DNA of 57,838 bases from Bacteroidaceae bacterium (lineage in GTDB: Bacteria > Bacteroidota > Bacteroidia > Bacteroidales > Bacteroidaceae): positions 1 to 57,838 of the forward strand of contig JAKSLL010000014.1 of NCBI GenBank assembly GCA_024401215.1. The letters run 5' to 3'. The notes under the pieces were generated by a model. The model saw only the letters and a list, made by a program, of their open reading frames with translations. It had not been told where the DNA came from and did no database searches. Positions 1-57,838 of this stretch are shown here, in pieces. Numbering within the stretch: the first letter of the stretch is position 1; each line of letters starts with the position of its first letter. The position numbers and the translations under genes are program-made.

Positions 1-54
1 AACTCATCTTCCATGCGTGAGAGGCATGTGTCCTAGCCGATAGACGAACTCGCC
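1..54 (-). tRNA. tRNA-Glu (anticodon CTC), 3' part cut by window edge
   Basis: Read on the minus strand, the 5' end begins GGCGAGTTCGTCTATCGG at position 54 and continues through a D-arm to an anticodon arm whose stem CATGC/GCATG encloses the loop CTCTCAC. The anticodon CTC is at 21-23 and reads GAG (Glu). Only about 54 of some 75 nt are inside the window; the T-arm and acceptor 3' strand lie beyond position 1. It lies 19 nt downstream of the tRNA-Ser gene on the same strand, so the two are probably one transcript. Confidence 0.8.
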
Positions 55-73
55 AAATAATCAGAAAAGAAAG

Positions 74-160
74 CGGAAGGAGGGGGATTCGAACCCCCGG
101 TACGGTAACCCGTACGTCAGTTTAGCAAACTGGTGGTTTCAGCCACTCACCCATCCTTCC
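74..160 (-). tRNA. tRNA-Ser (anticodon GCT)
   Basis: Minus-strand cloverleaf. The acceptor strand GGAAGGA at 160-154 pairs with TCCTTCC at 81-75, with discriminator G at 74. The anticodon loop TTGCTAA gives anticodon GCT (124-126), reading AGC/AGU. A long variable arm (the ACGGGTTACCGT region) and the T-loop GTTCGAATC are present, as expected for a class II serine tRNA. The 87-nt length is normal. CCA is not encoded. It is the first gene of a minus-strand tRNA pair with tRNA-Glu. Confidence 0.95.
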
Positions 161-231
161 GGAATCTGAATTCTGAATTGCAAGAGGTGTTGTGAGAGGC
201 TTGCTAAGGGCTCTCTCCCTCAATTGCGGTG

Positions 232-262
232 CAAAGGTAGAGACTTTTTTCTTATCACGCAA
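232..262 (-). promoter_or_regulatory. Promoter of the tRNA-Ser/tRNA-Glu transcript
   Basis: On the minus strand a perfect -7 box TACCTTTG lies at 239-232, with TTG at 262-260, 20 nt upstream. This is the Bacteroidota TTG-N20-TAnnTTTG arrangement. Transcription would start near 225 and reach the tRNA-Ser gene about 65 nt later. Confidence 0.7.
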
Positions 263-282
263 GCTTTTCAATAAAAAAATTG

Positions 283-290
283 TAACTTTG
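283..290 (+). promoter_or_regulatory. mazG promoter, -7 box TAACTTTG
   Basis: TAACTTTG matches the Bacteroidota -7 consensus TAnnTTTG. It sits 38 nt upstream of the mazG ATG and is divergent from the tRNA promoter at 232-262. No clear -33 TTG was found at the expected distance. Confidence 0.6.
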
Positions 291-328
291 CTGAAATTTT
301 TCAAATTATCCACACATAAAAGATTATT

Positions 329-1144
329 ATGCATACAAAAGAGGAAAAAATGATGGCTTTCGGTCGTCTGCTTGACGTGATGGACGATCTGCGTGAGAAG
401 TGTCCATGGGATAGAAAACAGACAAATGAGAGTTTGCGACCTAACACAATAGAGGAGACTTATGAACTGTGTGATGCACTTATGAAGGACGACAATCTTA
501 ATATTTGCAAAGAACTGGGTGACGTTCTTCTTCATATTGTTTTCTATTCAAAGATAGGTGAGGAGAAGGGAGCATTTGATGCTGCGGATGTGTGTAATCA
601 GCTTTGTGACAAGTTGATTTTCCGCCATCCTCATGTATATGGTGACACTGTGGCAAAGACAGCTAATGACGTGGCTCAGACGTGGGAGCAGATAAAGACA
701 AAGGAGAAGGATGGCAATAAGACGGTCCTCTCTGGTGTTCCTGACGCTCTTCCTTCTCTTATTAAGGCTTACCGTATTCAAGACAAAGCCCGCAATGTTG
801 GTTTTGACTGGGAGGAGCGCAGGGATGTATGGAAAAAGGTTAAAGAGGAAATAGGGGAGTTTGAAGAAGAAGTTGACACATTATATAATAATGCAAATAC
901 AGAAGAGGAAAAAGCTGCTGCAAAAGATCGTGCTACTCGTGAATTTGGTGATGTCATGTTCTCTCTTATCAATGCAGCTCGTCTTTATAAGATAAATCCA
1001 GACAATGCACTTGAAATAACGAATCAAAAATTTATTTATCGCTTCAATTATGTTGAAAGTAAAGCGAAGGAGGCAGGAAAAGAGTTGAAGGATATGACTC
1101 TTGAGGAGATGGACAAACTGTGGGAAGAGGCAAAAAGAAATTGA
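329..1144 (+). CDS. mazG: Nucleoside triphosphate pyrophosphohydrolase MazG
   Basis: 271 residues. MazG-type all-alpha NTP pyrophosphohydrolases hydrolyse (d)NTPs to NMP and PPi, and have roles in pool cleaning and in lowering (p)ppGpp. The N-terminal domain shows the family motif LREKCPWDRKQT (about residues 21-32) followed by EETYEL, whose acidic residues bind Mg2+, and later ELGDVLLHIVF. The C-terminal half repeats the fold (FDWEERRDVWKKVKEEIGE, then REFGDVMFSLINAAR), so both MazG domains are present and the length matches the two-domain family. The ATG at 329 follows a -7 box at 283-290. The gene ends in a strong hairpin at 1170-1203 and stands alone. Identification is firm; the physiological substrate in this organism is unknown. 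Confidence 0.93.
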   Translation: MHTKEEKMMAFGRLLDVMDDLREKCPWDRKQTNESLRPNTIEETYELCDALMKDDNLNICKELGDVLLHIVFYSKIGEEKGAFDAADVCNQLCDKLIFRHPHVYGDTVAKTANDVAQTWEQIKTKEKDGNKTVLSGVPDALPSLIKAYRIQDKARNVGFDWEERRDVWKKVKEEIGEFEEEVDTLYNNANTEEEKAAAKDRATREFGDVMFSLINAARLYKINPDNALEITNQKFIYRFNYVESKAKEAGKELKDMTLEEMDKLWEEAKRN

Positions 1145-1169
1145 CGACATACCTTGTATTAAATAAATT

Positions 1170-1203
1170 GCGGAGGGTGCATTACTCAAAATGCATCCTC
1201 CGC
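1170..1203. terminator. Bidirectional terminator between mazG and the CE15 esterase
   Basis: A 14-bp stem (1170-1183 with 1190-1203, one G-T wobble) encloses the loop actcaa. It is T-rich downstream on the plus strand and has an A-rich stretch on its left, so it can serve the convergent genes mazG (+) and the esterase (-). Confidence 0.8.
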
Positions 1204-1226
1204 TATTTATTTGTGCTTTTTCTGCT

Positions 1227-2381
1227 TTACTGCTTTTTCAAAAGGAATCTCTTGATGAAATCCTCCACAATAGGAAACTGCGATTCAGGAAGTTGGCAGT
1301 GGCCATGTCCTCCAACGATTGATATTGCTGTTCGGTCTCCAATCCCAAACTTCTTCCATACGGTTTGCGCTGACTCAAAACTCTGTCGAGCAGATTCGTC
1401 GGCAAGCCATTTGTAGTCAGGATTGCCAAGGATGAGTAGTGCGCGTGGACAAACCATTGCGCATAGTTCGTTGTGATCGTAAGGGAGTTTGTAAACATTA
1501 TCTTCGTGGAAGTTTTCTTTTAAAGACTCCATAAACCAGTGGTAGTCTGTCTTATCAAGATTCTCAACATCTTCCATTGTGCGAGAAACGCGCCATGCTG
1601 CTGCACCGCCACCACCAGGCTCCTGTGCTATTGTAAGTGCCACTCGCTCGTCGAAAGCTCCGCAGAAGAGAGCCATCTTCCCTGCGTATGAGCAACCAGT
1701 AACTCCGATTCGCTTGACATCAATCTTGGTCACTTTGGGGCCTAACTGCTGAAGTCCGTCAATGAGGCGACTCAATCCCCATGCCCATTCGCTATATGCT
1801 CCATTGTTTATTAGTTCAGGGTAGAGATGCACGAACGGGTATGTAGTGCGGTCTGTATTTCCTCGAAATTGCGAGTACCCATTCACTTGCTTTTCGTTAT
1901 AAGTCATAAGTGCTATAGGGTTTCGGAAGAGAATCTCAGCTGGTAGAGAGTTGTGACTTGTTCCGATAATTAGTGCATAAGGAGCTTTACCTTCTTTCGG
2001 GTATGTTATTGCAGAAGAGAGTGTTATAGTGCTGTCGCCTACTGTGACATCCACAATGAGAGTGTCGTTAGACATTCTTGCATGTATCTGTTCTGACGAT
2101 ACTGCAGGTTTTGTTCCGATTTCATAGTGTTGTATTTCCTGAGCTATCTCAGAACGGCGTCGCTCCCATTCAGAAAAGTTTTGTACAGTGCCGCTGCCAT
2201 CTGACCATTCGAGAGGGTTTGGCAGTTCCTTGCGAATGGGAAGCTTGTCTGCTACTGGCATTTCAGGTGCAGGGTAGCTGGCTCCTGTGTTTTCTTGAGA
2301 GTACACGAATGGAATTTTCTTCTGTGCAGAAAGTGTAACTGCAAACAAAGCAAGAAAAATGATAGATAGAGTTTTTTTCAT
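1227..2381 (-). CDS. Secreted CE15-type glucuronoyl esterase (alpha/beta hydrolase)
   Basis: 384 residues with an N-terminal signal peptide (MKKTLSIIFLALFAVTLSAQ). Family CE15 esterases cleave the ester between lignin alcohols and 4-O-methyl-glucuronic acid on xylan. The nucleophile elbow GCSYAGK puts the catalytic serine near residue 231. It is followed by AQEPGGGGAAAWR with the Glu/Pro/Gly block typical of CE15 (acidic residue near 254). A C-terminal GGHGHC (about 357-362) supplies the histidine. The remote PUL context usual for xylan enzymes is missing: the only neighbour on this strand is an outer-membrane barrel protein upstream. No clear TAnnTTTG box was found in front. CE15 assignment is strong from motifs, but substrate is inferred; acetyl-xylan esterase-like relatives are an alternative. 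Confidence 0.85.
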   Translation of the reverse strand: MKKTLSIIFLALFAVTLSAQKKIPFVYSQENTGASYPAPEMPVADKLPIRKELPNPLEWSDGSGTVQNFSEWERRRSEIAQEIQHYEIGTKPAVSSEQIHARMSNDTLIVDVTVGDSTITLSSAITYPKEGKAPYALIIGTSHNSLPAEILFRNPIALMTYNEKQVNGYSQFRGNTDRTTYPFVHLYPELINNGAYSEWAWGLSRLIDGLQQLGPKVTKIDVKRIGVTGCSYAGKMALFCGAFDERVALTIAQEPGGGGAAAWRVSRTMEDVENLDKTDYHWFMESLKENFHEDNVYKLPYDHNELCAMVCPRALLILGNPDYKWLADESARQSFESAQTVWKKFGIGDRTAISIVGGHGHCQLPESQFPIVEDFIKRFLLKKQ

Positions 2382-2480
2382 GATTTTTGGTGAAATAAAT
2401 AAAGTAATGTTATATGTTTCAAAAACAATATGTTTATAGATAGTTGTTTTTGGCTTTGTGAAAGTTATGTGTATGTTTTG

Positions 2481-2515
2481 AAAAAAAGAGAACCACTCCT
2501 CTATGGATGGCTCTC
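2481..2515 (-). terminator. Rho-independent terminator of the outer-membrane barrel gene
   Basis: On the minus strand GAGAGCCA (2515-2508) pairs with TGGTTCTC (2495-2488, one G-T wobble), followed by a run of seven T. It lies just after the 2543-3157 gene. Confidence 0.7.
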
Positions 2516-2542
2516 TTTCTTATTTGTTATGAACGAATTAGC

Positions 2543-3157
2543 TTAGAAGAAGTAAGTTACAGAAACCTGATGAGTGTTGTTCTTGAGTTTGATGGTTTCA
2601 GGTGATACGAGGCTTTCTCTTCTCTCTTTTGTTGAACCCAAACCGATATTGTAGTTATATCCAACACGAAGATGGCTCAATGCTGTAACACCTGCACCTA
2701 CATTCCATGAAAATTCAGATTGGTTGAGTTCCCAACCATAATTAATACCTCTTGTTGTCCAGTTTCTGTCACCTACGTTGTATGAGAACTGAGGACCTGT
2801 TGCAAAATAGATGCTTGCAAGGCTGCTAAATCCTACTGTATATTTAGCGTTGATAGGAACGTCGATGTAGTGGAGTGTTTTCTTGTCTTCTTCAATAGAA
2901 ATGACCTTGTTGTTGTAGAGTATAGAAGCGTCAATTCCAAGACCAACCACAGGGAGAGTGATGTCAGCAGTAGGACCGACAAAGAATCCTGCTCTATTAT
3001 TTGTTCTGAAATTATATTGTGGATTTACACGGTCACTTAAGGTTACGTTAGTGAGGTTCAAACCACCTTTGAGTCCAATCTTCAACTGTGCCATTGAAGG
3101 TAAAGCAAATGTGAACGCAGCAACAATTGCAATAATACTTAAAATGTTTTTTTTCAT
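2543..3157 (-). CDS. Outer-membrane beta-barrel protein, PorT/OMP_b-brl family
   Basis: 204 residues. A cleavable signal peptide (MKKNILSIIAIVAAFTFALPSMAQ) is followed by LKIGLKGGLNLTNVTLSD, the typical opening of the porin-like outer-membrane beta-barrel family common in Bacteroidota. Alternating hydrophobic strands continue to a terminal VSVTYFF, an aromatic C-terminal outer-membrane insertion signal. The length fits an eight-stranded barrel. Members are mostly uncharacterised; some, such as PorT, belong to secretion systems, but nothing here supports a specific role. On the minus strand TTACTTTG at 3199-3192 is a near match to the -7 box, 35 nt before the ATG. A terminator follows at 2481-2515, so it is probably monocistronic. 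Confidence 0.85.
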   Translation of the reverse strand: MKKNILSIIAIVAAFTFALPSMAQLKIGLKGGLNLTNVTLSDRVNPQYNFRTNNRAGFFVGPTADITLPVVGLGIDASILYNNKVISIEEDKKTLHYIDVPINAKYTVGFSSLASIYFATGPQFSYNVGDRNWTTRGINYGWELNQSEFSWNVGAGVTALSHLRVGYNYNIGLGSTKERRESLVSPETIKLKNNTHQVSVTYFF

Positions 3158-3278
3158 GTGTCGAAATTTTATTTAATTAGTATTTTGAGACAAAGTAAAC
3201 ACTTTTTATAATAATATAGAAATATTTCCACGAAAAACTTCATAAATAAAGAAAAAAACACTTTTTGTAAGATATATG

Positions 3279-3310
3279 TTTGATAATACGACAAAGTTGG
3301 TGTAACTTTG
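3279..3310 (+). promoter_or_regulatory. Promoter of the DUF4375-smpB(-metH) unit
   Basis: TTTG at 3279-3282 is followed, after 20 nt, by TAACTTTG at 3303-3310. This is a full Bacteroidota-type promoter. The expected start near 3317 leaves a leader of about 33 nt before the ATG at 3350. Confidence 0.8.
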
Positions 3311-3349
3311 TAGTTCAATTTTAAGACTGTATTTTAGTGACAGAGAATA

Positions 3350-3847
3350 ATGATAAATTTAGACAAGAATCTTCTCTTAAAGAAGTATGAAGAGTATTCA
3401 GCAGGTGATTTTATTATCTATATAACTGACAGTTATCTTGAAGCTGTTGGTGGAAGCTTGACTGCCGAGAATATGGGCATGTTGAGTAATGACCAGCATT
3501 CAATTCTATGTTACAGGTATATCCTCGATGAAGTGATGGAGGGCGGCTTTATCCAGCTTATTGCCAATGGCTATGCTCCTTATGTGCTTGAGGGGGCGTT
3601 CCCGTATGTCGTAAAGAAAGAGTGGGGGATGAGGGAGTTTTCTAAACTTCTTTATGATGTTAAACGGCAGTATTATGCACATAAAGACGAACTGCTTGCG
3701 GACATGGAGGAGGAGGAATTTATGGCTCTCTATGAACAAATGGAGGAGTTGAATGATTTTGGAGATGAATTTCTGGATGATTTTCAGGAGGATGTGACAC
3801 CAACTGTAGCAAAGATGGTTATTGAGAATTTAGAAAAGTATGCTTAA
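3350..3847 (+). CDS. DUF4375 / DMP19-like protein
   Basis: 165 residues, cytoplasmic, strongly acidic in the C-terminal half (DMEEEEFMALYEQMEELNDF, then GDEFLDDFQED). The central part (SNDQHSILCYRYILDEVMEGGFIQLIANGYA) matches my memory of the DMP19/DUF4375 fold. DMP19 itself is a Neisseria DNA mimic that blocks a transcription repressor, and the acidic surface here would fit such a role, though this is inference. It stands first in a compact group: smpB begins 4 nt after its stop and metH 66 nt further on. The start is supported by the promoter at 3279-3310. Family assignment is moderately sure; function unknown. Confidence 0.7.
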   Translation: MINLDKNLLLKKYEEYSAGDFIIYITDSYLEAVGGSLTAENMGMLSNDQHSILCYRYILDEVMEGGFIQLIANGYAPYVLEGAFPYVVKKEWGMREFSKLLYDVKRQYYAHKDELLADMEEEEFMALYEQMEELNDFGDEFLDDFQEDVTPTVAKMVIENLEKYA

Positions 3848-3850
3848 ATT

Positions 3851-4321
3851 ATGGCAAAGAAGGTTTTAAAGGGAAAGCAAGACGTTAACATAAAGAATAA
3901 AAGGGCTCAGCATGACTATGAGTTTGTTGACACCTATACAGCAGGAATTGTTCTGACAGGCACGGAAATCAAATCTATTCGTGCAGGAAAGGCGAGTCTT
4001 GTGGATACATTCTGCTATATTAACAATGGTGAAATGTGGGTTAAGAATATGTATGTTGCTCTGTACGATCAAGGTTCATATAACAATCATGTTGAACGTA
4101 GAGAGAGAAAGCTGTTGCTCAATAAGAAGGAGATTCACAATCTTCGCGAGGACACAAAATCCCCAGGTTTCACAATAGTGCCGGTAAGATTGTTTATCAA
4201 CGAAAAGGGACTTGCGAAAATGGTAATAGCTCTTGCTCGAGGAAAGAAAGAGTTTGACAAGCGTCAGAGTTTGAAGGAGCGAGAAGACAAGAGAGAAATG
4301 GATAGAGCAATGAAGCATTAA
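3851..4321 (+). CDS. smpB: SsrA-binding protein SmpB
   Basis: 156 residues. SmpB binds tmRNA and delivers it to stalled ribosomes for trans-translation. Motifs seen are the N-terminal [52 protein letters not shown], and a basic C-terminal tail ([20 protein letters not shown]) that occupies the mRNA channel. The length is normal. It begins only 4 nt after the DUF4375 gene, so it is cotranscribed with it. The tmRNA gene is not in this window. Identification is firm. Confidence 0.96.
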
Positions 4322-4386
4322 GTGATGAGATTCGGTGGTAGAAAAGACTGATTTCATTTTACTTTCTTGGCGCAAAAGACTATAAT

Positions 4387-7152
4387 ATGACTTTAACAGA
4401 CGTAATAAAAGAGCGAATTTTGATTCTGGATGGTGCGATGGGCACAATGATTCAGAAGTACAATCTTGAAGAGAAGGATTTTAGAGGAGACTGCTTTACT
4501 GAAATACCTGGTCAGATGAAGGGCAATAATGATATTCTCTGTATAACACGACCAGATGTCATTAAGGATATACACAAAAAATATCTTGATGCAGGAGCAG
4601 ACCTCATTACTACATGCACATTCTCAAGCCAGAGGGTGTCCATGGCAGACTATAATGTTCAAGACTACTGCCGTGAGATAAATCTCAAGGCTGCGGCTAT
4701 CGCGCGAGAGTTGGCGGATGAATACACTCATAGAAATCCTGAAAAGCCAAGGTTCGTATTAGGAGATATAGGACCGACAAATAAAACATTATCCATATCT
4801 CCAGATGTGAACAATCCCGCTTTGCGCTCTTTAAGCTATGATGAACTCGTTGAGGCATATTGTGAACAGATTGAGGCACTTATCGATGGCGGGGTTGACG
4901 CTTTGCTTATTGAAACAATCTTCGACTCTCTCAATGCTAAGGCGTGTATCTATGCAGCCGAGAATATTATGGAGAAAAAAGGCAGGCGCATACCAATTAT
5001 GCTTTCTGTTACAGTTAGCGATACTGCGGGTCGCACACTTTCTGGCCAGACTCTCGAAGCTTTCCTTGCAAGTGTACAGCATGCTGATATCTTATCTATC
5101 GGCCTGAATTGCTCATTTGGCGCACGACAGCTTAAGCCTTTCCTAAAACTCCTTGCGGCAAAGGCTCCTTATTACATCTCTGCTCATCCGAATGCAGGAT
5201 TGCCTAATTCTCTTGGACTCTATGACCAGACACCTCAGATGATGGCTCAGCAGATTGCTGAATATGTTGATGAAGGACTCGTGAATATCATTGGCGGTTG
5301 TTGTGGTACAACAGAAGCGTATATTGCTGAGTATCCTGCACTTGTTGAAGGTAAAAAGCCTCATGTACCTGCTCAGCCAGCTCAGAATATGATTCTAAGT
5401 GGACTTGAACTCCTCGAACTAACGCCAGAAAGACGATTTGTGAATGTAGGAGAGAGATGCAATGTGGCTGGTTCGCGTAAGTTCTTACGACTTATCAATG
5501 AGAAAAATTATGATGAGGCTCTCTCTATAGCCCGAAAGCAGGTTGAAGATGGAGCTCTTGTTATTGACATAAATATGGACGACGGTTTGCTTGACGCAAA
5601 ACAGGAAATGGTAACGTTTCTAAATCTGCTGATGAGCGACCCAGACATATCTAAAGTGCCTGTGATGATAGACTCTTCTGACTGGGATGTGATAATTGCT
5701 GGTTTGAAGTGTGTACAAGGCAAGAGCATTGTAAACTCAATATCGCTTAAAGAAGGAGAAGAGAAATTCCTGTCTCATGCTCGTGAGATCAAACGACTTG
5801 GAGCTGCAACAGTAGTAATGGCATTTGATGAAAAAGGGCAAGCAACAAGCTATGAAAGGAAGATAGAAATTTGCGAGCGTGCCTATAGGCTACTTGTTGA
5901 CAAAGTAGGATTCAACCCTCATGATATCATTTTCGACCCGAATGTTCTTGCTGTAGCAACAGGAATGGAGGAGCATAACAGCTATGGCATTGATTTTATT
6001 CGTGCTACAGAATGGATAAGGAAGAATCTGCCAGGTGCTCATGTGAGTGGTGGCATGAGTAATCTTTCTTTCTCTTTCAGAGGAAATAATTACATACGAG
6101 AGGCTATGCACTCTGTTTTCCTTTATCACACGATAGGCAAAGGGCAAGACATGGGTATTGTGAATCCTGCCACTCAGGTTCTTTACAGCGATATTCCTGA
6201 AGATGTGTTGAAAGCTATCGATGACGTGCTTCTCAACGTTGACGCAGGTGCTACCGAACGCCTCATAGAGGTGGCTGACAGAATTAAAGCAGAAAAGGAC
6301 GCTGAAAAAGAAGCGATGAAGAATGGTGGTGTAATGCCTAAAAATGCTGCATCCGACTGGCGTTCTAGTGGTTTGGAAGAGAGATTGAAGCATGCTTTAG
6401 TAAAAGGTGTTGGTGATTATCTCGAAAAGGATATTGAAGAGGCATTGGCAAAGTATCCTAATCCGGTGACGATAATAGAAGGCCCGCTGATGGACGCTAT
6501 GAATGCCGTTGGCGAATTGTTTGGAGCAGGTAAAATGTTTTTGCCTCAGGTTGTAAAGACTGCTCGAACGATGAAGAAAGCTGTGGGGATACTACAGCCA
6601 TATATAGAGGCAAGCCGCTCGGAAGGTGCAGCAAAGGCAGGTAAGGTTTTGCTTGCAACGGTGAAAGGGGATGTGCATGACATTGGAAAGAATATTGTGA
6701 GTGTTATTCTCGCTTGCAACAATTATGAGATCATTGATCTTGGAGTTATGGTTCCTACTGATGAAATTGTTGATAGAGCTATATCAGAGAATGTTGACAT
6801 TATCGGCCTTTCAGGACTTATCACTCCTTCCCTTGAAGAGATGGTGGCTGTGGCAAGCACTCTTGAAAAGCGAGGAGTGAATATCCCAATAATGATTGGT
6901 GGAGCGACAACGAGCGAATTGCATACTGCATTGAAAATTGCTCCTGTCTATCATGGACCAGTGCTGTGGATGAAAGATGCATCTCAAAATGTGCTCGCCA
7001 GCGCAAAGTTGCTCAATCCAGAAACTCGTGAAGAAGTCATAAATGAACTCAATGAGAAATATGAAACTCTTCGTGCAGAGAAGGCTGGCGAGAGTCCTAA
7101 TATTCTTAGTATAGAAGAAGCGAGAAAGCGAAAGACAAATTTCTTTGAATGA
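4387..7152 (+). CDS. metH: Cobalamin-dependent methionine synthase MetH, lacking the activation domain
   Basis: 921 residues. MetH transfers methyl from methyl-tetrahydrofolate through cobalamin to homocysteine. Domain order: homocysteine-binding barrel (about 1-330) with zinc ligands Cys242 (GLNCSFG) and Cys305-Cys306 (GGCCGTT); pterin-binding barrel (about 345-620, FVNVGERCNVAGSRKF, then GGMSNLSFSFRG); B12 cap (about 650-740); B12-binding Rossmann domain with the DVHDIGKN motif, axial ligand His764. The protein stops about where E. coli MetH would begin its roughly 330-residue AdoMet-dependent reactivation domain, so that domain is absent. I believe many Bacteroidota MetH share this. No cobalamin riboswitch is visible in the 65-nt gap after smpB. 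The gene is probably read from upstream. A repeat-rich gene-free stretch follows. Confidence 0.95.
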   Translation: MTLTDVIKERILILDGAMGTMIQKYNLEEKDFRGDCFTEIPGQMKGNNDILCITRPDVIKDIHKKYLDAGADLITTCTFSSQRVSMADYNVQDYCREINLKAAAIARELADEYTHRNPEKPRFVLGDIGPTNKTLSISPDVNNPALRSLSYDELVEAYCEQIEALIDGGVDALLIETIFDSLNAKACIYAAENIMEKKGRRIPIMLSVTVSDTAGRTLSGQTLEAFLASVQHADILSIGLNCSFGARQLKPFLKLLAAKAPYYISAHPNAGLPNSLGLYDQTPQMMAQQIAEYVDEGLVNIIGGCCGTTEAYIAEYPALVEGKKPHVPAQPAQNMILSGLELLELTPERRFVNVGERCNVAGSRKFLRLINEKNYDEALSIARKQVEDGALVIDINMDDGLLDAKQEMVTFLNLLMSDPDISKVPVMIDSSDWDVIIAGLKCVQGKSIVNSISLKEGEEKFLSHAREIKRLGAATVVMAFDEKGQATSYERKIEICERAYRLLVDKVGFNPHDIIFDPNVLAVATGMEEHNSYGIDFIRATEWIRKNLPGAHVSGGMSNLSFSFRGNNYIREAMHSVFLYHTIGKGQDMGIVNPATQVLYSDIPEDVLKAIDDVLLNVDAGATERLIEVADRIKAEKDAEKEAMKNGGVMPKNAASDWRSSGLEERLKHALVKGVGDYLEKDIEEALAKYPNPVTIIEGPLMDAMNAVGELFGAGKMFLPQVVKTARTMKKAVGILQPYIEASRSEGAAKAGKVLLATVKGDVHDIGKNIVSVILACNNYEIIDLGVMVPTDEIVDRAISENVDIIGLSGLITPSLEEMVAVASTLEKRGVNIPIMIGGATTSELHTALKIAPVYHGPVLWMKDASQNVLASAKLLNPETREEVINELNEKYETLRAEKAGESPNILSIEEARKRKTNFFE

Positions 7153-7287
7153 TTATTTCTTGCCAAGTTTCATTGGCTCTTCTTTTGAGAAAGTAAAGTT
7201 GTCTTTAGCAATTTACTAATGGCAAAATAATACCCTTCTAAAGTCTTCTAAAGGGAGGTTATAATTATTTCACCACAAATTTAAATT

Positions 7288-7437
7288 ACTCTTCACTCTT
7301 CATTTAAGGAACTTATCATATTGATAATCTTATGATTGGACGAATGAAGAGTGAATGAAGAGTTGCAAAGCACTCTTCATTCACACATCTTGCTGATTGC
7401 CATAATATTAAAGACCCAACATGAAGAGTGAAGAGTG
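7288..7437. repeat. Cluster of GAAGAGTGAA words with a 13-bp perfect hairpin
   Basis: The word TGAAGAGT or its complement ACTCTTCA recurs at 7288-7305 (twice), 7342-7362 (twice), 7372-7384 and 7421-7437 (overlapping copies). GTGAATGAAGAGT at 7351-7363 and its exact complement at 7372-7384 form a 13-bp stem with an 8-nt loop. The function is not evident. Confidence 0.7.
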
Positions 7438-7489
7438 CTTCGATAAATTCATTTCCTTTGAAAAACAAAGAGATTTCATTCAGTTCAAG

Positions 7490-7577
7490 TGAATGAATTT
7501 ATTCATGCCTTGTGAATAATGTCATTCACACGAGCTGCATAGAAGCATTCACGCTAAGTGAATAAAATTATTCACTT
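7490..7577. repeat. Three GTGAAT...ATTCAC palindromic units
   Basis: Three related dyads occur in under 90 bp: one beginning near 7490 (GTGAATGAATTTATTCAT), one at 7512-7529 (GTGAATAATGTCATTCAC), and a 22-bp perfect palindrome at 7556-7577 (core GTGAATAAAATTATTCAC). The repetition of the same half-site suggests binding sites or a degenerate palindromic repeat. Confidence 0.65.
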
Positions 7578-7582
7578 CAGAC

Positions 7583-7746
7583 TGTATGGTACTGGTTTTA
7601 GTTGACACATTCATTAGTTAATACTGCTAAGGTTGACACTTGCATTGAATGCGTCCTGACTTAGTTGACAGTGCCACGCAGTTAGCACTGAAAAAGTTGA
7701 GCAAAGTGTATGATACTGATTATAGTTGAGACATTCATTTAGTTAT
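7583..7746. repeat. Imperfect 40-nt direct repeat
   Basis: The segment 7583-7622 (starting TGTATGGTACTGGTTTTAG) recurs at 7707-7746 (starting TGTATGATACTGATTATAG) with only a handful of substitutions and one indel. The two copies flank further AGTTGACA-like words at about 7628-7670. Confidence 0.65.
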
Positions 7747-7754
7747 TCGTTTCA

Positions 7755-7811
7755 ATTAATACACAAAAAGAGAGGTCGCATTACTACGAACCTCTCTTTT
7801 TGTGTATTAAT
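7755..7811. terminator. Strong terminator hairpin at the 3' end of the galactose operon
   Basis: A perfect 22-bp stem (7755-7776 with 7790-7811) encloses a 13-nt loop. Both arms carry an A-run or T-run, so it works in either direction. It lies 18 nt past the stop of the minus-strand MFS gene. Confidence 0.85.
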
Positions 7812-7828
7812 GAATTTTTGCTTTGCAA

Positions 7829-9082
7829 TTAATCAACCTTGATGTCTTTGTTTACATTCTTGCATCCAATGACTGAGTAGTAGAGGATGTAAGCAAGCAT
7901 GGCAACTATAAGCCAATAAGAACCGAGGTAACCAACCGTAGGAACAAGGACACGCTCCTGAACAAGTGGCATAACTCCACCACCAACAACCATCACCATG
8001 AAGAGACCAGATGCTTTTGCTGTGTATTTGCCAAGGCCTTCTGTAGAAAGGTTGAAAATTCCTCCCCACATGATTGATGTACAAAGACCACAAAGGAAAA
8101 TAAATACACATGAGAGTGGAACTGTTGCGTTGTCAATCGTAATAAAACCAAGGTCAATGTTGATTGTTGTTGTGACGCTGCTTGTGAAAATCGCAGCAAT
8201 TACAAGCGCAATGCCGAGAGTTGTTACGGCTATCATCTGAGTTCGTGTAGAAATGAAGCCAGAGATGAAAGTAGAAGTGAAACGACCGACGAGCATGAGA
8301 AGCCAATAGATTGCAGCAAGAGATCCTGCAACAGCAGCTGCTCCTTCAAAACCACCTTCACGGCTTATCCATTGATTCATGATACCTGGTGTGGCAATTT
8401 CGATACCAACATAGAAGAAGATAGCGATGAAGCCGAGAGTAGCATGACGGAACTTGAGTACAGAGTGTTCATAAGAAACATTCTTGAGGTCGCCTTGTGG
8501 CTCTTCTATTTTAATAAAGAGTATGATGACGAAAGCCGCAAGGAAGATAATGATACCTGTAACGATAAGTGGAGCAACATCAGGGAATGAATCCTTTGTG
8601 AGTGTTCCTACAAGCACACCCACAAGGAGAGGAGTGGCAGTACCTGAAAGTGAGTTGAGAGAACCTCCTGCCTGAACAAGCTGATTACCTGTGTTACCGC
8701 CACCACCGAGGAGGTTAAGCATTGGATTAACAACTGTGTTGAGCATACATACACAGAATCCACAGATAAGAGCACCAAGCAGATAAACATAGATATTGTT
8801 TACGATACCAGATGTAAGCTGGATGCCAAGACCGATAGCACCTACGATGAGGGCGATAAGAGCAGTCTTTTTATAACCGTACTTGATGAGCATATTTCCT
8901 GCAGGAATACCCATAACGGCATAAGCTGCAAAGTTCATCATGTTACCCATCATTCCGGCCCATTCGTATGACATACCCCAAATGTTACCAAAAGGAGCAG
9001 CCATATTTGTCACGAAGCTAATCATCGCAAAAATAAAGAACATTGTGATGATAGCTACCCAATTTCTTTTTTGTTGTGCCAT
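7829..9082 (-). CDS. MFS sugar permease, probably galactose/glucose transporter
   Basis: 417 residues with about twelve hydrophobic segments and the major-facilitator layout. Examples are an early transmembrane region AIITMFFIFAMISFVTNMAA, a basic loop KYGYKKTA after TM2, and a long central loop KIEEPQGDLKNVSYEHSVLKF between the two six-helix halves. It is the last gene of a minus-strand operon behind galM and galK; the gap to galK is 89 bp. The same trio (epimerase, transporter, galactokinase) occurs in Bacteroides, where the transporter is annotated as a glucose/galactose permease. Inner-membrane import of galactose freed by outer enzymes is therefore the likely job. Family is firm; the exact sugar is inferred from neighbours. 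Confidence 0.85.
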   Translation of the reverse strand: MAQQKRNWVAIITMFFIFAMISFVTNMAAPFGNIWGMSYEWAGMMGNMMNFAAYAVMGIPAGNMLIKYGYKKTALIALIVGAIGLGIQLTSGIVNNIYVYLLGALICGFCVCMLNTVVNPMLNLLGGGGNTGNQLVQAGGSLNSLSGTATPLLVGVLVGTLTKDSFPDVAPLIVTGIIIFLAAFVIILFIKIEEPQGDLKNVSYEHSVLKFRHATLGFIAIFFYVGIEIATPGIMNQWISREGGFEGAAAVAGSLAAIYWLLMLVGRFTSTFISGFISTRTQMIAVTTLGIALVIAAIFTSSVTTTINIDLGFITIDNATVPLSCVFIFLCGLCTSIMWGGIFNLSTEGLGKYTAKASGLFMVMVVGGGVMPLVQERVLVPTVGYLGSYWLIVAMLAYILYYSVIGCKNVNKDIKVD

Positions 9083-9171
9083 AAATATGATTAATTGGGC
9101 TCAAGTAATATAGAGACTTGAGCCCATTAGTTATTAAAGTGTTAGTTTAATTAATTACCGTAAAGTGCTGA

Positions 9172-10338
9172 TTAGCAAAGTTTGCGAGAACCATCACCGA
9201 TGACAACATCAATAACGATAGGCTTCTTGCCGTACTTCTCCTCGAACTTAGGAACAACTGTCTTAACGAAATTGTCGTAGAGTTCTTCAGCAACGAGGTT
9301 GATAGTACAACCGCCGAAACCACCACCCATAATACGAGAACCTGTCACAGAGCACTCCTTTGCGATATCATTGAGGAAGTCAAGTTCTTCACAAGATACC
9401 TCATAGTCCTTAGAGAGTCCGTAGTGAGTCTCATACATCTTCTGACCAACAGTCTCATAGTCGCCTCTTTCAAGAGCGTCGCAGACAGCAAGTACGCGGT
9501 CTTTCTCGCCGAGAACGAATGTTGCTCTCTTGATGTCCTCCTCAGAACACTCACCCTTCACTTCCTCAAGCATATCCCAAGTACACTCACGAAGTGTCTC
9601 AATCTTTGCTTCAGGATGCTTTGCAGCGCAAGCCTTAGCTACGTTTTCACATGAGTTACGACGGTCGTTGTATGGAGAACCTGCAAGTTCGTGCTTTACA
9701 CATGAGTTGATAAGTACAAGCTTGTAACCCTTAGGATTCCATGGGAAATATTCAAATTCGCCTGAGCGGCAATCGAGGCGCATGAGGTTACCTTTCTTGC
9801 CATGTACAGAAGCAAACTGATCCATGATACCGCAGTTAAGACCAAGGTAGTTGTGCTCAGTAGCCTGACCAACCTTAGCGAGAGTCATCTTGTCGATTTT
9901 ATTGTCACCAAACAAATCGTTGATAGCGAATGCGTAAGTTGACTCAAGAGCGGCAGATGAAGACATACCTGCACCAAGTGGAACATCACCAGCGAATGCT
10001 GTGTCGAAACCTTCAACAGCTACACCAAGCTTCATCATCTCGCGTGCTACTCCGAAAAGATAGCGGAAGTGGCTTGCAGTAGGGCCAGCAGGATCGTCAA
10101 TAGAGAACTCAGCATAGTCTTTCAGGTCGATAGAATATGCACGGATAGTGCGAGTGCCATTTGGCTTGATTTCTGCAATCATTCCCTGCTGTACAGCACC
10201 TGGGAAAACAAATCCGCCATTATAGTCAGTGTGCTCACCAATAAGATTTATACGACCTGGTGAAGCGTAAACAGAACCTTCTTCATTATTAAAGTGCTTC
10301 TTGAAGCGACTTCTTACATCATCAATTGTTAGTCTCAT
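9172..10338 (-). CDS. galK: Galactokinase
   Basis: 388 residues, a GHMP-superfamily kinase converting galactose plus ATP to galactose-1-phosphate, the first committed step of the Leloir pathway. Motifs in order: the galactokinase signature GRINLIGEHTDYNGGFV near the N-terminus; the ATP-binding loop VPLGAGMSSSAALE; catalytic-region NCGIMDQFASVHGKKG (Asp of MDQ); C-terminal GSRIMGGGFGGCTINLV. The length is normal. It lies between galM (102 bp upstream) and the MFS permease (89 bp downstream) on the same strand, so an operon is likely. Gal-1-P uridylyltransferase (galT) and galE are not in this window. Confidence 0.97.
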   Translation of the reverse strand: MRLTIDDVRSRFKKHFNNEEGSVYASPGRINLIGEHTDYNGGFVFPGAVQQGMIAEIKPNGTRTIRAYSIDLKDYAEFSIDDPAGPTASHFRYLFGVAREMMKLGVAVEGFDTAFAGDVPLGAGMSSSAALESTYAFAINDLFGDNKIDKMTLAKVGQATEHNYLGLNCGIMDQFASVHGKKGNLMRLDCRSGEFEYFPWNPKGYKLVLINSCVKHELAGSPYNDRRNSCENVAKACAAKHPEAKIETLRECTWDMLEEVKGECSEEDIKRATFVLGEKDRVLAVCDALERGDYETVGQKMYETHYGLSKDYEVSCEELDFLNDIAKECSVTGSRIMGGGFGGCTINLVAEELYDNFVKTVVPKFEEKYGKKPIVIDVVIGDGSRKLC

Positions 10339-10440
10339 AATTGATTGGTTTTATATGATTTAGTGTTATTAAGTTAGTTTCCTTATGTAAATAACTTTCC
10401 CTCGTCCATAATAATATGAACGAGGGCGTTATATATGTGT

Positions 10441-11523
10441 TTACTTAGTTGTAAACTTGTAGATTGTCTTCTGGTTGTACTTCTCACCTGGCTTGAGAAC
10501 AGTAGATGGGAAATAAGGGCGGTTTGGAGAGTCAGGGAAGTGCTGAGCCTCGAAACAAACAGCAGAGCGCTTCTGCGACTTGCATCCGTTCTGGATAGTG
10601 AAGTCAGAAAGGAAGTTTCCTGTGTAAAGCTGCATACCAGGCTCTGTTGTGTAAGCTTCGAGCACACGTCCTGACTTAGGGTCTGTAAGGCGAACAGCAA
10701 GTGTAAGCTCGCCAACCTCTCTCTTATTACAAATATAGTTGTGGTCATATCCAGAACCATTCTTGAGCTGCTCATTGTCAGCTTCGATGTCCTGTCCAAT
10801 AGCCTTTGGTGTGCGGAAATCGAATGGAGTGCCTTCAACCTTGAGAATCTCACCAGTAGGGATTGAAGTCTCATCGATAGGGAGGTAGAAGTCACAATTC
10901 ATCTCAAGAAGCTGATCCAATACTGTAGAAGTAGGATTGTCTATTCCCTGTAATGAGAAGAATGCATGGTGAGTGAGGTTGATGATAGTCTTCTTGTTTG
11001 TTGTAGCGAAATACTCGAGAATAAGCTCGTTGTCGTCTGTCCATGTAAACTCAACAGAAATCTTTACTTCGCCAGAGAATCCTTCGTGACCATAAGGAAG
11101 AATAGTGTTGAGAGTAAGATTCTGAGGACCTGTCTGATAGGCATCCCAAATCTGTGCGTGAAGTCCTGTTGGACCTCCGTGGAGGTGATTCTTTCCATTG
11201 TTAAGGGCTAGCTGATACTCTTTGCCGTTTAACTGGAACTTGCCATCACAGATACGATTTCCCCATCTTCCGATAAGAGTTGAGAGGAATGGCTCATTGC
11301 CTTTGAGATATTCGTCGAGATTGTCAAATCCTTGTATGACATTTGCAACTTTTCCATTCTGGTCTGGAACCATGATGGCAGGAATAGCGCCGCCATAATT
11401 ACAGATTGATACTTCGTAACCTTCATTGTTTACGAGTGTGTAGAGATCTGTTTTCTTGCCTTTGATTTCTTTCTGGAAATTCTCTGGCTTTAGACCACTG
11501 AGTTTTGGTTGAATAGTGCTCAT
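10441..11523 (-). CDS. galM: Aldose 1-epimerase (galactose mutarotase)
   Basis: 360 residues, interconverting beta- and alpha-D-galactose so that GalK receives the alpha anomer. Motifs: IGRWGNRI and NNGKNHLHGGPTGLH (substrate-binding His), INLTHHAFFSLQG with the catalytic-region His pair, and VCFEAQHFPDSPN, where the Glu is the catalytic base. There is no signal peptide, so it is cytoplasmic. It is first in the minus-strand galM-galK-MFS operon. No perfect TAnnTTTG box lies upstream, but GCGTAT/ATACGC half-sites at 11579-11602 may be an operator. Identification is firm. Confidence 0.95.
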   Translation of the reverse strand: MSTIQPKLSGLKPENFQKEIKGKKTDLYTLVNNEGYEVSICNYGGAIPAIMVPDQNGKVANVIQGFDNLDEYLKGNEPFLSTLIGRWGNRICDGKFQLNGKEYQLALNNGKNHLHGGPTGLHAQIWDAYQTGPQNLTLNTILPYGHEGFSGEVKISVEFTWTDDNELILEYFATTNKKTIINLTHHAFFSLQGIDNPTSTVLDQLLEMNCDFYLPIDETSIPTGEILKVEGTPFDFRTPKAIGQDIEADNEQLKNGSGYDHNYICNKREVGELTLAVRLTDPKSGRVLEAYTTEPGMQLYTGNFLSDFTIQNGCKSQKRSAVCFEAQHFPDSPNRPYFPSTVLKPGEKYNQKTIYKFTTK

Positions 11524-11578
11524 AATATTTGCTCTATTTTAAGTTTATAATGTTTGTAAATTTTGTAAATTAGGAAAT

Positions 11579-11602
11579 GCGTATCGTTAAAATATCATAC
11601 GC
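11579..11602. promoter_or_regulatory. Inverted half-sites upstream of galM, candidate operator
   Basis: GCGTAT (11579-11584) and ATACGC (11597-11602) form a 6-bp dyad with a 12-bp AT-rich spacer, 56-79 bp before the galM start codon. A weak -7-like box TTAATTTG (minus strand, 11627-11620) lies just upstream. Binding of a sugar-responsive regulator is an inference. Confidence 0.35.
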
Positions 11603-11697
11603 GTCTGATTTTTTCTATTGCAAATTAAATGATTTTTTTTCATCTAAACGAAAAATCCATGAAGTTTTTTCGATACAAACGTGTAATATTTGAAATT

Positions 11698-13002
11698 TTA
11701 GACACAATCATTTTTCTCTTTTCCTAAAATGGTCAGAAAATCTGCCACAACAAAACTGCTACCGCCTACATAAATGAAGTCATCAGCGGTGGAGTCACTA
11801 AGTGCTTCGTGATAAGCTTCGCCTACAGATGGATAAGAATCGCCCTTTAGCCCGAAACTATAGGATATTCTTTTTATCTCCGAATGAGGTAGAGCTCGTT
11901 TTACGCTTGCCTGGCAGAAATAATATTGGGCGTTTTTTGGCAGCATAGAAATAACTCCAGTTATGTCTTTGTCGTTAACCATGCCGAAAACAATTCTCAA
12001 TGGCTTCCTTATCCCATTAAGCTGTTTTGCTATCCATTCAAAGCCTCCAATGTTGTGCCCGGTGTCACAGACCACTTCTGGCGATGTGCCGACCTTTTGC
12101 CATCTACCCATTAAGCCTGTTAACTCGCAGACATTAGCAAAACCTTTCTTTATATGTTCATTGTTGATGCCGAATCCTTGCTTCTGTAATTGTTTTACAG
12201 CGCATAAAATAGTATTTGTGTTCTTTGTTTGACAATAGCCACCTAACTCGCCAATTATATTACCATAAGTCTTTGTATTATAACCAATATGGTTATTGTT
12301 ATTGAAAGTATAATCTAATACTTCTTTATCATCCTCGGCAAAGAATATAGGTGCTTTTACATCGTCAGCCTTACTGGTGAATACAGGTTTTGTTTCTTCA
12401 TTATATTCCCCAATTACTACTGGTATGTCAGTCTTAATGATACCTGCTTTTTCGCTGGCGATTTTTGCAAGTGTGTCTCCAAGAAACTGTACATGATCAA
12501 AACTTATGTTCGTAATGATGCTTATTTCTGGCGTGATGATATTAGTACAGTCGAGTCTTCCCCCCAGTCCTACTTCTACAACAGCAATGTCGATATGTTG
12601 GTCAGCAAAGTATTTGAAAGCCAATGCTGTTGTGATTTCAAAGAAAGAAGGATGCAGCGGTTCGAAGAACGGCCTGTGTTGTTCAACGAAATCAATAACG
12701 CTTTGTTCATCAATCATTTCACCATTTATTCTTATTCTTTCTCTGAAATCAACAAGATGTGGTGAAGTAAACAGTCCCACCTTCAATCCGGATGCTTGAA
12801 GAATGGCTGCTATGGTGTGTGAGCATGAACCTTTTCCATTCGTTCCTGCTACATGTATCGTTTTGAATTTCCTGTGTGGGTGACCAAAATATTCATCAAG
12901 TTTATGAGTGTTGTATAATCCTTCTTTGTAGGCACCAGCTCCTATGTTTTGGAAAAGTGGAGCAGAATTGAACAGATAATCCGTTGTTTCTTTGTATGTC
13001 AT
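11698..13002 (-). CDS. folC: Bifunctional folylpolyglutamate synthase / dihydrofolate synthase
   Basis: 434 residues of the Mur-ligase superfamily. FolC adds glutamate to dihydropteroate and then to tetrahydrofolates. It shows the P-loop HVAGTNGKGSCSHTIAAIL near residues 49-67, GLFTSPHLVDFRERIRING (the omega-loop region), VVEVGLGGRLDCTN, ITNISFDHVQFLGDTLAKIA and the C-terminal-domain DTGHNIGG. Length is standard. A TAACTTTG -7 box lies on the minus strand at 13047-13040. The gene is divergent from the large sensor kinase. Its 3' end is 175 bp from galM on the same strand, so read-through is possible but not needed. Identification is firm. Confidence 0.95.
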   Translation of the reverse strand: MTYKETTDYLFNSAPLFQNIGAGAYKEGLYNTHKLDEYFGHPHRKFKTIHVAGTNGKGSCSHTIAAILQASGLKVGLFTSPHLVDFRERIRINGEMIDEQSVIDFVEQHRPFFEPLHPSFFEITTALAFKYFADQHIDIAVVEVGLGGRLDCTNIITPEISIITNISFDHVQFLGDTLAKIASEKAGIIKTDIPVVIGEYNEETKPVFTSKADDVKAPIFFAEDDKEVLDYTFNNNNHIGYNTKTYGNIIGELGGYCQTKNTNTILCAVKQLQKQGFGINNEHIKKGFANVCELTGLMGRWQKVGTSPEVVCDTGHNIGGFEWIAKQLNGIRKPLRIVFGMVNDKDITGVISMLPKNAQYYFCQASVKRALPHSEIKRISYSFGLKGDSYPSVGEAYHEALSDSTADDFIYVGGSSFVVADFLTILGKEKNDCV

Positions 13003-13039
13003 TTGGCGATAATTCTTGCGTGTTTTTATAAATAATATT

Positions 13040-13047
13040 CAAAGTTA
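13040..13047 (-). promoter_or_regulatory. folC promoter, -7 box TAACTTTG
   Basis: A perfect TAnnTTTG match on the minus strand, 38 nt upstream of the folC ATG. No matching -33 TTG was seen. Confidence 0.6.
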
Positions 13048-13091
13048 CAAAAAAACTTTATTATCATAATAAAATCTTGACTTTATTTGCT

Positions 13092-13099
13092 TAATTTTG
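13092..13099 (+). promoter_or_regulatory. Candidate -7 box TAATTTTG for the sensor-kinase gene
   Basis: TAATTTTG fits the Bacteroidota consensus and points toward the kinase gene, leaving a leader of about 110 nt. No TTG lies at the usual 19-20 nt spacing, so confidence is limited. Confidence 0.4.
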
Positions 13100-13218
13100 C
13101 AAGTTGTGACTATATACTGTGTAAAGGCGTCTAATATAAATTAGTATTCAAGTTCTTAATCGTAGTTTATATAACACATCTTTATGCCATTTATTAACGA
13201 AATATTCTCGTAGCAGTT

Positions 13219-16200
13219 TTGAAAGTCTTTTATTCTGCCATATTTGTCATTATAGCAATATTTTTTTCTACTGTTAGTTGCGACAGTAACTATGAGTCAG
13301 AGCGCAAAGCGATAGATTCACTAAACGCTCTCTCATATAATCAGAAATACGTATCTTTAGAAGACGCATCTAAATATGTAGATGAGGTTTTCGAGCGATA
13401 CTCATCAACATCCTATGTTGACGGTCTGTCTGAAGCTTATATAAATCGAGGCAATATCCAGGGTTTGCTCATGAATTATGATTCTGCAAAGGTGTGCTAT
13501 CATAAAGTGCTTGACAATTCGAGCAATGATCTTTTATGTGGCATAGCTGATGTTGGCATGATGTCTGTTTGCCTTATGACATCCCATAGCAAGGATTTCT
13601 ATGATTACAGAAATGACGCTGTACTGCGAATGGCAAATGTGGAAGATGAAAAGGAGTATATGACACCTCACCAGCAGCTTCTTTGGAACGCGTTTTGTGC
13701 GGAATACCACTTTGTGTCATATAGCTATGATGTTAAGATGCGAAAAGAGGAAGATATTGCTGGAGACATAGAGTGGCTTGACGACAATCTTGATTTGTTC
13801 ATCACAGACTCAGCACAATATTGTACTTATCTGCAGATTAAGTCTCAGTATAGTGTGATGAATGGCAGAACGGACGAAGCTCGTGACGAACAGCGTAGAA
13901 ACCTGCATCGTTTGCTTGCTATTAGCAAACAAAAGAACTACACATATTTCTTATCTACGGGATTATGCAGTTTTTCGCGCTCAGTATTGTTATCTGGCGA
14001 TATGCGTCCTTCTGGTATTGTGTATTTGGAAGAGATGCTAAAAGAAAAGTTTGATGATGATATCCCATATTATTTTGCTGTTCGTTCGTTAGAATATGCA
14101 AATCAGTATGGCAATTATTTTATAGCATCAAATTCGCTCATCACGCTTTCTGATTATTATTGCCATAAGGGCGACTATGAATCTGCATTAACTGAGCTTG
14201 AGCACGCTCTTCAGCTTATAAATATTCATCATAAACAGGCAAACTCGCCTGTTGCCCATGAGACGGAAGTGGGTAGCAGGCATTCTGTCTCAGGTGATAC
14301 AGACGACATGCTTCTTCCATATTCGGAACATTCTGATTCATTGTCTTTGGAGATGACATGGATATTGTCTCCTGGCATTGTTTGCGTGCCTGACTGGATG
14401 CTGGCCATCCGTGAGCAGCTCAGCATTGTGTACGGCGCCATGGGCTTGAAGAGTGAGTCAGACTACAATCACAATATATATTTTGACATTCTTGATGCTA
14501 CTCGTCAAGACCAGTACGTACAGCAGCGCCAAGAGAAGCTAAGCAAGGAAGAGGGCTTGCTAAATATACTCATCATTGTTTTTGCCGTGGCGATAATCCT
14601 GCTGATTTGGACATTAATATATTTTTACAGGAAGAGTAGTAAAAAGTATCTGAAAAACATTGATATGCTTAGCAGCATTACTGATATCTGTGAAAAAATG
14701 TCGGGTGTGTTCTCTGAGGAAATAGAAGATGAAGAGGACTTCGTACAGATGCTGCATGCAATGACAGATAGTGATGTAGAGAAGCTGTTCCCGCAAGTCA
14801 AGGGAAAGGATTGGACAAAGCTTGATGCTTCGACTCTGCCAGAGTTAGACAGAGAACTGTTCAGCATTCTTGTTGTGTATTATGAGTGGATGCTGCAGAA
14901 TGGCCTGAAATTTATCACTTTCTCTGAAGAGGAGAGAAAGATAGACAGCGATATCTATGTCTCAAGGAAAAGGTTTGAAGACAATAAGCGTATGTATATA
15001 GAGAAGCTCACGAGCATGTCCATCATAAACGGCATTACTCCTTTTCTTGATCGCGCCTTGCATGAGGTTGACGTGCTTAAAAAGGGGAAGGATGCTGTTG
15101 ATTCTGACATTAATGGACGGTTGCAATATCTGTCAGAGCTTATTGACAAGATAAATGAATTTAATGATGTGCTTGGACATTGGGTGAAAATACGCAAGGG
15201 TATTGTCACCTTGACGATTGAGAATTTCAGTCTCCAGTCATTGTTTGACACATTGAAACGTGGTGCTAAGTCATTCGACATAAAAGGTGTGACATTGAAA
15301 ATCGCTGATACTACATCTGTTGTGAAAGCAGACAAGTCATTGACGCTCTTCATGATGAATACGCTCTTGGATAACGCGCGCAAATACACACCTAAGGGTG
15401 GCGTTGTTGATCTTTATGCTGTTGAAAATGATGAATATGTAGAGATTTCAGTTAAAGACACAGGACATGGAATGTCGCAGGAGGATGTTGACACGCTTAA
15501 CAACTCTAAGGTTTATGACTCAAGCAAAATAGGAATGTCTGGCAAAAACTCCGATGACATAAAGAGCAATAAGGGATTTGGGTTTGGATTGATGAACTGC
15601 AAAGGAATAATAGGTAAATACAAAAAGACAAATGCTTTGTTTGATGTGTGTGATTTCCGAGTGGAGAGCAAGATGGGAGAGGGAAGCCGCTTCTATTTCC
15701 GACTGCCGAAAGGTGTCTTGAAGACATTGTCATTGCTATTGCTATTCATCGTTACTCCTTTAAGCATGTTTGCGTTGCCCGCAAACGATGACTACAATAG
15801 TGAAGCAACAGTAGTAGTGGATAGCACTTATCTTGATAGCGCGGCATATTATAATGATATGCTTTTCATGTCGAATGTTGACCACGATTTCGAGCAATCG
15901 TTGCTATATGCTGATACTGCCATACATTATCTTAATAAGTTTTACCTCATGCAGCATCCTGATGGGGAGTATATAATGGAATGCAATGGCACAAGTATGG
16001 CTGAGATTAACCTGTTTAAGAGTGGATTTGTCACAGATTACAATCTTATCATTGCCTTGCGAAATGAGTTAGCCATTGCTGCCTTGTCGCTAAATGACAG
16101 CAAGCTCTATCGTTATAATAATGAGATATTCACAAGATTGTATATTCTCACAAGTCAAGACACACAGCTTGAAAAGTATTGCAACGACATAATGCAGGCA

Positions 16201-17496
16201 AACCGCAACAAGAAGACGTTGGCTGTCGTCTTGGGCTTGTTTATGCTTGGAGTTGTTCTTGTGTTCTTTTTTATGCATTATCGCCATAAGCAGCTTTTCA
16301 TATTCAATATTAGGCAGTTTATACAGCTGAACAAGAATGTGTTCCTGTCAAATGAACAGCAGCTGCCAAAGATTTTCCATGAGAGTCTGTCTGATATTAA
16401 ATCTGTTGACTCTGTCTGTGTCATGCTTCCGTCAAGAGAGGAGGAGGATAAATATGATTTCTATTTGACTGGTGATGACGATGAACGAGAGATATACGAA
16501 GGACTACTCAAAAATGCATATCAGACGAAGGAGAAACTTATCGCCTTAAATGGACATTTCCATGTTTATCCTCTTCGTGTATCCGATGATGAGGGCAGCG
16601 AACTTATCGGTGTGATAGGTTTGTATTTCCACAATGCTCGGCTGTCGTCCGACGAACAGCTTATCATGAATCTTGTCTCGCATTTCTTGAGCATTCATCT
16701 CTATTTCTCGTATATGAAAGTTGGCGAGATGAACGAATTGCTTGAACTTAAAGCCGACGAGAGGCTGCGAACGGAGAATGAAGAGCAGAAGATACATATC
16801 CAGAATATGATTATGGACAACTGCATGTCAACAATCAAGCATGAAACGATGTATTACCCTAATCGCATAAAGCAGATTGTTGATGCCGGTTTGCAGGCAG
16901 AAGACTTCAGCGAGAAGGTAAATGACATCAATGAATTGATGAGTTATTACAAGGAGATATTCATGCTGCTGTATTCTTGTGCAGCAAAGCAGGTCGAACG
17001 AGTGCTGTTCAAGCGCTCGGTAATACCTGTTTCGAATATTGGTGATTTGACTGTCAAAACATTCAAAAAGATGGCAAAGAAGGCAGGAAGTCAGTCTGCA
17101 ATCACCATAAAGAATGCTGGTGGTTTGTCCATTCAGGGTGATATGATTTTCATCCAGACGCTTATTGACAATGTGCTGTCATTGTTTTTTGAACATAATT
17201 CTGGTGGAAATTTGATTGTAAATTTTGAAAATTCAGATGGATTTATTAAGTTTGCATTCAAAGATACACAGTATATTTATGATGAGGCGGAGATTCCGCT
17301 GCTATTCTATGTGGATCACATGAAGTACGACTCTCAAAACGACAAGCTGATAGGTGCGCAGTATATGCTCGCCCGGCAGATAATCCGTGAACACGATGCT
17401 TACTCTTCACAAAGGGGATGTCGCATCTTTGTTCAAAACGATGAAGATGGCGAAGGTTCAAGCTTCATTTTCACTCTTCCTGCTGTGAATAAATAA
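13219..17496 (+). CDS. Giant double-module membrane sensor histidine kinase
   Basis: 1425 residues from a TTG start (a stop at 13195 closes the frame upstream; no ATG gives the signal peptide). The N-terminus has a lipobox-like IFFSTVSC (Cys22), then a TPR-like periplasmic region, TM1 about 448-471 and a cytoplasmic module with His615 (LHEVDV). Its intact HATPase has N-box LLDNARKYTPKGG (about 715), DTGHGM (about 747) and NKGFGFGLMNCKG. A second membrane segment (about 834-853) starts a second half: a short periplasmic part, TM3 about 997-1017, a cytoplasmic region, IKHETMYYP with His1208, and a C-terminal HATPase-like domain lacking recognisable N and G boxes. I recall Bacteroidales sensors with DUF5112/DUF5113-type regions of this kind. 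The response regulator follows 39 bp later. Confidence 0.8.
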   Translation: MKVFYSAIFVIIAIFFSTVSCDSNYESERKAIDSLNALSYNQKYVSLEDASKYVDEVFERYSSTSYVDGLSEAYINRGNIQGLLMNYDSAKVCYHKVLDNSSNDLLCGIADVGMMSVCLMTSHSKDFYDYRNDAVLRMANVEDEKEYMTPHQQLLWNAFCAEYHFVSYSYDVKMRKEEDIAGDIEWLDDNLDLFITDSAQYCTYLQIKSQYSVMNGRTDEARDEQRRNLHRLLAISKQKNYTYFLSTGLCSFSRSVLLSGDMRPSGIVYLEEMLKEKFDDDIPYYFAVRSLEYANQYGNYFIASNSLITLSDYYCHKGDYESALTELEHALQLINIHHKQANSPVAHETEVGSRHSVSGDTDDMLLPYSEHSDSLSLEMTWILSPGIVCVPDWMLAIREQLSIVYGAMGLKSESDYNHNIYFDILDATRQDQYVQQRQEKLSKEEGLLNILIIVFAVAIILLIWTLIYFYRKSSKKYLKNIDMLSSITDICEKMSGVFSEEIEDEEDFVQMLHAMTDSDVEKLFPQVKGKDWTKLDASTLPELDRELFSILVVYYEWMLQNGLKFITFSEEERKIDSDIYVSRKRFEDNKRMYIEKLTSMSIINGITPFLDRALHEVDVLKKGKDAVDSDINGRLQYLSELIDKINEFNDVLGHWVKIRKGIVTLTIENFSLQSLFDTLKRGAKSFDIKGVTLKIADTTSVVKADKSLTLFMMNTLLDNARKYTPKGGVVDLYAVENDEYVEISVKDTGHGMSQEDVDTLNNSKVYDSSKIGMSGKNSDDIKSNKGFGFGLMNCKGIIGKYKKTNALFDVCDFRVESKMGEGSRFYFRLPKGVLKTLSLLLLFIVTPLSMFALPANDDYNSEATVVVDSTYLDSAAYYNDMLFMSNVDHDFEQSLLYADTAIHYLNKFYLMQHPDGEYIMECNGTSMAEINLFKSGFVTDYNLIIALRNELAIAALSLNDSKLYRYNNEIFTRLYILTSQDTQLEKYCNDIMQANRNKKTLAVVLGLFMLGVVLVFFFMHYRHKQLFIFNIRQFIQLNKNVFLSNEQQLPKIFHESLSDIKSVDSVCVMLPSREEEDKYDFYLTGDDDEREIYEGLLKNAYQTKEKLIALNGHFHVYPLRVSDDEGSELIGVIGLYFHNARLSSDEQLIMNLVSHFLSIHLYFSYMKVGEMNELLELKADERLRTENEEQKIHIQNMIMDNCMSTIKHETMYYPNRIKQIVDAGLQAEDFSEKVNDINELMSYYKEIFMLLYSCAAKQVERVLFKRSVIPVSNIGDLTVKTFKKMAKKAGSQSAITIKNAGGLSIQGDMIFIQTLIDNVLSLFFEHNSGGNLIVNFENSDGFIKFAFKDTQYIYDEAEIPLLFYVDHMKYDSQNDKLIGAQYMLARQIIREHDAYSSQRGCRIFVQNDEDGEGSSFIFTLPAVNK

Positions 17497-17535
17497 AGAC
17501 TATTTGTTTTAGTAAAGAAAAAAAAGAAATAAGAT

Positions 17536-18255
17536 ATGAATCCTTTTAAAGTAATTATAGTTGAAGATGTTGCTCTTGAGATGAAGGGCACAAAAGAGAT
17601 ATTCCGCTCAGAGATCCCTGAAGCAGAGATTATCGGCACAGCGATGAATGAGACCGAGCTCTGGAAACTGATGCGTGACAATCAGCCAGACTTGGTGCTT
17701 CTCGACTTGGGGTTAGGTGGCTCTACGACTGTTGGCATTGATGTCTGCAAGCAGCTTCGCCGTCGTTATCCAGATGTGCATGTGCTGATATTTACTGGCG
17801 AGATTCTGAATGAGAAGTTATGGGTTAATGCACTTGACGCAGGTACAGATGGCATCATCTTGAAGAGTGGCGAACTCCTGACTAAAGGCGATGTGCAAAG
17901 TGTGCTTAATGGCAAGCGTATGGTTTTCAATCAGCCTATACTTGAAAAGATACTCCAGCGATTCCGCAAATCTGTCCTTAATGAGTCTTTGAAACAAGAG
18001 GCGTTCCTCAATTTCGATATCGATGAATACGATGAGAGATTCCTCCGTCATCTTGCCCTTGGATATACCAAAGACATGATAGCCAACCTCAAAGGCATGC
18101 CTTTTGGAGTGAAAAGCATTGAGAAGAGGCAGAATGACCTTGTAAATCGTCTTTTTGGTGAGGATCATATTGGTGTGAACGCCACCCGTCTTGTCACAAA
18201 AGCATTAGAGCTTCGTATTCTCGACATCGACAATTTAGAGCCAGACGACGAATAG
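17536..18255 (+). CDS. Response regulator paired with the giant sensor kinase
   Basis: 239 residues. The receiver domain (about 1-125) has acidic residues after FKVIIVED, the phospho-acceptor Asp in PDLVLLDLGLGG, the Thr in HVLIFTGE and the Lys in DGIILKSGE. The rest (about 140-239) is alpha-helical, with FDEYDERFLRHLALGYTKD-like and IEKRQNDLVNRLFG stretches. The spacing (ALGYTKDMIANLKGMPFGVK) resembles a LuxR/NarL-type helix-turn-helix, but it is diverged, as in other Bacteroidales regulators of this group. It begins 39 bp after the kinase, so the two should form an operon and a cognate pair. Targets are unknown. Confidence 0.85.
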   Translation: MNPFKVIIVEDVALEMKGTKEIFRSEIPEAEIIGTAMNETELWKLMRDNQPDLVLLDLGLGGSTTVGIDVCKQLRRRYPDVHVLIFTGEILNEKLWVNALDAGTDGIILKSGELLTKGDVQSVLNGKRMVFNQPILEKILQRFRKSVLNESLKQEAFLNFDIDEYDERFLRHLALGYTKDMIANLKGMPFGVKSIEKRQNDLVNRLFGEDHIGVNATRLVTKALELRILDIDNLEPDDE

Positions 18256-18284
18256 CTTTGTGTATTATTCAACATAAGTAGGCG

Positions 18285-18983
18285 ATGAACAGGTATAGAA
18301 GTGTATTGAGACAGCTGACGCAATGGTTTTTATTGACTGTTGTGGCGTTGTTCGTGCTTCTACTGATTGTCTCATGGCTGTTATGCATTTACTTTGATTC
18401 TATCAATGGATTGCTCTCTCCTCATGGCATCCGATGGCTAACAAGCCATCTTGTCAGTAATTTCTGTACTGTGCCATTTGGAGAGATTATACTTGGACTT
18501 ATTGGTGTGGGGTCATTGATAGAATCTGACATCTTCAAATTGTTCAGTGGACATATTTCATTAAAGCAGAAAAGAGCGCTACAGACAACCATTATTACTG
18601 TTGTCATTGTGTTGTGTGTCTTTTCCTCTTTCCTCCTGATGCCAAATGCTATCCTTCTAAGTGCGTTTGGCACAATAAGCAATTCTCCATTCTCAAAAGG
18701 GGTGTACGGACTCATTGTTTGCTTGTTTATTCTGATAGCAAACGTGTATGGGTACACTTCAGGCAAGTTTGTCACACTTGATGACTTTGTTAATGCTCAT
18801 TCAAGTTTCATAAAAAAATCAGGCTTTTATTTCATCTTTGTTTTCTTTTCGTCACAGTTTATCCAATGCCTTGACTACACTCAGATACTTGCTGTTCTGG
18901 GTGATAATGGAGTGGTATTGGAAATTATTAAATGTGTTTTATATTATCTGCCCCTTGCCATACTTATACTATTATATATATAA
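18285..18983 (+). CDS. Short AbgT-like polytopic membrane protein
   Basis: 232 residues with about six hydrophobic segments, including TVVALFVLLLIVSWLLCIYF near the N-terminus and LAILILLYI at the end. GEIILGLIGVGSLIESDIF resembles the glycine-rich start of the AbgT (p-aminobenzoyl-glutamate) transporter family, but full AbgT proteins are about 500 residues, so this would be roughly the N-terminal half. It starts 29 bp after the response regulator on the same strand and probably belongs to its operon. A role as transporter or as signalling accessory cannot be decided. No frameshift remnant of the missing half was found downstream. Confidence 0.5.
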   Translation: MNRYRSVLRQLTQWFLLTVVALFVLLLIVSWLLCIYFDSINGLLSPHGIRWLTSHLVSNFCTVPFGEIILGLIGVGSLIESDIFKLFSGHISLKQKRALQTTIITVVIVLCVFSSFLLMPNAILLSAFGTISNSPFSKGVYGLIVCLFILIANVYGYTSGKFVTLDDFVNAHSSFIKKSGFYFIFVFFSSQFIQCLDYTQILAVLGDNGVVLEIIKCVLYYLPLAILILLYI

Positions 18984-18985
18984 TA

Positions 18986-19022
18986 CAAGTTTCGCTCCCA
19001 CTTGTTGTGGAGTTAAAGTGTG
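18986..19022 (+). repeat. Dispersed repeat, copy 1
   Basis: ACAAGTTTCGCT followed by CTTGTTGTGGAGTTAAAGTG. The same words, in the same order, recur at about 30631-30675. The rest of the 243-bp gap (18984-19226) holds no gene, only the candidate -7 box at 19175-19182. Confidence 0.55.
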
Positions 19023-19174
19023 GTTAATGGAACATATACAAAGTGGGGCTTTTCAAAATGCTTATTGTAATTTGAATAGCCGATAAATGCTGAAAAAATA
19101 ATAAAAATGCGATTTTGATTAACCATAATGTCATTTTTATCTTTTTTTATGTTACAAGTTGTTGACGAAAGTAT

Positions 19175-19182
19175 TAAATTTG
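19175..19182 (+). promoter_or_regulatory. -7 box TAAATTTG upstream of the pseudo-kinase gene
   Basis: A perfect TAnnTTTG match, 45 nt before the ATG at 19227. TTG words at 19159 and 19162 are closer than the usual 19-20 nt. It suggests the pseudo-kinase can be transcribed independently of the two-component operon. Confidence 0.5.
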
Positions 19183-19226
19183 TCACTGCCTACTAATTAG
19201 ATAAAATAATTAAACATTATTCAATC

Positions 19227-20618
19227 ATGAAAAAACATATCTTTTTAATCGCATTTATCTGCGGTGTCATGTCTCTGCATGCTCAAAACAGCGCACTCAA
19301 AGCGTCTGTTGAAAAGGGTGTCCAGACAAGCCAGAGGCAGACTGCAAACCGTGAGTGGAAAGAAGCTTTTGCCACATGCCGAAATCTTGATGCAGCAATA
19401 ATGGCGCAGGCGCAGGGCAAGGAAGCTTCCGCTCTTCGCTATATCGTGACAAAGGAAAGACTTCGCATGTATGTTCAGCTCAATAAGAGTCAGCAATGCA
19501 AAGAGCAGCTTATGCTTCTTGAGCAGTATGCTAATGGAGCGCAGTCAAAAGAGGTTAAGGAAGACTTCCTTTTCACATCTGCAAGATTCTACCTCAATCA
19601 TGGACAGAGCGACAAGAGTTCAAAATGCTATCGTGAGATTGTCAACATAAGAATGGCTGACAAGGGTAGCGACAAGGTTGAGGCTACTTACAAGGAACTC
19701 CTCAGCCAGGCCAAGTCAAGTGGCGACAAGGGACTTGCTCGTATTGTTGAGGGACTTTATACTGCATGGCAGGATTCAACAGCAGCGGTAAGAGCAGCTC
19801 AAGAGCTCAAGAAGTTGAAGGTGGAATATGACGCTTCACAAAATACCATTTCTGACATGGATAATACGATTGGAACTCAAAAGGGACTGATTGTTTTCTT
19901 GTCTGTGCTTTCAGCTGCATTGGGTGGCGCTCTTGTGGTATTCATCGGAATCATGCTGAAGAATCTCTTGACAATAAAGAAGCTGAAGAAGAGTTTGGAG
20001 ATCGCCAACGAAAACAACGAGCTGAAGAGCACATTCATTGACAATCTTGGCGAGCAGATAAATCCATCGTTGGACGGCATAGAGACTGGAGAGGTAAAAC
20101 CTAATGTCGTTGCTCTGCGTGGACTCATCAGTCAGGCAAAGCAGTATATGGAACTTGAAAGCACTCGTGAAAACCGCTTTGAATTGAAGGAGATAGCTCT
20201 TAATTCTGTTTGTGAGAATGTCATGGAGACAGCAAAGGCATCGTTCAAGCGTGAAATACCTGTTGTTGTTAGTGTGTCAAAGATGACTTTCCCTGCAAGC
20301 AAAGAGCCACTCCAAGAAGTGCTTGACTATATTGTAGCTTATGTCGCTAAACAGCCAGAAACAGAGAAGATAACAATGGAGTTGAAGAAGAGAAACTCAC
20401 ATACTTGTCATATTTTGATAAGTGCCTCAGGACTTATCTTATCTGATGAAGAGAAAGCGAATATTTTCAAGCCATTCACAAGAATTTTCGATTTGACAAA
20501 AGAAGATTGCTTGGGATTGCCAATATGCAGCCTTAAGGCTTATAAGATGAACGGACTTCTGAGATTTAATGATGATTATAAAAAGGGTGTTCAGTTTGTT
20601 TTAGAGATACATAGCTGA
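19227..20618 (+). CDS. TPR-type membrane pseudo-histidine kinase
   Basis: 463 residues. Signal peptide (MKKHIFLIAFICGVMSLHAQ), then a periplasmic helical repeat region (about 25-200), a coiled stretch, one transmembrane helix (about 222-246) and a cytoplasmic part. The cytoplasmic part begins NENNELKSTFIDNLGEQINP, aligned with the HisKA consensus in which SHEIRTP follows FLANM; the phospho-accepting His is replaced by Glu or Gly. The C-terminal HATPase-like region keeps only ghosts of the N-box (LDYIVAYVAKQ) and G1-box (SASGLILSDEEKANIFKPF), without the key Asn and Asp. It is therefore probably catalytically dead and may act as a sensor or scaffold for the kinase system upstream. A strong terminator follows. 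Fold assignment is moderately sure; role is inference. Confidence 0.7.
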   Translation: MKKHIFLIAFICGVMSLHAQNSALKASVEKGVQTSQRQTANREWKEAFATCRNLDAAIMAQAQGKEASALRYIVTKERLRMYVQLNKSQQCKEQLMLLEQYANGAQSKEVKEDFLFTSARFYLNHGQSDKSSKCYREIVNIRMADKGSDKVEATYKELLSQAKSSGDKGLARIVEGLYTAWQDSTAAVRAAQELKKLKVEYDASQNTISDMDNTIGTQKGLIVFLSVLSAALGGALVVFIGIMLKNLLTIKKLKKSLEIANENNELKSTFIDNLGEQINPSLDGIETGEVKPNVVALRGLISQAKQYMELESTRENRFELKEIALNSVCENVMETAKASFKREIPVVVSVSKMTFPASKEPLQEVLDYIVAYVAKQPETEKITMELKKRNSHTCHILISASGLILSDEEKANIFKPFTRIFDLTKEDCLGLPICSLKAYKMNGLLRFNDDYKKGVQFVLEIHS

Positions 20619-20632
20619 TTCATCTTTTTCGA

Positions 20633-20684
20633 CAACAAAAAATGTCTTCGTAAGCAATGCGCATACGAAGACATTTTTTTGTTG
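20633..20684 (+). terminator. Terminator after the pseudo-kinase gene
   Basis: A long stem (CAACAAAAAATGTCTTCGTA with its complement, one bulged T) around an 11-nt loop, ending in a T-run. It closes the signalling block. Confidence 0.8.
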
Positions 20685-20797
20685 CCCTATCCAATATACA
20701 ATGCCCTAATCCATATTTGCACCCTCTGCTGGCAAATGGGGCTTTATTTTTCTTATTTCTCCTTGTGCAACGTAAAAATGCTTGCTAGTATCTATCA

Positions 20798-21430
20798 TCA
20801 ATTACTGGATGTTTGTTCAGGGAAAATCTTGATGGACTCAATAGCTGTGCTGTTGATAATTGTAGATGGATATATGCATAGGGAATCTTTGCAAATAAGA
20901 GTGATGGATGATTCCATATTGCCGCCAGTAATGTCTATGCCTTGATGCAGATAGCTTTGCCATACGAGTTCTGTGCAGTATAGCGACGTGGTGTCGGATA
21001 GGGAATAATCATCATCAAACAGCACCCCTTCATGGTATTTGGCGAGCGCATAAAGAGATGCTGCGGCAGCAATGCTGTCGTGGCATTTTATTTTTGCAAA
21101 TGCTCCCCGTTCCGCTCTCATCGGATTGAAGAATTCGCTTAAGGATTCGTACTTTAGAGTATCAGCCTCTTCTGGGGCGCTTTCGCCGGGCACGGCATGA
21201 ATCACCATCCATGTGTTCTGTATGCTGTCAAAAAACAGTATTCCAACATGCGAATACGAAGAATTGCTGGCTTCTGTAACAGCATGACTTTCCATTCCGC
21301 TTCCACAGCGGAAAACTATATCGCCGTTGCGGAATTCATTTTCGTAGGCAATCTTCACAGAATGATGTTCTGTACATGCGATGAAAGTTGACGATACAGC
21401 AGTAAGTATAGCAATTTTGGAAAATTTCAT
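20798..21430 (-). CDS. Lipoprotein of the YiiX/YebB (C92) permuted papain-like family
   Basis: 210 residues. The signal peptide ends in a lipobox-like STFIAC (Cys19). The mature part has the order typical of permuted NlpC/P60-like amidases: an early FRNGDIVFRCG, SYSHVGILFFDS with the catalytic His, and YCTELVWQSY with the catalytic Cys in the C-terminal half. Members are thought to cleave amide bonds, possibly in peptidoglycan or lipids; the true substrate is unknown. The product should sit on the periplasmic side or the cell surface. It stands alone, convergent with the pseudo-kinase gene. Family call fairly secure from the GDIVF/SHVGI/CTELV pattern. Confidence 0.75.
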   Translation of the reverse strand: MKFSKIAILTAVSSTFIACTEHHSVKIAYENEFRNGDIVFRCGSGMESHAVTEASNSSYSHVGILFFDSIQNTWMVIHAVPGESAPEEADTLKYESLSEFFNPMRAERGAFAKIKCHDSIAAAASLYALAKYHEGVLFDDDYSLSDTTSLYCTELVWQSYLHQGIDITGGNMESSITLICKDSLCIYPSTIINSTAIESIKIFPEQTSSN

Positions 21431-21505
21431 AATGCAAATTTATGAATTTTCGTTCGAAACCCATTATTTTGTATTGATAATTATCTTAGGATTGAGAATT
21501 ATTCG

Positions 21506-21513
21506 TATATTTG
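21506..21513 (+). promoter_or_regulatory. -7 box TATATTTG upstream of the DUF4878 lipoprotein gene
   Basis: Matches TAnnTTTG. It lies 148 nt before the ATG at 21662, which would imply a long leader. No better box lies nearer. Confidence 0.4.
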
Positions 21514-21661
21514 TATTAAACAATTTTCGTTTGTTCAATTTGTTGTGAAGTACAAGAGTTTTTAATGAGAAGTTAAAAGGGTAGTGAAGGGGCCAAATGT
21601 CCGCAAACACATCCTTAGAGAATTTATATAAACATTTATTATTAATCTTAAAATTTCAATT

Positions 21662-22054
21662 ATGAAAAAATTACTTTCTCTCTTTTTTGTTATTGCAGTC
21701 ACTATTTGTTTCATGTCTTGTTCTAATAACTCGCCTGAGGGTGTCGTAAAAGAATACTATGCAGCAATAGAGGCAAAAGATTACGACAAAGCAATGGAAT
21801 GCTTGTATTTCAAGAAAGAACTTACTGAAAGTCAGAAGGAGCAGTTCAAGAATCTCTTTATTGACAAGGCTCAGAAGCAGGTTGATAAGAAAGGCGGCAT
21901 TAAGAGCTTTGAAATTTCAAATACAGATATTGCAGAAGATGGCAAATCTGCTATCGTGTCAGTAACAACAACCTATGGTGATGGTACATCCAACAGCCAG
22001 AATAACAAAGTGTTGAAGGTTGAAGATAAATGGCTGATTGATTCAGGTAAGTAA
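21662..22054 (+). CDS. DUF4878-type small lipoprotein
   Basis: 130 residues. A signal peptide ends in the lipobox FMSCSNN (Cys20). It is followed by SPEGVVKEYYAAIEAKDYDKAMECLYF, the usual opening of DUF4878, an NTF2-like/lumazine-binding-like small domain, and ends VLKVEDKWLIDSG, the last strand of that fold. Proteins of this family are exported and of unknown function, possibly binding a small ligand. It is followed by a REP-like hairpin (22068-22135) and then rubrerythrin, which may or may not be cotranscribed. Family call is good; no function can be given. Confidence 0.8.
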   Translation: MKKLLSLFFVIAVTICFMSCSNNSPEGVVKEYYAAIEAKDYDKAMECLYFKKELTESQKEQFKNLFIDKAQKQVDKKGGIKSFEISNTDIAEDGKSAIVSVTTTYGDGTSNSQNNKVLKVEDKWLIDSGK

Positions 22055-22067
22055 GCAGTAAGTCGCT

Positions 22068-22135
22068 AACTTGTCATTCCGAGGGTGCTGCTTCCTCAGA
22101 TAGTTCAAAGCACAGCCTTTCAGAATGAGCAAGTT
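22068..22135. repeat. REP-like imperfect inverted repeat
   Basis: CTTGTCATTCCGAGGGTGCTG and, in inverse orientation, CAGCCTTTCAGAATGAGCAAG flank a central 20-nt part. The TCATTCCGAG word resembles the TCATTC(T/C)GAG intergenic repeats common in Bacteroidota genomes. The word CAAGTTGCAAACTT next to it recurs at about 30750. Confidence 0.5.
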
Positions 22136-22193
22136 GCAAACTTAGCAAAGTTGAATTAATTTATTATTAACTATATTAAATTTTATAATTCTC

Positions 22194-22757
22194 ATGAGTA
22201 AGAAATGGGTATGTCCAGTATGTGGGTATGTTTATGAGGGTGAAAATCCTCCAGAAAAGTGTCCACAATGCAAGGTTCCTGGAAGCAAGTTCAAGGAGAA
22301 AGTTGAAACTGAAGGATTGAATTTTGCTTGCGAGCATGAACTTGGTGTGGCAAAAGCTATTCCAGAAGGTAAGGAAGGAGCATTTGTTCTTCAAGGCTTG
22401 AAAGATCATTTTGCAGGTGAATGCACAGAAGTCGGCATGTATCTTGCCATGTCACGTCAGGCTGATAGAGAAGGCTATCCAGAGGTTGCAGAGGCTTTCA
22501 AGCGTTATGCTCTCGAAGAGGCAGAGCATGCTGCTAAGTTTGCTGAGCTTCTTGGCGAGATGGTATGGGACACAAAGACCAATGTGAAAGCTCGTATGGA
22601 GGCAGAAGAAGGAGCCTGTGCTGCTAAGCTTGAAATTGCAAAGGTGGCAAAGAGTCTTGACCTCGACGCTATTCATGACACGGTTCATGAGATGGCTAAA
22701 GATGAAGCTCGTCATGGCGCTGGTTTCCAAGGACTTTGGAATCGCTATTTCAAGTAA
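22194..22757 (+). CDS. rbr: Reverse rubrerythrin (N-terminal rubredoxin domain)
   Basis: 187 residues. A rubredoxin-like FeS4 site comes first (CPVCGY at about 7-12 and CPQC at about 24-27), followed by a ferritin-like di-iron four-helix domain. The iron ligands are carried on [34 protein letters not shown] and [16 protein letters not shown] (ExxH motifs). Classical rubrerythrin has the opposite domain order, so this is the reverse type. Such proteins reduce hydrogen peroxide in the cytoplasm of anaerobes, which fits an obligately anaerobic gut or oral organism. The gene ends in a good terminator at 22857-22896. Identification is firm. Confidence 0.93.
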
Positions 22758-22856
22758 TAGATTAACGATTTTTCGTTATTTGATGTTCTAATAATTGTTT
22801 GTATTCAAAAAACTTCTCAATGGTTTCAAACTAATACATGAACGTCTAAGAATAGT

Positions 22857-22896
22857 AACACACATAAGTTCGAATAGCATCGGACTTATGTGTGTT
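22857..22896 (+). terminator. Rubrerythrin terminator
   Basis: AACACACATAAGT (22857-22869) pairs with its complement at 22884-22896 and is followed by a T-run. Confidence 0.8.
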
Positions 22897-22986
22897 TTTT
22901 GTTTGCTTGACGAATTTTGAAAACTCACTTCTTGCAAAAATATAATGTCATATAATACCAATCAACCACAAACTTACGGATGCTGA

Positions 22987-23451
22987 TTATGGCATGTATT
23001 CTATATTTCTTTCAAACACCACCGAAACCTCATCGTCACATACAGCATCAGTAAAAATGAAAGCATAGCATTCGCCATCTATCATTTTAGACATCACTTC
23101 GGCGCATTTAAATTGTTCAACATAGCGGAAACCATGTGTAAGCAGAATCATCTTGTAGGCATTCAGCATCTCCTGTGTTCCTGTTAATGTCAAACGATAA
23201 CTTAGGGTACCCATTTCGTTACTGTTGTCTGATAATATGAAGTCATGACCTCCTACCGACCACACAGGGTACTGAGGCAGCTCCTCACGCATGCGTTGCA
23301 ACGTGTTAATGTCGTTTGATGACTGCATTACGTCTGCTGCCGTAGTAGTTGAGATTGTACCCACTACGTCAGAAACAACTTTCCCTATATTTCCTTGTAC
23401 GCTTCCTCTATTATTGAGAAGCATCGAGAGTATTGAACTTAAAAATCCCAT
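22987..23451 (-). CDS. Uncharacterised 154-residue protein
   Basis: Not recognised. The first 15 residues (MGFLSSILSMLLNNR) are amphipathic and could touch a membrane, but there is no clear signal peptide or lipobox. The middle has a threonine-rich GTISTTTAADVM. The remainder looks like an alpha/beta domain with PVWSVGGHDFILSDNSNEMG, RLTLTGTQEMLNAYKMILL and HGFRYVEQFKCAEVMSKMI, ending VVFERNIEYMP. A -7 box TAATTTTG lies on the minus strand at 23593-23586, giving a leader of about 130 nt. It is convergent with rubrerythrin. The regular amino-acid composition and promoter support a real gene; no function is proposed. Confidence 0.65.
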   Translation of the reverse strand: MGFLSSILSMLLNNRGSVQGNIGKVVSDVVGTISTTTAADVMQSSNDINTLQRMREELPQYPVWSVGGHDFILSDNSNEMGTLSYRLTLTGTQEMLNAYKMILLTHGFRYVEQFKCAEVMSKMIDGECYAFIFTDAVCDDEVSVVFERNIEYMP

Positions 23452-23585
23452 AAATGATAAAAGGGGTATATTAGTTTATTAGTATCAGCACATTCCATAG
23501 TTCGTGGCTATTTATATAATGCGCTTTTATGAATTCACTTGTATTCGTGCTGCGAACAAAAACAGCGAATCATCACACTAAAATA

Positions 23586-23593
23586 CAAAATTA
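23586..23593 (-). promoter_or_regulatory. -7 box TAATTTTG for the 154-residue protein gene
   Basis: A minus-strand match to TAnnTTTG. TTG at 23618-23616 lies 22 nt upstream, slightly beyond the usual spacing. Confidence 0.5.
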
Positions 23594-23619
23594 TAAATAA
23601 AATCTGAAACTATAGCAAT

Positions 23620-23945
23620 TTTTGACGAGGTTTTTCATGTTATGTAAATTTTCATTCCTTCTTGGTTATGATGTCGTAAGGAATACTTGTAAAGCCAAAT
23701 CGTTTGTGGAGGGTGTCGTTTTTTCGTTTTGTCTAAATTTAGGCGCTGTCTCAGACGTTTTTAGACAGAATTAGACAATAGCATCACATGACGCTGTTCC
23801 GCAACGCAACGACCTACCTATGTAATTGAAAGCAAACCCCAAAAAAACATAAAAGCCCCCTTGGGGGAGTTAGAGGGGGACCCTACCTTACGTTACCTCG
23901 CAACGCAACATAGCGTTGTGGAGCAACACTACCTAAAAAAGCGGA
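23620..23945. other. Gene-free stretch with short repeats
   Basis: No coding sequence is credible. It contains an inverted pair TTGTCTAAATT / AATTAGACAA around 23731-23778, a CCCCCTTGGGGGAGTTAGAGGGGG-like C/G-rich block near 23856-23880, and repeated CGCAACGCAAC words near 23802 and 23896. These look like decayed repeats rather than a functional element. Confidence 0.45.
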
Positions 23946-23991
23946 GAAACAAGAAAAATGACTACATTTATTAAAACAAATGCAATAATAC

Positions 23992-24022
23992 TTTGCAGAT
24001 TCAATTATTTTTCGTAAATTTG
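23992..24022 (+). promoter_or_regulatory. Promoter of the LemA-like gene pair
   Basis: TTTG (23992-23995), 19 nt, then TAAATTTG (24015-24022): a complete Bacteroidota promoter. Transcription should begin near 24029, which excludes in-frame starts upstream of it and favours the ATG at 24119. Confidence 0.8.
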
Positions 24023-24118
24023 GTATCGATAATCAGGGTCGCACGACAACAGGGTAAAAAGCAGCGAATCTCATTTCGGGATGCCGCTGCATACCAGTCA
24101 GGCTTAATCATTACAAAT

Positions 24119-24655
24119 ATGAAAAATAAAAAAATAATCCTTTTATGTGTTCTTGGCGCTGTCATTTTGGGAATCGCCATGGGATACATAAACTACAACA
24201 ATCGCGAAGCAGAGTTGCGTGCTGAATCGGATGCACAACGCTCAAAGATAGAAGGAATACACGACAAGATGTGGAAGACTCTACAGCAAAAGGCACAGGT
24301 GTCTAACGAGTACGCCCAGTCTTTCGACTCTATCTATTCCCACATCATGGAGGGGCGTTATTCGAACGAAGGCGACGCTACTCTGATGAAATGGATTCAG
24401 GAGTCTAATCCTCAATTCGACGCATCTCTCTACAAGGATCTAGCAATGTCAATCGAGACGTTGCGTACAGAGTTCCAGCTGTCGCAGGAACGTATGCTTG
24501 ACATCATCCGCGAGCACAAGACTCTCTGCAGCACAATGCCTGGCGCATGGTTCATATCAAACAAAACGCCAATCGAATACACCGTTGTCAGCTCTTCTCG
24601 TTCGAAAGCAGCAATGCAGGATGGCGAATACGATGATACAGACCTTTTCAAGTAA
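24119..24655 (+). CDS. LemA-like membrane-anchored protein
   Basis: 178 residues from the ATG at 24119; the frame is open further upstream to 23993, but that would overlap the promoter. A single N-terminal membrane anchor (IILLCVLGAVILGIAMGYI) is followed by a short loop and a helical domain. The stretches HDKMWKTLQQKAQVSNEYAQ, FDSIYSHIMEGRYS, IQESNPQFDASLYKDLAMSI and RTEFQLSQERMLDIIREHK match the pattern of LemA-family three-helix domains. LemA proteins have no settled biochemical role. The end (SRSKAAMQDGEYDDTDLF) is polar. The gene is followed after 34 bp by the 390-residue membrane protein, almost surely one operon. Family call moderate to good. Confidence 0.7.
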   Translation: MKNKKIILLCVLGAVILGIAMGYINYNNREAELRAESDAQRSKIEGIHDKMWKTLQQKAQVSNEYAQSFDSIYSHIMEGRYSNEGDATLMKWIQESNPQFDASLYKDLAMSIETLRTEFQLSQERMLDIIREHKTLCSTMPGAWFISNKTPIEYTVVSSSRSKAAMQDGEYDDTDLFK

Positions 24656-24689
24656 TAATCCTTAGTATGTTTACACTACACAGGGAGAT

Positions 24690-25862
24690 ATGATTATCTT
24701 TTACATATTGTCATCGTTACTGATAGGCTGGGCAACATCGACTTTATTATGTCGCTTCCTTAGTTATGCCGCGGAAAAGAAGAAAATGATATACTTCACA
24801 AGTATCGCACTTAATGCTGCAGCAGGTATAGCATTCTATTTTGTGGGGTTGAAAGCGAATGTAACGGACACCATGTATAACGGACGCCATGTCACCTCTG
24901 CTACATACTATGAGCCTTGGGACGAAAAGGTGAAACATACCCGCAAGGTAAGGGTAGGGACAGACAGCGAAGGAAACCCCAAATACAAGAACGAGACCTA
25001 TTACGAGCGTGAGCATCACCCTAAGATGTTCAAGTACAGGCTAAACAACGACTCGTGCGAGGCCGTATGCACGAAAGCGGAGTTTGACAGCATTGTCAGC
25101 AGGTTAGCCACGAAAGCCGTATTTGTGGATATGCATCGCAAATACCATTCACTTGACGGCGATGCATACAGGTATGACTGGGACGGAAAGAATGCCCATT
25201 GTTACACCGTGACAGTAAGCAAACAATTCAACAACTATTTGAAGGGCAACGACAATTCTATATTCAAGTATCATGTAGATGAAGAAATGAAGGAGAAGTA
25301 CGAACTGTTCGACTATCCTAAGTTCTCGCTGGAAAACGACCAGGTTACTGTCCTCGGATACAATTGTACAAAAGAAGACATACGGCGCGTGCAGTTTATA
25401 AATGGCTACTACGGCGAGTCAAAGCAGTTCCGCCTATATGTATTGTTTTATGATAGCCAAGACGTTATTGCAGGCGAGATGCAGAGAAGTTTCTGGCAAG
25501 GAGGAAAACCGAACGAGTTTGTCGTATGCTTAGGCCATGAGGGGGATTCCATAACATGGTGTTATCCGTTTAGCTGGTCGGACACTCCAAAGCTTGAAGA
25601 CATGACAAAAATGTATTTCATGGAACATCCTCGCATAGATATTTCAAAATATGCATTATTTGTAATAAAGAATTTCGACAGCTGGAATCCAAAGAATTTC
25701 GACGATTTCAGTTATCTCAGCAATTCAATGAAGATCGCTCCCAGCATCAGACTTATACTCGTAATCGTATTCTTCAATCTAATCATTGGATTCATCCTGG
25801 TAATAAAAGACCGCTCTAAGAAGAAAAAAGACTCCACAACATATCGAAGACGATCCTTTTAG
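24690..25862 (+). CDS. Membrane protein with large extracytoplasmic domain, LemA partner
   Basis: 390 residues, not assignable to a named family by eye. Two N-terminal hydrophobic segments (IIFYILSSLLIGWATSTLLC; YFTSIALNAAAGIAFYFVGL) and one near the C-terminus (SIRLILVIVFFNLIIGFILV) enclose a soluble domain of about 290 residues. This domain starts with Tyr/Trp/charged blocks (ATYYEPWDEKVKHTRKVRV, then YKNETYYEREHHPKMFKYR) and contains VCLGHEGDSITWCYPFSWSD with two Cys. A basic tail (DRSKKKKDSTTYRRR) faces the cytoplasm. The 34-bp gap to the LemA-like gene implies joint function. I recall similar LemA-adjacent proteins in other Bacteroidota and phages, but the role is unknown. Confidence 0.6.
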   Translation: MIIFYILSSLLIGWATSTLLCRFLSYAAEKKKMIYFTSIALNAAAGIAFYFVGLKANVTDTMYNGRHVTSATYYEPWDEKVKHTRKVRVGTDSEGNPKYKNETYYEREHHPKMFKYRLNNDSCEAVCTKAEFDSIVSRLATKAVFVDMHRKYHSLDGDAYRYDWDGKNAHCYTVTVSKQFNNYLKGNDNSIFKYHVDEEMKEKYELFDYPKFSLENDQVTVLGYNCTKEDIRRVQFINGYYGESKQFRLYVLFYDSQDVIAGEMQRSFWQGGKPNEFVVCLGHEGDSITWCYPFSWSDTPKLEDMTKMYFMEHPRIDISKYALFVIKNFDSWNPKNFDDFSYLSNSMKIAPSIRLILVIVFFNLIIGFILVIKDRSKKKKDSTTYRRRSF

Positions 25863-26040
25863 TCTCCTCATTCTATTGTTGGACAGCAGTAATACACCTT
25901 TTCTGTTTTCAAAATCGGCGTCTTTGGAAGCCGAGGACAAAACCCACTTCATTGCAATGTAGACTTTGCAAAATAGCAACAATTTGCATTATTATTGAAA
26001 AAATATAGAAAAACAATTGTGCTTTCCTGTTGAAACAGAC

Positions 26041-26070
26041 TTGCTGAGTAATAAATAATGTGTAAATTTG
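26041..26070 (+). promoter_or_regulatory. rpoD promoter
   Basis: TTG at 26041-26043, 19 nt, then TAAATTTG at 26063-26070. The start would be near 26077, only about 16 nt before the ATG. A second box TAATTTTG at 26084-26091 abuts the start codon and lacks a -33 element, so it was not chosen. Confidence 0.65.
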
Positions 26071-26092
26071 TGAGGTTTTTTCCTAATTTTGT

Positions 26093-26962
26093 ATGAGACA
26101 ATTAAAAATCACCAAGTCAATCACGAACCGTGAGAGTGCTTCGCTTGACAAGTACCTTCAGGAGATCGGTCGTGAGGAATTAATTACCGTTGAGGACGAA
26201 GTAGAACTCGCTGCGAAGATTCGCAAGGGTGGTGTAGAAGGTCGTAGAGCACTTGAAAAACTGACAAGAGCCAACCTCCGTTTCGTCGTTTCAGTAGCAA
26301 AACAGTACCAGAATCAAGGTCTCAGTCTTCCTGACCTTATCAATGAAGGAAACCTCGGACTGATCAAGGCTGCTGAGAAGTTTGACGAAACACGTGGTTT
26401 CAAGTTCATCAGTTATGCAGTATGGTGGATTCGCCAAAGCATCCTTCAGGCACTTGCAGAGCAAAGCCGCATTGTTCGCCTCCCACTCAACCAGGTTGGC
26501 TCACTCAACAAAATAGGTAAGGCATTTTCTAAGTTTGAACAAGAGAATGAGCGCCGTCCTTCACCAGAGGAGCTTGCAGAACAGCTCGACCTACCAGTAG
26601 ACAAGGTCGCAGACACAATGAAGGTTTCTGGTCGCCATATCTCTGTGGACGCACCATTCGTGGAGGGCGAAGACAACAGCCTCCTCGACATCCTCTCTAA
26701 CCCTGACTCACCATCAGCCGACAAGACACTCGTAACAGAGTCTTTGCAGCGCGAGATTGAACGCGCGCTTGATTCATTGTCATTGCGCGAGAAGGAAATT
26801 ATCAAGATGTTCTTCGGCATCGGCGAGCAAGAGAAGACGCTTGAAGAGATTGGTGACCGCTTTAATCTCACACGCGAGCGTGTAAGACAGATTAAAGAGA
26901 AAGCGATACGCCGACTCCGTACAAGCTCAAAAAGCAAACTTTTGAAGACTTACCTTGGATAA
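26093..26962 (+). CDS. rpoD: Primary RNA polymerase sigma factor (sigma-70, RpoD/SigA)
   Basis: 289 residues. Short primary sigma factor of Bacteroidota, lacking region 1.1 and the long non-conserved region of E. coli sigma-70. Region 1.2 ([15 protein letters not shown]), region 2 ([38 protein letters not shown]), region 3 ([17 protein letters not shown]) and region 4 ([33 protein letters not shown], the -35-type HTH) are all present. The protein recognises the TTTG/TAnnTTTG promoters seen across this window. It is transcribed alone from its own promoter and ends at a clear terminator (27018-27055). Identification is firm. Confidence 0.96.
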
Positions 26963-27017
26963 GAATATAATCGTCTGTCCATGTAGAGCCTAATTCTTTG
27001 TGGTATTAAAAATTACT

Positions 27018-27055
27018 CGAATCATAAAGTTCGCTTAGGCATACTTTATGATTCG
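27018..27055 (+). terminator. rpoD terminator
   Basis: CGAATCATAAAGT (27018-27030) pairs perfectly with ACTTTATGATTCG (27043-27055), loop 12 nt, followed by a T-rich tail. Confidence 0.85.
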
Positions 27056-27077
27056 TTTTATTTTTGAAATTATTGAA

Positions 27078-27512
27078 ATGAAAAAAATACTATTTGCGTT
27101 TGTAGTCTCCCTTTTTGCGTCTTATGCTGTTGCGCAGGAAAGTGTCGATGATTATTTCAAGAAGGGTAGCGGAAAGGTTTATGTGTTTGGCGTAAGCCAG
27201 ATGCTGACCGATTCGATTGTGTATATTTCTCCAATACAGGAGATTGCAGGCATTGATTTGCAGAAGAAGACAAAGTTTCTTCCTTATCGCTCGGAATTCA
27301 GCATGCAGATGAAGCAGTATCTTGAAGGAGAGCTGCATCTGCAAAAGCAGACAGCATGCACATTCTACGCTTCTACGCGTAAAAAGGCATCAAAGATTTA
27401 TTATAGGATAAAGAAACGTTATCTTGACAATCCCAAAACAAAGATTTTCATGGTGGATGGAAGCAAGTTTGCGTTTGTACACCCTGCCGATGCTTATAAT
27501 GAGCAGAAATAA
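27078..27512 (+). CDS. Small secreted protein of unknown function
   Basis: 144 residues from the ATG at 27078, which opens a good signal peptide (MKKILFAFVVSLFASYAVAQ). An in-frame ATG at 27048 falls inside the rpoD terminator hairpin and was rejected. The mature protein is small and basic with a VYVFGVSQMLTDSIVYISPI region, a QMKQYLEGELHLQKQTACTF stretch containing the only mature Cys, and a KKASKIYYRIKKRYL segment rich in Lys and Tyr. No family was recognised. It lies 66 bp upstream of the C11 protease on the same strand and could belong to that cassette, perhaps as a substrate or partner; this is inference from position only. Confidence 0.7.
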   Translation: MKKILFAFVVSLFASYAVAQESVDDYFKKGSGKVYVFGVSQMLTDSIVYISPIQEIAGIDLQKKTKFLPYRSEFSMQMKQYLEGELHLQKQTACTFYASTRKKASKIYYRIKKRYLDNPKTKIFMVDGSKFAFVHPADAYNEQK

Positions 27513-27578
27513 ATTGATGTCTCAGGATAATTTGTCATAATTCAGCTAACAAATGGCTGGCGATATCGACTATCATAG

Positions 27579-28841
27579 ATGAATGTAATAAAGAAAATAG
27601 CAATTAATAAAGTTGCAGCAATGCTTTTAAGTGTTGCTGCAATTTATTCGTTTTCTGCATGTTCGAAAGATGAGAATGAGGAGAAGAATGATGAAGAAGA
27701 GCATAGCAGAACTGTTATTTTTTATATTGCCGCCGATAATTCTTTGAGTAACAATGCCAAATATGATTTGAAGGAAATCTATCAAGGTATGCAGAATCTT
27801 GTTATTGGTGAAGACGACAAGGTTGTTGTGTATGTTGACGATACCTATTCAACATCATTACTATATCTTGACAAAAAACTTGCAGCCGACGGCACAGGGG
27901 ATTTTGAGCTTATACATGAATACTCTGAAGAAATAAATTCATGCGACTCTGAGGTGTTGAAAGAAGTGCTCAGCCTTGTCAAAAGTAAATACAAGTCAGA
28001 CTCCTACGGGCTTGTTTTGTGGTCGCACGGAACAGGGTGGATGCCTTCACTATGTGAAAAGGACGGTCCGCTGCCAGCAAAACGACGAACTTTTGGCCTT
28101 GACAATAGTGAGGTAAGACCAGGCAGACAGATGAGAGTAAGTTCTCTGGCTAAGGCTGTTGAAGAAACCGGAGGCGTGGATTTTATTTTCTTTGACGCCT
28201 GTTTCATGCAATGCATAGAGGTGGCATATCAGCTCCGCAATGCAACGAGATATGTTATTGGATCTCCTTGCGAGCTTCCGGGTGAGGGCGCGAATTACAC
28301 CACTATGGTTGAAGCCATGTTCAGTAAAGACAACTATGCAGAGAAGATGGTGGAAGCATATTATAAAGAGTATTCTGACGATGGGGATACGTACGGAATA
28401 AACGTGTCTGCCATAAAAACTGCTGAATTAGAATCGTATTCCGACTATATGAAGGGTTTGGTGGGGAAATATAGTGAGGAATTGCGAAATGCCGACTATG
28501 ACTACATGCTCAATTATTTCCAATATGAAATGTGGCAATACCAGGTTGCTCAACCAAACTTCTTTGATATGCAAGCAGTTATGCTGGAAGTGCTTGATGA
28601 CAACGATTATAAGGAGTGGAGAAAGCGCACAAATGCAGTTATAATAAAAAACATGGAGACTCCATTTTGGTATAGCTCATATAACAACCGCAAAAACTAC
28701 TTTGACGTGACAGAATGCTGCGGTGTGTCTATGTTTATACCGATGGAAGTATATGATAATTATAATAATAACAACTTCAACAAAAGCATTCTAAATACAG
28801 AGTGGGGAGAAAAGGTTTGGAGTCAATATAATTACAAATAA
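27579..28841 (+). CDS. Clostripain-like (C11) cysteine peptidase lipoprotein
   Basis: 420 residues. Signal peptide with lipobox YSFSACSK (Cys28), then an acidic linker and a caspase-hemoglobinase fold of peptidase family C11. The catalytic dyad is His150 in LVLWSHGTGW and Cys208 in FIFFDACFMQC. The second strand motif RTVIFYIAADNSL and the GSPCELPGEGANY block after the dyad are also typical. C11 enzymes usually cleave after Arg or Lys and are often self-activated. The protein should be lipid-anchored on the periplasmic side or the cell surface. The stop codon overlaps the next ATG (TAATG), showing translational coupling with the HPr-kinase-like gene. Family firm; substrate unknown. Confidence 0.9.
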   Translation: MNVIKKIAINKVAAMLLSVAAIYSFSACSKDENEEKNDEEEHSRTVIFYIAADNSLSNNAKYDLKEIYQGMQNLVIGEDDKVVVYVDDTYSTSLLYLDKKLAADGTGDFELIHEYSEEINSCDSEVLKEVLSLVKSKYKSDSYGLVLWSHGTGWMPSLCEKDGPLPAKRRTFGLDNSEVRPGRQMRVSSLAKAVEETGGVDFIFFDACFMQCIEVAYQLRNATRYVIGSPCELPGEGANYTTMVEAMFSKDNYAEKMVEAYYKEYSDDGDTYGINVSAIKTAELESYSDYMKGLVGKYSEELRNADYDYMLNYFQYEMWQYQVAQPNFFDMQAVMLEVLDDNDYKEWRKRTNAVIIKNMETPFWYSSYNNRKNYFDVTECCGVSMFIPMEVYDNYNNNNFNKSILNTEWGEKVWSQYNYK

Positions 28842-29746
28842 TGAATAAAGTATATTACCGAGTAGGGCGTCATACATACTGCGTGGAATTCTGCGATGAG
28901 GTGAACTCAGAAAAGCTCATTCCTTCAAGCGACCCATTTCGTCTTGAAGAAGAGCCTGACGCAAGCGAGCCTCTTCTGTTTACGCTGAAAGTTGATGACA
29001 CGTGGCGCCCTTCAAAGAAAGGAACAGAAATCGGCCAGTTCGATTGCGGTGGAAACAATCACGGTGTATATAAGCTGGAAGATGGTTCATACCAGATTCT
29101 TGTTAGTGACGTTACAGGAAGACATTGCTGCCTTATGCAATGTTCGAGTGATTTCTCTACTGGCTCAGTATGCCTTAATGGAAATTTCACTATGCGTAAC
29201 TTTGGGCTGAATAATGCGCTAATGATGATGTACGCCTTTGCAGGAGCCGACAAGAATACCGTGCTCATGCACGCATCTGTGATTAGAGAAGATGGCAAAG
29301 GCTATCTCTGTCTTGGAGTGAGCGGTACAGGCAAAAGCACTCATACAAGCAATTGGCTGAAGTGGGTGCCAAATACAGATTTGATGAATGATGACAATCC
29401 TGTTGTGCGCATTACGGAAGACGGTGTGGCTCGTGTTTTCGGTTCGCCATGGAGCGGTAAAACACCATGTTACAGAAACGTGGAGGCTCCTATTGGAGCA
29501 TTTCTCCAGCTGAAACAAGCTCCATATAACAAGATTGTGCAACAATCGCCAATAGAAGGCTTCGCCTCACTTCTGCCATCATGCTCAGTTATGAAGTGGG
29601 ACAGAAGAGATTATGTAGGCACCTGCAACACGGTGAGCGGAATATTATCACTCGTCCCTACATATCTGCTTGAGAATCTGCCTGATATTGATGCGGTAAA
29701 GATGAGCTATAAAGCTATGACTGGCAAAGAACTAAAAATGGGGTAA
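28841..29746 (+). CDS. HPr-kinase-like P-loop protein
   Basis: 301 residues, cytoplasmic, overlapping the protease stop codon by one base. The C-terminal half has a P-loop CLGVSGTGKSTHTSNW (about 157-172, Lys165), a preceding HASVI (His144), a Walker-B-like LMNDDNPVV (Asp184-Asp185) and FGSPWSGKTP. This is the arrangement of HPr kinase/PEP-carboxykinase-like proteins that appear in peptide-modification and exopolysaccharide clusters. The first about 120 residues form a separate beta-rich domain with several Cys (FCDE, HCCLMQC). True HprK would be accompanied by a PTS HPr, which is not seen here. It probably phosphorylates or adenylates a peptide or protein handled by the neighbouring PqqD-like protein. 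Fold likely; activity unknown. Confidence 0.75.
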   Translation: MNKVYYRVGRHTYCVEFCDEVNSEKLIPSSDPFRLEEEPDASEPLLFTLKVDDTWRPSKKGTEIGQFDCGGNNHGVYKLEDGSYQILVSDVTGRHCCLMQCSSDFSTGSVCLNGNFTMRNFGLNNALMMMYAFAGADKNTVLMHASVIREDGKGYLCLGVSGTGKSTHTSNWLKWVPNTDLMNDDNPVVRITEDGVARVFGSPWSGKTPCYRNVEAPIGAFLQLKQAPYNKIVQQSPIEGFASLLPSCSVMKWDRRDYVGTCNTVSGILSLVPTYLLENLPDIDAVKMSYKAMTGKELKMG

Positions 29747-29763
29747 ATCACAAATTGCTGCAA

Positions 29764-30336
29764 ATGACACATCTCATAAAAAAAGAAGAAGGTGTTGATG
29801 TTGACAATGACTTTGTCACTATGGATAATCGATACATCATTCCTGTGATGATAGAAATCATCAATGAGGGGTGTGACCGTTTTATCCTTGCGCGAGGATA
29901 CAGCATGCGGCCATTCATCGAAGACAAGAGGGATGGGCTTGTGTTCAGCAAAATTGATGATTTTTCAAGTCTCAAAGTTGGCGATGTTGTTCTTGCGGAA
30001 ATTCAGAAAGGGCATTTTGTGTGTCATAGAATAAAGGACATAAGCAATGGCGTTGTCACCATGAGGGGCGACGGCAATCTGAGAGATGATGTGCCGTTTC
30101 CGATAGAAAATGTGAAAGTCAGGCTTACCAAGATCATCAAAAACCTCAAGATAGACAAGCTCAGAGAGGCAAAAGACAACGAAATAAACTTTATGCTGAA
30201 TGGAGGTTACGGGAAGGTTTACGACCTCGACACTTCAAAGGTGTGGAAATGCTATTCCGCCGTATGGACAAGGCTTGAACTTCCAAGACGATACCTGCTC
30301 GCAGCCTACAGATTGATGTTAAAAATAACAAAGTAA
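29764..30336 (+). CDS. S24/S26 signal-peptidase-like protein with Ser/His dyad
   Basis: 190 residues from the ATG at 29764 (a TTG three codons earlier is possible). ARGYSMRPFI carries the S26 nucleophile (Ser47), VCHRI the His that replaces Lys in SipW/ER-type signal peptidases (His88), and MRGDGN the conserved Gly-Asp-x-Asn (Asp103). The order and spacing match the Ser/His type rather than LepB. There is no clear N- or C-terminal membrane anchor, only an amphipathic basic end (LELPRRYLLAAYRLMLKI), so it may be cytoplasmic or peripheral, which is odd for a signal peptidase. It lies 17 bp after the HPr-kinase-like gene and 11 bp before the PqqD-like gene. Confidence 0.8.
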   Translation: MTHLIKKEEGVDVDNDFVTMDNRYIIPVMIEIINEGCDRFILARGYSMRPFIEDKRDGLVFSKIDDFSSLKVGDVVLAEIQKGHFVCHRIKDISNGVVTMRGDGNLRDDVPFPIENVKVRLTKIIKNLKIDKLREAKDNEINFMLNGGYGKVYDLDTSKVWKCYSAVWTRLELPRRYLLAAYRLMLKITK

Positions 30337-30347
30337 AAAATAAGACA

Positions 30348-30614
30348 ATGAAAATAAGAAAAGGATTTGAACTTCACAAAGTTTGCGATGAGAATATCAT
30401 TATCTCACATGGTGTTGAAAACATAAACTTCACAAAAGTCATAACTCTTAATGAGACAGCAGCATACCTTTGGAATAAGGTTGCGTCAAAGGACTTTACT
30501 GAGGAGGAATTGGTAGAACTTCTCCTTAAGGAATATGAAGTTGACAAAGAGACAGCTGCTGCCGATGTGAAGAACCTTGTTGAATCATGGGTTAATGCAG
30601 GGCTTGTTGAATAA
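30348..30614 (+). CDS. PqqD-like peptide chaperone
   Basis: 88 residues. The pattern of a beta-hairpin (VENINFTKVITLNETAAYLW) and then helices (FTEEELVELLLKEYEVDKE; VKNLVESWVNAGLVE) is that of PqqD/RRE domains, which hold the leader of a precursor peptide for modifying enzymes. NETAAYLWNKV is the usual LNxTAAxxW signature. It is the last gene of the C11/HPr-kinase-like/S26/PqqD cassette. No radical-SAM gene or obvious precursor peptide is present nearby, so its client is unknown. Family call is strong for such a short protein. Confidence 0.85.
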   Translation: MKIRKGFELHKVCDENIIISHGVENINFTKVITLNETAAYLWNKVASKDFTEEELVELLLKEYEVDKETAAADVKNLVESWVNAGLVE

Positions 30615-30630
30615 GTAGGTAATACAAATA

Positions 30631-30775
30631 ACACAAGTTTCGCTTGTTGGGGAGTTAAAAGGGGAGTTAAAGTGAAGAATGTCTGTACATGGTGTTGGCA
30701 CTTTACTCCGAGCGAAACTATAACTCCTCTTAAACTCCACAAACAGAACAAGTTGCAAACTTGCGAAAATTGAAT
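30631..30775. repeat. Dispersed repeat, copy 2, in the gap before ung
   Basis: ACAAGTTTCGCTTGTTGGGGAG is followed by GGGGAGTTAAAGTG, echoing 18986-19022. The complementary words ACTTTACTCC, GAGCGAAACT and TTAAACTCC follow at 30700-30740, so the block could fold into a long imperfect hairpin. CAAGTTGCAAACTTGCG at about 30750 echoes 22130. No gene was found in 30615-30814. Confidence 0.5.
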
Positions 30776-30814
30776 ATAAAAATTTTGAGCATTTAGTAAT
30801 GGCGAATTAGCAGA

Positions 30815-31480
30815 ATGAATCAAGTAAACATCGAACCAAGCTGGAAGGAGAAGCTGCAAGGCGAATTTGACAAGCCATATTTTGACAGGCTTATCCAATT
30901 CGTAAAGGAGGAGTATTCCTCCTACACCTGTTATCCTCCAGGTCGCATGATATTCAACGCTTTCAATCTCTGTCCATTTGATTCTGTAAAAGTTGTCTTA
31001 ATCGGGCAGGATCCATACCACGAGCCAGGTCAAGCACATGGTTTGTGTTTTTCTGTGAATGATGGCATAGCATTTCCTCCATCGCTCCGCAACATTTTTC
31101 AAGAGATAAAGACCGATGTTGGAACGGAGATACCCCTGTCGGGCAATCTTACCAGGTGGGCAGAGCAGGGTGTGCTGCTCTTGAATGCGACACTTACGGT
31201 ACGCGCACATGCTGCAGGATCACACCAGAAACAAGGATGGGAGGAATTTACAGATGCTGTTATACAGACAATCAGCGCAGAGAAACAGCATGTGGTGTTC
31301 ATCTTGTGGGGCAGCTACGCACAAAGCAAAGCAAAGCTGATAGACAGCACACGCCATTGCATCCTTCGTTCTGCTCATCCTTCGCCTCTATCTGCATACA
31401 GAGGATTCTTTGGTAATCACCATTTCTCTTTATGCAACAGATACTTGTCAGAAAATAATATCAATCCAATAACATGGTAA
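30815..31480 (+). CDS. ung: Uracil-DNA glycosylase, family 1
   Basis: 221 residues. Ung removes uracil from DNA to start base-excision repair. Motifs: VVLIGQDPYHEPGQAHGLCF, with the catalytic Asp in GQDPYH; the Phe that stacks on uracil (LCFSV); LLLNATLTVRAH with the specificity Asn; and RSAHPSPLSAYRGFFG, the His/Leu intercalation loop. Full length and typical of the family. It follows the repeat-bearing gap after the PqqD gene and is followed after 4 bp by the SGNH hydrolase, so transcription into the secreted-enzyme run is likely. Identification is firm. Confidence 0.97.
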   Translation: MNQVNIEPSWKEKLQGEFDKPYFDRLIQFVKEEYSSYTCYPPGRMIFNAFNLCPFDSVKVVLIGQDPYHEPGQAHGLCFSVNDGIAFPPSLRNIFQEIKTDVGTEIPLSGNLTRWAEQGVLLLNATLTVRAHAAGSHQKQGWEEFTDAVIQTISAEKQHVVFILWGSYAQSKAKLIDSTRHCILRSAHPSPLSAYRGFFGNHHFSLCNRYLSENNINPITW

Positions 31481-31484
31481 CATT

Positions 31485-32237
31485 ATGAAAAAAATACTCT
31501 TATCACTTATTGTTTCAGTCCTTTCTTTAGGCTCATCATTTGCGCAATGCTGCCAGCAAAAGTCAATAACTGTGTTTGGTGACAGCTATTCAACATTTGA
31601 AGGATACATCACTCCATCAACAAATGAACCATGGTATTTCGTGAGCCATCGTCAGAAAGATAATGATGTGGCAGAAGTAGAACAGACATGGTGGCATCAG
31701 TTGATCAAGAAAAACGGCTGGAAGCTCTGCATGAACAACTCTTACAGCGGCTCTACTGTATCTTCTTCAGGATATCGAGGCGAAGACTATACCCCACGTT
31801 CTTTTGTGACCAGAATGGATAATCTTGGAAATCCAGACATCATATTCATTTTCGCTGGCACTAATGACTCGTGGGTTCCTTCACCAATAGGCGAGTACAA
31901 ATACTCAAACTGGACAAAAGAAGACTTGAAGGCGTTCCGCCCATCGCTTGCAAAAATGCTTGACTACATGACTAAGCGATACATGGGAGTGGATTTGTAT
32001 TACATTCTTAACAGCGAGCTTCGTGATGAGATTAACTCATCTGTATATGAGATATGCGGACATTATAATGTGCCAGTAATCACTCTGACCAACATTGAGA
32101 AGAAAGCAGGTCATCCATCAATAGCTGGTATGAAAGCTATTGCTGAACAGGTTGATGCTTTCGTCAAAGAAAACGGCTGCAAAAAATGCGATGCAAAGTC
32201 TTGTTCAAGCAAGGCTTCAAGCAAAAAGAAGAAATAG
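31485..32237 (+). CDS. Secreted SGNH/GDSL hydrolase with Cys/Lys tail
   Basis: 250 residues. Signal peptide (MKKILLSLIVSVLSLGSSFAQ), then ITVFGDSYSTFEGY with the nucleophile Ser of block I, NNSYSGSTVSS with the Gly of block II, FIFAGTNDSW with the Asn of block III, and GHPSIAGMKAI with the catalytic His of block V. Esterase or lipase activity, perhaps deacetylation of polysaccharides, is expected. The C-terminus is unusual: CKKCDAKSCSSKASSKKKK, a Cys- and Lys-rich tail absent from normal members. It begins 4 bp after ung and precedes a periplasmic phospholipase-D-like gene. Family firm; substrate unknown. Confidence 0.88.
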   Translation: MKKILLSLIVSVLSLGSSFAQCCQQKSITVFGDSYSTFEGYITPSTNEPWYFVSHRQKDNDVAEVEQTWWHQLIKKNGWKLCMNNSYSGSTVSSSGYRGEDYTPRSFVTRMDNLGNPDIIFIFAGTNDSWVPSPIGEYKYSNWTKEDLKAFRPSLAKMLDYMTKRYMGVDLYYILNSELRDEINSSVYEICGHYNVPVITLTNIEKKAGHPSIAGMKAIAEQVDAFVKENGCKKCDAKSCSSKASSKKKK

Positions 32238-32297
32238 GAAACAAAAGAATAAATATATAGACCACAGCTTTAATGCAATGGTGCTATTTACTTGTAG

Positions 32298-33524
32298 ATG
32301 AAAAGATTGTTATTTATAATATCCCTTTTGTGTGCATTATGTGTCAATAGTGCAGAAGCTCAGACTTCCGACAGTATTGTAGCTAACCATCTGCGACAAA
32401 GGGGTATTGACATAGTGGATGGAAACTCCGTTCATCTTTTGACATCTGGTCATGACAAATTTGTTGACTTGTTTGATGAGGTGAGAAATGCAAAGAAGTT
32501 TGTACATCTTGAGTATTTCAATTTCAGAAACGACTCAATAGCTGGCCTCCTTTTCGACATCCTTGCACAAAAAGTGAAAGAGGGTGTTGAGGTGCGTGCA
32601 TTGTATGACGCTTTTGGAAATTCATCAAACAACAAGCCGATAACAAAAGAGATGCATGACTCGATAAGAGGATTGGGCATTGACTTGGTGCAGTTCGACC
32701 CAATTACTTTCCCTTGGGTCAATCATATAATACCCCGTGACCACAGGAAGATTGTCATCATTGACGGGCGTATTGCTTATACAGGCGGCATGAATGTGGC
32801 AGATTACTATATTGAGGGCATTCCCGAGATAGGGGACTGGCATGATATGCACATGCACATTGAAGGCCCTATAGTCAATAAGCTTCATGACATTTTCGCA
32901 AGAATGTGGAAAAAGCAGACGGGAGAAGTCATCAGCGGAGAGAAGTATTTCCCAACAGACAACACAAGCAGCGACAATCTGAGACTTGCCATTGTTGATA
33001 GGCATCACAAGAAAACTCCTGCCGCAATAAGAGACCTTTTCTGTTCTATGCTGAACTCTGCACAGGAGAAAGTTTTATTGATAAATCCTTATTTTGTACC
33101 GACACACAAGGTGCGAAAAGCATTGAAAAGGGCAATTGATAGGGGAGTGGATGTGCAAATTCTCTTGTCAGCAAAGAGCGATATACCGCTCACGCCAGAG
33201 GCTTCACATTATGTAGGAAACAATCTTGCTAAACGAGGCGCAAAAGTGTATCTCTTCCATGGAGGATTCCACCATACAAAAATTATGATGGTTGATGACA
33301 AATTCTGTACAGTAGGTTCAAGCAATATGGACTCGAGATCGCTCAGATGCGATTATGAAGTCAACACCGTGGTGTTCTCGCAGAAGACAACAAATGAATT
33401 GACGGATTTGTTTAACGAGCAGCTGGAATCCTCTACACAGATGGAGAAAGGATACTGGAAGACACGAACTACAGGTAAGAAATTTCAAGGGTGGTTTGGC
33501 AACCTACTTACACCTTGGCTATAG
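32298..33524 (+). CDS. Phospholipase-D-like protein (cardiolipin synthase type) with signal peptide
   Basis: 408 residues. Two HKD motifs: DHRKIVIIDGRIAYTGGMN (about 150-168) and HHTKIMMVDDKFCTVGSSNM (about 328-347), each with the HxKxxxxD core. This pairing is that of cardiolipin synthases and related phosphatidyltransferases. Cardiolipin synthases normally start with two transmembrane helices; here the N-terminus is a cleavable-looking signal (MKRLLFIISLLCALCVNSAEAQ), so the enzyme is probably periplasmic or secreted. It lies between the SGNH hydrolase and the GHL10 protein. It may act on membrane phospholipids from outside or be a nuclease-type PLD. Superfamily firm; exact reaction uncertain. 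Confidence 0.85.
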   Translation: MKRLLFIISLLCALCVNSAEAQTSDSIVANHLRQRGIDIVDGNSVHLLTSGHDKFVDLFDEVRNAKKFVHLEYFNFRNDSIAGLLFDILAQKVKEGVEVRALYDAFGNSSNNKPITKEMHDSIRGLGIDLVQFDPITFPWVNHIIPRDHRKIVIIDGRIAYTGGMNVADYYIEGIPEIGDWHDMHMHIEGPIVNKLHDIFARMWKKQTGEVISGEKYFPTDNTSSDNLRLAIVDRHHKKTPAAIRDLFCSMLNSAQEKVLLINPYFVPTHKVRKALKRAIDRGVDVQILLSAKSDIPLTPEASHYVGNNLAKRGAKVYLFHGGFHHTKIMMVDDKFCTVGSSNMDSRSLRCDYEVNTVVFSQKTTNELTDLFNEQLESSTQMEKGYWKTRTTGKKFQGWFGNLLTPWL

Positions 33525-33549
33525 ACTAACAATTTAACTATTTGATATT

Positions 33550-35034
33550 GTGAAAAAGATATTCTTATTATTAGCAATTTTGATTGGCTCTTTGACGGTA
33601 TTCGCATCAAATCCAAAACGAGAATTTCGTGGTGCATGGATTCAATGTGTAAATGGGCAGTACCTGAATAAGACACCACAGCAGATTCGCACAATGCTGT
33701 CGTCACAACTTGACACGTTGCAGAAATGCGGCATTAATGCCATCCTCTTTCAAGTGAGAGCAGAAGGAGATGCTTTATATAAGTCGAGCTACGAGCCATG
33801 GTCTCGCTATCTTACTGGTGAACAAGGCGTAGCACCTGCTGACGGATGGGACCCTCTTGCTTGGATGGTTGAACAATGTCATCAGCGCGAGATGGAATGC
33901 CATGCATGGATAAATCCATATAGAGCTAAGACAAAAGGCACAAAAACCATGGCTTACAATCATTATGCTGTGAAGCACCCTGACAGATATTTTGAATATG
34001 ACAATTTGTATATATTCAATCCTGCATTGCCAGAGAACAGAACTTTCACATGCATGGTCATAGAGGATATTCTACAGAATTATGATGTCGATGGCATACA
34101 TATTGACGATTATTTCTATCCATATCCTGTTGATGGAGAAGAACTTCCTGACCAGGCATTTTTTAAGAAAGACCCACGAGGATTCAAGGATATCAATGAC
34201 TGGCGACGTGACAATGTCAATTTGCTGATTAAGGACATTCACAACATAGTAAGAATCACCAAGCCATGGTGCAAATTTGGAGTGTCACCATTTGGTATTT
34301 ACAGAAACAGCCCTTCAGGAAAGAACGGAAAAGATGGAAGCGCTACTCATGGCAAGCAGAATTATGATGATTTATATGCTGACATTGTACATTGGGTAAA
34401 GCAGGGATGGATAGATTATAATATACCTCAAGTATATTGGAATTTCGGAACAAAAGCTGCTGACTATGGTGTTCTTCTTAATTGGTGGAATGATTATTGC
34501 GGACAGCGACCTCTTTATATTGGTCAGGACATAGAACGAACAGTAAAGGAGGCTGACCCAAATAATCCGAATGTGCATCAGATGTTTGCAAAATATGAAC
34601 TGCAACGCTCGTTGCCAAACATACAAGGTTCATGTCAATGGTATGCAGCAGCTTGTGTTGCCAATCCAGGTAATTATAGAACAGCATTAGAAACAACATA
34701 TCATAAGACACCAGCCTTACAGCCTCTTATGAAGTTTATCGACGACAAAGCTCCAGGCAAGCCTGCAAAGATTAAAAAGGTAAGATATGCTGACGATGGA
34801 ATGCTTATATCTTGGCAGGAGCCTAAGTATAAGGACGAAATGGACAGAGCCATACAGTATGTAGTTTACAGATTCGAGAAAGGTCAAAAGATTGACTTGG
34901 AATCATCTGAGAACATCTTATGCATTACTCACAACACTTCCATCAAAGTGCCAGAATTTAACAAAGGAACAATACATATCATTACAGCCTTAGATCATCT
35001 TCATAATGAATCAAAGCCAGTTAAAATAAAATGA
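33550..35034 (+). CDS. Secreted GHL10-family (DUF187-like) glycoside hydrolase
   Basis: 494 residues from a GTG start at 33550, 25 bp after the PLD-like gene; the GTG opens the signal peptide MKKIFLLLAILIGSLTVFAS. The catalytic barrel begins EFRGAWIQCVNGQYLNKTP and shows AILFQVRAEGDALY, ECHAWINPYRAK, IEDILQNYDVDGIHIDDYFY (acidic pair at the barrel mouth) and FGVSPFGIYRN, the standard order of GHL10/FenI-like proteins. A fibronectin-like C-terminal part (PGKPAKIKKVRY to KPVKIK) follows. Related enzymes may cut glycosaminoglycan or peptidoglycan chains. The gene ends at a strong terminator. Family firm; substrate unknown. Confidence 0.88.
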   Translation: MKKIFLLLAILIGSLTVFASNPKREFRGAWIQCVNGQYLNKTPQQIRTMLSSQLDTLQKCGINAILFQVRAEGDALYKSSYEPWSRYLTGEQGVAPADGWDPLAWMVEQCHQREMECHAWINPYRAKTKGTKTMAYNHYAVKHPDRYFEYDNLYIFNPALPENRTFTCMVIEDILQNYDVDGIHIDDYFYPYPVDGEELPDQAFFKKDPRGFKDINDWRRDNVNLLIKDIHNIVRITKPWCKFGVSPFGIYRNSPSGKNGKDGSATHGKQNYDDLYADIVHWVKQGWIDYNIPQVYWNFGTKAADYGVLLNWWNDYCGQRPLYIGQDIERTVKEADPNNPNVHQMFAKYELQRSLPNIQGSCQWYAAACVANPGNYRTALETTYHKTPALQPLMKFIDDKAPGKPAKIKKVRYADDGMLISWQEPKYKDEMDRAIQYVVYRFEKGQKIDLESSENILCITHNTSIKVPEFNKGTIHIITALDHLHNESKPVKIK

Positions 35035-35053
35035 AATGATTGTATTTCAATAA

Positions 35054-35087
35054 AAAAAGAGCGCGTAGATTATTACGCGCTCTTTTT
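35054..35087 (+). terminator. Terminator of the ung-SGNH-PLD-GHL10 run
   Basis: AAAAGAGCGCGTA (35055-35067) pairs with TACGCGCTCTTTT (35074-35086), loop 6 nt, T-rich exit. Confidence 0.85.
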
Positions 35088-35238
35088 ATTATAATATAAC
35101 TCCCAAATACCTATATTTAACATAACAACGATTAGGGCATAATGTCTCAAGTGTTATTTTTTTGATGTTTTTGGGGTGTATTTTTGAGGTTATACCTCCA
35201 CCATAAAACAAAACCATCAAATACCAATCACCAAACAA

Positions 35239-35991
35239 CTATTCTTTAGGAGCCTTAGCTTCTTCCATTTCTTTCTGTTCTTCAGGAGTCATTGGAAATT
35301 TTCCTAACCACTTCATTTGCTTGAGGCACCATGCCTGTCTCTTATACATATAGCTAGATGGATTGCCACTATTGAATTTTAAAGGATTTGGCAAAGACAC
35401 AGCAATCAGAGCGCATTGTTCGCGTGTTAAGTCTTTTGCGTCGCGCCCAAAATGCTTCTGAGCAACAGCCTGAGCCCCGTATATGCCATCTCCCATCTCT
35501 ATTGTGTTTAGATACACCTCCATTATACGCTGTTTGCTCCAGAAAGTTTCAATAAGAATCGTGTAATAAGCTTCAAGACCTTTACGCATCCACGCTATAG
35601 ATCCTGATGAAGATGTTGGGAAAAGAAACACATTCTTTGCAGTCTGCTGTGATATGGTAGAACCACCACGGAATCTTTCCCCACTCTCTCTCTCATCTAA
35701 CACTTTCTTTATTGCGTCCCAGTCAAAACCGTTATGATTCAGATAGTTCTGGTCTTCGCAAGATACACACGCAAGAGGAAGCTCCTGCGGAATCTCCTCC
35801 ATAGGAATCCATTTGTGTTCCATCTTTATTTCTCGTCCTTCAGCGATTTGTTCATAAACACGAATAAACATCAAAGGAGAGAAATAGACTGGAACATATT
35901 TATGCATAAAAACAAGTAGGATGCTACCGGCTATTAGCACGATAAGCATCCACTTGATGAAATTTCCTAGTTTCTTGAAAAAATTTCCCAT
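35239..35991 (-). CDS. mtgA: Monofunctional biosynthetic peptidoglycan transglycosylase
   Basis: 250 residues, GT51 family. One N-terminal membrane anchor (WMLIVLIAGSILLVFMHKYV) is followed by the glycosyltransferase motifs CVSCEDQNYLNHNGFDWDAI (catalytic Glu), RGGSTISQQTAKNVFLFPT, RKGLEAYYTILIETFWSKQRIMEVYLN and GDGIYGAQAVAQKHFG. There is no transpeptidase domain, so it is the monofunctional type that polymerises lipid II into glycan. It starts 4 bp after the OmpA-like gene, sharing its transcript. Identification is firm. Confidence 0.95.
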   Translation of the reverse strand: MGNFFKKLGNFIKWMLIVLIAGSILLVFMHKYVPVYFSPLMFIRVYEQIAEGREIKMEHKWIPMEEIPQELPLACVSCEDQNYLNHNGFDWDAIKKVLDERESGERFRGGSTISQQTAKNVFLFPTSSSGSIAWMRKGLEAYYTILIETFWSKQRIMEVYLNTIEMGDGIYGAQAVAQKHFGRDAKDLTREQCALIAVSLPNPLKFNSGNPSSYMYKRQAWCLKQMKWLGKFPMTPEEQKEMEEAKAPKE

Positions 35992-35995
35992 TCTA

Positions 35996-36727
35996 TTACT
36001 GAAGAGTTCCTGCTTCAGCAGCCTTAATCATAGCTTCGGAAGCATAGAGATAAACCTCAACACGGCGATTCTGAGCCTTGCCAGCAGCTGTTGAGTTGTC
36101 TGCTACAGGGTCACTTTCACCAAATCCTGTGCTGCTCTTAATCTGTGAAGTTGATGCTCCTTGAGAGAGAAGATATGATTTAACAGCATCAGCACGATTC
36201 TGTGAGAGTGTGAGATTCTTCTGTACGCTCTGCTCCTGAGTGCTGTTCTTCCATCCTGCATTATCTGTATATCCCTGGATGGCAACATCGCAGTCAGGAT
36301 AAGCCTTAAGCACATTATTTGTGAAATCGCTAAGATTATTCTTTGCTGTTGAGCTAAGTGAATAGTTGCCAGTAGAGAAAAGGATTCCTGAATCGAATGT
36401 AACCTTTACTGCGCTAAGTCCGTTTGCGTCTGTTACTGATTCTACCTGAGCATTATTGACAGCTTCTGCAGCAGCTTTAGCCTTGTCCATCTTACGTCCG
36501 ATGAGTACGCCGGCTGTTGTTCCGACAGCAGCACCGACAGCAGTACCAATGATTGTACCACGTGATTCATGTCCTGCACTTTTACCTATGATATTGCCGA
36601 CAAGGGCTCCAAGAGCTGCACCGCCGCCGCCAGCGATTAATCCGCCTTTAGCTGTATTGTTCATACCACAGCTTGAAAGAAGCATAATTCCTGAAAGCGC
36701 AATAACGCCATACTTTGTCTTATTCAT
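35996..36727 (-). CDS. OmpA-family lipoprotein with glycine zipper
   Basis: 243 residues. Lipobox LLSSCGMN (Cys20) and then a glycine-rich membrane-like zipper (GGGGAALGALVGNIIGKSAG; GTAVGAAVGTTAGVLIG). The C-terminal OmpA-like peptidoglycan-binding domain has VAIQGYTDNAGWKNSTQEQS and LSQNRADAVKSYLLSQG, ending AQNRRVEVYL. The Asp and Arg that clasp diaminopimelate are present. This is the Pal/YiaD-type layout: lipid anchored in the outer membrane and bound to the wall. It is the first gene of a two-gene unit with mtgA, tying wall synthesis to envelope anchoring. A near-consensus -7 box lies upstream (GATATTTG on the minus strand). Identification is firm at family level. Confidence 0.92.
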   Translation of the reverse strand: MNKTKYGVIALSGIMLLSSCGMNNTAKGGLIAGGGGAALGALVGNIIGKSAGHESRGTIIGTAVGAAVGTTAGVLIGRKMDKAKAAAEAVNNAQVESVTDANGLSAVKVTFDSGILFSTGNYSLSSTAKNNLSDFTNNVLKAYPDCDVAIQGYTDNAGWKNSTQEQSVQKNLTLSQNRADAVKSYLLSQGASTSQIKSSTGFGESDPVADNSTAAGKAQNRRVEVYLYASEAMIKAAEAGTLQ

Positions 36728-36868
36728 ATAAAATATTTTAATGTAAAATTTATAAATGTGTTCTTTAAGTATTCTAAATCCTATGCAAATATCGTTATTT
36801 TTGTTAATATATTAATTCTCTTTCTTGTTTTTTTTATTGGACAGAAAGTTTTTTTCATAGATTTTAAC

Positions 36869-36876
36869 TAAATTTG
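36869..36876 (+). promoter_or_regulatory. proS promoter, -7 box TAAATTTG
   Basis: A perfect TAnnTTTG match, 38 nt upstream of the proS ATG. The expected -33 position is T-rich without a clear TTG. Confidence 0.55.
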
Positions 36877-36914
36877 CAATTTGAAATAAAGACAATAATA
36901 AATAATACATATAT

Positions 36915-38393
36915 ATGGCAAAAGAACTTAAAGACTTAACCAAGCGTTCAGAAGACTACTCAAAGTGGTACAATGAGCTCGTTGTGAAAGCTGATCTTGC
37001 TGAGCAGGCAGATGTGAGAGGATGTATGGTTATCAAGCCTTACGGATATGCTATCTGGGAAAAGATGCAGAGAGTATTGGATGACATGTTTAAGGAGACA
37101 GGCGTGCAGAATGCATATTTCCCTCTTCTCATCCCTAAGAGCTTCCTCAGTCGTGAAGCTGAGCATGTTGAAGGTTTTGCAAAAGAGTGTGCTGTGGTTA
37201 CTCATTACCGCTTAAAGACTAACGAAACTCATGACGGAGTTGTCGTTGATCCTTCAGCTAAGCTTGAAGAAGAGCTTATCATCCGCCCAACTTCAGAGAC
37301 AATCATCTGGAATACATACAAGAACTGGATAAACTCATACCGTGACCTTCCAATACTTTGCAACCAGTGGTGTAACGTAATGCGTTGGGAGATGCGCACT
37401 CGCCTTTTCCTCCGCACATCAGAGTTCCTCTGGCAGGAGGGCCATACTGCTCACGCCACTCGTGAAGAGGCAGAAGACCGTGCAAAGCAGATGCTTGCTA
37501 TCTATGCAAGATTCGCAGAGGAGTATATGGCAGTTCCTGTAATACAGGGTGTAAAGAGTGAGACAGAACGATTTGCAGGCGCACTTGACACATACACTAT
37601 CGAAGCCATGATGCAGGATGGAAAAGCTCTTCAGAGCGGAACAAGCCACTTCCTCGGTCAGAATTTCGGTAAAGCATTTGATGTACAATTCCTCAATAAG
37701 GAAAATAAGCCAGAATATGCATGGGCTACATCATGGGGCGTGTCAACACGACTTATGGGTGCGCTCATCATGACACACTCTGACGACAATGGACTTGTTC
37801 TCCCACCAGCACTTGCTCCTATTCAGGTAGTCATAATCCCTATAGGCAAGGGCGACCAGATGCCTATGCTTGACGAAAAGGCTGCTGCAATTGTTGCAAA
37901 CCTCAAAAAGATGGGTGTCAGCGTCAAATATGACAATGCTGACAACAAACGTCCTGGTTTCAAGTTTGCTGATTATGAACTCAAGGGTGTGCCTGTACGT
38001 CTTGTTCTTGGCGCTCGTGACCTTGAACAAGGTCTTGTCGAAATCATGCGTCGCGACACACTCGAAAAAGAAAGTGTATCTATCGAAGGCATAGAGGAAT
38101 ACATCAAGAATCTCCTTGATGACATTCAGAAAAACATCCTCGAAAAGGCTCGTAAATTCCGTGATGCTCATATTTATGAGTGTGATAACTACGATGAGTT
38201 CAAGGAGAAGGTCAAGGATGGCGGATTCTTCCTTTGTCATTGGGATGGCACAGCTGAGACAGAAGCAAAGATTAAAGAAGACACTCAGGCAACAATCCGT
38301 TGTGTGCCTTATATGTTTGAACAGACTCCTGGTGTCGACATGGTAAGCGGAAAGCCAAGCGTTGCACGAGTTCTTATAGCACGAGCATATTAA
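36915..38393 (+). CDS. proS: Prolyl-tRNA synthetase, archaeal/eukaryotic type
   Basis: 492 residues. Class II synthetase charging tRNA-Pro. Motif 1 region ([20 protein letters not shown]), motif 2 ([56 protein letters not shown] in part) and motif 3 ([24 protein letters not shown] in part) are clear. An anticodon-binding domain and a C-terminal extension follow. The INS editing domain of the bacterial type is missing, as in the short ProS type that is standard in Bacteroidota. It is bounded by its own promoter and terminator. Identification is firm. Confidence 0.97.
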
Positions 38394-38414
38394 TTATCCT
38401 TATAATATATGTGA

Positions 38415-38463
38415 GAATGCATCGTCAATGGCCTGTCGTATTGACGATGCATTCTTTTTTTTT
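38415..38463 (+). terminator. proS terminator
   Basis: A perfect 15-bp stem (38415-38429 with 38440-38454), 10-nt loop, followed by nine T. Confidence 0.9.
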
Positions 38464-38485
38464 GATGTCATAGTATGATATAATA

Positions 38486-39787
38486 ATGAAAAGAATACTT
38501 TTATCTTTACTTTTTATTGTTTTTGCAACATTCTGTTATTCAGAAAGGTTGATTTCGCCTAATCACGAAAAGTTACTTTCTGTACAAGGTGTGAAAAGCG
38601 TCGAACCATTAAATTCAGATAGATTCACAGAGAAATATTTGGTGAGGTTCACTCAGTTTGTAAACGGAGATAATTCCAAAGATGGCACCTTTGAACAGCG
38701 CCTCGTGGTAGGCATAAAGAACATAAACGGCCCTACAGTATTAGTAACAGAGGGTTACTATGGTGATTATGCTTTAAGGGAGGATTATGAAGAAGAGCTT
38801 ACAGCAAATTTTAATGCCAACATCATTTTCTGTGAATACAGATATTTTGGCGAGAGCACACCTCATCCAACAAATTGGGATTTTATGACAGTTGATAATT
38901 CGCTAAAGGATTATCATCATATAAGACAGGCTTTTGATTCTTTTTTCAAAGGCAAGTGGATAAGCACGGGCATTAGCAAAGGTGGACAGACAACTATGTT
39001 TTACCGCGCCACCTATCCTAACGATGTTGATATTAGTGTAAGCTATGTGGCACCACTCAATAAGAGTGTTGAAGATGGAAGACATGAGATTTTTATAAGC
39101 AAAAAGGTTGGAACCAAAGCAGAAAGAAAAGTCATCAAAAAGGCGCAGCAGGAGTTCATGAAGAGAAAAAACGCTTTGCTTCCATTATTCAAGCAATACA
39201 ATAAAGAAAAAGGGTTAAAGTATTATATATCAGAAGAAGATATATACGACTATTCTGTTCTTGAATATCCTTTTGCTCTTTGGCAATGGGGCACAAGTAC
39301 GTCTACAATTCCAAATGCTAATGATGGCAATCAGGCATGGTTTAAGCATCTTATGAGCATCTCTGACCCAAGCTATTTCGCGTATCCTAACAAATATGAA
39401 CCTTTTACTGTTCAGGCATTGCGTGAGTTGGGATATTACGGCTATGACATAAGCCCAATAAAGAAGTGGGCTTCGGTTAAAGACACAAAAGGGTATCTCA
39501 AGCAGCTTATGCTGCCTGACTCCCTCAGGGCAATCGAGTTTGACGCCACCCTTTATAACCGCACAGTAAAATACCTTACAGAAGAGGATCCAAAACATAT
39601 TTTTATTTATGGCGAGATAGACCCTTGGAGTGCAAGCGGAGTGTGTACATGGCTTGACTGCAAGAATAAGAAGAACATGAAAGTGTATGTGCAGCCAAGG
39701 GGCAGTCATAAGAGTCGCATCGGTAACATGCCCTTAGACATGAAGAGGGAGATTATTGACAGATTGTCATTATGGTTAGGTGAATAA
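38486..39787 (+). CDS. Secreted S37-family tripeptidyl aminopeptidase
   Basis: 433 residues with a signal peptide (MKRILLSLLFIVFATFCYS). The alpha/beta-hydrolase peptidase fold shows VTEGYYGDYA (oxyanion region), EYRYFGESTPHP, the nucleophile motif STGISKGGQTTMFYR (Ser in GISKGG), YGEIDPWSASGV with the catalytic Asp, and PRGSHKSRIG with the His. This combination is that of peptidase family S37 (PS-10 type), which removes tripeptides from the N-terminus of peptides. It is exported, so likely used for peptide nutrition; Bacteroidales such as Porphyromonas and Prevotella live on peptides. It stands alone between two terminators. Confidence 0.88.
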   Translation: MKRILLSLLFIVFATFCYSERLISPNHEKLLSVQGVKSVEPLNSDRFTEKYLVRFTQFVNGDNSKDGTFEQRLVVGIKNINGPTVLVTEGYYGDYALREDYEEELTANFNANIIFCEYRYFGESTPHPTNWDFMTVDNSLKDYHHIRQAFDSFFKGKWISTGISKGGQTTMFYRATYPNDVDISVSYVAPLNKSVEDGRHEIFISKKVGTKAERKVIKKAQQEFMKRKNALLPLFKQYNKEKGLKYYISEEDIYDYSVLEYPFALWQWGTSTSTIPNANDGNQAWFKHLMSISDPSYFAYPNKYEPFTVQALRELGYYGYDISPIKKWASVKDTKGYLKQLMLPDSLRAIEFDATLYNRTVKYLTEEDPKHIFIYGEIDPWSASGVCTWLDCKNKKNMKVYVQPRGSHKSRIGNMPLDMKREIIDRLSLWLGE

Positions 39788-39837
39788 ATGCCGATGCCGT
39801 TGCTTATCATGGCAGAAAAGAACACTGGCATTTATTT
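39783..39837 (+). terminator. Weak terminator between the S37 peptidase gene and clpC
   Basis: AATAAATGCC overlapping the stop codon pairs with GGCATTTATT at 39828-39837 and is followed by T-rich DNA. The loop is long (35 nt), so confidence is moderate. Confidence 0.45.
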
Positions 39838-39873
39838 TGTTTGACCATGATATTAAAAGAAATTTAACTACAG

Positions 39874-42402
39874 ATGAATTATAAATATTCAGAAACAATA
39901 GCAAGAATACTTGGTTACAGCAAAGAAGAAGCGCTGAGACTTAACAACGACTATATCGGCCCTGAACATTTGATGCTCGGGCTCATTCGCGATGGCAATA
40001 GTAAAGCTATTGATGCATTGCGCACACAATTTTTTGTAAATATCTCTGACATAAAAAATATAATTGAAACAAAGATGAGAGATGGAGGCAGCCAGCTTCT
40101 GTCAAATGATATCGCTCTCAATCAGAAGTCGAGCACAGTAATGCGTTTAGCGATTCTTGAGGCGCGACTGCTTAAAAGTCAAGAAAGCGATACCGAACAC
40201 ATGCTTCTTGCCATTATGAAGCAAGGAGATAATTTGGCAGCTAAAATTCTTAATGATCATGATGTTACATATTTGAAGCTGTACGAAGCCTTCAATGCTC
40301 AGAAGGAGTCAACAATACCGACTCAGCCAACAAATAATGTAAGTTATGAGGATGATGAAGATGAGGATGACGCTCCTCCTTCAAAAAACGATGCAGGTGT
40401 TCATTCGGAGCGCACATCAAAGACTTCCACATCCACAAAAAAGGGAAATAGCGACACTCCTGCTATTGACAAATTTGGCTTTGACCTCACTCGTGCAGCG
40501 AGAGAGGGCAAGCTTGACCCTGTTGTCGGTCGCGAAGTGGAAATTGAACGATTAGCTCAGATATTGTCACGCAGAAAGAAAAACAACCCTGTACTCATAG
40601 GAGAGCCTGGAGTTGGAAAAAGTGCTATCGTTGAAGGTCTGGCAACAAGAATAAACGAGAAGAAAGTCGCAAGAGTGCTTTTTGACAAGCGTATAATAAG
40701 TCTTGACTTAAGCAGTGTTGTTGCTGGCACAAAATATCGTGGACAGTTTGAGGAGCGCATGAAGAGCATCATCAATGAGCTTCGTGCAAACCCTGACATC
40801 ATCGTGTTCATTGATGAGATACACACGCTTGTGGGCGCAGGCAACCAGTCAGGTCAGATGGATGCTGCCAATATGCTTAAACCTGCACTTGCTCGAGGTG
40901 AGTTGCAATGCATAGGTGCAACAACTTTGGATGAATACAGGAAGAATATAGAAAAAGATGGTGCTCTTGAACGACGTTTTCAGAAGATTATAGTTCCGCA
41001 GACAACAACGGAAGAGACGCTTACAATACTTAATAATATAAAAGACAGGTATGAAGAGCATCATAATGTGAAATATACAGATGAAGCCCTTAATGCCTGT
41101 GTAGTATTGACAGAAAGATACATTTCTGATAGAAGCTTCCCTGACAAAGCTATAGATGTGCTTGATGAGGTCGGTTCGCGTGTTCGTATAATAAATGTAT
41201 GCGCCCCAAAAGAGATTGTTGACAAGGAAAACAGCATAGCAGAGATAATCGCCAAAAAGGAAGATGCCGTAAAGAATCAGAATTTTGAGTTGGCGGCAAG
41301 CTTCAGAGACAGGCAAAAACTTCTTCAGGAAGAACTTGCAGAGATGAAAGCAAAATGGGAGGAGTCTCTTGAAGACAAGAAAGAGGTGGTTACAGCTGAC
41401 GATGTTGCAAAAACTGTTTCTATGATGACGGGGGTTCCTGTCTCAAAAATGGGCAATGCAGAAGGAGTCAAGATGAAAGGCATGCGCCAAGAGTTGAAAG
41501 ACGCTGTAATTGCTCAGGACCCTGCTATTGACAAGCTTGTGAGTGCTATTCAGAGAAGCCGTGTAGGCTTGAAAGATCCAAATCGTCCTATTGGAACATT
41601 CATGTTCCTTGGGCCAACAGGGGTAGGCAAGACTTTCCTCGCTAAAAAATTGGCAGAGCACATGTTCGGTTCTGCTGATGCTTTAATAAGGATAGACATG
41701 AGCGAGTATATGGAGAAGTTCACCGTGAGCAGACTTGTCGGCGCTCCTCCTGGATATGTTGGCTACGAGGAGGGAGGAATGCTGACAGAAAAAGTTCGCA
41801 GAAGACCCTACTCTATCGTGCTGCTTGACGAGATAGAGAAAGCGCATCCAGATGTCTTTAACCTCCTCTTGCAAGTTATGGACGACGGCAGACTTACTGA
41901 CACGCAAGGCAGAACTGTGGATTTCAGAAATACTGTCATAATAATGACCTCTAATGTAGGCACAAGACAATTGAAAGACTTCGGTCGAGGTGTGGGATTC
42001 TCTGCGATGTCTGGTAAAGATGACAAAGAAGTGTCAAGGTCGGTAATTCAAAAAGCTCTCAATAAACAGTTCTCCCCGGAGTTTCTGAACAGAATAGATG
42101 AAATAATTACTTTTGATCAGTTAGAGCTTGACGCAATCCTCAAAATTATAAACCTTGAGCTCAAAGGGCTTTACAAGCGTGTTGAGGACTTGGGGTATAA
42201 ACTCGAGATAACAGATGAGGCGAAAAGGTTTATTGCAGAAAAAGGCTATGACAAGCAATTTGGTGCGCGCCCTCTGCGTCGTTCAATACAGCAGCATCTT
42301 GAAGATGGCATAAGCGAGATGATTGTCGAAGAGCAGGTCATGCAAGGCGACACAATATTTGCAGAGCTGAAAGGTGACAAAATAGTAATTGAAAAAAGAT
42401 AA
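39874..42402 (+). CDS. clpC: ATP-dependent Clp protease ATP-binding subunit ClpC
   Basis: 842 residues, Hsp100 unfoldase working with ClpP. N-terminal Clp-N repeats ([40 protein letters not shown]), an acidic linker ([13 protein letters not shown]), AAA-1 with Walker A GEPGVGKS and Walker [12 protein letters not shown], a middle UVR-like coiled-coil ([20 protein letters not shown]), AAA-2 with GPTGVGKT and [14 protein letters not shown], and the C-terminal D2-small domain ([20 protein letters not shown]). Size and order are those of ClpC. The UVR motif in the linker separates it from ClpB. No CIRCE-like element was found upstream. Identification is firm. Confidence 0.95.
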
Positions 42403-42410
42403 GAAAGACA

Positions 42411-42446
42411 AAATGTCAGTCGCGAATGTGACTGGCATTTTTTTTG
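42411..42446 (+). terminator. clpC terminator
   Basis: ATGTCAGTC (42413-42421) pairs with GACTGGCAT (42430-42438, one G-T wobble), followed by eight or more T. Confidence 0.75.
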
Positions 42447-42494
42447 ATTTGTCATGTTGATGTAAAATCAAAAACTAAAAAAACATATTTTAAT

Positions 42495-44351
42495 ATGGCA
42501 CAGACAGGAAACATTGGGGTTACCACAGAGAACATTTTCCCCGTCATCAAAAAATTCCTCTATTCAGATCATGATATTTTCATTCGTGAGATTGTAAGTA
42601 ATGCTGTTGATGCAACTCAAAAGCTAAAGACTCTTGCAAGCAAAGGTGAACTTCAGGGTGAAGCTGGCGATCTTACTGTAAAAGTTAAGGTTGACACTGA
42701 GGCAGGCACTCTTACTGTCAGTGACCGTGGTATCGGTATGACAGAGGAGGAGATTGACAAATACATCAATCAGATTGCATTCTCTGGCGCTAATGACTTT
42801 CTTGACAAATACAAGGAAGACGCTAATGCCATCATCGGACACTTCGGACTTGGTTTCTACTCTTCTTTCATGGTAAGCAAGAAAGTAGAAATCATCACCA
42901 AGAGCTGGAAAGAAGGAAGCAAAGCTGTTAAGTGGTCATGCGACGGAAGCCCTTCATTCACAATCGAAGAGGCAGAAAAGGAAGACAGAGGTACAGACAT
43001 TGTTATGTATATTGATGATGAAAGCAAGGGCTTTCTTGAGAAATATAAGATTTCAGAACTTCTCAACAAGTACTGCCGATTCCTTCCCGTGCCAGTGGCT
43101 TTCGGAAAGAAAACTAAATGGGATGAAGAGAAAAAGCAGAGCGTAGATACCGATGAGGACAATGTCATCAATGACACTACTCCACTCTGGACAAAGAAGC
43201 CATCAGAGTTAAAGGATGAAGACTATAAAGAGTTCTACAAAAAGTTCTATCCAATGAGCGATGAGCCATTGTTCTGGATTCATCTCAATGTTGACTACCC
43301 ATTTAATCTCACTGGAATACTCTACTTCCCTAAGGTGAAGAGCAATCTCGACATTCAGAAGAACAAGATTCAGCTTTACTGCAATCAGGTTTTTGTGACA
43401 GATTCAGTAGAGGGCATTGTTCCTGACTTCATGACTCTTCTTCATGGCGTAATTGACTCTCCAGACATTCCTTTGAATGTTAGCCGCAGCTACCTTCAGA
43501 GTGACTCTAATGTTAAGAAGATTTCCACATACATCTCAAAGAAAGTCAGCGACCGACTTTCATCTATCTTCAAGACAGACCGTACTCAGTTTGAGGAGAA
43601 ATGGGATGACATCAAGATATTCATCAATTACGGAATGCTCTCTGAAAGTGATTTCTATGAGAAGGCAAAGAACTTCGCACTCCTCAAAGATACTGACGGC
43701 AAGGCATACACATTTGAAGAGTACCAGACACTCATCAAGAGTGAGCAGACAGACAAAGATGGTAACCTTATCTATCTGTATGCTAACAGCAAAGACGAGC
43801 AGTTCTCTTTCATTGATGCAGCTAAAACTAAGGGCTATAATGTGCTTCTCATGGACGGACAGCTTGACCCAGCCATGTGCGGACTTTATGAAGAGAAGTT
43901 TGAGAAGAGCCGCTTCACACGTGTTGACTCAGATGTTGTTGACCGCCTCATAATAAAGAATGATGACAAGAAAGAAGAGCTTCCTGAAGATGACAAGAAG
44001 TCACTTACAGAAACATTTAAGAACGCTCTCCCTAAGATTGACAAGATAGAGTTCAACATAGAGCCACAGGCATTAGGCGAAAACTCTGCGCCAGTTGTCA
44101 TGACTCAAAGTGAATACATGCGACGTATGAAGGACATGAGCCGCCTCCAGCCAGGCATGGCATTCTACGGAGAGATGCCTACTATGCTCAACCTTGTACT
44201 CAACACAGACCACCCACTTATCAAGCAAAGCATTAAAGATGCTAAGCCTGAGGTTGTAAGTCAGCTCATTGACCTCGCATTGCTCCAGAACGGTCTGCTC
44301 CGTGGCGAGGCACTCAACAATTTTGTGAAGAGAAGCATCGATTTGATTTGA
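42495..44351 (+). CDS. htpG: Molecular chaperone HtpG (Hsp90)
   Basis: 618 residues from the ATG at 42495, whose product begins MAQTGNIGVTTENIFP as in other HtpG proteins; an in-frame ATG at 42444 adds an unlikely tail overlapping the clpC terminator. The N-terminal GHKL ATPase has IREIVSNAVDATQKLK (N-box), VSDRGIGMTEEEI, GHFGLGFYSSFMVS and GTDIVMYI. The middle domain (RSYLQSDSNVKKIS, the catalytic-loop Arg region) and a C-terminal dimerisation domain follow. The terminal part is somewhat shorter than in E. coli, as usual in the phylum. It follows clpC, giving two stress-related chaperones side by side. Identification is firm. Confidence 0.95.
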   Translation: MAQTGNIGVTTENIFPVIKKFLYSDHDIFIREIVSNAVDATQKLKTLASKGELQGEAGDLTVKVKVDTEAGTLTVSDRGIGMTEEEIDKYINQIAFSGANDFLDKYKEDANAIIGHFGLGFYSSFMVSKKVEIITKSWKEGSKAVKWSCDGSPSFTIEEAEKEDRGTDIVMYIDDESKGFLEKYKISELLNKYCRFLPVPVAFGKKTKWDEEKKQSVDTDEDNVINDTTPLWTKKPSELKDEDYKEFYKKFYPMSDEPLFWIHLNVDYPFNLTGILYFPKVKSNLDIQKNKIQLYCNQVFVTDSVEGIVPDFMTLLHGVIDSPDIPLNVSRSYLQSDSNVKKISTYISKKVSDRLSSIFKTDRTQFEEKWDDIKIFINYGMLSESDFYEKAKNFALLKDTDGKAYTFEEYQTLIKSEQTDKDGNLIYLYANSKDEQFSFIDAAKTKGYNVLLMDGQLDPAMCGLYEEKFEKSRFTRVDSDVVDRLIIKNDDKKEELPEDDKKSLTETFKNALPKIDKIEFNIEPQALGENSAPVVMTQSEYMRRMKDMSRLQPGMAFYGEMPTMLNLVLNTDHPLIKQSIKDAKPEVVSQLIDLALLQNGLLRGEALNNFVKRSIDLI

Positions 44352-44383
44352 TGATTATAATAACATAATGTTAAAATGATAAG

Positions 44384-44416
44384 AAAGAGAAGTGTGTTTT
44401 CACTTCTCTTTTTTGT
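44384..44416 (+). terminator. htpG terminator
   Basis: AAAGAGAAGTG (44384-44394) pairs with CACTTCTCTTT (44401-44411), loop 6 nt, then a T-run. Confidence 0.85.
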
Positions 44417-44500
44417 TGAGTAAAAGTCTTCTTGCAAACATTTTATGTATGTTTTTTGTAAAAAATAATGATTTATGTAAAATGATTATTTAAAAAACCG

Positions 44501-44508
44501 TAACTTTG
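44501..44508 (+). promoter_or_regulatory. glmS promoter, -7 box TAACTTTG
   Basis: A perfect TAnnTTTG match 31 nt before the ATG at 44539. It overlaps an in-frame ATG at 44506, ruling that codon out as the start. No clear -33 TTG. Confidence 0.65.
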
Positions 44509-44538
44509 CACGGATTACATAAAATTAAATTTTCATTT

Positions 44539-46383
44539 ATGTGTGGTATTGTAGGATATCTTGGTAAGCGAGCTGCTTACCCCGTTTTGGTAAAAGGTCT
44601 AAAAAGATTGGAATATAGAGGCTATGATAGTGCTGGCGTCGCTCTTCTCACAGAGAGCGGAGACCTTAAAGTTTACAAAACAAAGGGTAAGGTTGCTGAC
44701 CTTGAAAACTATGTTTCTGACAAAGATGTCTCTGGCTGTGTCGGTATAGCACATACTCGCTGGGCAACTCATGGCGAACCAAATTCTACAAACGCTCATC
44801 CACATATTTCTTATTCTGGTAATCTTGCTATTATTCATAATGGAATAATTGAAAATTATGCCGTCTTGAAGAAACAGCTTCAAGAAAAAGGCATAGAATT
44901 TAAGAGCAACACAGATACTGAAGTCATTGTTCACCTTATTGAATACATTCGTACAAAAAAGAATTTAGATCTTCTTTCTTCAGTACAGTTAGCTCTCCGC
45001 ACAGTCATTGGCGCATACGCTATTGCCATACTTGACAAAAACGACCCTGACCAAATTATTGCCGCTCGCAAGAGTAGCCCTCTTGTTGTTGGCATCGGAG
45101 AGGATGAATTCTTTTTGGGCAGCGACGCCTCCCCTATTATTGAGTACACAGATAAAATGGTGTATCTTGACGATAAGGACATTGCTGTTATCCGTAGAAA
45201 CGAGGAGCTTGAAGTGGTCGATTTTAAGAACACAAAAATTGACCATGATGTGCAGAAGGTGGATCTAAACCTTGCTCAGATAGAGAAAGGCGGATTCCCT
45301 CATTTCATGCTTAAGGAGATTTTTGAACAGCCAGATTGCTTGCTTGACTGCATGAGGGGGCGCATTAATGTGGAAGGAAACAACATTACTCTTTCTGCCA
45401 TTATTGATAACAGGAAACATCTCATTAATCCAAGGCGAATAATCATTGTGGCATGTGGAACAAGCTGGCATGCAGGTCTTATCGGCAAGCAGCTTATAGA
45501 AGACTTCTGTCAGATTCCTGTCGAAGTAGAATATGCAAGTGAATTCCGCTACAGCAATCCCGTCATCAACAATCAGGACGTTATCATTGCCATAAGTCAG
45601 TCAGGCGAAACTGCTGATACATTGGCAGCAATTGAACTTGCTAAGAAAAAAGGAGCATTCATCTACGGAATCTGCAATGCCATTGGCTCAAGCATACCAC
45701 GAGCAACACATACAGGTTCATACATTCATGTTGGTCCCGAGATTGGTGTTGCTTCAACAAAAGCCTTTACTGGACAGGTTACTGTGCTTACAATGCTTGC
45801 TCTTGCTCTTGGCAAAGAGAGAGGTACAATAAGCAACGACAGATACACAAAAATTATCTCTGAACTCAGTCTCATACCAGAGAAGATGAAAGAACTTCTC
45901 AAGCAGGGCGAGGAGATTAAAGATATTTCTCGTATATTTACATACGCTCACAACTTCCTTTATCTTGGAAGAGGATACAACTATCCTGTAGCCCTTGAAG
46001 GGGCTCTAAAGCTTAAAGAAATCTCTTACATACATGCAGAAGGATACCCAGCAGCAGAGATGAAGCATGGTCCAATTGCTCTCATTGACGAAGAAATGCC
46101 TGTTGTGGTGGTTGCAACAAAGAATGTTTTGTATGAGAAGGTCATCAGCAACATTCAAGAGATAAAAGCTCGACAGGCAAGAGTGATTGCTATTGTGTCT
46201 GAAGGTGACGACACGGTAAGAAAGCTTGCTGATAGTGTCATTGAGTTGCCACAGACAGAAGAGTGCCTCGAGCCGCTATTGGCGTCAATACCTCTTCAGA
46301 TGCTTGCATATTACATCGCTGTTGCAAAGGGAAAGGATGTTGACCAGCCAAGAAACTTGGCAAAGTCTGTGACTGTCGAATAG
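44539..46383 (+). CDS. glmS: Glucosamine-fructose-6-phosphate aminotransferase (isomerizing)
   Basis: 614 residues from the ATG at 44539. The protein begins MCGIVGYLG, so Met removal exposes the catalytic Cys of the class II glutaminase domain; an ATG 33 nt upstream lies in the promoter. Glutaminase motifs RGYDSAG, THTRWATHG (as IAHTRWATHG) and NGIIENY are present. Two SIS domains follow (VACGTSWHAGL; SQSGETADTLAA; LGRGYNYPVALEGALKLKEI), ending LAKSVTVE. GlmS makes glucosamine-6-phosphate for wall and LPS precursors. No glmS ribozyme-like leader was seen. It is followed by a run of other glutamine amidotransferases. Identification is firm. Confidence 0.96.
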   Translation: MCGIVGYLGKRAAYPVLVKGLKRLEYRGYDSAGVALLTESGDLKVYKTKGKVADLENYVSDKDVSGCVGIAHTRWATHGEPNSTNAHPHISYSGNLAIIHNGIIENYAVLKKQLQEKGIEFKSNTDTEVIVHLIEYIRTKKNLDLLSSVQLALRTVIGAYAIAILDKNDPDQIIAARKSSPLVVGIGEDEFFLGSDASPIIEYTDKMVYLDDKDIAVIRRNEELEVVDFKNTKIDHDVQKVDLNLAQIEKGGFPHFMLKEIFEQPDCLLDCMRGRINVEGNNITLSAIIDNRKHLINPRRIIIVACGTSWHAGLIGKQLIEDFCQIPVEVEYASEFRYSNPVINNQDVIIAISQSGETADTLAAIELAKKKGAFIYGICNAIGSSIPRATHTGSYIHVGPEIGVASTKAFTGQVTVLTMLALALGKERGTISNDRYTKIISELSLIPEKMKELLKQGEEIKDISRIFTYAHNFLYLGRGYNYPVALEGALKLKEISYIHAEGYPAAEMKHGPIALIDEEMPVVVVATKNVLYEKVISNIQEIKARQARVIAIVSEGDDTVRKLADSVIELPQTEECLEPLLASIPLQMLAYYIAVAKGKDVDQPRNLAKSVTVE

Positions 46384-46451
46384 AATTGGGAGATTGAAGG
46401 ATAACTTATTTATTAAGGCAAATACAAACATCAAAATAAAAAAGACATTTT

Positions 46452-48344
46452 ATGGAACCTCTCAAACACGAATGCGGAATTGTCATGATACGTCTGCGTA
46501 AGCCGTTGGAATTTTATCAAAAGAAATACGGCACATGGATGTACGGACTCAATAAGCTCTATCTTATGATGGAGAAACAACATAATAGAGGTCAGGAAGG
46601 CGCTGGCATTAGTTGTGTTAAACTTGCAGCTAATCCTGGTGAAGAATACATGTTCCGTGAGAAAGCACTTGGATCTGGTGCTATCACAGAGATATTCGCT
46701 AATGTCCACAGACAATTTAACGATTATTCAATGACAAAGGTTGCTGATGCTGCTTTTGCCAAGAAGAACCTCCCCTTTGCTGGGGAGCTTTATATGGGCC
46801 ACCTCCGGTATTCAACTACTGGCAAGAGTGGTCTTTCTTATGTGCATCCGTTTCTTCGCCGCAACAACTGGAGAGCTAAAAACCTCTGTCTTTGCGGCAA
46901 CTTCAACATGACAAATGTCGAAGAGTTTTTTGCCGAGATAGCAAAGACAGGACAGCACCCACGCGTATATTCTGACACTTACATCATGCTTGAGCAGGTA
47001 GGACATCGTCTTGACAGAGAGTCAGAAAGGTTATGGAAAGAGGCTGTCGAGAAAAACCTGACTGGTTACGACATCACCGACTATATTGAAGAAAACATCA
47101 AAATGGAGAATGTGCTTAACACTTCTGCTCCGCTATGGGATGGCGGCTATGTGGTGTGCGGACAGACAGGAAGCGGCGAGATGTTTTCTATGCGTGACCC
47201 TTGGGGCATTCGTCCTGCTTTTTATTACATGGATGACGAGATTCTTGTTGTTGCCTCTGAAAGACCTGCTATCCAGACAGCTCTTGATCTTGAGGTGGAG
47301 CAGATCAAGGAACTCCTCCCTGGACAAGCGGTTATTGCCAACAAATATGGTGACATAAGATTCGCTCAGATTATTGAACCAAAAGAGAATAAGCGCTGTT
47401 CGTTTGAAAGAATCTATTTCAGCCGTGGAAGCGACAAAGATATCTACAGCGAGCGTAAAGCCCTTGGCAAGCAGCTTCTCAATCCAATCCTCAAGGCTGT
47501 AAATGGCGATGTGGAACATACTGTTTTCTCATTTATTCCAAACACGGCAGAGGTGGCATTCTACGGAATGGTGGACGGATTCAAGGATTACATGCATGAG
47601 AAAAAGATTGAGCAGCTTATGGCTCTTGATCACATGCCTTCGGAAGAGGAACTTCGCAGAATCATTGATCCACAAGTACGAACCGAGAAAGTTGTATTAA
47701 AAGACATAAAACTGCGCACATTCATTACTGAGAGTGACTCTCGAAATGACCTTGCAGCTCACGTTTACGACATAACATACGGAAGTGTTGTCCCTCATGT
47801 TGACAACCTTGTTGTTATTGATGACTCCATTGTACGAGGTACGACCTTAAGAGAATCCATCATTAGGATTCTTGACAGGCTTCATCCAAAGAAGATTGTC
47901 ATTGTCAGCTCATCGCCTCAGGTACGCTATCCTGACTATTACGGAATAGACATGGCAAAGATGAATGAGTTTATCGCTTTCAAGGCAGCAGTAGAACTTC
48001 TGAAAGACAGAAACAAGGAACAGATTATTTACCGAGTGTATCAAAAGTGCAAGGCGCAGCTCAATGTTCCTAAAGAGGAGATGATAAATTATGTGAAAGA
48101 AATTTACGCTCCTTTCTCTGACGAGGAGATCTCTGCAAAGATGGCGGAAATGCTGAGAGCTCCAGGCGTGACATCTGACATAGAGATTGTATATCAGAGC
48201 ATAGAAGGACTTCACCGAGCATGTCCAAATCACCCTGGCGACTGGTATTTCTCTGGCGACTACCCTACTCCTGGCGGTGTTAAGCTTGTCAATAAGGCTT
48301 TCATTGATTATGTTGAGCAGTATTACTTGAACAACGGGAAATGA
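46452..48344 (+). CDS. PurF-like glutamine amidotransferase/phosphoribosyltransferase, long Bacteroidota type
   Basis: 630 residues, longer than ordinary PurF (about 470-510). The protein opens MEPLKHECGIVMIRL; removal of seven residues would expose Cys8 as the Ntn nucleophile. Class II glutaminase motifs follow (KQHNRGQEGAGI; MGHLRYSTTGKSG; CGNFNMTN; RDPWGIRPAFYY). A type I PRTase domain has the PRPP loop VVIDDSIVRGTTLRESI and SSSPQVRYPDYYGIDM. A C-terminal extension of about 100 residues ends in GDWYFSGDYPTPGG. Members are annotated as amidophosphoribosyltransferase (first step of purine synthesis), but the extra parts and its location between glmS and carAB leave open a distinct substrate or a second paralog role. 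The gap to carA is 45 bp, so an operon is likely. Confidence 0.85.
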   Translation: MEPLKHECGIVMIRLRKPLEFYQKKYGTWMYGLNKLYLMMEKQHNRGQEGAGISCVKLAANPGEEYMFREKALGSGAITEIFANVHRQFNDYSMTKVADAAFAKKNLPFAGELYMGHLRYSTTGKSGLSYVHPFLRRNNWRAKNLCLCGNFNMTNVEEFFAEIAKTGQHPRVYSDTYIMLEQVGHRLDRESERLWKEAVEKNLTGYDITDYIEENIKMENVLNTSAPLWDGGYVVCGQTGSGEMFSMRDPWGIRPAFYYMDDEILVVASERPAIQTALDLEVEQIKELLPGQAVIANKYGDIRFAQIIEPKENKRCSFERIYFSRGSDKDIYSERKALGKQLLNPILKAVNGDVEHTVFSFIPNTAEVAFYGMVDGFKDYMHEKKIEQLMALDHMPSEEELRRIIDPQVRTEKVVLKDIKLRTFITESDSRNDLAAHVYDITYGSVVPHVDNLVVIDDSIVRGTTLRESIIRILDRLHPKKIVIVSSSPQVRYPDYYGIDMAKMNEFIAFKAAVELLKDRNKEQIIYRVYQKCKAQLNVPKEEMINYVKEIYAPFSDEEISAKMAEMLRAPGVTSDIEIVYQSIEGLHRACPNHPGDWYFSGDYPTPGGVKLVNKAFIDYVEQYYLNNGK

Positions 48345-48389
48345 TATTGATAAAATCGAAAATAGAACAAGAATATAAAATAATATAAA

Positions 48390-49538
48390 ATGAGAAAAGT
48401 AACACTTATCTTAGACGATGGCTCCAAGTTTCACGGTGAGAGTTTCGGTTATGAAAAAGCTGTGGCTGGTGAGGTTGTGTTCAACACCGCAATGATGGGA
48501 TACCCAGAAAGTTTGACTGACCCATCATACGCAGGTCAGCTTATGGCATTGACTTATCCCTTGATTGGTAATTATGGTGTACCAGAGTTCAGCATTGAAG
48601 AAAATGGTATTGCTACTTACATGGAGAGTGAAAAGATTCATGCGGAAGCTATAATCGTAAGTGATTATAGTACAGAGTATTCGCATTGGAATGGTAAAGA
48701 AACTCTTGCAGATTGGTTGAAGCGTGAACAAGTGCCGGGCATTACTGGCATTGACACTCGACAGCTCACAAAGGTGCTTCGCGAACATGGTGTTATGATG
48801 GGAAAGATTATATTTGATGACGAACCAGATAATGTTCCTTCAGCACAATATGAAGGTGTGAATTACATTGCAAAGGTGTCATGTGACGAAGTCATCACAT
48901 ACAAGCCTGAGGACATGAAAGAAGGCAATGTTGAGGCTCTGAAGCCTGTTCCTGCTGACAAGAAATGCAAGCCAGGCAAGAAGGCTGTACTTGTTGACTG
49001 CGGTGTAAAGAACAACATCATTCGTTGTCTTTTGAAGCGTGGAGTTGAGGTAATCCGTGTGCCATGGAATTACGATTTCAATCAGTTGGAATTTGATGGC
49101 CTCTTCCTTGCAAACGGACCTGGTGACCCAGATACAGCTGTCGATGCTGTTGAGAACATCAAGAAGTTCATGGATTCAGAGAAGAATAGCATCAGCCCTC
49201 GCCCTATTATGGGTATTTGTATGGGTAATCAACTTTTGTCAAAAGCTGCAGGTGCATCAATCTACAAGTTGAAGTATGGACATCGTTCACACAATCAGCC
49301 TGTTCGCCAAGTTGGCACAAACCGCTGCTTCATCACATCTCAAAATCATGGATACGCTGTTGACAGCTCTACCCTTCCTTCTGACTGGGAACCATTGTTT
49401 GTCAACATGAATGATGGTTCAAACGAAGGCATCAAGCATAAGGTTTTCCCTTGGTTCTCTGCCCAGTTCCATCCTGAAGCTGCATCTGGTCCTGTTGACA
49501 CAGAGTTTTTGTTCGATGAATTTGTTAAACTCCTCTAA
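48390..49538 (+). CDS. carA: Carbamoyl-phosphate synthase small subunit
   Basis: 382 residues. N-terminal CPSase small-chain domain (ILDDGSKFHGESFGYE; GEVVFNTAMMGYPESLTDPSYAGQ in part) and a class I glutaminase domain with nucleophile Cys in IMGICMGNQLL, FLANGPGDPD, and the C-terminal His and Glu in AQFHPEAASGP. It hydrolyses glutamine and passes ammonia to CarB for pyrimidine and arginine synthesis. carB begins 15 bp downstream, and the PurF-like gene ends 45 bp upstream. Identification is firm. Confidence 0.97.
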   Translation: MRKVTLILDDGSKFHGESFGYEKAVAGEVVFNTAMMGYPESLTDPSYAGQLMALTYPLIGNYGVPEFSIEENGIATYMESEKIHAEAIIVSDYSTEYSHWNGKETLADWLKREQVPGITGIDTRQLTKVLREHGVMMGKIIFDDEPDNVPSAQYEGVNYIAKVSCDEVITYKPEDMKEGNVEALKPVPADKKCKPGKKAVLVDCGVKNNIIRCLLKRGVEVIRVPWNYDFNQLEFDGLFLANGPGDPDTAVDAVENIKKFMDSEKNSISPRPIMGICMGNQLLSKAAGASIYKLKYGHRSHNQPVRQVGTNRCFITSQNHGYAVDSSTLPSDWEPLFVNMNDGSNEGIKHKVFPWFSAQFHPEAASGPVDTEFLFDEFVKLL

Positions 49539-49553
49539 TCTTACTCTTAGAAA

Positions 49554-52500
49554 ATGACAGACAATAATATTAAGAAAGTTCTGCTCCTCGGTTCAGGAGC
49601 ATTGAAGATCGGTGAGGCTGGCGAATTTGACTATTCTGGCAGTCAGGCTCTAAAAGCATTGAAAGAGGAAGGCATCGAGACAATCCTCATCAATCCAAAT
49701 ATCGCTACAGTACAGACTTCTGAAGGCGTAGCCGACAAGATTTACTTCCTTCCGGTGACACCATTTTTCGTTGAGAAGGTAATCCAGAAGGAACAGCCAC
49801 AAGGCATTCTTCTTGCTTTTGGTGGACAGACAGCCCTTAACTGCGGTGTCGCGCTCTACGAGCAGAAAATCCTTGAGAAGTATAATGTTCAGGTACTTGG
49901 CACTCCTGTTCAGGCTATCATTGACACAGAAGACCGCGACTTGTTTGTAAAGAAGCTTGACGAGATAAATGTCAACACTATCAAGTCGCATGCTTGCGAG
50001 AATCTTGAACAGGCTCGCAGCGCAGCAAAAGAACTTGGCTATCCAGTCATCATTCGTGCTGCCTATGCTCTTGGCGGTCTTGGCTCTGGATTCTGTGATA
50101 ATGAAGAAGAGCTTGATAAGCTTGCTGAGAAAGCATTCTCATTCTCTCCTCAGGTGCTTGTTGAGAAGTCTCTCAAGGGATGGAAGGAGATTGAGTATGA
50201 GGTAGTGCGCGACCGTTATGACAACTGTATCACAGTATGTAATATGGAGAACTTCGACCCACTTGGCATCCATACAGGCGAGTCAATAGTTATTGCTCCA
50301 TCTCAGACACTCACTAACTCAGAATACCATAAACTTCGTGCACTCGCTATTAAGATTATACGTCATATTGGCATTGTCGGTGAATGTAATGTGCAGTATG
50401 CTTTTGATCCTGTGTCAGAGGACTACAGAGTCATCGAGGTTAATGCCCGTTTGTCTCGTTCATCAGCTCTTGCTTCAAAAGCAACTGGCTATCCACTTGC
50501 TTTCGTTGCAGCAAAGCTTGGACTTGGCTATGGTCTCTTTGACTTGAAGAATTCTGTGACAAAGACAACATCTGCTTTCTTCGAGCCAGCGCTTGACTAT
50601 GTTGTCTGCAAGATCCCTCGTTGGGACCTTGGCAAGTTCCGCGGTGTTGACCGCGAACTTGGTTCGTCTATGAAGTCTGTGGGCGAGGTTATGGCAATAG
50701 GCCGTACTTTTGAGGAGGCTATACAGAAGGGTCTTCGTATGATAGGACAGGGCTTGCACGGATTTGTTGGCAATAAGGAACTTCAGATTGAGGACATCGA
50801 CGGTTCGCTCAAAGCGCCAACAGACAAGCGCATCCTTGTTGTCGAGAAGGCTCTCCATCTCGGTTATACCGTTGACCAGATCCATGAACTCACTAAGATT
50901 GACAAGTGGTTCCTGATGAAACTTCAGAATATCCTTAACACATACAAGGAATTGCAGAAGAAAGGATCTCTCGAACGTGTTGACAAGGAGCTTATGCGCC
51001 TTGCAAAAGTTCAGGGATTCACAGATTTCCAGATTGCTCGTGCTGTAGGTCTTGACGCTGTTATTGACAGCGAAGACGCAATGAGTCAAGTGCGTCAGGC
51101 ACGTAAGGAAATGGGCGTTTTGCCTGTTGTCAAGCAGATTGACACCCTTGCTGCTGAGTATCCTGCACAGACAAACTACTTGTATGTTACTTATTCAGGA
51201 ATAGCTCACGACATCGAATACGAGAACGATGGCAAGTCTATTATCGTACTTGGTTCTGGTGCTTATAGAATTGGTTCAAGCGTAGAGTTTGACTGGTGTG
51301 GAGTTCAAGCACTTAACACTATCAGAAAGGAAGGATACCGCTCTATTATGATCAATTACAATCCAGAGACAGTATCTACCGACTATGACATGTGTGACCG
51401 TCTGTATTTTGATGAACTGACATTCGAGCGTGTGCTTGACATCATCGAACTTGAGTCTCCACATGGTGTCATTGTTTCTACTGGTGGACAGATTCCAAAC
51501 AACCTTGCCATGCGTCTGCATGCAGAGAATATTCCTATCTTGGGTACTACTCCAGAAAGCATTGACAATTGCGAAGACCGTGACAAGTTCTCTCAGCTGT
51601 GCGACCGTCTGGGTATTGACCAGCCAGAATGGGCTGCCCTCACAAGCATGAAGGACATTAACCAGTTTATTGACAGAGTAGGATTCCCTGTGCTTGTTCG
51701 TCCATCGTATGTGCTCTCAGGTGCTGCCATGAATGTTTGCTCAAATCAGGAGGAACTTGAACGCTTCCTCAAGCTTGCAGCAAATGTAAGCAAGAAGCAC
51801 CCTGTTGTTGTCAGCAAATTCATTGAGCATGCTAAAGAGATTGACTTCGACGCAGTTGCAAAGGACGGTGAGATTATCGCTTATGCTATCTCTGAGCATA
51901 TCGAGTTTGCTGGAGTACACTCTGGCGACGCAACTCTGCAGTTCCCACCACAGAAGCTTTATGTGGAAACTATGCGCCGCATCAAGAAGATCTCCAAGCT
52001 TCTTGCTAAGGAGCTCAACATCTCTGGCCCATTCAACTGCCAGTACATGGCTAAAGACAATGACATCCTTGTCATCGAAACCAACCTCCGTGCGTCTCGT
52101 TCATTCCCATTTGTAAGCAAGGTTTTAAAAATCAACCTTATCGACCTTGCAACAAAGATTATGCTTGGTGTTCCTGTAGAAAAGCCACATAAGAATCTCT
52201 TTGATATTGAGTATGTCGGTATCAAGGCATCACAATTCTCATTCAACCGCTTGCAGAAGGCTGACCCTGTGCTCGGTGTTGACATGGCATCAACAGGTGA
52301 GGTCGGATGTATTGGCGACGATACAGCTTCAGCATTGCTCAGTTCTATGCTTTCTGTTGGCCAGCGTATTCCAGAGAAGAACATCCTCCTCTCAACAGGT
52401 ACAGGAAAGCAGAAGGCAGAAATGCTCGACGCAGCAAAGGAACTCAAGGCTCATGGCTACAATCTCTACGCCACAGGAGGTACAAGCAAGTATCTCACAG

Positions 52501-52778
52501 ACAATGGCATAGAGAACACTCTTGTTTATTGGCCAAGTGAGGAAGGCAAGCAGCCACAGGCACTCGACATGCTCCGCAATAAGGAGATTGACATGGTTGT
52601 GAATGTTCCTAAGAACCTTTCTGCTGGCGAGCTCTCTAATGGTTATAAGATTCGCCGTGCAGCAATCGACCTTAATATCCCTCTCATCACTAACCCTCGA
52701 CTTGCATCTGCATTCATTAAGGCATTCTGCAACAAGAGTCTTGATGACATTGAAATCAAGGCATGGGATGAATTCTAA
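49554..52778 (+). CDS. carB: Carbamoyl-phosphate synthase large subunit
   Basis: 1074 residues, full length. Two homologous ATP-grasp halves: the first begins KVLLLGSGALKIGEAGEFDY and has IIRAAYALGGLGSGFC and VIEVNARLSRSSALASKATG; the second begins IIVLGSGAYRIGSSVEFDWC and has VLVRPSYVLSGAAMNVC and IETNLRASRSFPFVSKVL. The oligomerisation domain lies between, and a C-terminal MGS-like allosteric domain (LYATGGTSKYLTDNGIE) closes the protein. It makes carbamoyl phosphate from bicarbonate, ammonia and two ATP. A strong terminator follows, ending the glmS-purF-like-carAB run. Identification is firm. Confidence 0.98.
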   Translation: MTDNNIKKVLLLGSGALKIGEAGEFDYSGSQALKALKEEGIETILINPNIATVQTSEGVADKIYFLPVTPFFVEKVIQKEQPQGILLAFGGQTALNCGVALYEQKILEKYNVQVLGTPVQAIIDTEDRDLFVKKLDEINVNTIKSHACENLEQARSAAKELGYPVIIRAAYALGGLGSGFCDNEEELDKLAEKAFSFSPQVLVEKSLKGWKEIEYEVVRDRYDNCITVCNMENFDPLGIHTGESIVIAPSQTLTNSEYHKLRALAIKIIRHIGIVGECNVQYAFDPVSEDYRVIEVNARLSRSSALASKATGYPLAFVAAKLGLGYGLFDLKNSVTKTTSAFFEPALDYVVCKIPRWDLGKFRGVDRELGSSMKSVGEVMAIGRTFEEAIQKGLRMIGQGLHGFVGNKELQIEDIDGSLKAPTDKRILVVEKALHLGYTVDQIHELTKIDKWFLMKLQNILNTYKELQKKGSLERVDKELMRLAKVQGFTDFQIARAVGLDAVIDSEDAMSQVRQARKEMGVLPVVKQIDTLAAEYPAQTNYLYVTYSGIAHDIEYENDGKSIIVLGSGAYRIGSSVEFDWCGVQALNTIRKEGYRSIMINYNPETVSTDYDMCDRLYFDELTFERVLDIIELESPHGVIVSTGGQIPNNLAMRLHAENIPILGTTPESIDNCEDRDKFSQLCDRLGIDQPEWAALTSMKDINQFIDRVGFPVLVRPSYVLSGAAMNVCSNQEELERFLKLAANVSKKHPVVVSKFIEHAKEIDFDAVAKDGEIIAYAISEHIEFAGVHSGDATLQFPPQKLYVETMRRIKKISKLLAKELNISGPFNCQYMAKDNDILVIETNLRASRSFPFVSKVLKINLIDLATKIMLGVPVEKPHKNLFDIEYVGIKASQFSFNRLQKADPVLGVDMASTGEVGCIGDDTASALLSSMLSVGQRIPEKNILLSTGTGKQKAEMLDAAKELKAHGYNLYATGGTSKYLTDNGIENTLVYWPSEEGKQPQALDMLRNKEIDMVVNVPKNLSAGELSNGYKIRRAAIDLNIPLITNPRLASAFIKAFCNKSLDDIEIKAWDEF

Positions 52779-52810
52779 GAGAATGTGATATTTCCATAAT
52801 ATTTATATTA

Positions 52811-52862
52811 AGAAATGAGAAAAAATCAGTAACTTTACCGATGTTTTCTCATTTCTTTTTTT
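52811..52862 (+). terminator. carB terminator
   Basis: AGAAATGAGAAAA (52811-52823) pairs with TTTTCTCATTTCT (52844-52856), loop 20 nt, followed by a T-run. Confidence 0.8.
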
Positions 52863-52955
52863 GCATCTGTTACACATCTCTCTTTATTTCATAGAGATAA
52901 ACAAGATACAAATGACAGATTGAGGCTATAGTGAAAAAAATAAATACCTATTAGT

Positions 52956-53657
52956 ATGCGTATCGACATAATAACAGTTCTTCCTGAACTTATCGAACCT
53001 TTCACAAAAGAATCCATACTTGGCAGAGCTCAGAAAAAAGGGCTTGCAGAGATTTATGTCCATAATCTTCGCGATTATACCGCCGACAAGCATAAGCGCG
53101 TCGATGACTACCCATTTGGCGGTAAGGCAGGAATGGTCATTCAATGCCAGCCTCTTGATGCCTGCATCTCGGAATTGACTTCAGAAAGACATTATGATGA
53201 AATAATATTTACTGCTCCCGATGGTGAGACATTCAACCAGCCGATGGCTAACGAGTTGAGTCTCAAGGAGAATATCATCATAATCTGCGGACATTACAAA
53301 GGAATAGATTATCGCATTCGTGAACATCTCATCACAAAGGAGGTGTCAATTGGCGATTATGTGCTGACAGGCGGCGAACTTGCAGCAGCAATAATGACAG
53401 ATGCCATAATTCGTGTTGTTCCAGGTGTCATAGGGGATGTGGAGAGTGCTTTGTCTGACTCATTCCAGGACAACCTTCTTGAACCTCCATGCTACACACG
53501 CCCTGCCGAGTACCACCCTATTTCAAATCCTAATGAATCATGGAAAGTTCCAGATATACTCCTTTCTGGTCATGAGGCAAAAATAAAGGAGTGGGAGTAC
53601 GACCAAGCTCTTGCACGCACTAAAGCCAGAAGACCCGACTTGCTCGAGGAGAAATAA
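52956..53657 (+). CDS. trmD: tRNA (guanine-N1)-methyltransferase TrmD
   Basis: 233 residues. TrmD methylates G37 of tRNAs with SAM to prevent frameshifting. The SPOUT knot is clear: [19 protein letters not shown] and [35 protein letters not shown] carries the catalytic region, and [16 protein letters not shown] the C-terminal part. In many bacteria trmD lies with rpsP, rimM and rplS; here it stands alone, as often in this phylum. Identification is firm. Confidence 0.97.
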
Positions 53658-53879
53658 GGTCAATTTCAACTTGTGAAACTTGTGTCTGTACCTATCTGGT
53701 TTGTTGTATAGCCCATTAAATTTCACACAAACAGACGTATGGAAGCTTTGCTTTGTCATCAAAGTGCTATATAATCATAACACCTTGATTGCGAGTAACT
53801 TGTGGTGCTTTTGTGAAATTTTTGTAAAATCCTTTTCATGTCTTTTCATCGATTGTAAATTATTTGTAAAACAGTTTTC

Positions 53880-53911
53880 TTGCATTGTTGTGGTTAATGT
53901 TCGTACCTTTG
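53880..53911 (+). promoter_or_regulatory. Promoter upstream of the 53948-54817 gene
   Basis: TTG at 53880-53882, 21 nt, then TACCTTTG at 53904-53911. The start near 53918 leaves a leader of about 30 nt and excludes the in-frame ATG at 53885. The rest of the gap from 53658 is AT-rich, with no gene. Confidence 0.7.
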
Positions 53912-53947
53912 TGGCATGAAAGTTTAATCACAAAAAAATATTTGGTT

Positions 53948-54817
53948 ATGAAAAGAATTATTATTAGCATCCTCAGCATTGTCACCACCTTAGCATCGGC
54001 AATGGCACAGACAGAGAACCCTCGCGGTGTGTATAAGATGGCATCGCTGATTGACAAGAATGGAAAGGAGATTGACGCACCTTTCGACCAGTATAAGATT
54101 TGTACCGATAGCATCACACTGATGATGAGCGTGCAGGGAAATGCGTTTCGCTTAAGCAGAAATGATAGCAGTATATTCAATTATACTGGTGAGGAGCCAG
54201 ATGGTGCCGACTCTACAAAAACTCGCATCTTCAACAGCAGCAAGGATCACTTCTCGCTGAAGTGGTGGAGCACAACACCTGGTCACGTTTATTTCCCTGC
54301 TAACGGATGGTGCCAGGAGAATTACGTGGCTAATAGTTATTCGGAGAAAGGAAAGATTGTGTTTGATGCACTTATGAATCCTGCTGCAACAGAAGTGGAC
54401 AAGAACGCTCCTATCTATGGAAGCTGGCACATTGTTGAGACATTCGACGATTTCATTGATGTGAAGAAGTATGTGAAGGAATTGAATAAGTCTGGCAAGA
54501 ACATAGATGACTCTACTGTCAAGCCATACGACATTCTCGTTATAAGTTCGGAGCACATGGTGTCTATTGGAGGCAGAGTTTACGACTTCTTCAGCGATGG
54601 CAAGACATATTTCCACAACGTCAAGAATACCCCTGAAGAGGAATGGCACAAGATAACATGGCTCACTCCCGACCTCATCGCAGTGTCCGTCACTCGCAAC
54701 AACGGCAGGTTCACCGACTATGAGCTGTGGCATCGCATCAAGAGCGACATCACTCCAATTAGCAAAATCGCTCACAACTATCTTTCTGTTATAACTCCTT
54801 CAAGATTGAGTTTCTGA
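53948..54817 (+). CDS. Secreted protein with two lipocalin-like halves, unknown function
   Basis: 289 residues from the ATG at 53948, which opens a signal peptide (MKRIIISILSIVTTLASAMAQ). Two halves start similarly: NPRGVYKMASLIDKNGKEID (about 24-43) and PIYGSWHIVETFDDFIDVKK (about 156-175), and each runs on as beta-strands with Trp/Tyr pairs (HFSLKWWSTTPGHVYFPAN; RVYDFFSDGKTYFHNV). This suggests a duplicated small barrel domain of lipocalin type, as in several Bacteroidales DUF families; I am not sure which one. It is preceded by a good promoter and followed by an AT-only hairpin. No function is proposed. Confidence 0.6.
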   Translation: MKRIIISILSIVTTLASAMAQTENPRGVYKMASLIDKNGKEIDAPFDQYKICTDSITLMMSVQGNAFRLSRNDSSIFNYTGEEPDGADSTKTRIFNSSKDHFSLKWWSTTPGHVYFPANGWCQENYVANSYSEKGKIVFDALMNPAATEVDKNAPIYGSWHIVETFDDFIDVKKYVKELNKSGKNIDDSTVKPYDILVISSEHMVSIGGRVYDFFSDGKTYFHNVKNTPEEEWHKITWLTPDLIAVSVTRNNGRFTDYELWHRIKSDITPISKIAHNYLSVITPSRLSF

Positions 54818-54842
54818 TGCGTCTTACGCTTCGTGCATAAAG

Positions 54843-54913
54843 GAAAAATAGTAAAAAGAGGTAAAAATAAAAAACAATATTTTTAATGTCTTTATTTATT
54901 TTTACTATTTTTC
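54843..54913. terminator. AT-rich inverted repeat after the two-lipocalin-like gene
   Basis: GAAAAATAGTAAAAA (54843-54857) and its exact complement at 54899-54913 form a 15-bp stem with a 41-nt AT-rich loop. It probably ends the upstream gene, though the low GC makes it a weak terminator. Confidence 0.5.
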
Positions 54914-55000
54914 TTTTCAGCGCAAAGCGCACCTACACAGATAGTATTGACTTTTCAACCAAATTGTTGAAGAACAGAGTTTAATGTAAAAAGCCTATAT

Positions 55001-56191
55001 ATGAAAAGAACAGTTTTCACCTTGCTTATTGCCCTCATGGCAGCAAGCGTATTTGCTAAAGGCAAGAAAGACATAGTGATAAGACAGTCGGAAGGTTCCA
55101 TCACATTTGTGGTGGACGAGAATCTGCCTGCCCCAACAGGACACCTGAACTTGCAAGACGGAGCACAGATTGCCAATTGGAGAGTGGGCGACAGAAAGGA
55201 ACGAAAGACCATCGTGGCAACAAGTTTCGATGATGCTCAGCTTTACCACACTGGCGACAATGCAATGTTTTCCATGCTGATGAAAGCATACGCAGAGCAT
55301 CGTCCTCTTGTACTTTCTCCCGATGACGTATGGCTCTGCATCTCACAGGGGTTTGCCCAGCATGTCAATCAGAATGCAGAGGCGTTGCGTGATAAGCTTG
55401 TCTTTCATGAGGGCAAGATAACCCTTTCGGTAGAGACATCCCATCCTCTGCTTGGAAAGAATGATGTAGGTGTTGACACAACAAACTTGAAGCCTATCAA
55501 CTGGCCTGAAATTTTCGATGGCTTTGTGGCTCAGATGAACGCGAACACCAAGGGCGGCATCGTTGATAATATGTGTGCTGACTTCACCACAACAACAGTG
55601 GATAGTCGCATAGCTTCGCAGATCACGCTGATGAACGCCATGTTGCCATACTTCCGTTACGAAGTATTTTATGCTTCATGCGGAATCCCATACATAACCC
55701 TCAAAGGCACTCCCGAGGACTGGCAGAAGGTGCTTGACAAGGCTCGCTCCCTTGAGCAGTACGACCTCAAGTGGTGGACAGACAAGCTCTGCCCTGTCCT
55801 TGAAGAATTTGTGAAAACTGCTCAAGGCAAACCAGACCATCAGTTCTGGCGCTGCATGATGACGCAGATAGAAATAGACAAGCTTCGTGGCGGGGGTTGC
55901 AGCGGAGGCACACAAACTACATTCGACGGCTGGTTCCTCACCCTTTTCCCTTACGACGACAAAGGCCGCACTCCTGCAAAGGTCACCAATTCTCACAAAA
56001 TGCTCAACAGCGTCAAGTCGGCAGATTTTCTCTACAAGGAACTGAACGCAACAGGCAGCATCATGGGTGAAACACCTATGAAGTTCTACTCAGGCTTCGT
56101 CGGCATAGATGAGAATCAAGACACCTACGAACTGAAAGCCCACATCGGCTGGATGGTAAGGAAAGAGCCTAAAAAGGAGGAAAAGAAATGA
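55001..56191 (+). CDS. Secreted DUF4419 protein
   Basis: 396 residues with a signal peptide (MKRTVFTLLIALMAASVFA). The DUF4419 signature region is recognisable: AYAEHRPLVLSPDDVWLCIS, QGFAQHVNQNAEALR, NMCADFTTTTVDSRIASQIT, FRYEVFYASCGIPYITLKGT and TQTTFDGWFLTLFPYD (with a GGGCSGG turn just before). DUF4419 proteins occur in bacteria and fungi with unknown activity; the conserved Cys, His and Asp residues suggest an enzyme. The last codons overlap the next start (ATGA), so the following gene is translationally coupled. Family call fairly good; function unknown. Confidence 0.8.
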   Translation: MKRTVFTLLIALMAASVFAKGKKDIVIRQSEGSITFVVDENLPAPTGHLNLQDGAQIANWRVGDRKERKTIVATSFDDAQLYHTGDNAMFSMLMKAYAEHRPLVLSPDDVWLCISQGFAQHVNQNAEALRDKLVFHEGKITLSVETSHPLLGKNDVGVDTTNLKPINWPEIFDGFVAQMNANTKGGIVDNMCADFTTTTVDSRIASQITLMNAMLPYFRYEVFYASCGIPYITLKGTPEDWQKVLDKARSLEQYDLKWWTDKLCPVLEEFVKTAQGKPDHQFWRCMMTQIEIDKLRGGGCSGGTQTTFDGWFLTLFPYDDKGRTPAKVTNSHKMLNSVKSADFLYKELNATGSIMGETPMKFYSGFVGIDENQDTYELKAHIGWMVRKEPKKEEKK

Positions 56192-57027
56192 AGGTAATAG
56201 CAATAATAGCCATACTAATGCTGCCTTTCACAGCATCTGGGCAAATCACGATGCGTCTTGACAGTATCGTTACGCCACCAAAATGGGAAGATGAAGAAAA
56301 GTATGTTTCCGTTTTCATGTATGACTCCCTGAATAACATTGTAAACAAGCAATTTACAAACAATTATTACACCCATGACAGCATAGAATGCAAGTACGAC
56401 GATAAGGGAAAGCTCATCTCAAAGATGTGTCGCGAATATACCAACAAAGGCATACAGATAGACTGCCGTAGATACGACTACGAGTACAACAAGCATGGCA
56501 TTCTCACCTCTCGCAAATGCCTTGTCAATCAAGGCACTCGCTTTTGGAAAGGCGACAAGATAGTGCAGACAGGCGAGCAATGGAAAGTGGTGTGCCATGA
56601 CCGTTGTGACAAGCGAGGCAACATCATCTTTTGCCGAGATTACAAAACCGCCGACTCCATCTACTACGAGTATGATGACCTAAACCGCATGACTTCTGCC
56701 GAATGGTGCCACTCTGGACGTGCCTGGAAAAGAATAGAATACACATACGACCGCCATGGCAATCCAATACGAGCAGATGAGTTCACAACGACAAGAAGAA
56801 ACGAGCAATTAACACTTGAGCACGAAACCTCCATCACAATCTGCTATGACCTTCGCCACACAGCCAAGGAAACAGCAGGGGTGAACAAGATCATAAAGTT
56901 TTTTGCACGAGATGAAATTGACTATTCTCCTTCCTTCACCAACATCCCCACACGCATCACAGAGAGCTATGCGAATGATCCAGAGGAAGGCACAACGTCG
57001 TATTACTATTATTCACAAGTCAAATAA
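56188..57027 (+). CDS. Secreted YD/RHS-like repeat protein
   Basis: 279 residues with a signal peptide (MKVIAIIAILMLPFTASGQ). The mature protein has at least four YD-type repeats: CKYDDKGKLISKM, YEYNKHGILTSRK, YEYDDLNRMTSAE and YTYDRHGNPIRAD. These repeats build beta-shells or sheets in RHS/teneurin proteins and also occur in small Bacteroidales surface proteins. It is far too short to be a toxin-carrying RHS protein. Its start overlaps the DUF4419 stop, so the pair may work together on the cell surface. The role is unknown. Confidence 0.75.
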   Translation: MKVIAIIAILMLPFTASGQITMRLDSIVTPPKWEDEEKYVSVFMYDSLNNIVNKQFTNNYYTHDSIECKYDDKGKLISKMCREYTNKGIQIDCRRYDYEYNKHGILTSRKCLVNQGTRFWKGDKIVQTGEQWKVVCHDRCDKRGNIIFCRDYKTADSIYYEYDDLNRMTSAEWCHSGRAWKRIEYTYDRHGNPIRADEFTTTRRNEQLTLEHETSITICYDLRHTAKETAGVNKIIKFFARDEIDYSPSFTNIPTRITESYANDPEEGTTSYYYYSQVK

Positions 57028-57044
57028 AATTTGTGGTACTACAG

Positions 57045-57060
57045 AAATTCACGTGAATTT
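57045..57060. repeat. 16-bp perfect palindrome AAATTCACGTGAATTT
   Basis: A perfect dyad with a central CACGTG, 18 nt after the stop of the YD-repeat gene. There is no T-run, so it is not a typical terminator; it may be a protein-binding site. Confidence 0.5.
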
Positions 57061-57200
57061 GTGCGCACAGCGCCAGTAAGCCAATTAGTCAGAAGGGCAC
57101 TTTCATGTAAAATCTCAAAAACAAAATCAGTCATCGAATATCTTACTTAAATATCCCTTCCCTTTACGGATACACTCTGCAACTCTTTTTTAACACATGC

Positions 57201-57285
57201 AACACACCGTATGTTACACGTGTCACATGCGGTATGTTACACGCGTTACACACGGCATGTTACAGATGTTACATACTGCATGTTC
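57201..57285. repeat. 23-bp palindromic tandem array, about 3.7 copies
   Basis: Units start at 57201, 57224, 57247 and 57270 (partial). Each has the form ...RYATGTTACANNNGT with variations. The junction of units 1 and 2 (GTATGTTACACGTGTCACATGC) is itself a near-perfect 22-bp palindrome, so the array alternates direct and inverted halves. Confidence 0.75.
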
Positions 57286-57290
57286 AAAAC

Positions 57291-57440
57291 TATTACTTTC
57301 CGCTAAACAAAAAATACTTAGACGCACAATAAAGGGCTGATTCCATTTGGTGGAGTCAGCCCAAATTGTTATCTTTGTCTTCACCACAAAAACCATGATA
57401 ACATGAAGAAAGGTATATTATGGTTTAGCGGACAGTAATA
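57291..57440. mobile_element. MITE-like element, 150 bp with 18-bp terminal inverted repeats
   Basis: TATTACTTTCCGCTAAAC at 57291-57308 and GTTTAGCGGACAGTAATA at 57423-57440 are inverted repeats matching at 17 of 18 positions. Between them lie a hairpin (about 57334-57362), a promoter (57346-57377) and a short frame MKKGILWFSGQ ending inside the right repeat. There is no transposase, so if mobile it would depend on another element. Target-site duplication is not clear. Confidence 0.65.
57346..57377 (+). promoter_or_regulatory. Promoter inside the MITE-like element
   Basis: TTTG at 57346-57349 and TATCTTTG at 57370-57377, 20 nt apart: a full Bacteroidota promoter pointing out of the element through the right end. 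A parent transposon would have used it for its transposase gene. Confidence 0.6.
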
Positions 57441-57543
57441 ATAAAAAGACTATGTCGCTCAAAATGTCACAGTTGATGTCGCTCAATCATCAAGCCTGTA
57501 CAGAACATATTCATAACCAACTTTCTCACCCCTATTATTTCTT

Positions 57544-57793
57544 TTATCAAGAACCTTTAGCCTCGGCGTAGCCAATGTAGAGAACCTCGAAGAGCTCGGC
57601 GTAGCCAAATAAGAAATTTTCTCTCACGTGTTGATTTTGAATAATATAGAAATTAGAAATGACGCTTTGCGTCCCCCTTGAGTCATGCTACGGCAAGTAG
57701 CAATTCTCTACATTCCTAATTCATTCAATAATGATATACTCTCAATTAAGAATTTCTCTGAATTGGCTACGCCGAGCTGACGGTTCTTGATAA
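57544..57793. repeat. Large inverted repeat with three copies of a 14-bp word
   Basis: The left arm 57544-57584 and the right arm 57754-57793 are inverse copies with few differences (TTATCAAGAACC pairs with GGTTCTTGATAA; CTCGGCGTAGCCAA with TTGGCTACGCCGAG). CTCGGCGTAGCCAA also occurs a second time at 57595-57608. The centre holds small hairpins such as GACGCTTTGCGTC. Confidence 0.65.
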
Positions 57794-57838
57794 CAAATAA
57801 AATAATCAATCAAAATAGAGTTTCAAAGGATGGGAAAC

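Follow-up and report, generated by a model that had tools for sequence, protein, structure and literature searches.

Linear polyphosphorylated peptides (LPP), described in Paenibacillus alginolyticus, are encoded by the genes lppA, lppK, lppB, lppS, lppD and lppN (Popov et al., May 2026; PMC13381572). In the parts of that article considered here, the precursor is phosphorylated by LppK, which leaves a Thr variant unphosphorylated, and the leader is cut off by the SipW-like peptidase LppS with the aid of the RiPP recognition element (RRE) LppB. The system is called restricted to Bacillota by its authors, its biological role is given as unknown, and the string 'bacteroid' does not occur in the article (PMC13381572). 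A second group, the paeninodin-type phosphorylated lasso peptides, combines, in the sections considered, an HprK-like kinase with a PqqD-type B1 protein, a nucleotidyltransferase and an ABC transporter (PMC8498205). In the covered part of a work on Bacteroidales RiPPs, PqqD appears in the reference list only, and S26 and YxxP are absent (PMC10352776). A literature search of mainly open-access articles, with few subscription papers and no bioRxiv-only work, returned no paper joining type IX secretion (T9SS) and PqqD.

The present study characterised a gene set in a window of 57,838 nucleotides, the whole stretch analysed, from a Bacteroidaceae bacterium (GCA_024401215.1, contig JAKSLL010000014.1). 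We consider it likely that three of its genes, encoding an HprK-like kinase, an S26 peptidase and a PqqD-type RRE, form a Bacteroidales maturation module of LPP type acting on dispersed YxxP peptides, which probably serve T9SS surface proteins. The set had been described in the original prediction as a compact four-gene cassette, and re-measurement of the open reading frames and gaps bore this out, with a 1-bp overlap between the C11 protease and kinase genes followed by gaps of 17 and 11 bp (Table 1).

Table 1. Coordinates of the gene set and of its upstream neighbour in the window.
Feature	Position	Strand	Remarks
Small protein of 144 aa, signal peptide	27078-27512	+	homologue in 18/80 loci; belonging uncertain
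C11 (clostripain-type) lipoprotein protease	27579-28841	+	Peptidase_C11 2.4e-48; H150/C208
HprK-like P-loop kinase, LppK-like	28841-29746	+	conserved GVSGTGKST, NDDN, SPWSGK; weak ScmC, HprK_rel_A
S26/SipW-type Ser-His-Asp peptidase, putative LppS-like leader peptidase	29764-30336	+	S47, H88, D103
PqqD-type RiPP recognition element (RRE), LppB-like	30348-30614	+	PF05402 1.6e-17

The module and its conserved catalytic residues can be read directly from the sequences. In the kinase, anticipated as an HPr-kinase-like P-loop protein, residues S161, G162, G164, K165, S166 and T167 are invariant across an alignment of 30 rows, as are N183-D184-D185-N186 and W204-S205-G206-K207. Its matches to curated models are weak and below cut-off (ScmC, 2.7e-5; HprK_rel_A, 1.1e-3), and its family profile had no match in the PDB at E <= 0.01. 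The S26 protein had been assigned a SipW-type Ser/His pair; S47 and H88 are each conserved in 99% of 75 sequences, and D103 in 100%. Curated models matched it weakly and below cut-off (sigpep_I_arch, 5.6e-6; Peptidase_S24, 0.0053), with no match of the family profile in the PDB. The protein has no transmembrane-like stretch, its highest 19-residue hydropathy being 1.24 (a value of 1.6 is reached by 1 of 33 relatives), which points to a probably cytoplasmic location. Its reading frame opens with ATG at 29764, with an alternative TTG start at 29755. The family of the putative leader-binding protein agrees with the expected PqqD type by its Pfam match (Table 1), the only PF05402 match found in the 93.6%-complete window genome, and the sole PDB match of its family profile at E <= 0.01 was the lasso RRE TfuB1 (1.2e-5).

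Grouping of the three core genes is not due to chance, since they lie within 3 kb of each other in 67 of 80 related loci; the kinase gene adjoins that of PqqD in 68. Within this Bacteroidales family the kinase is common (126/151 genomes), a finding that is new here. Rare adjacency in related genomes, or membership of a capsule cluster elsewhere in the genome, had been named as grounds for regarding the cassette as a chance grouping: the trio is conserved and holds the genome's only PF05402 match, while adjacency of all four genes is frequent only within the genus. An ABC transporter gene occurs within 1.5 kb of the set in 25/80 loci and an NTP transferase gene near it in 4/80 (PF00664/PF00005 and PF14907, respectively, confirmed on representatives); neither adjoins the trio in the window. 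No B2 peptidase or macrolactam synthetase was noticed among the recurring neighbours examined and the window ORFs read.

As far as LPP is described in the parts of the source considered, its gene set is the same: an HprK-like kinase, a discrete RRE, a SipW-like Ser/His/Asp peptidase, an MsbA-like transporter and an NTP transferase. Both systems share a YxxP leader followed by a conserved Ser, with no macrolactam synthetase seen, and S47, H88 and D103 of the S26 protein can be equated by motif alone with S29, H68 and D93 of LppS. They differ in that LPP belongs to Bacillota and carries its precursor in the cluster, whereas the Bacteroidales precursors are dispersed, mostly behind genes for tail-bearing proteins; the Bacteroidales transporter and NTP transferase are often not adjacent; and the leader is without the HQxIxFET part of LPP, its Ser standing 19-20 residues after the Tyr rather than 18. 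The expectation that PqqD and an HprK-like kinase together indicate ribosomal-peptide maturation without a radical-SAM enzyme agrees with this gene set, and the suggested kinase tagging followed by proteolytic release comes close to the LPP pathway (PMC13381572); the view that such a pathway matched none that could be named thus gives way to a named kind. The four components listed above for paeninodin-type clusters also have counterparts among the trio loci; unlike those clusters, the putative leader peptidase is S26 rather than B2, no lasso cyclase was noticed near the trio, and lasso RRE models score below cut-off on the PqqD-like protein (33.2 versus 70 and 27.3 versus 80 bits).

The likely substrates, likewise new here, are dispersed peptides of 42-66 residues that begin with MKKxYxxP. 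Most matches of a first regular-expression scan for YxxP peptides were due to chance, and an early model run against the window's own genome gave two weak matches, one being a peptide truncated where the contig ends. Start-codon patterns, which performed better, were counted against their reversed control in genomes sorted by kinase and PorU, the T9SS sortase. MKKxYxxP starts numbered 447 against 31 in the 105 genomes with both, and 62 against 48 in the other 46 (by class 11 versus 11, 23 versus 14, 24 versus 20 and 4 versus 3), so that a clear excess is confined to genomes in which kinase and sortase are both present. Kinase-positive genomes without sortase showed the small excess of 23 versus 14, and therefore other substrates must exist there. 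The association between kinase and peptides is confounded by phylogeny, many genera being wholly kinase-positive or wholly negative, and one genome (G195) has five tail-paired peptides yet no kinase match. In 48 of the 63 peptides a Ser stands at residue 24 or 25 (background 17%); it is missing from these positions in 15 and from residues 23-26 in seven, six of which form a related series with Thr, a point against the module reading in view of the Thr variant of LPP.

Precursors in cis were absent from the window and from the small-ORF scan of the 80 loci, copies being dispersed instead. At order level, 5/20 regions have a YxxP ORF between the genes for PqqD and the kinase, and two further ones have it just upstream of the kinase (7/20 in cis). 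The scan of 80 loci revealed no conserved small ORF standing free next to the trio: most of the recurring groups inspected were frames that overlap larger genes, and the others were homologues of the 144-aa protein and a few short frames more than 3 kb upstream. This 144-aa protein, whose gene is conserved upstream of the set at some of the loci, had no Pfam match over cut-off; as a substrate it was set aside because it carries a signal peptide, while the RRE and peptidase look cytoplasmic.

By analogy with LPP, from which the chemistry is taken, the RRE would bind the YxxP leader of the small precursors, the kinase would phosphorylate the Ser near residue 24-25, and the S26 peptidase, in the cytoplasm, would take off the leader. 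The core would then be exported by the MsbA-like ABC transporter whose gene accompanies the module in other families, and may act on T9SS cargo.

A link with T9SS is suggested by co-occurrence and adjacency, both observed directly. Of 58 sampled peptide genes, 46 come immediately after a gene for a protein with a T9SS-like C-terminal tail (42 by regular expression, four by eye), which makes T9SS surface proteins the probable clients of the mature peptides. These upstream proteins end in YDLxGRRV...KGxYIxNGKKVxxK, with a KxxxK ending in 34 of 51 tails; KxxxK with PxGxYVV has been described as a T9SS tail motif in the part of the source considered (PMC5445135), and PorU of these genomes has YDxxGR...GVY-type tails. 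The short tails resemble the T9SS type A sorting domain (TIGR04183, PF18962) in their YDLxGRRV-type ending and KxxxK, but are shorter and were matched by these curated models in 0 of 8 cases; profile comparison with five longer tails was weak. In the window genome, a clear YxxP ORF follows the tail gene in only 3 of 30 tails read.

A possible but tentative reading is that LPP-type phosphopeptides are dedicated T9SS partners, many surface proteins sharing a transcript with a peptide of their own; the module would phosphorylate and trim this peptide, which would then accompany, anchor or be joined to the cargo, for example as a PorU acceptor. Somewhat less probable is that the module has YxxP substrates whose peptides are unrelated to secretion, being signals or toxins placed behind well-expressed surface-protein genes. 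The trio and its peptides fit this equally, the role of LPP offers no guide, the curated T9SS models fail on the short tails, and one genome (G166) has three tail-free YxxP peptides and no sortase match. Set against it are the placement of most sampled peptides directly behind tail genes, although only 43 such tails occur in the 4.35-Mb window genome, the restriction of the clear excess to genomes with a sortase, and two loci of distant families (L136 and L151), where the module comes after a gene whose T9SS sorting domain is recognised by curated models.

The C11 protease raises the unlikely alternative that all four genes are one functional unit, with C11 as a second, indispensable protease that acts on the peptide after export. 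The protein itself is as predicted, a lipoprotein clostripain-like protease: PF03415 scores 165.9 bits (cut-off 25.8), H150 and C208 are present in 4/4 sequences, the N-terminus is lipoprotein-like (SAC comes after a hydrophobic stretch, and Cys28 is present in 4/4), and the closest PDB match is the clostripain-related protein 6n9j (8.8e-42). Within the window's genus, 13 of 15 genomes (window counted) have its gene directly 5' of the kinase, an order seen in genome G164 as well; this order and the overlap in the window favour a unit, as does a locus of another family (L133), where roughly 1.4 kb separate S26 from a C11 gene on the opposite strand. However, C11 adjoins the set in only 3/80 related loci and precedes the kinase in 1/10 other family members, and the peptide-rich genome G208 has no C11 match anywhere. 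On this distribution C11 was rejected as a core part; in this genus it is best read as an optional extra outside the cytoplasm, and the two proteases are not a matched pair, S26 alone belonging to the core.

Very improbable is a HPr-rel-A or polysaccharide-linked system with S26 and C11 as unrelated neighbours, a likeness noted originally: HprK_rel_A and PqqD_rel_X do match weakly and genes downstream of one locus (L064) read by eye like polysaccharide export, but both models fit poorly (18.2 versus a cut-off of 200 and 17.3 versus 35 bits), S26 adjoins PqqD in 74/80 loci, the set's neighbours in the window encode a sigma-70 factor and a uracil-DNA glycosylase, and distant loci have YxxP precursors in cis. 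Scores or missing partners also led to the rejection of SynChlorMet and PQQ readings.

If the favoured reading of an LPP-type module with dispersed YxxP substrates is true, LPP chemistry would extend widely through a second phylum and bring with it many precursor genes that lack annotation. The pairing of this system with T9SS-like cargo in the genomes would offer a concrete, testable lead to LPP function, and a ribosomal phosphopeptide would be added to type IX secretion.

The four open reading frames of the original prediction, together with their spacing and motifs, were all borne out on re-reading the window. The C11 and PqqD-like assignments had strong Pfam support; the kinase and S26 proteins scored weakly against curated models, and their catalytic residues were intact in family alignments. 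The S26 protein has no transmembrane-like stretch, in contrast to membrane-bound signal peptidases. The PqqD-like protein was the sole PF05402 match in the window's genome, and the only PDB match of its family at E <= 0.01 was the lasso RRE TfuB1.

Genes of the set and its upstream neighbours in the window, with occurrence in the 80 related loci
Feature	Position	Strand	Occurrence
Sigma-70 factor gene	26093-26962		accompanies set in 16/80 loci
144-aa secreted protein, signal peptide	27078-27512		homologues in 18/80 loci
C11 lipoprotein protease	27579-28841	+	
HprK-like kinase	28841-29746	+	
S26 (SipW-type) peptidase	29764-30336	+	
PqqD-type RRE	30348-30614	+	

Conservation was assessed in 80 genome loci retrieved with the PqqD-like protein as query, a sample therefore biased toward PqqD-like genes; six locus titles (L007, L056, L076, L078, L079 and L080) name groups of non-Bacteroidales type. 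The kinase, S26 and PqqD genes (the trio) lay within 3 kb in 67/80 loci, in the window's order in 53, as S26-PqqD-kinase in 13 and as kinase-PqqD-S26 in one; the remainder held S26 and PqqD only (7), kinase and PqqD (1) or PqqD only (5). The kinase was matched in 126/151 genomes of the window's family, four of them weakly. Of the 148 order-level genomes searched, 35 had a kinase match at E <= 0.001, 33 a match to the PqqD-like protein and 22 one to S26, tallies that take in distant members. At locus L146 and in genome G079 the kinase and S26 genes adjoin each other, with glycosyltransferase-like and polysaccharide-export-like neighbours (named by eye), and the PqqD-like gene lies ~97 kb off on the same contig.

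The C11 gene stood beside the set in 3/80 loci. By match coordinates, it lay directly upstream of the kinase in 13/15 genomes of the window's genus (exceptions G218 and G280) and in one of ten other family members (G164); in this genus, the putative protease may act on the exported peptide or on cargo. An ABC transporter gene was found on the same strand no more than 1.5 kb away in 25/80 loci, and an NTP_transf_5 gene in 4/80. No Pfam model exceeded its cut-off for the 144-aa protein. Near the module's transporter gene, a lipoprotein-like gene bearing a Fib_succ_major domain was seen (L062:9920-10924), with related genes in six other loci.

Across the 80 loci, no free-standing family of small ORFs was found beside the trio. 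Among 20 order-level regions read, an ORF of 52-76 residues lay between the PqqD and kinase genes in five (L136, L141, L147, L151, L152) and one of such length just upstream of the kinase in L135 and L143, the latter without a PqqD match. All seven share Y-x-x-P, an established RRE recognition motif (PMC12710340; PMC13381572), and in L136 and L151 the gene ahead of the whole module carries a curated T9SS sorting domain. A Ser/Thr/Cys-rich YxxP peptide (L078:9636-9812) lies ~1.6 kb from a PqqD-like gene on a contig whose title names Actinomycetota.

The DNA pattern for MKKxYxxP starts was counted against a reversed-pattern control in the 151 family genomes, of which 113 exceeded the cut-off of the model for PorU, the T9SS sortase. 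Where kinase and sortase were both present, the pattern occurred 447 times against 31 for the control (105 genomes; pattern above control in 94), as opposed to 11 against 11 with the sortase only (8 genomes), 23 against 14 with the kinase only (17), 24 against 20 with neither (17) and 4 against 3 with a weak kinase match and no sortase (4). Split by kinase alone, the counts were 470 against 45 in 122 positive genomes and 35 against 31 in 25 negative ones (Mann-Whitney p 5e-7 for the pattern-control difference, without phylogenetic correction). Because several genera are uniformly positive or uniformly negative, the relation between kinase and peptides is an association, not proof. Kinase-positive genomes lacking the sortase showed little pattern excess, and the kinase probably has other substrates there.

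The pattern matches fetched from kinase-positive genomes were mostly small peptides. Sixty-three distinct ones were read (58 from 20 kinase-positive genomes, five from G195), 42-66 residues long, with a mean charge of -4 beyond residue 26. Trp occurs within the last 12 residues in 56/63, and two Trp within the last 20 in 40/63. Residue 24 or 25 is Ser in 48/63 and Ser or Thr in 59/63, against a background of 17% of two-residue windows further on holding Ser; Ser is absent from positions 23-26 in seven peptides. Among ten peptides scanned, none matched Pfam, and NCBIfam gave a single hit at chance level (E 0.23).

For 42/58 peptides, a regular expression found a T9SS-like tail resembling YDLxGRRV...KGxYIxNGKKVxxK at the end of the immediately preceding same-strand gene, at a median gap of 31 bp (range 4-239); four further tails were recognised by eye (L182 degenerate), and the upstream ORF was unreadable for four. 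With five tails from G195 added to these 46, 34/51 end in KxxxK, and 40/51 do when the motif is relaxed to admit KxxxR or an additional residue; PxGxYVV and KxxxK are described as the most conserved T9SS tail motifs (PMC5445135). Counting against T9SS identity, none of eight short tails matched TIGR04183 or PF18962, and comparing their profile with that of five longer tails, of which two were model-confirmed, gave a weak match (probability 15%). PorU was read in twelve of these genomes, among them the window's; its tails are longer, and most show a related YDxxGR...GVY pattern. The window's genome carries the sortase and 43 such tails at E <= 0.1; among 30 read, three (L206, L210, L223) had a YxxP ORF no more than 45 bp downstream, that of L210 cut by the contig end, one had a doubtful YxxP ORF at 324 bp, and 26 had none. 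When ten upstream proteins were scanned, one matched glycoside hydrolase family 95 and another an F5/8 type C domain, both over cut-off; three gave sub-threshold matches and five gave none. In one genome, G208 (L187, L188, L191, L194, L195), near-identical peptides stand behind large tail-bearing proteins, as if cargo and peptide had been duplicated as pairs.

Two genomes depart from this picture. G195 (94% complete) has no kinase match, yet encodes five peptides, all with a tail upstream; either the assembly is missing the gene or the case is a genuine exception. In G166 the kinase is present without a sortase match, and the genome's three YxxP peptides (L240, L241, L242) are of another type, ~70 residues long, with no tail-bearing gene upstream.

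Enzymes of this kind are known; for their occurrence in this phylum, for a family of dispersed precursors and for a connection with T9SS-like cargo, searches of an open-access library found no prior report. In the linear polyphosphorylated peptide (LPP) system, as described by Popov et al. (2026; PMC13381572), the kinase LppK phosphorylates core Ser3, adding phosphates, the SipW-like LppS (Ser, His, Asp) needs the RRE LppB to cut the leader in vitro, and little processed peptide is obtained when the kinase is absent; LPPs are there termed restricted to Bacillota, their role unknown. The phosphorylated Ser of LPP lies 18 residues after the Tyr (PMC13381572), and the Ser at residue 24 or 25 of the peptides described here 19-20 residues after it. 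HprK homologues of lasso clusters phosphorylate a Ser, and a nucleotidyltransferase partner adds hexoses (PMC8498205). With a kinase, an RRE and a peptidase of conserved catalytic residues in the window, the likeliest working of the trio is that the YxxP leader would be bound, the peptide phosphorylated and then cut, and the product exported, each chemical step being inferred. A role of the peptides in type IX secretion is suggested by co-occurrence and adjacency.
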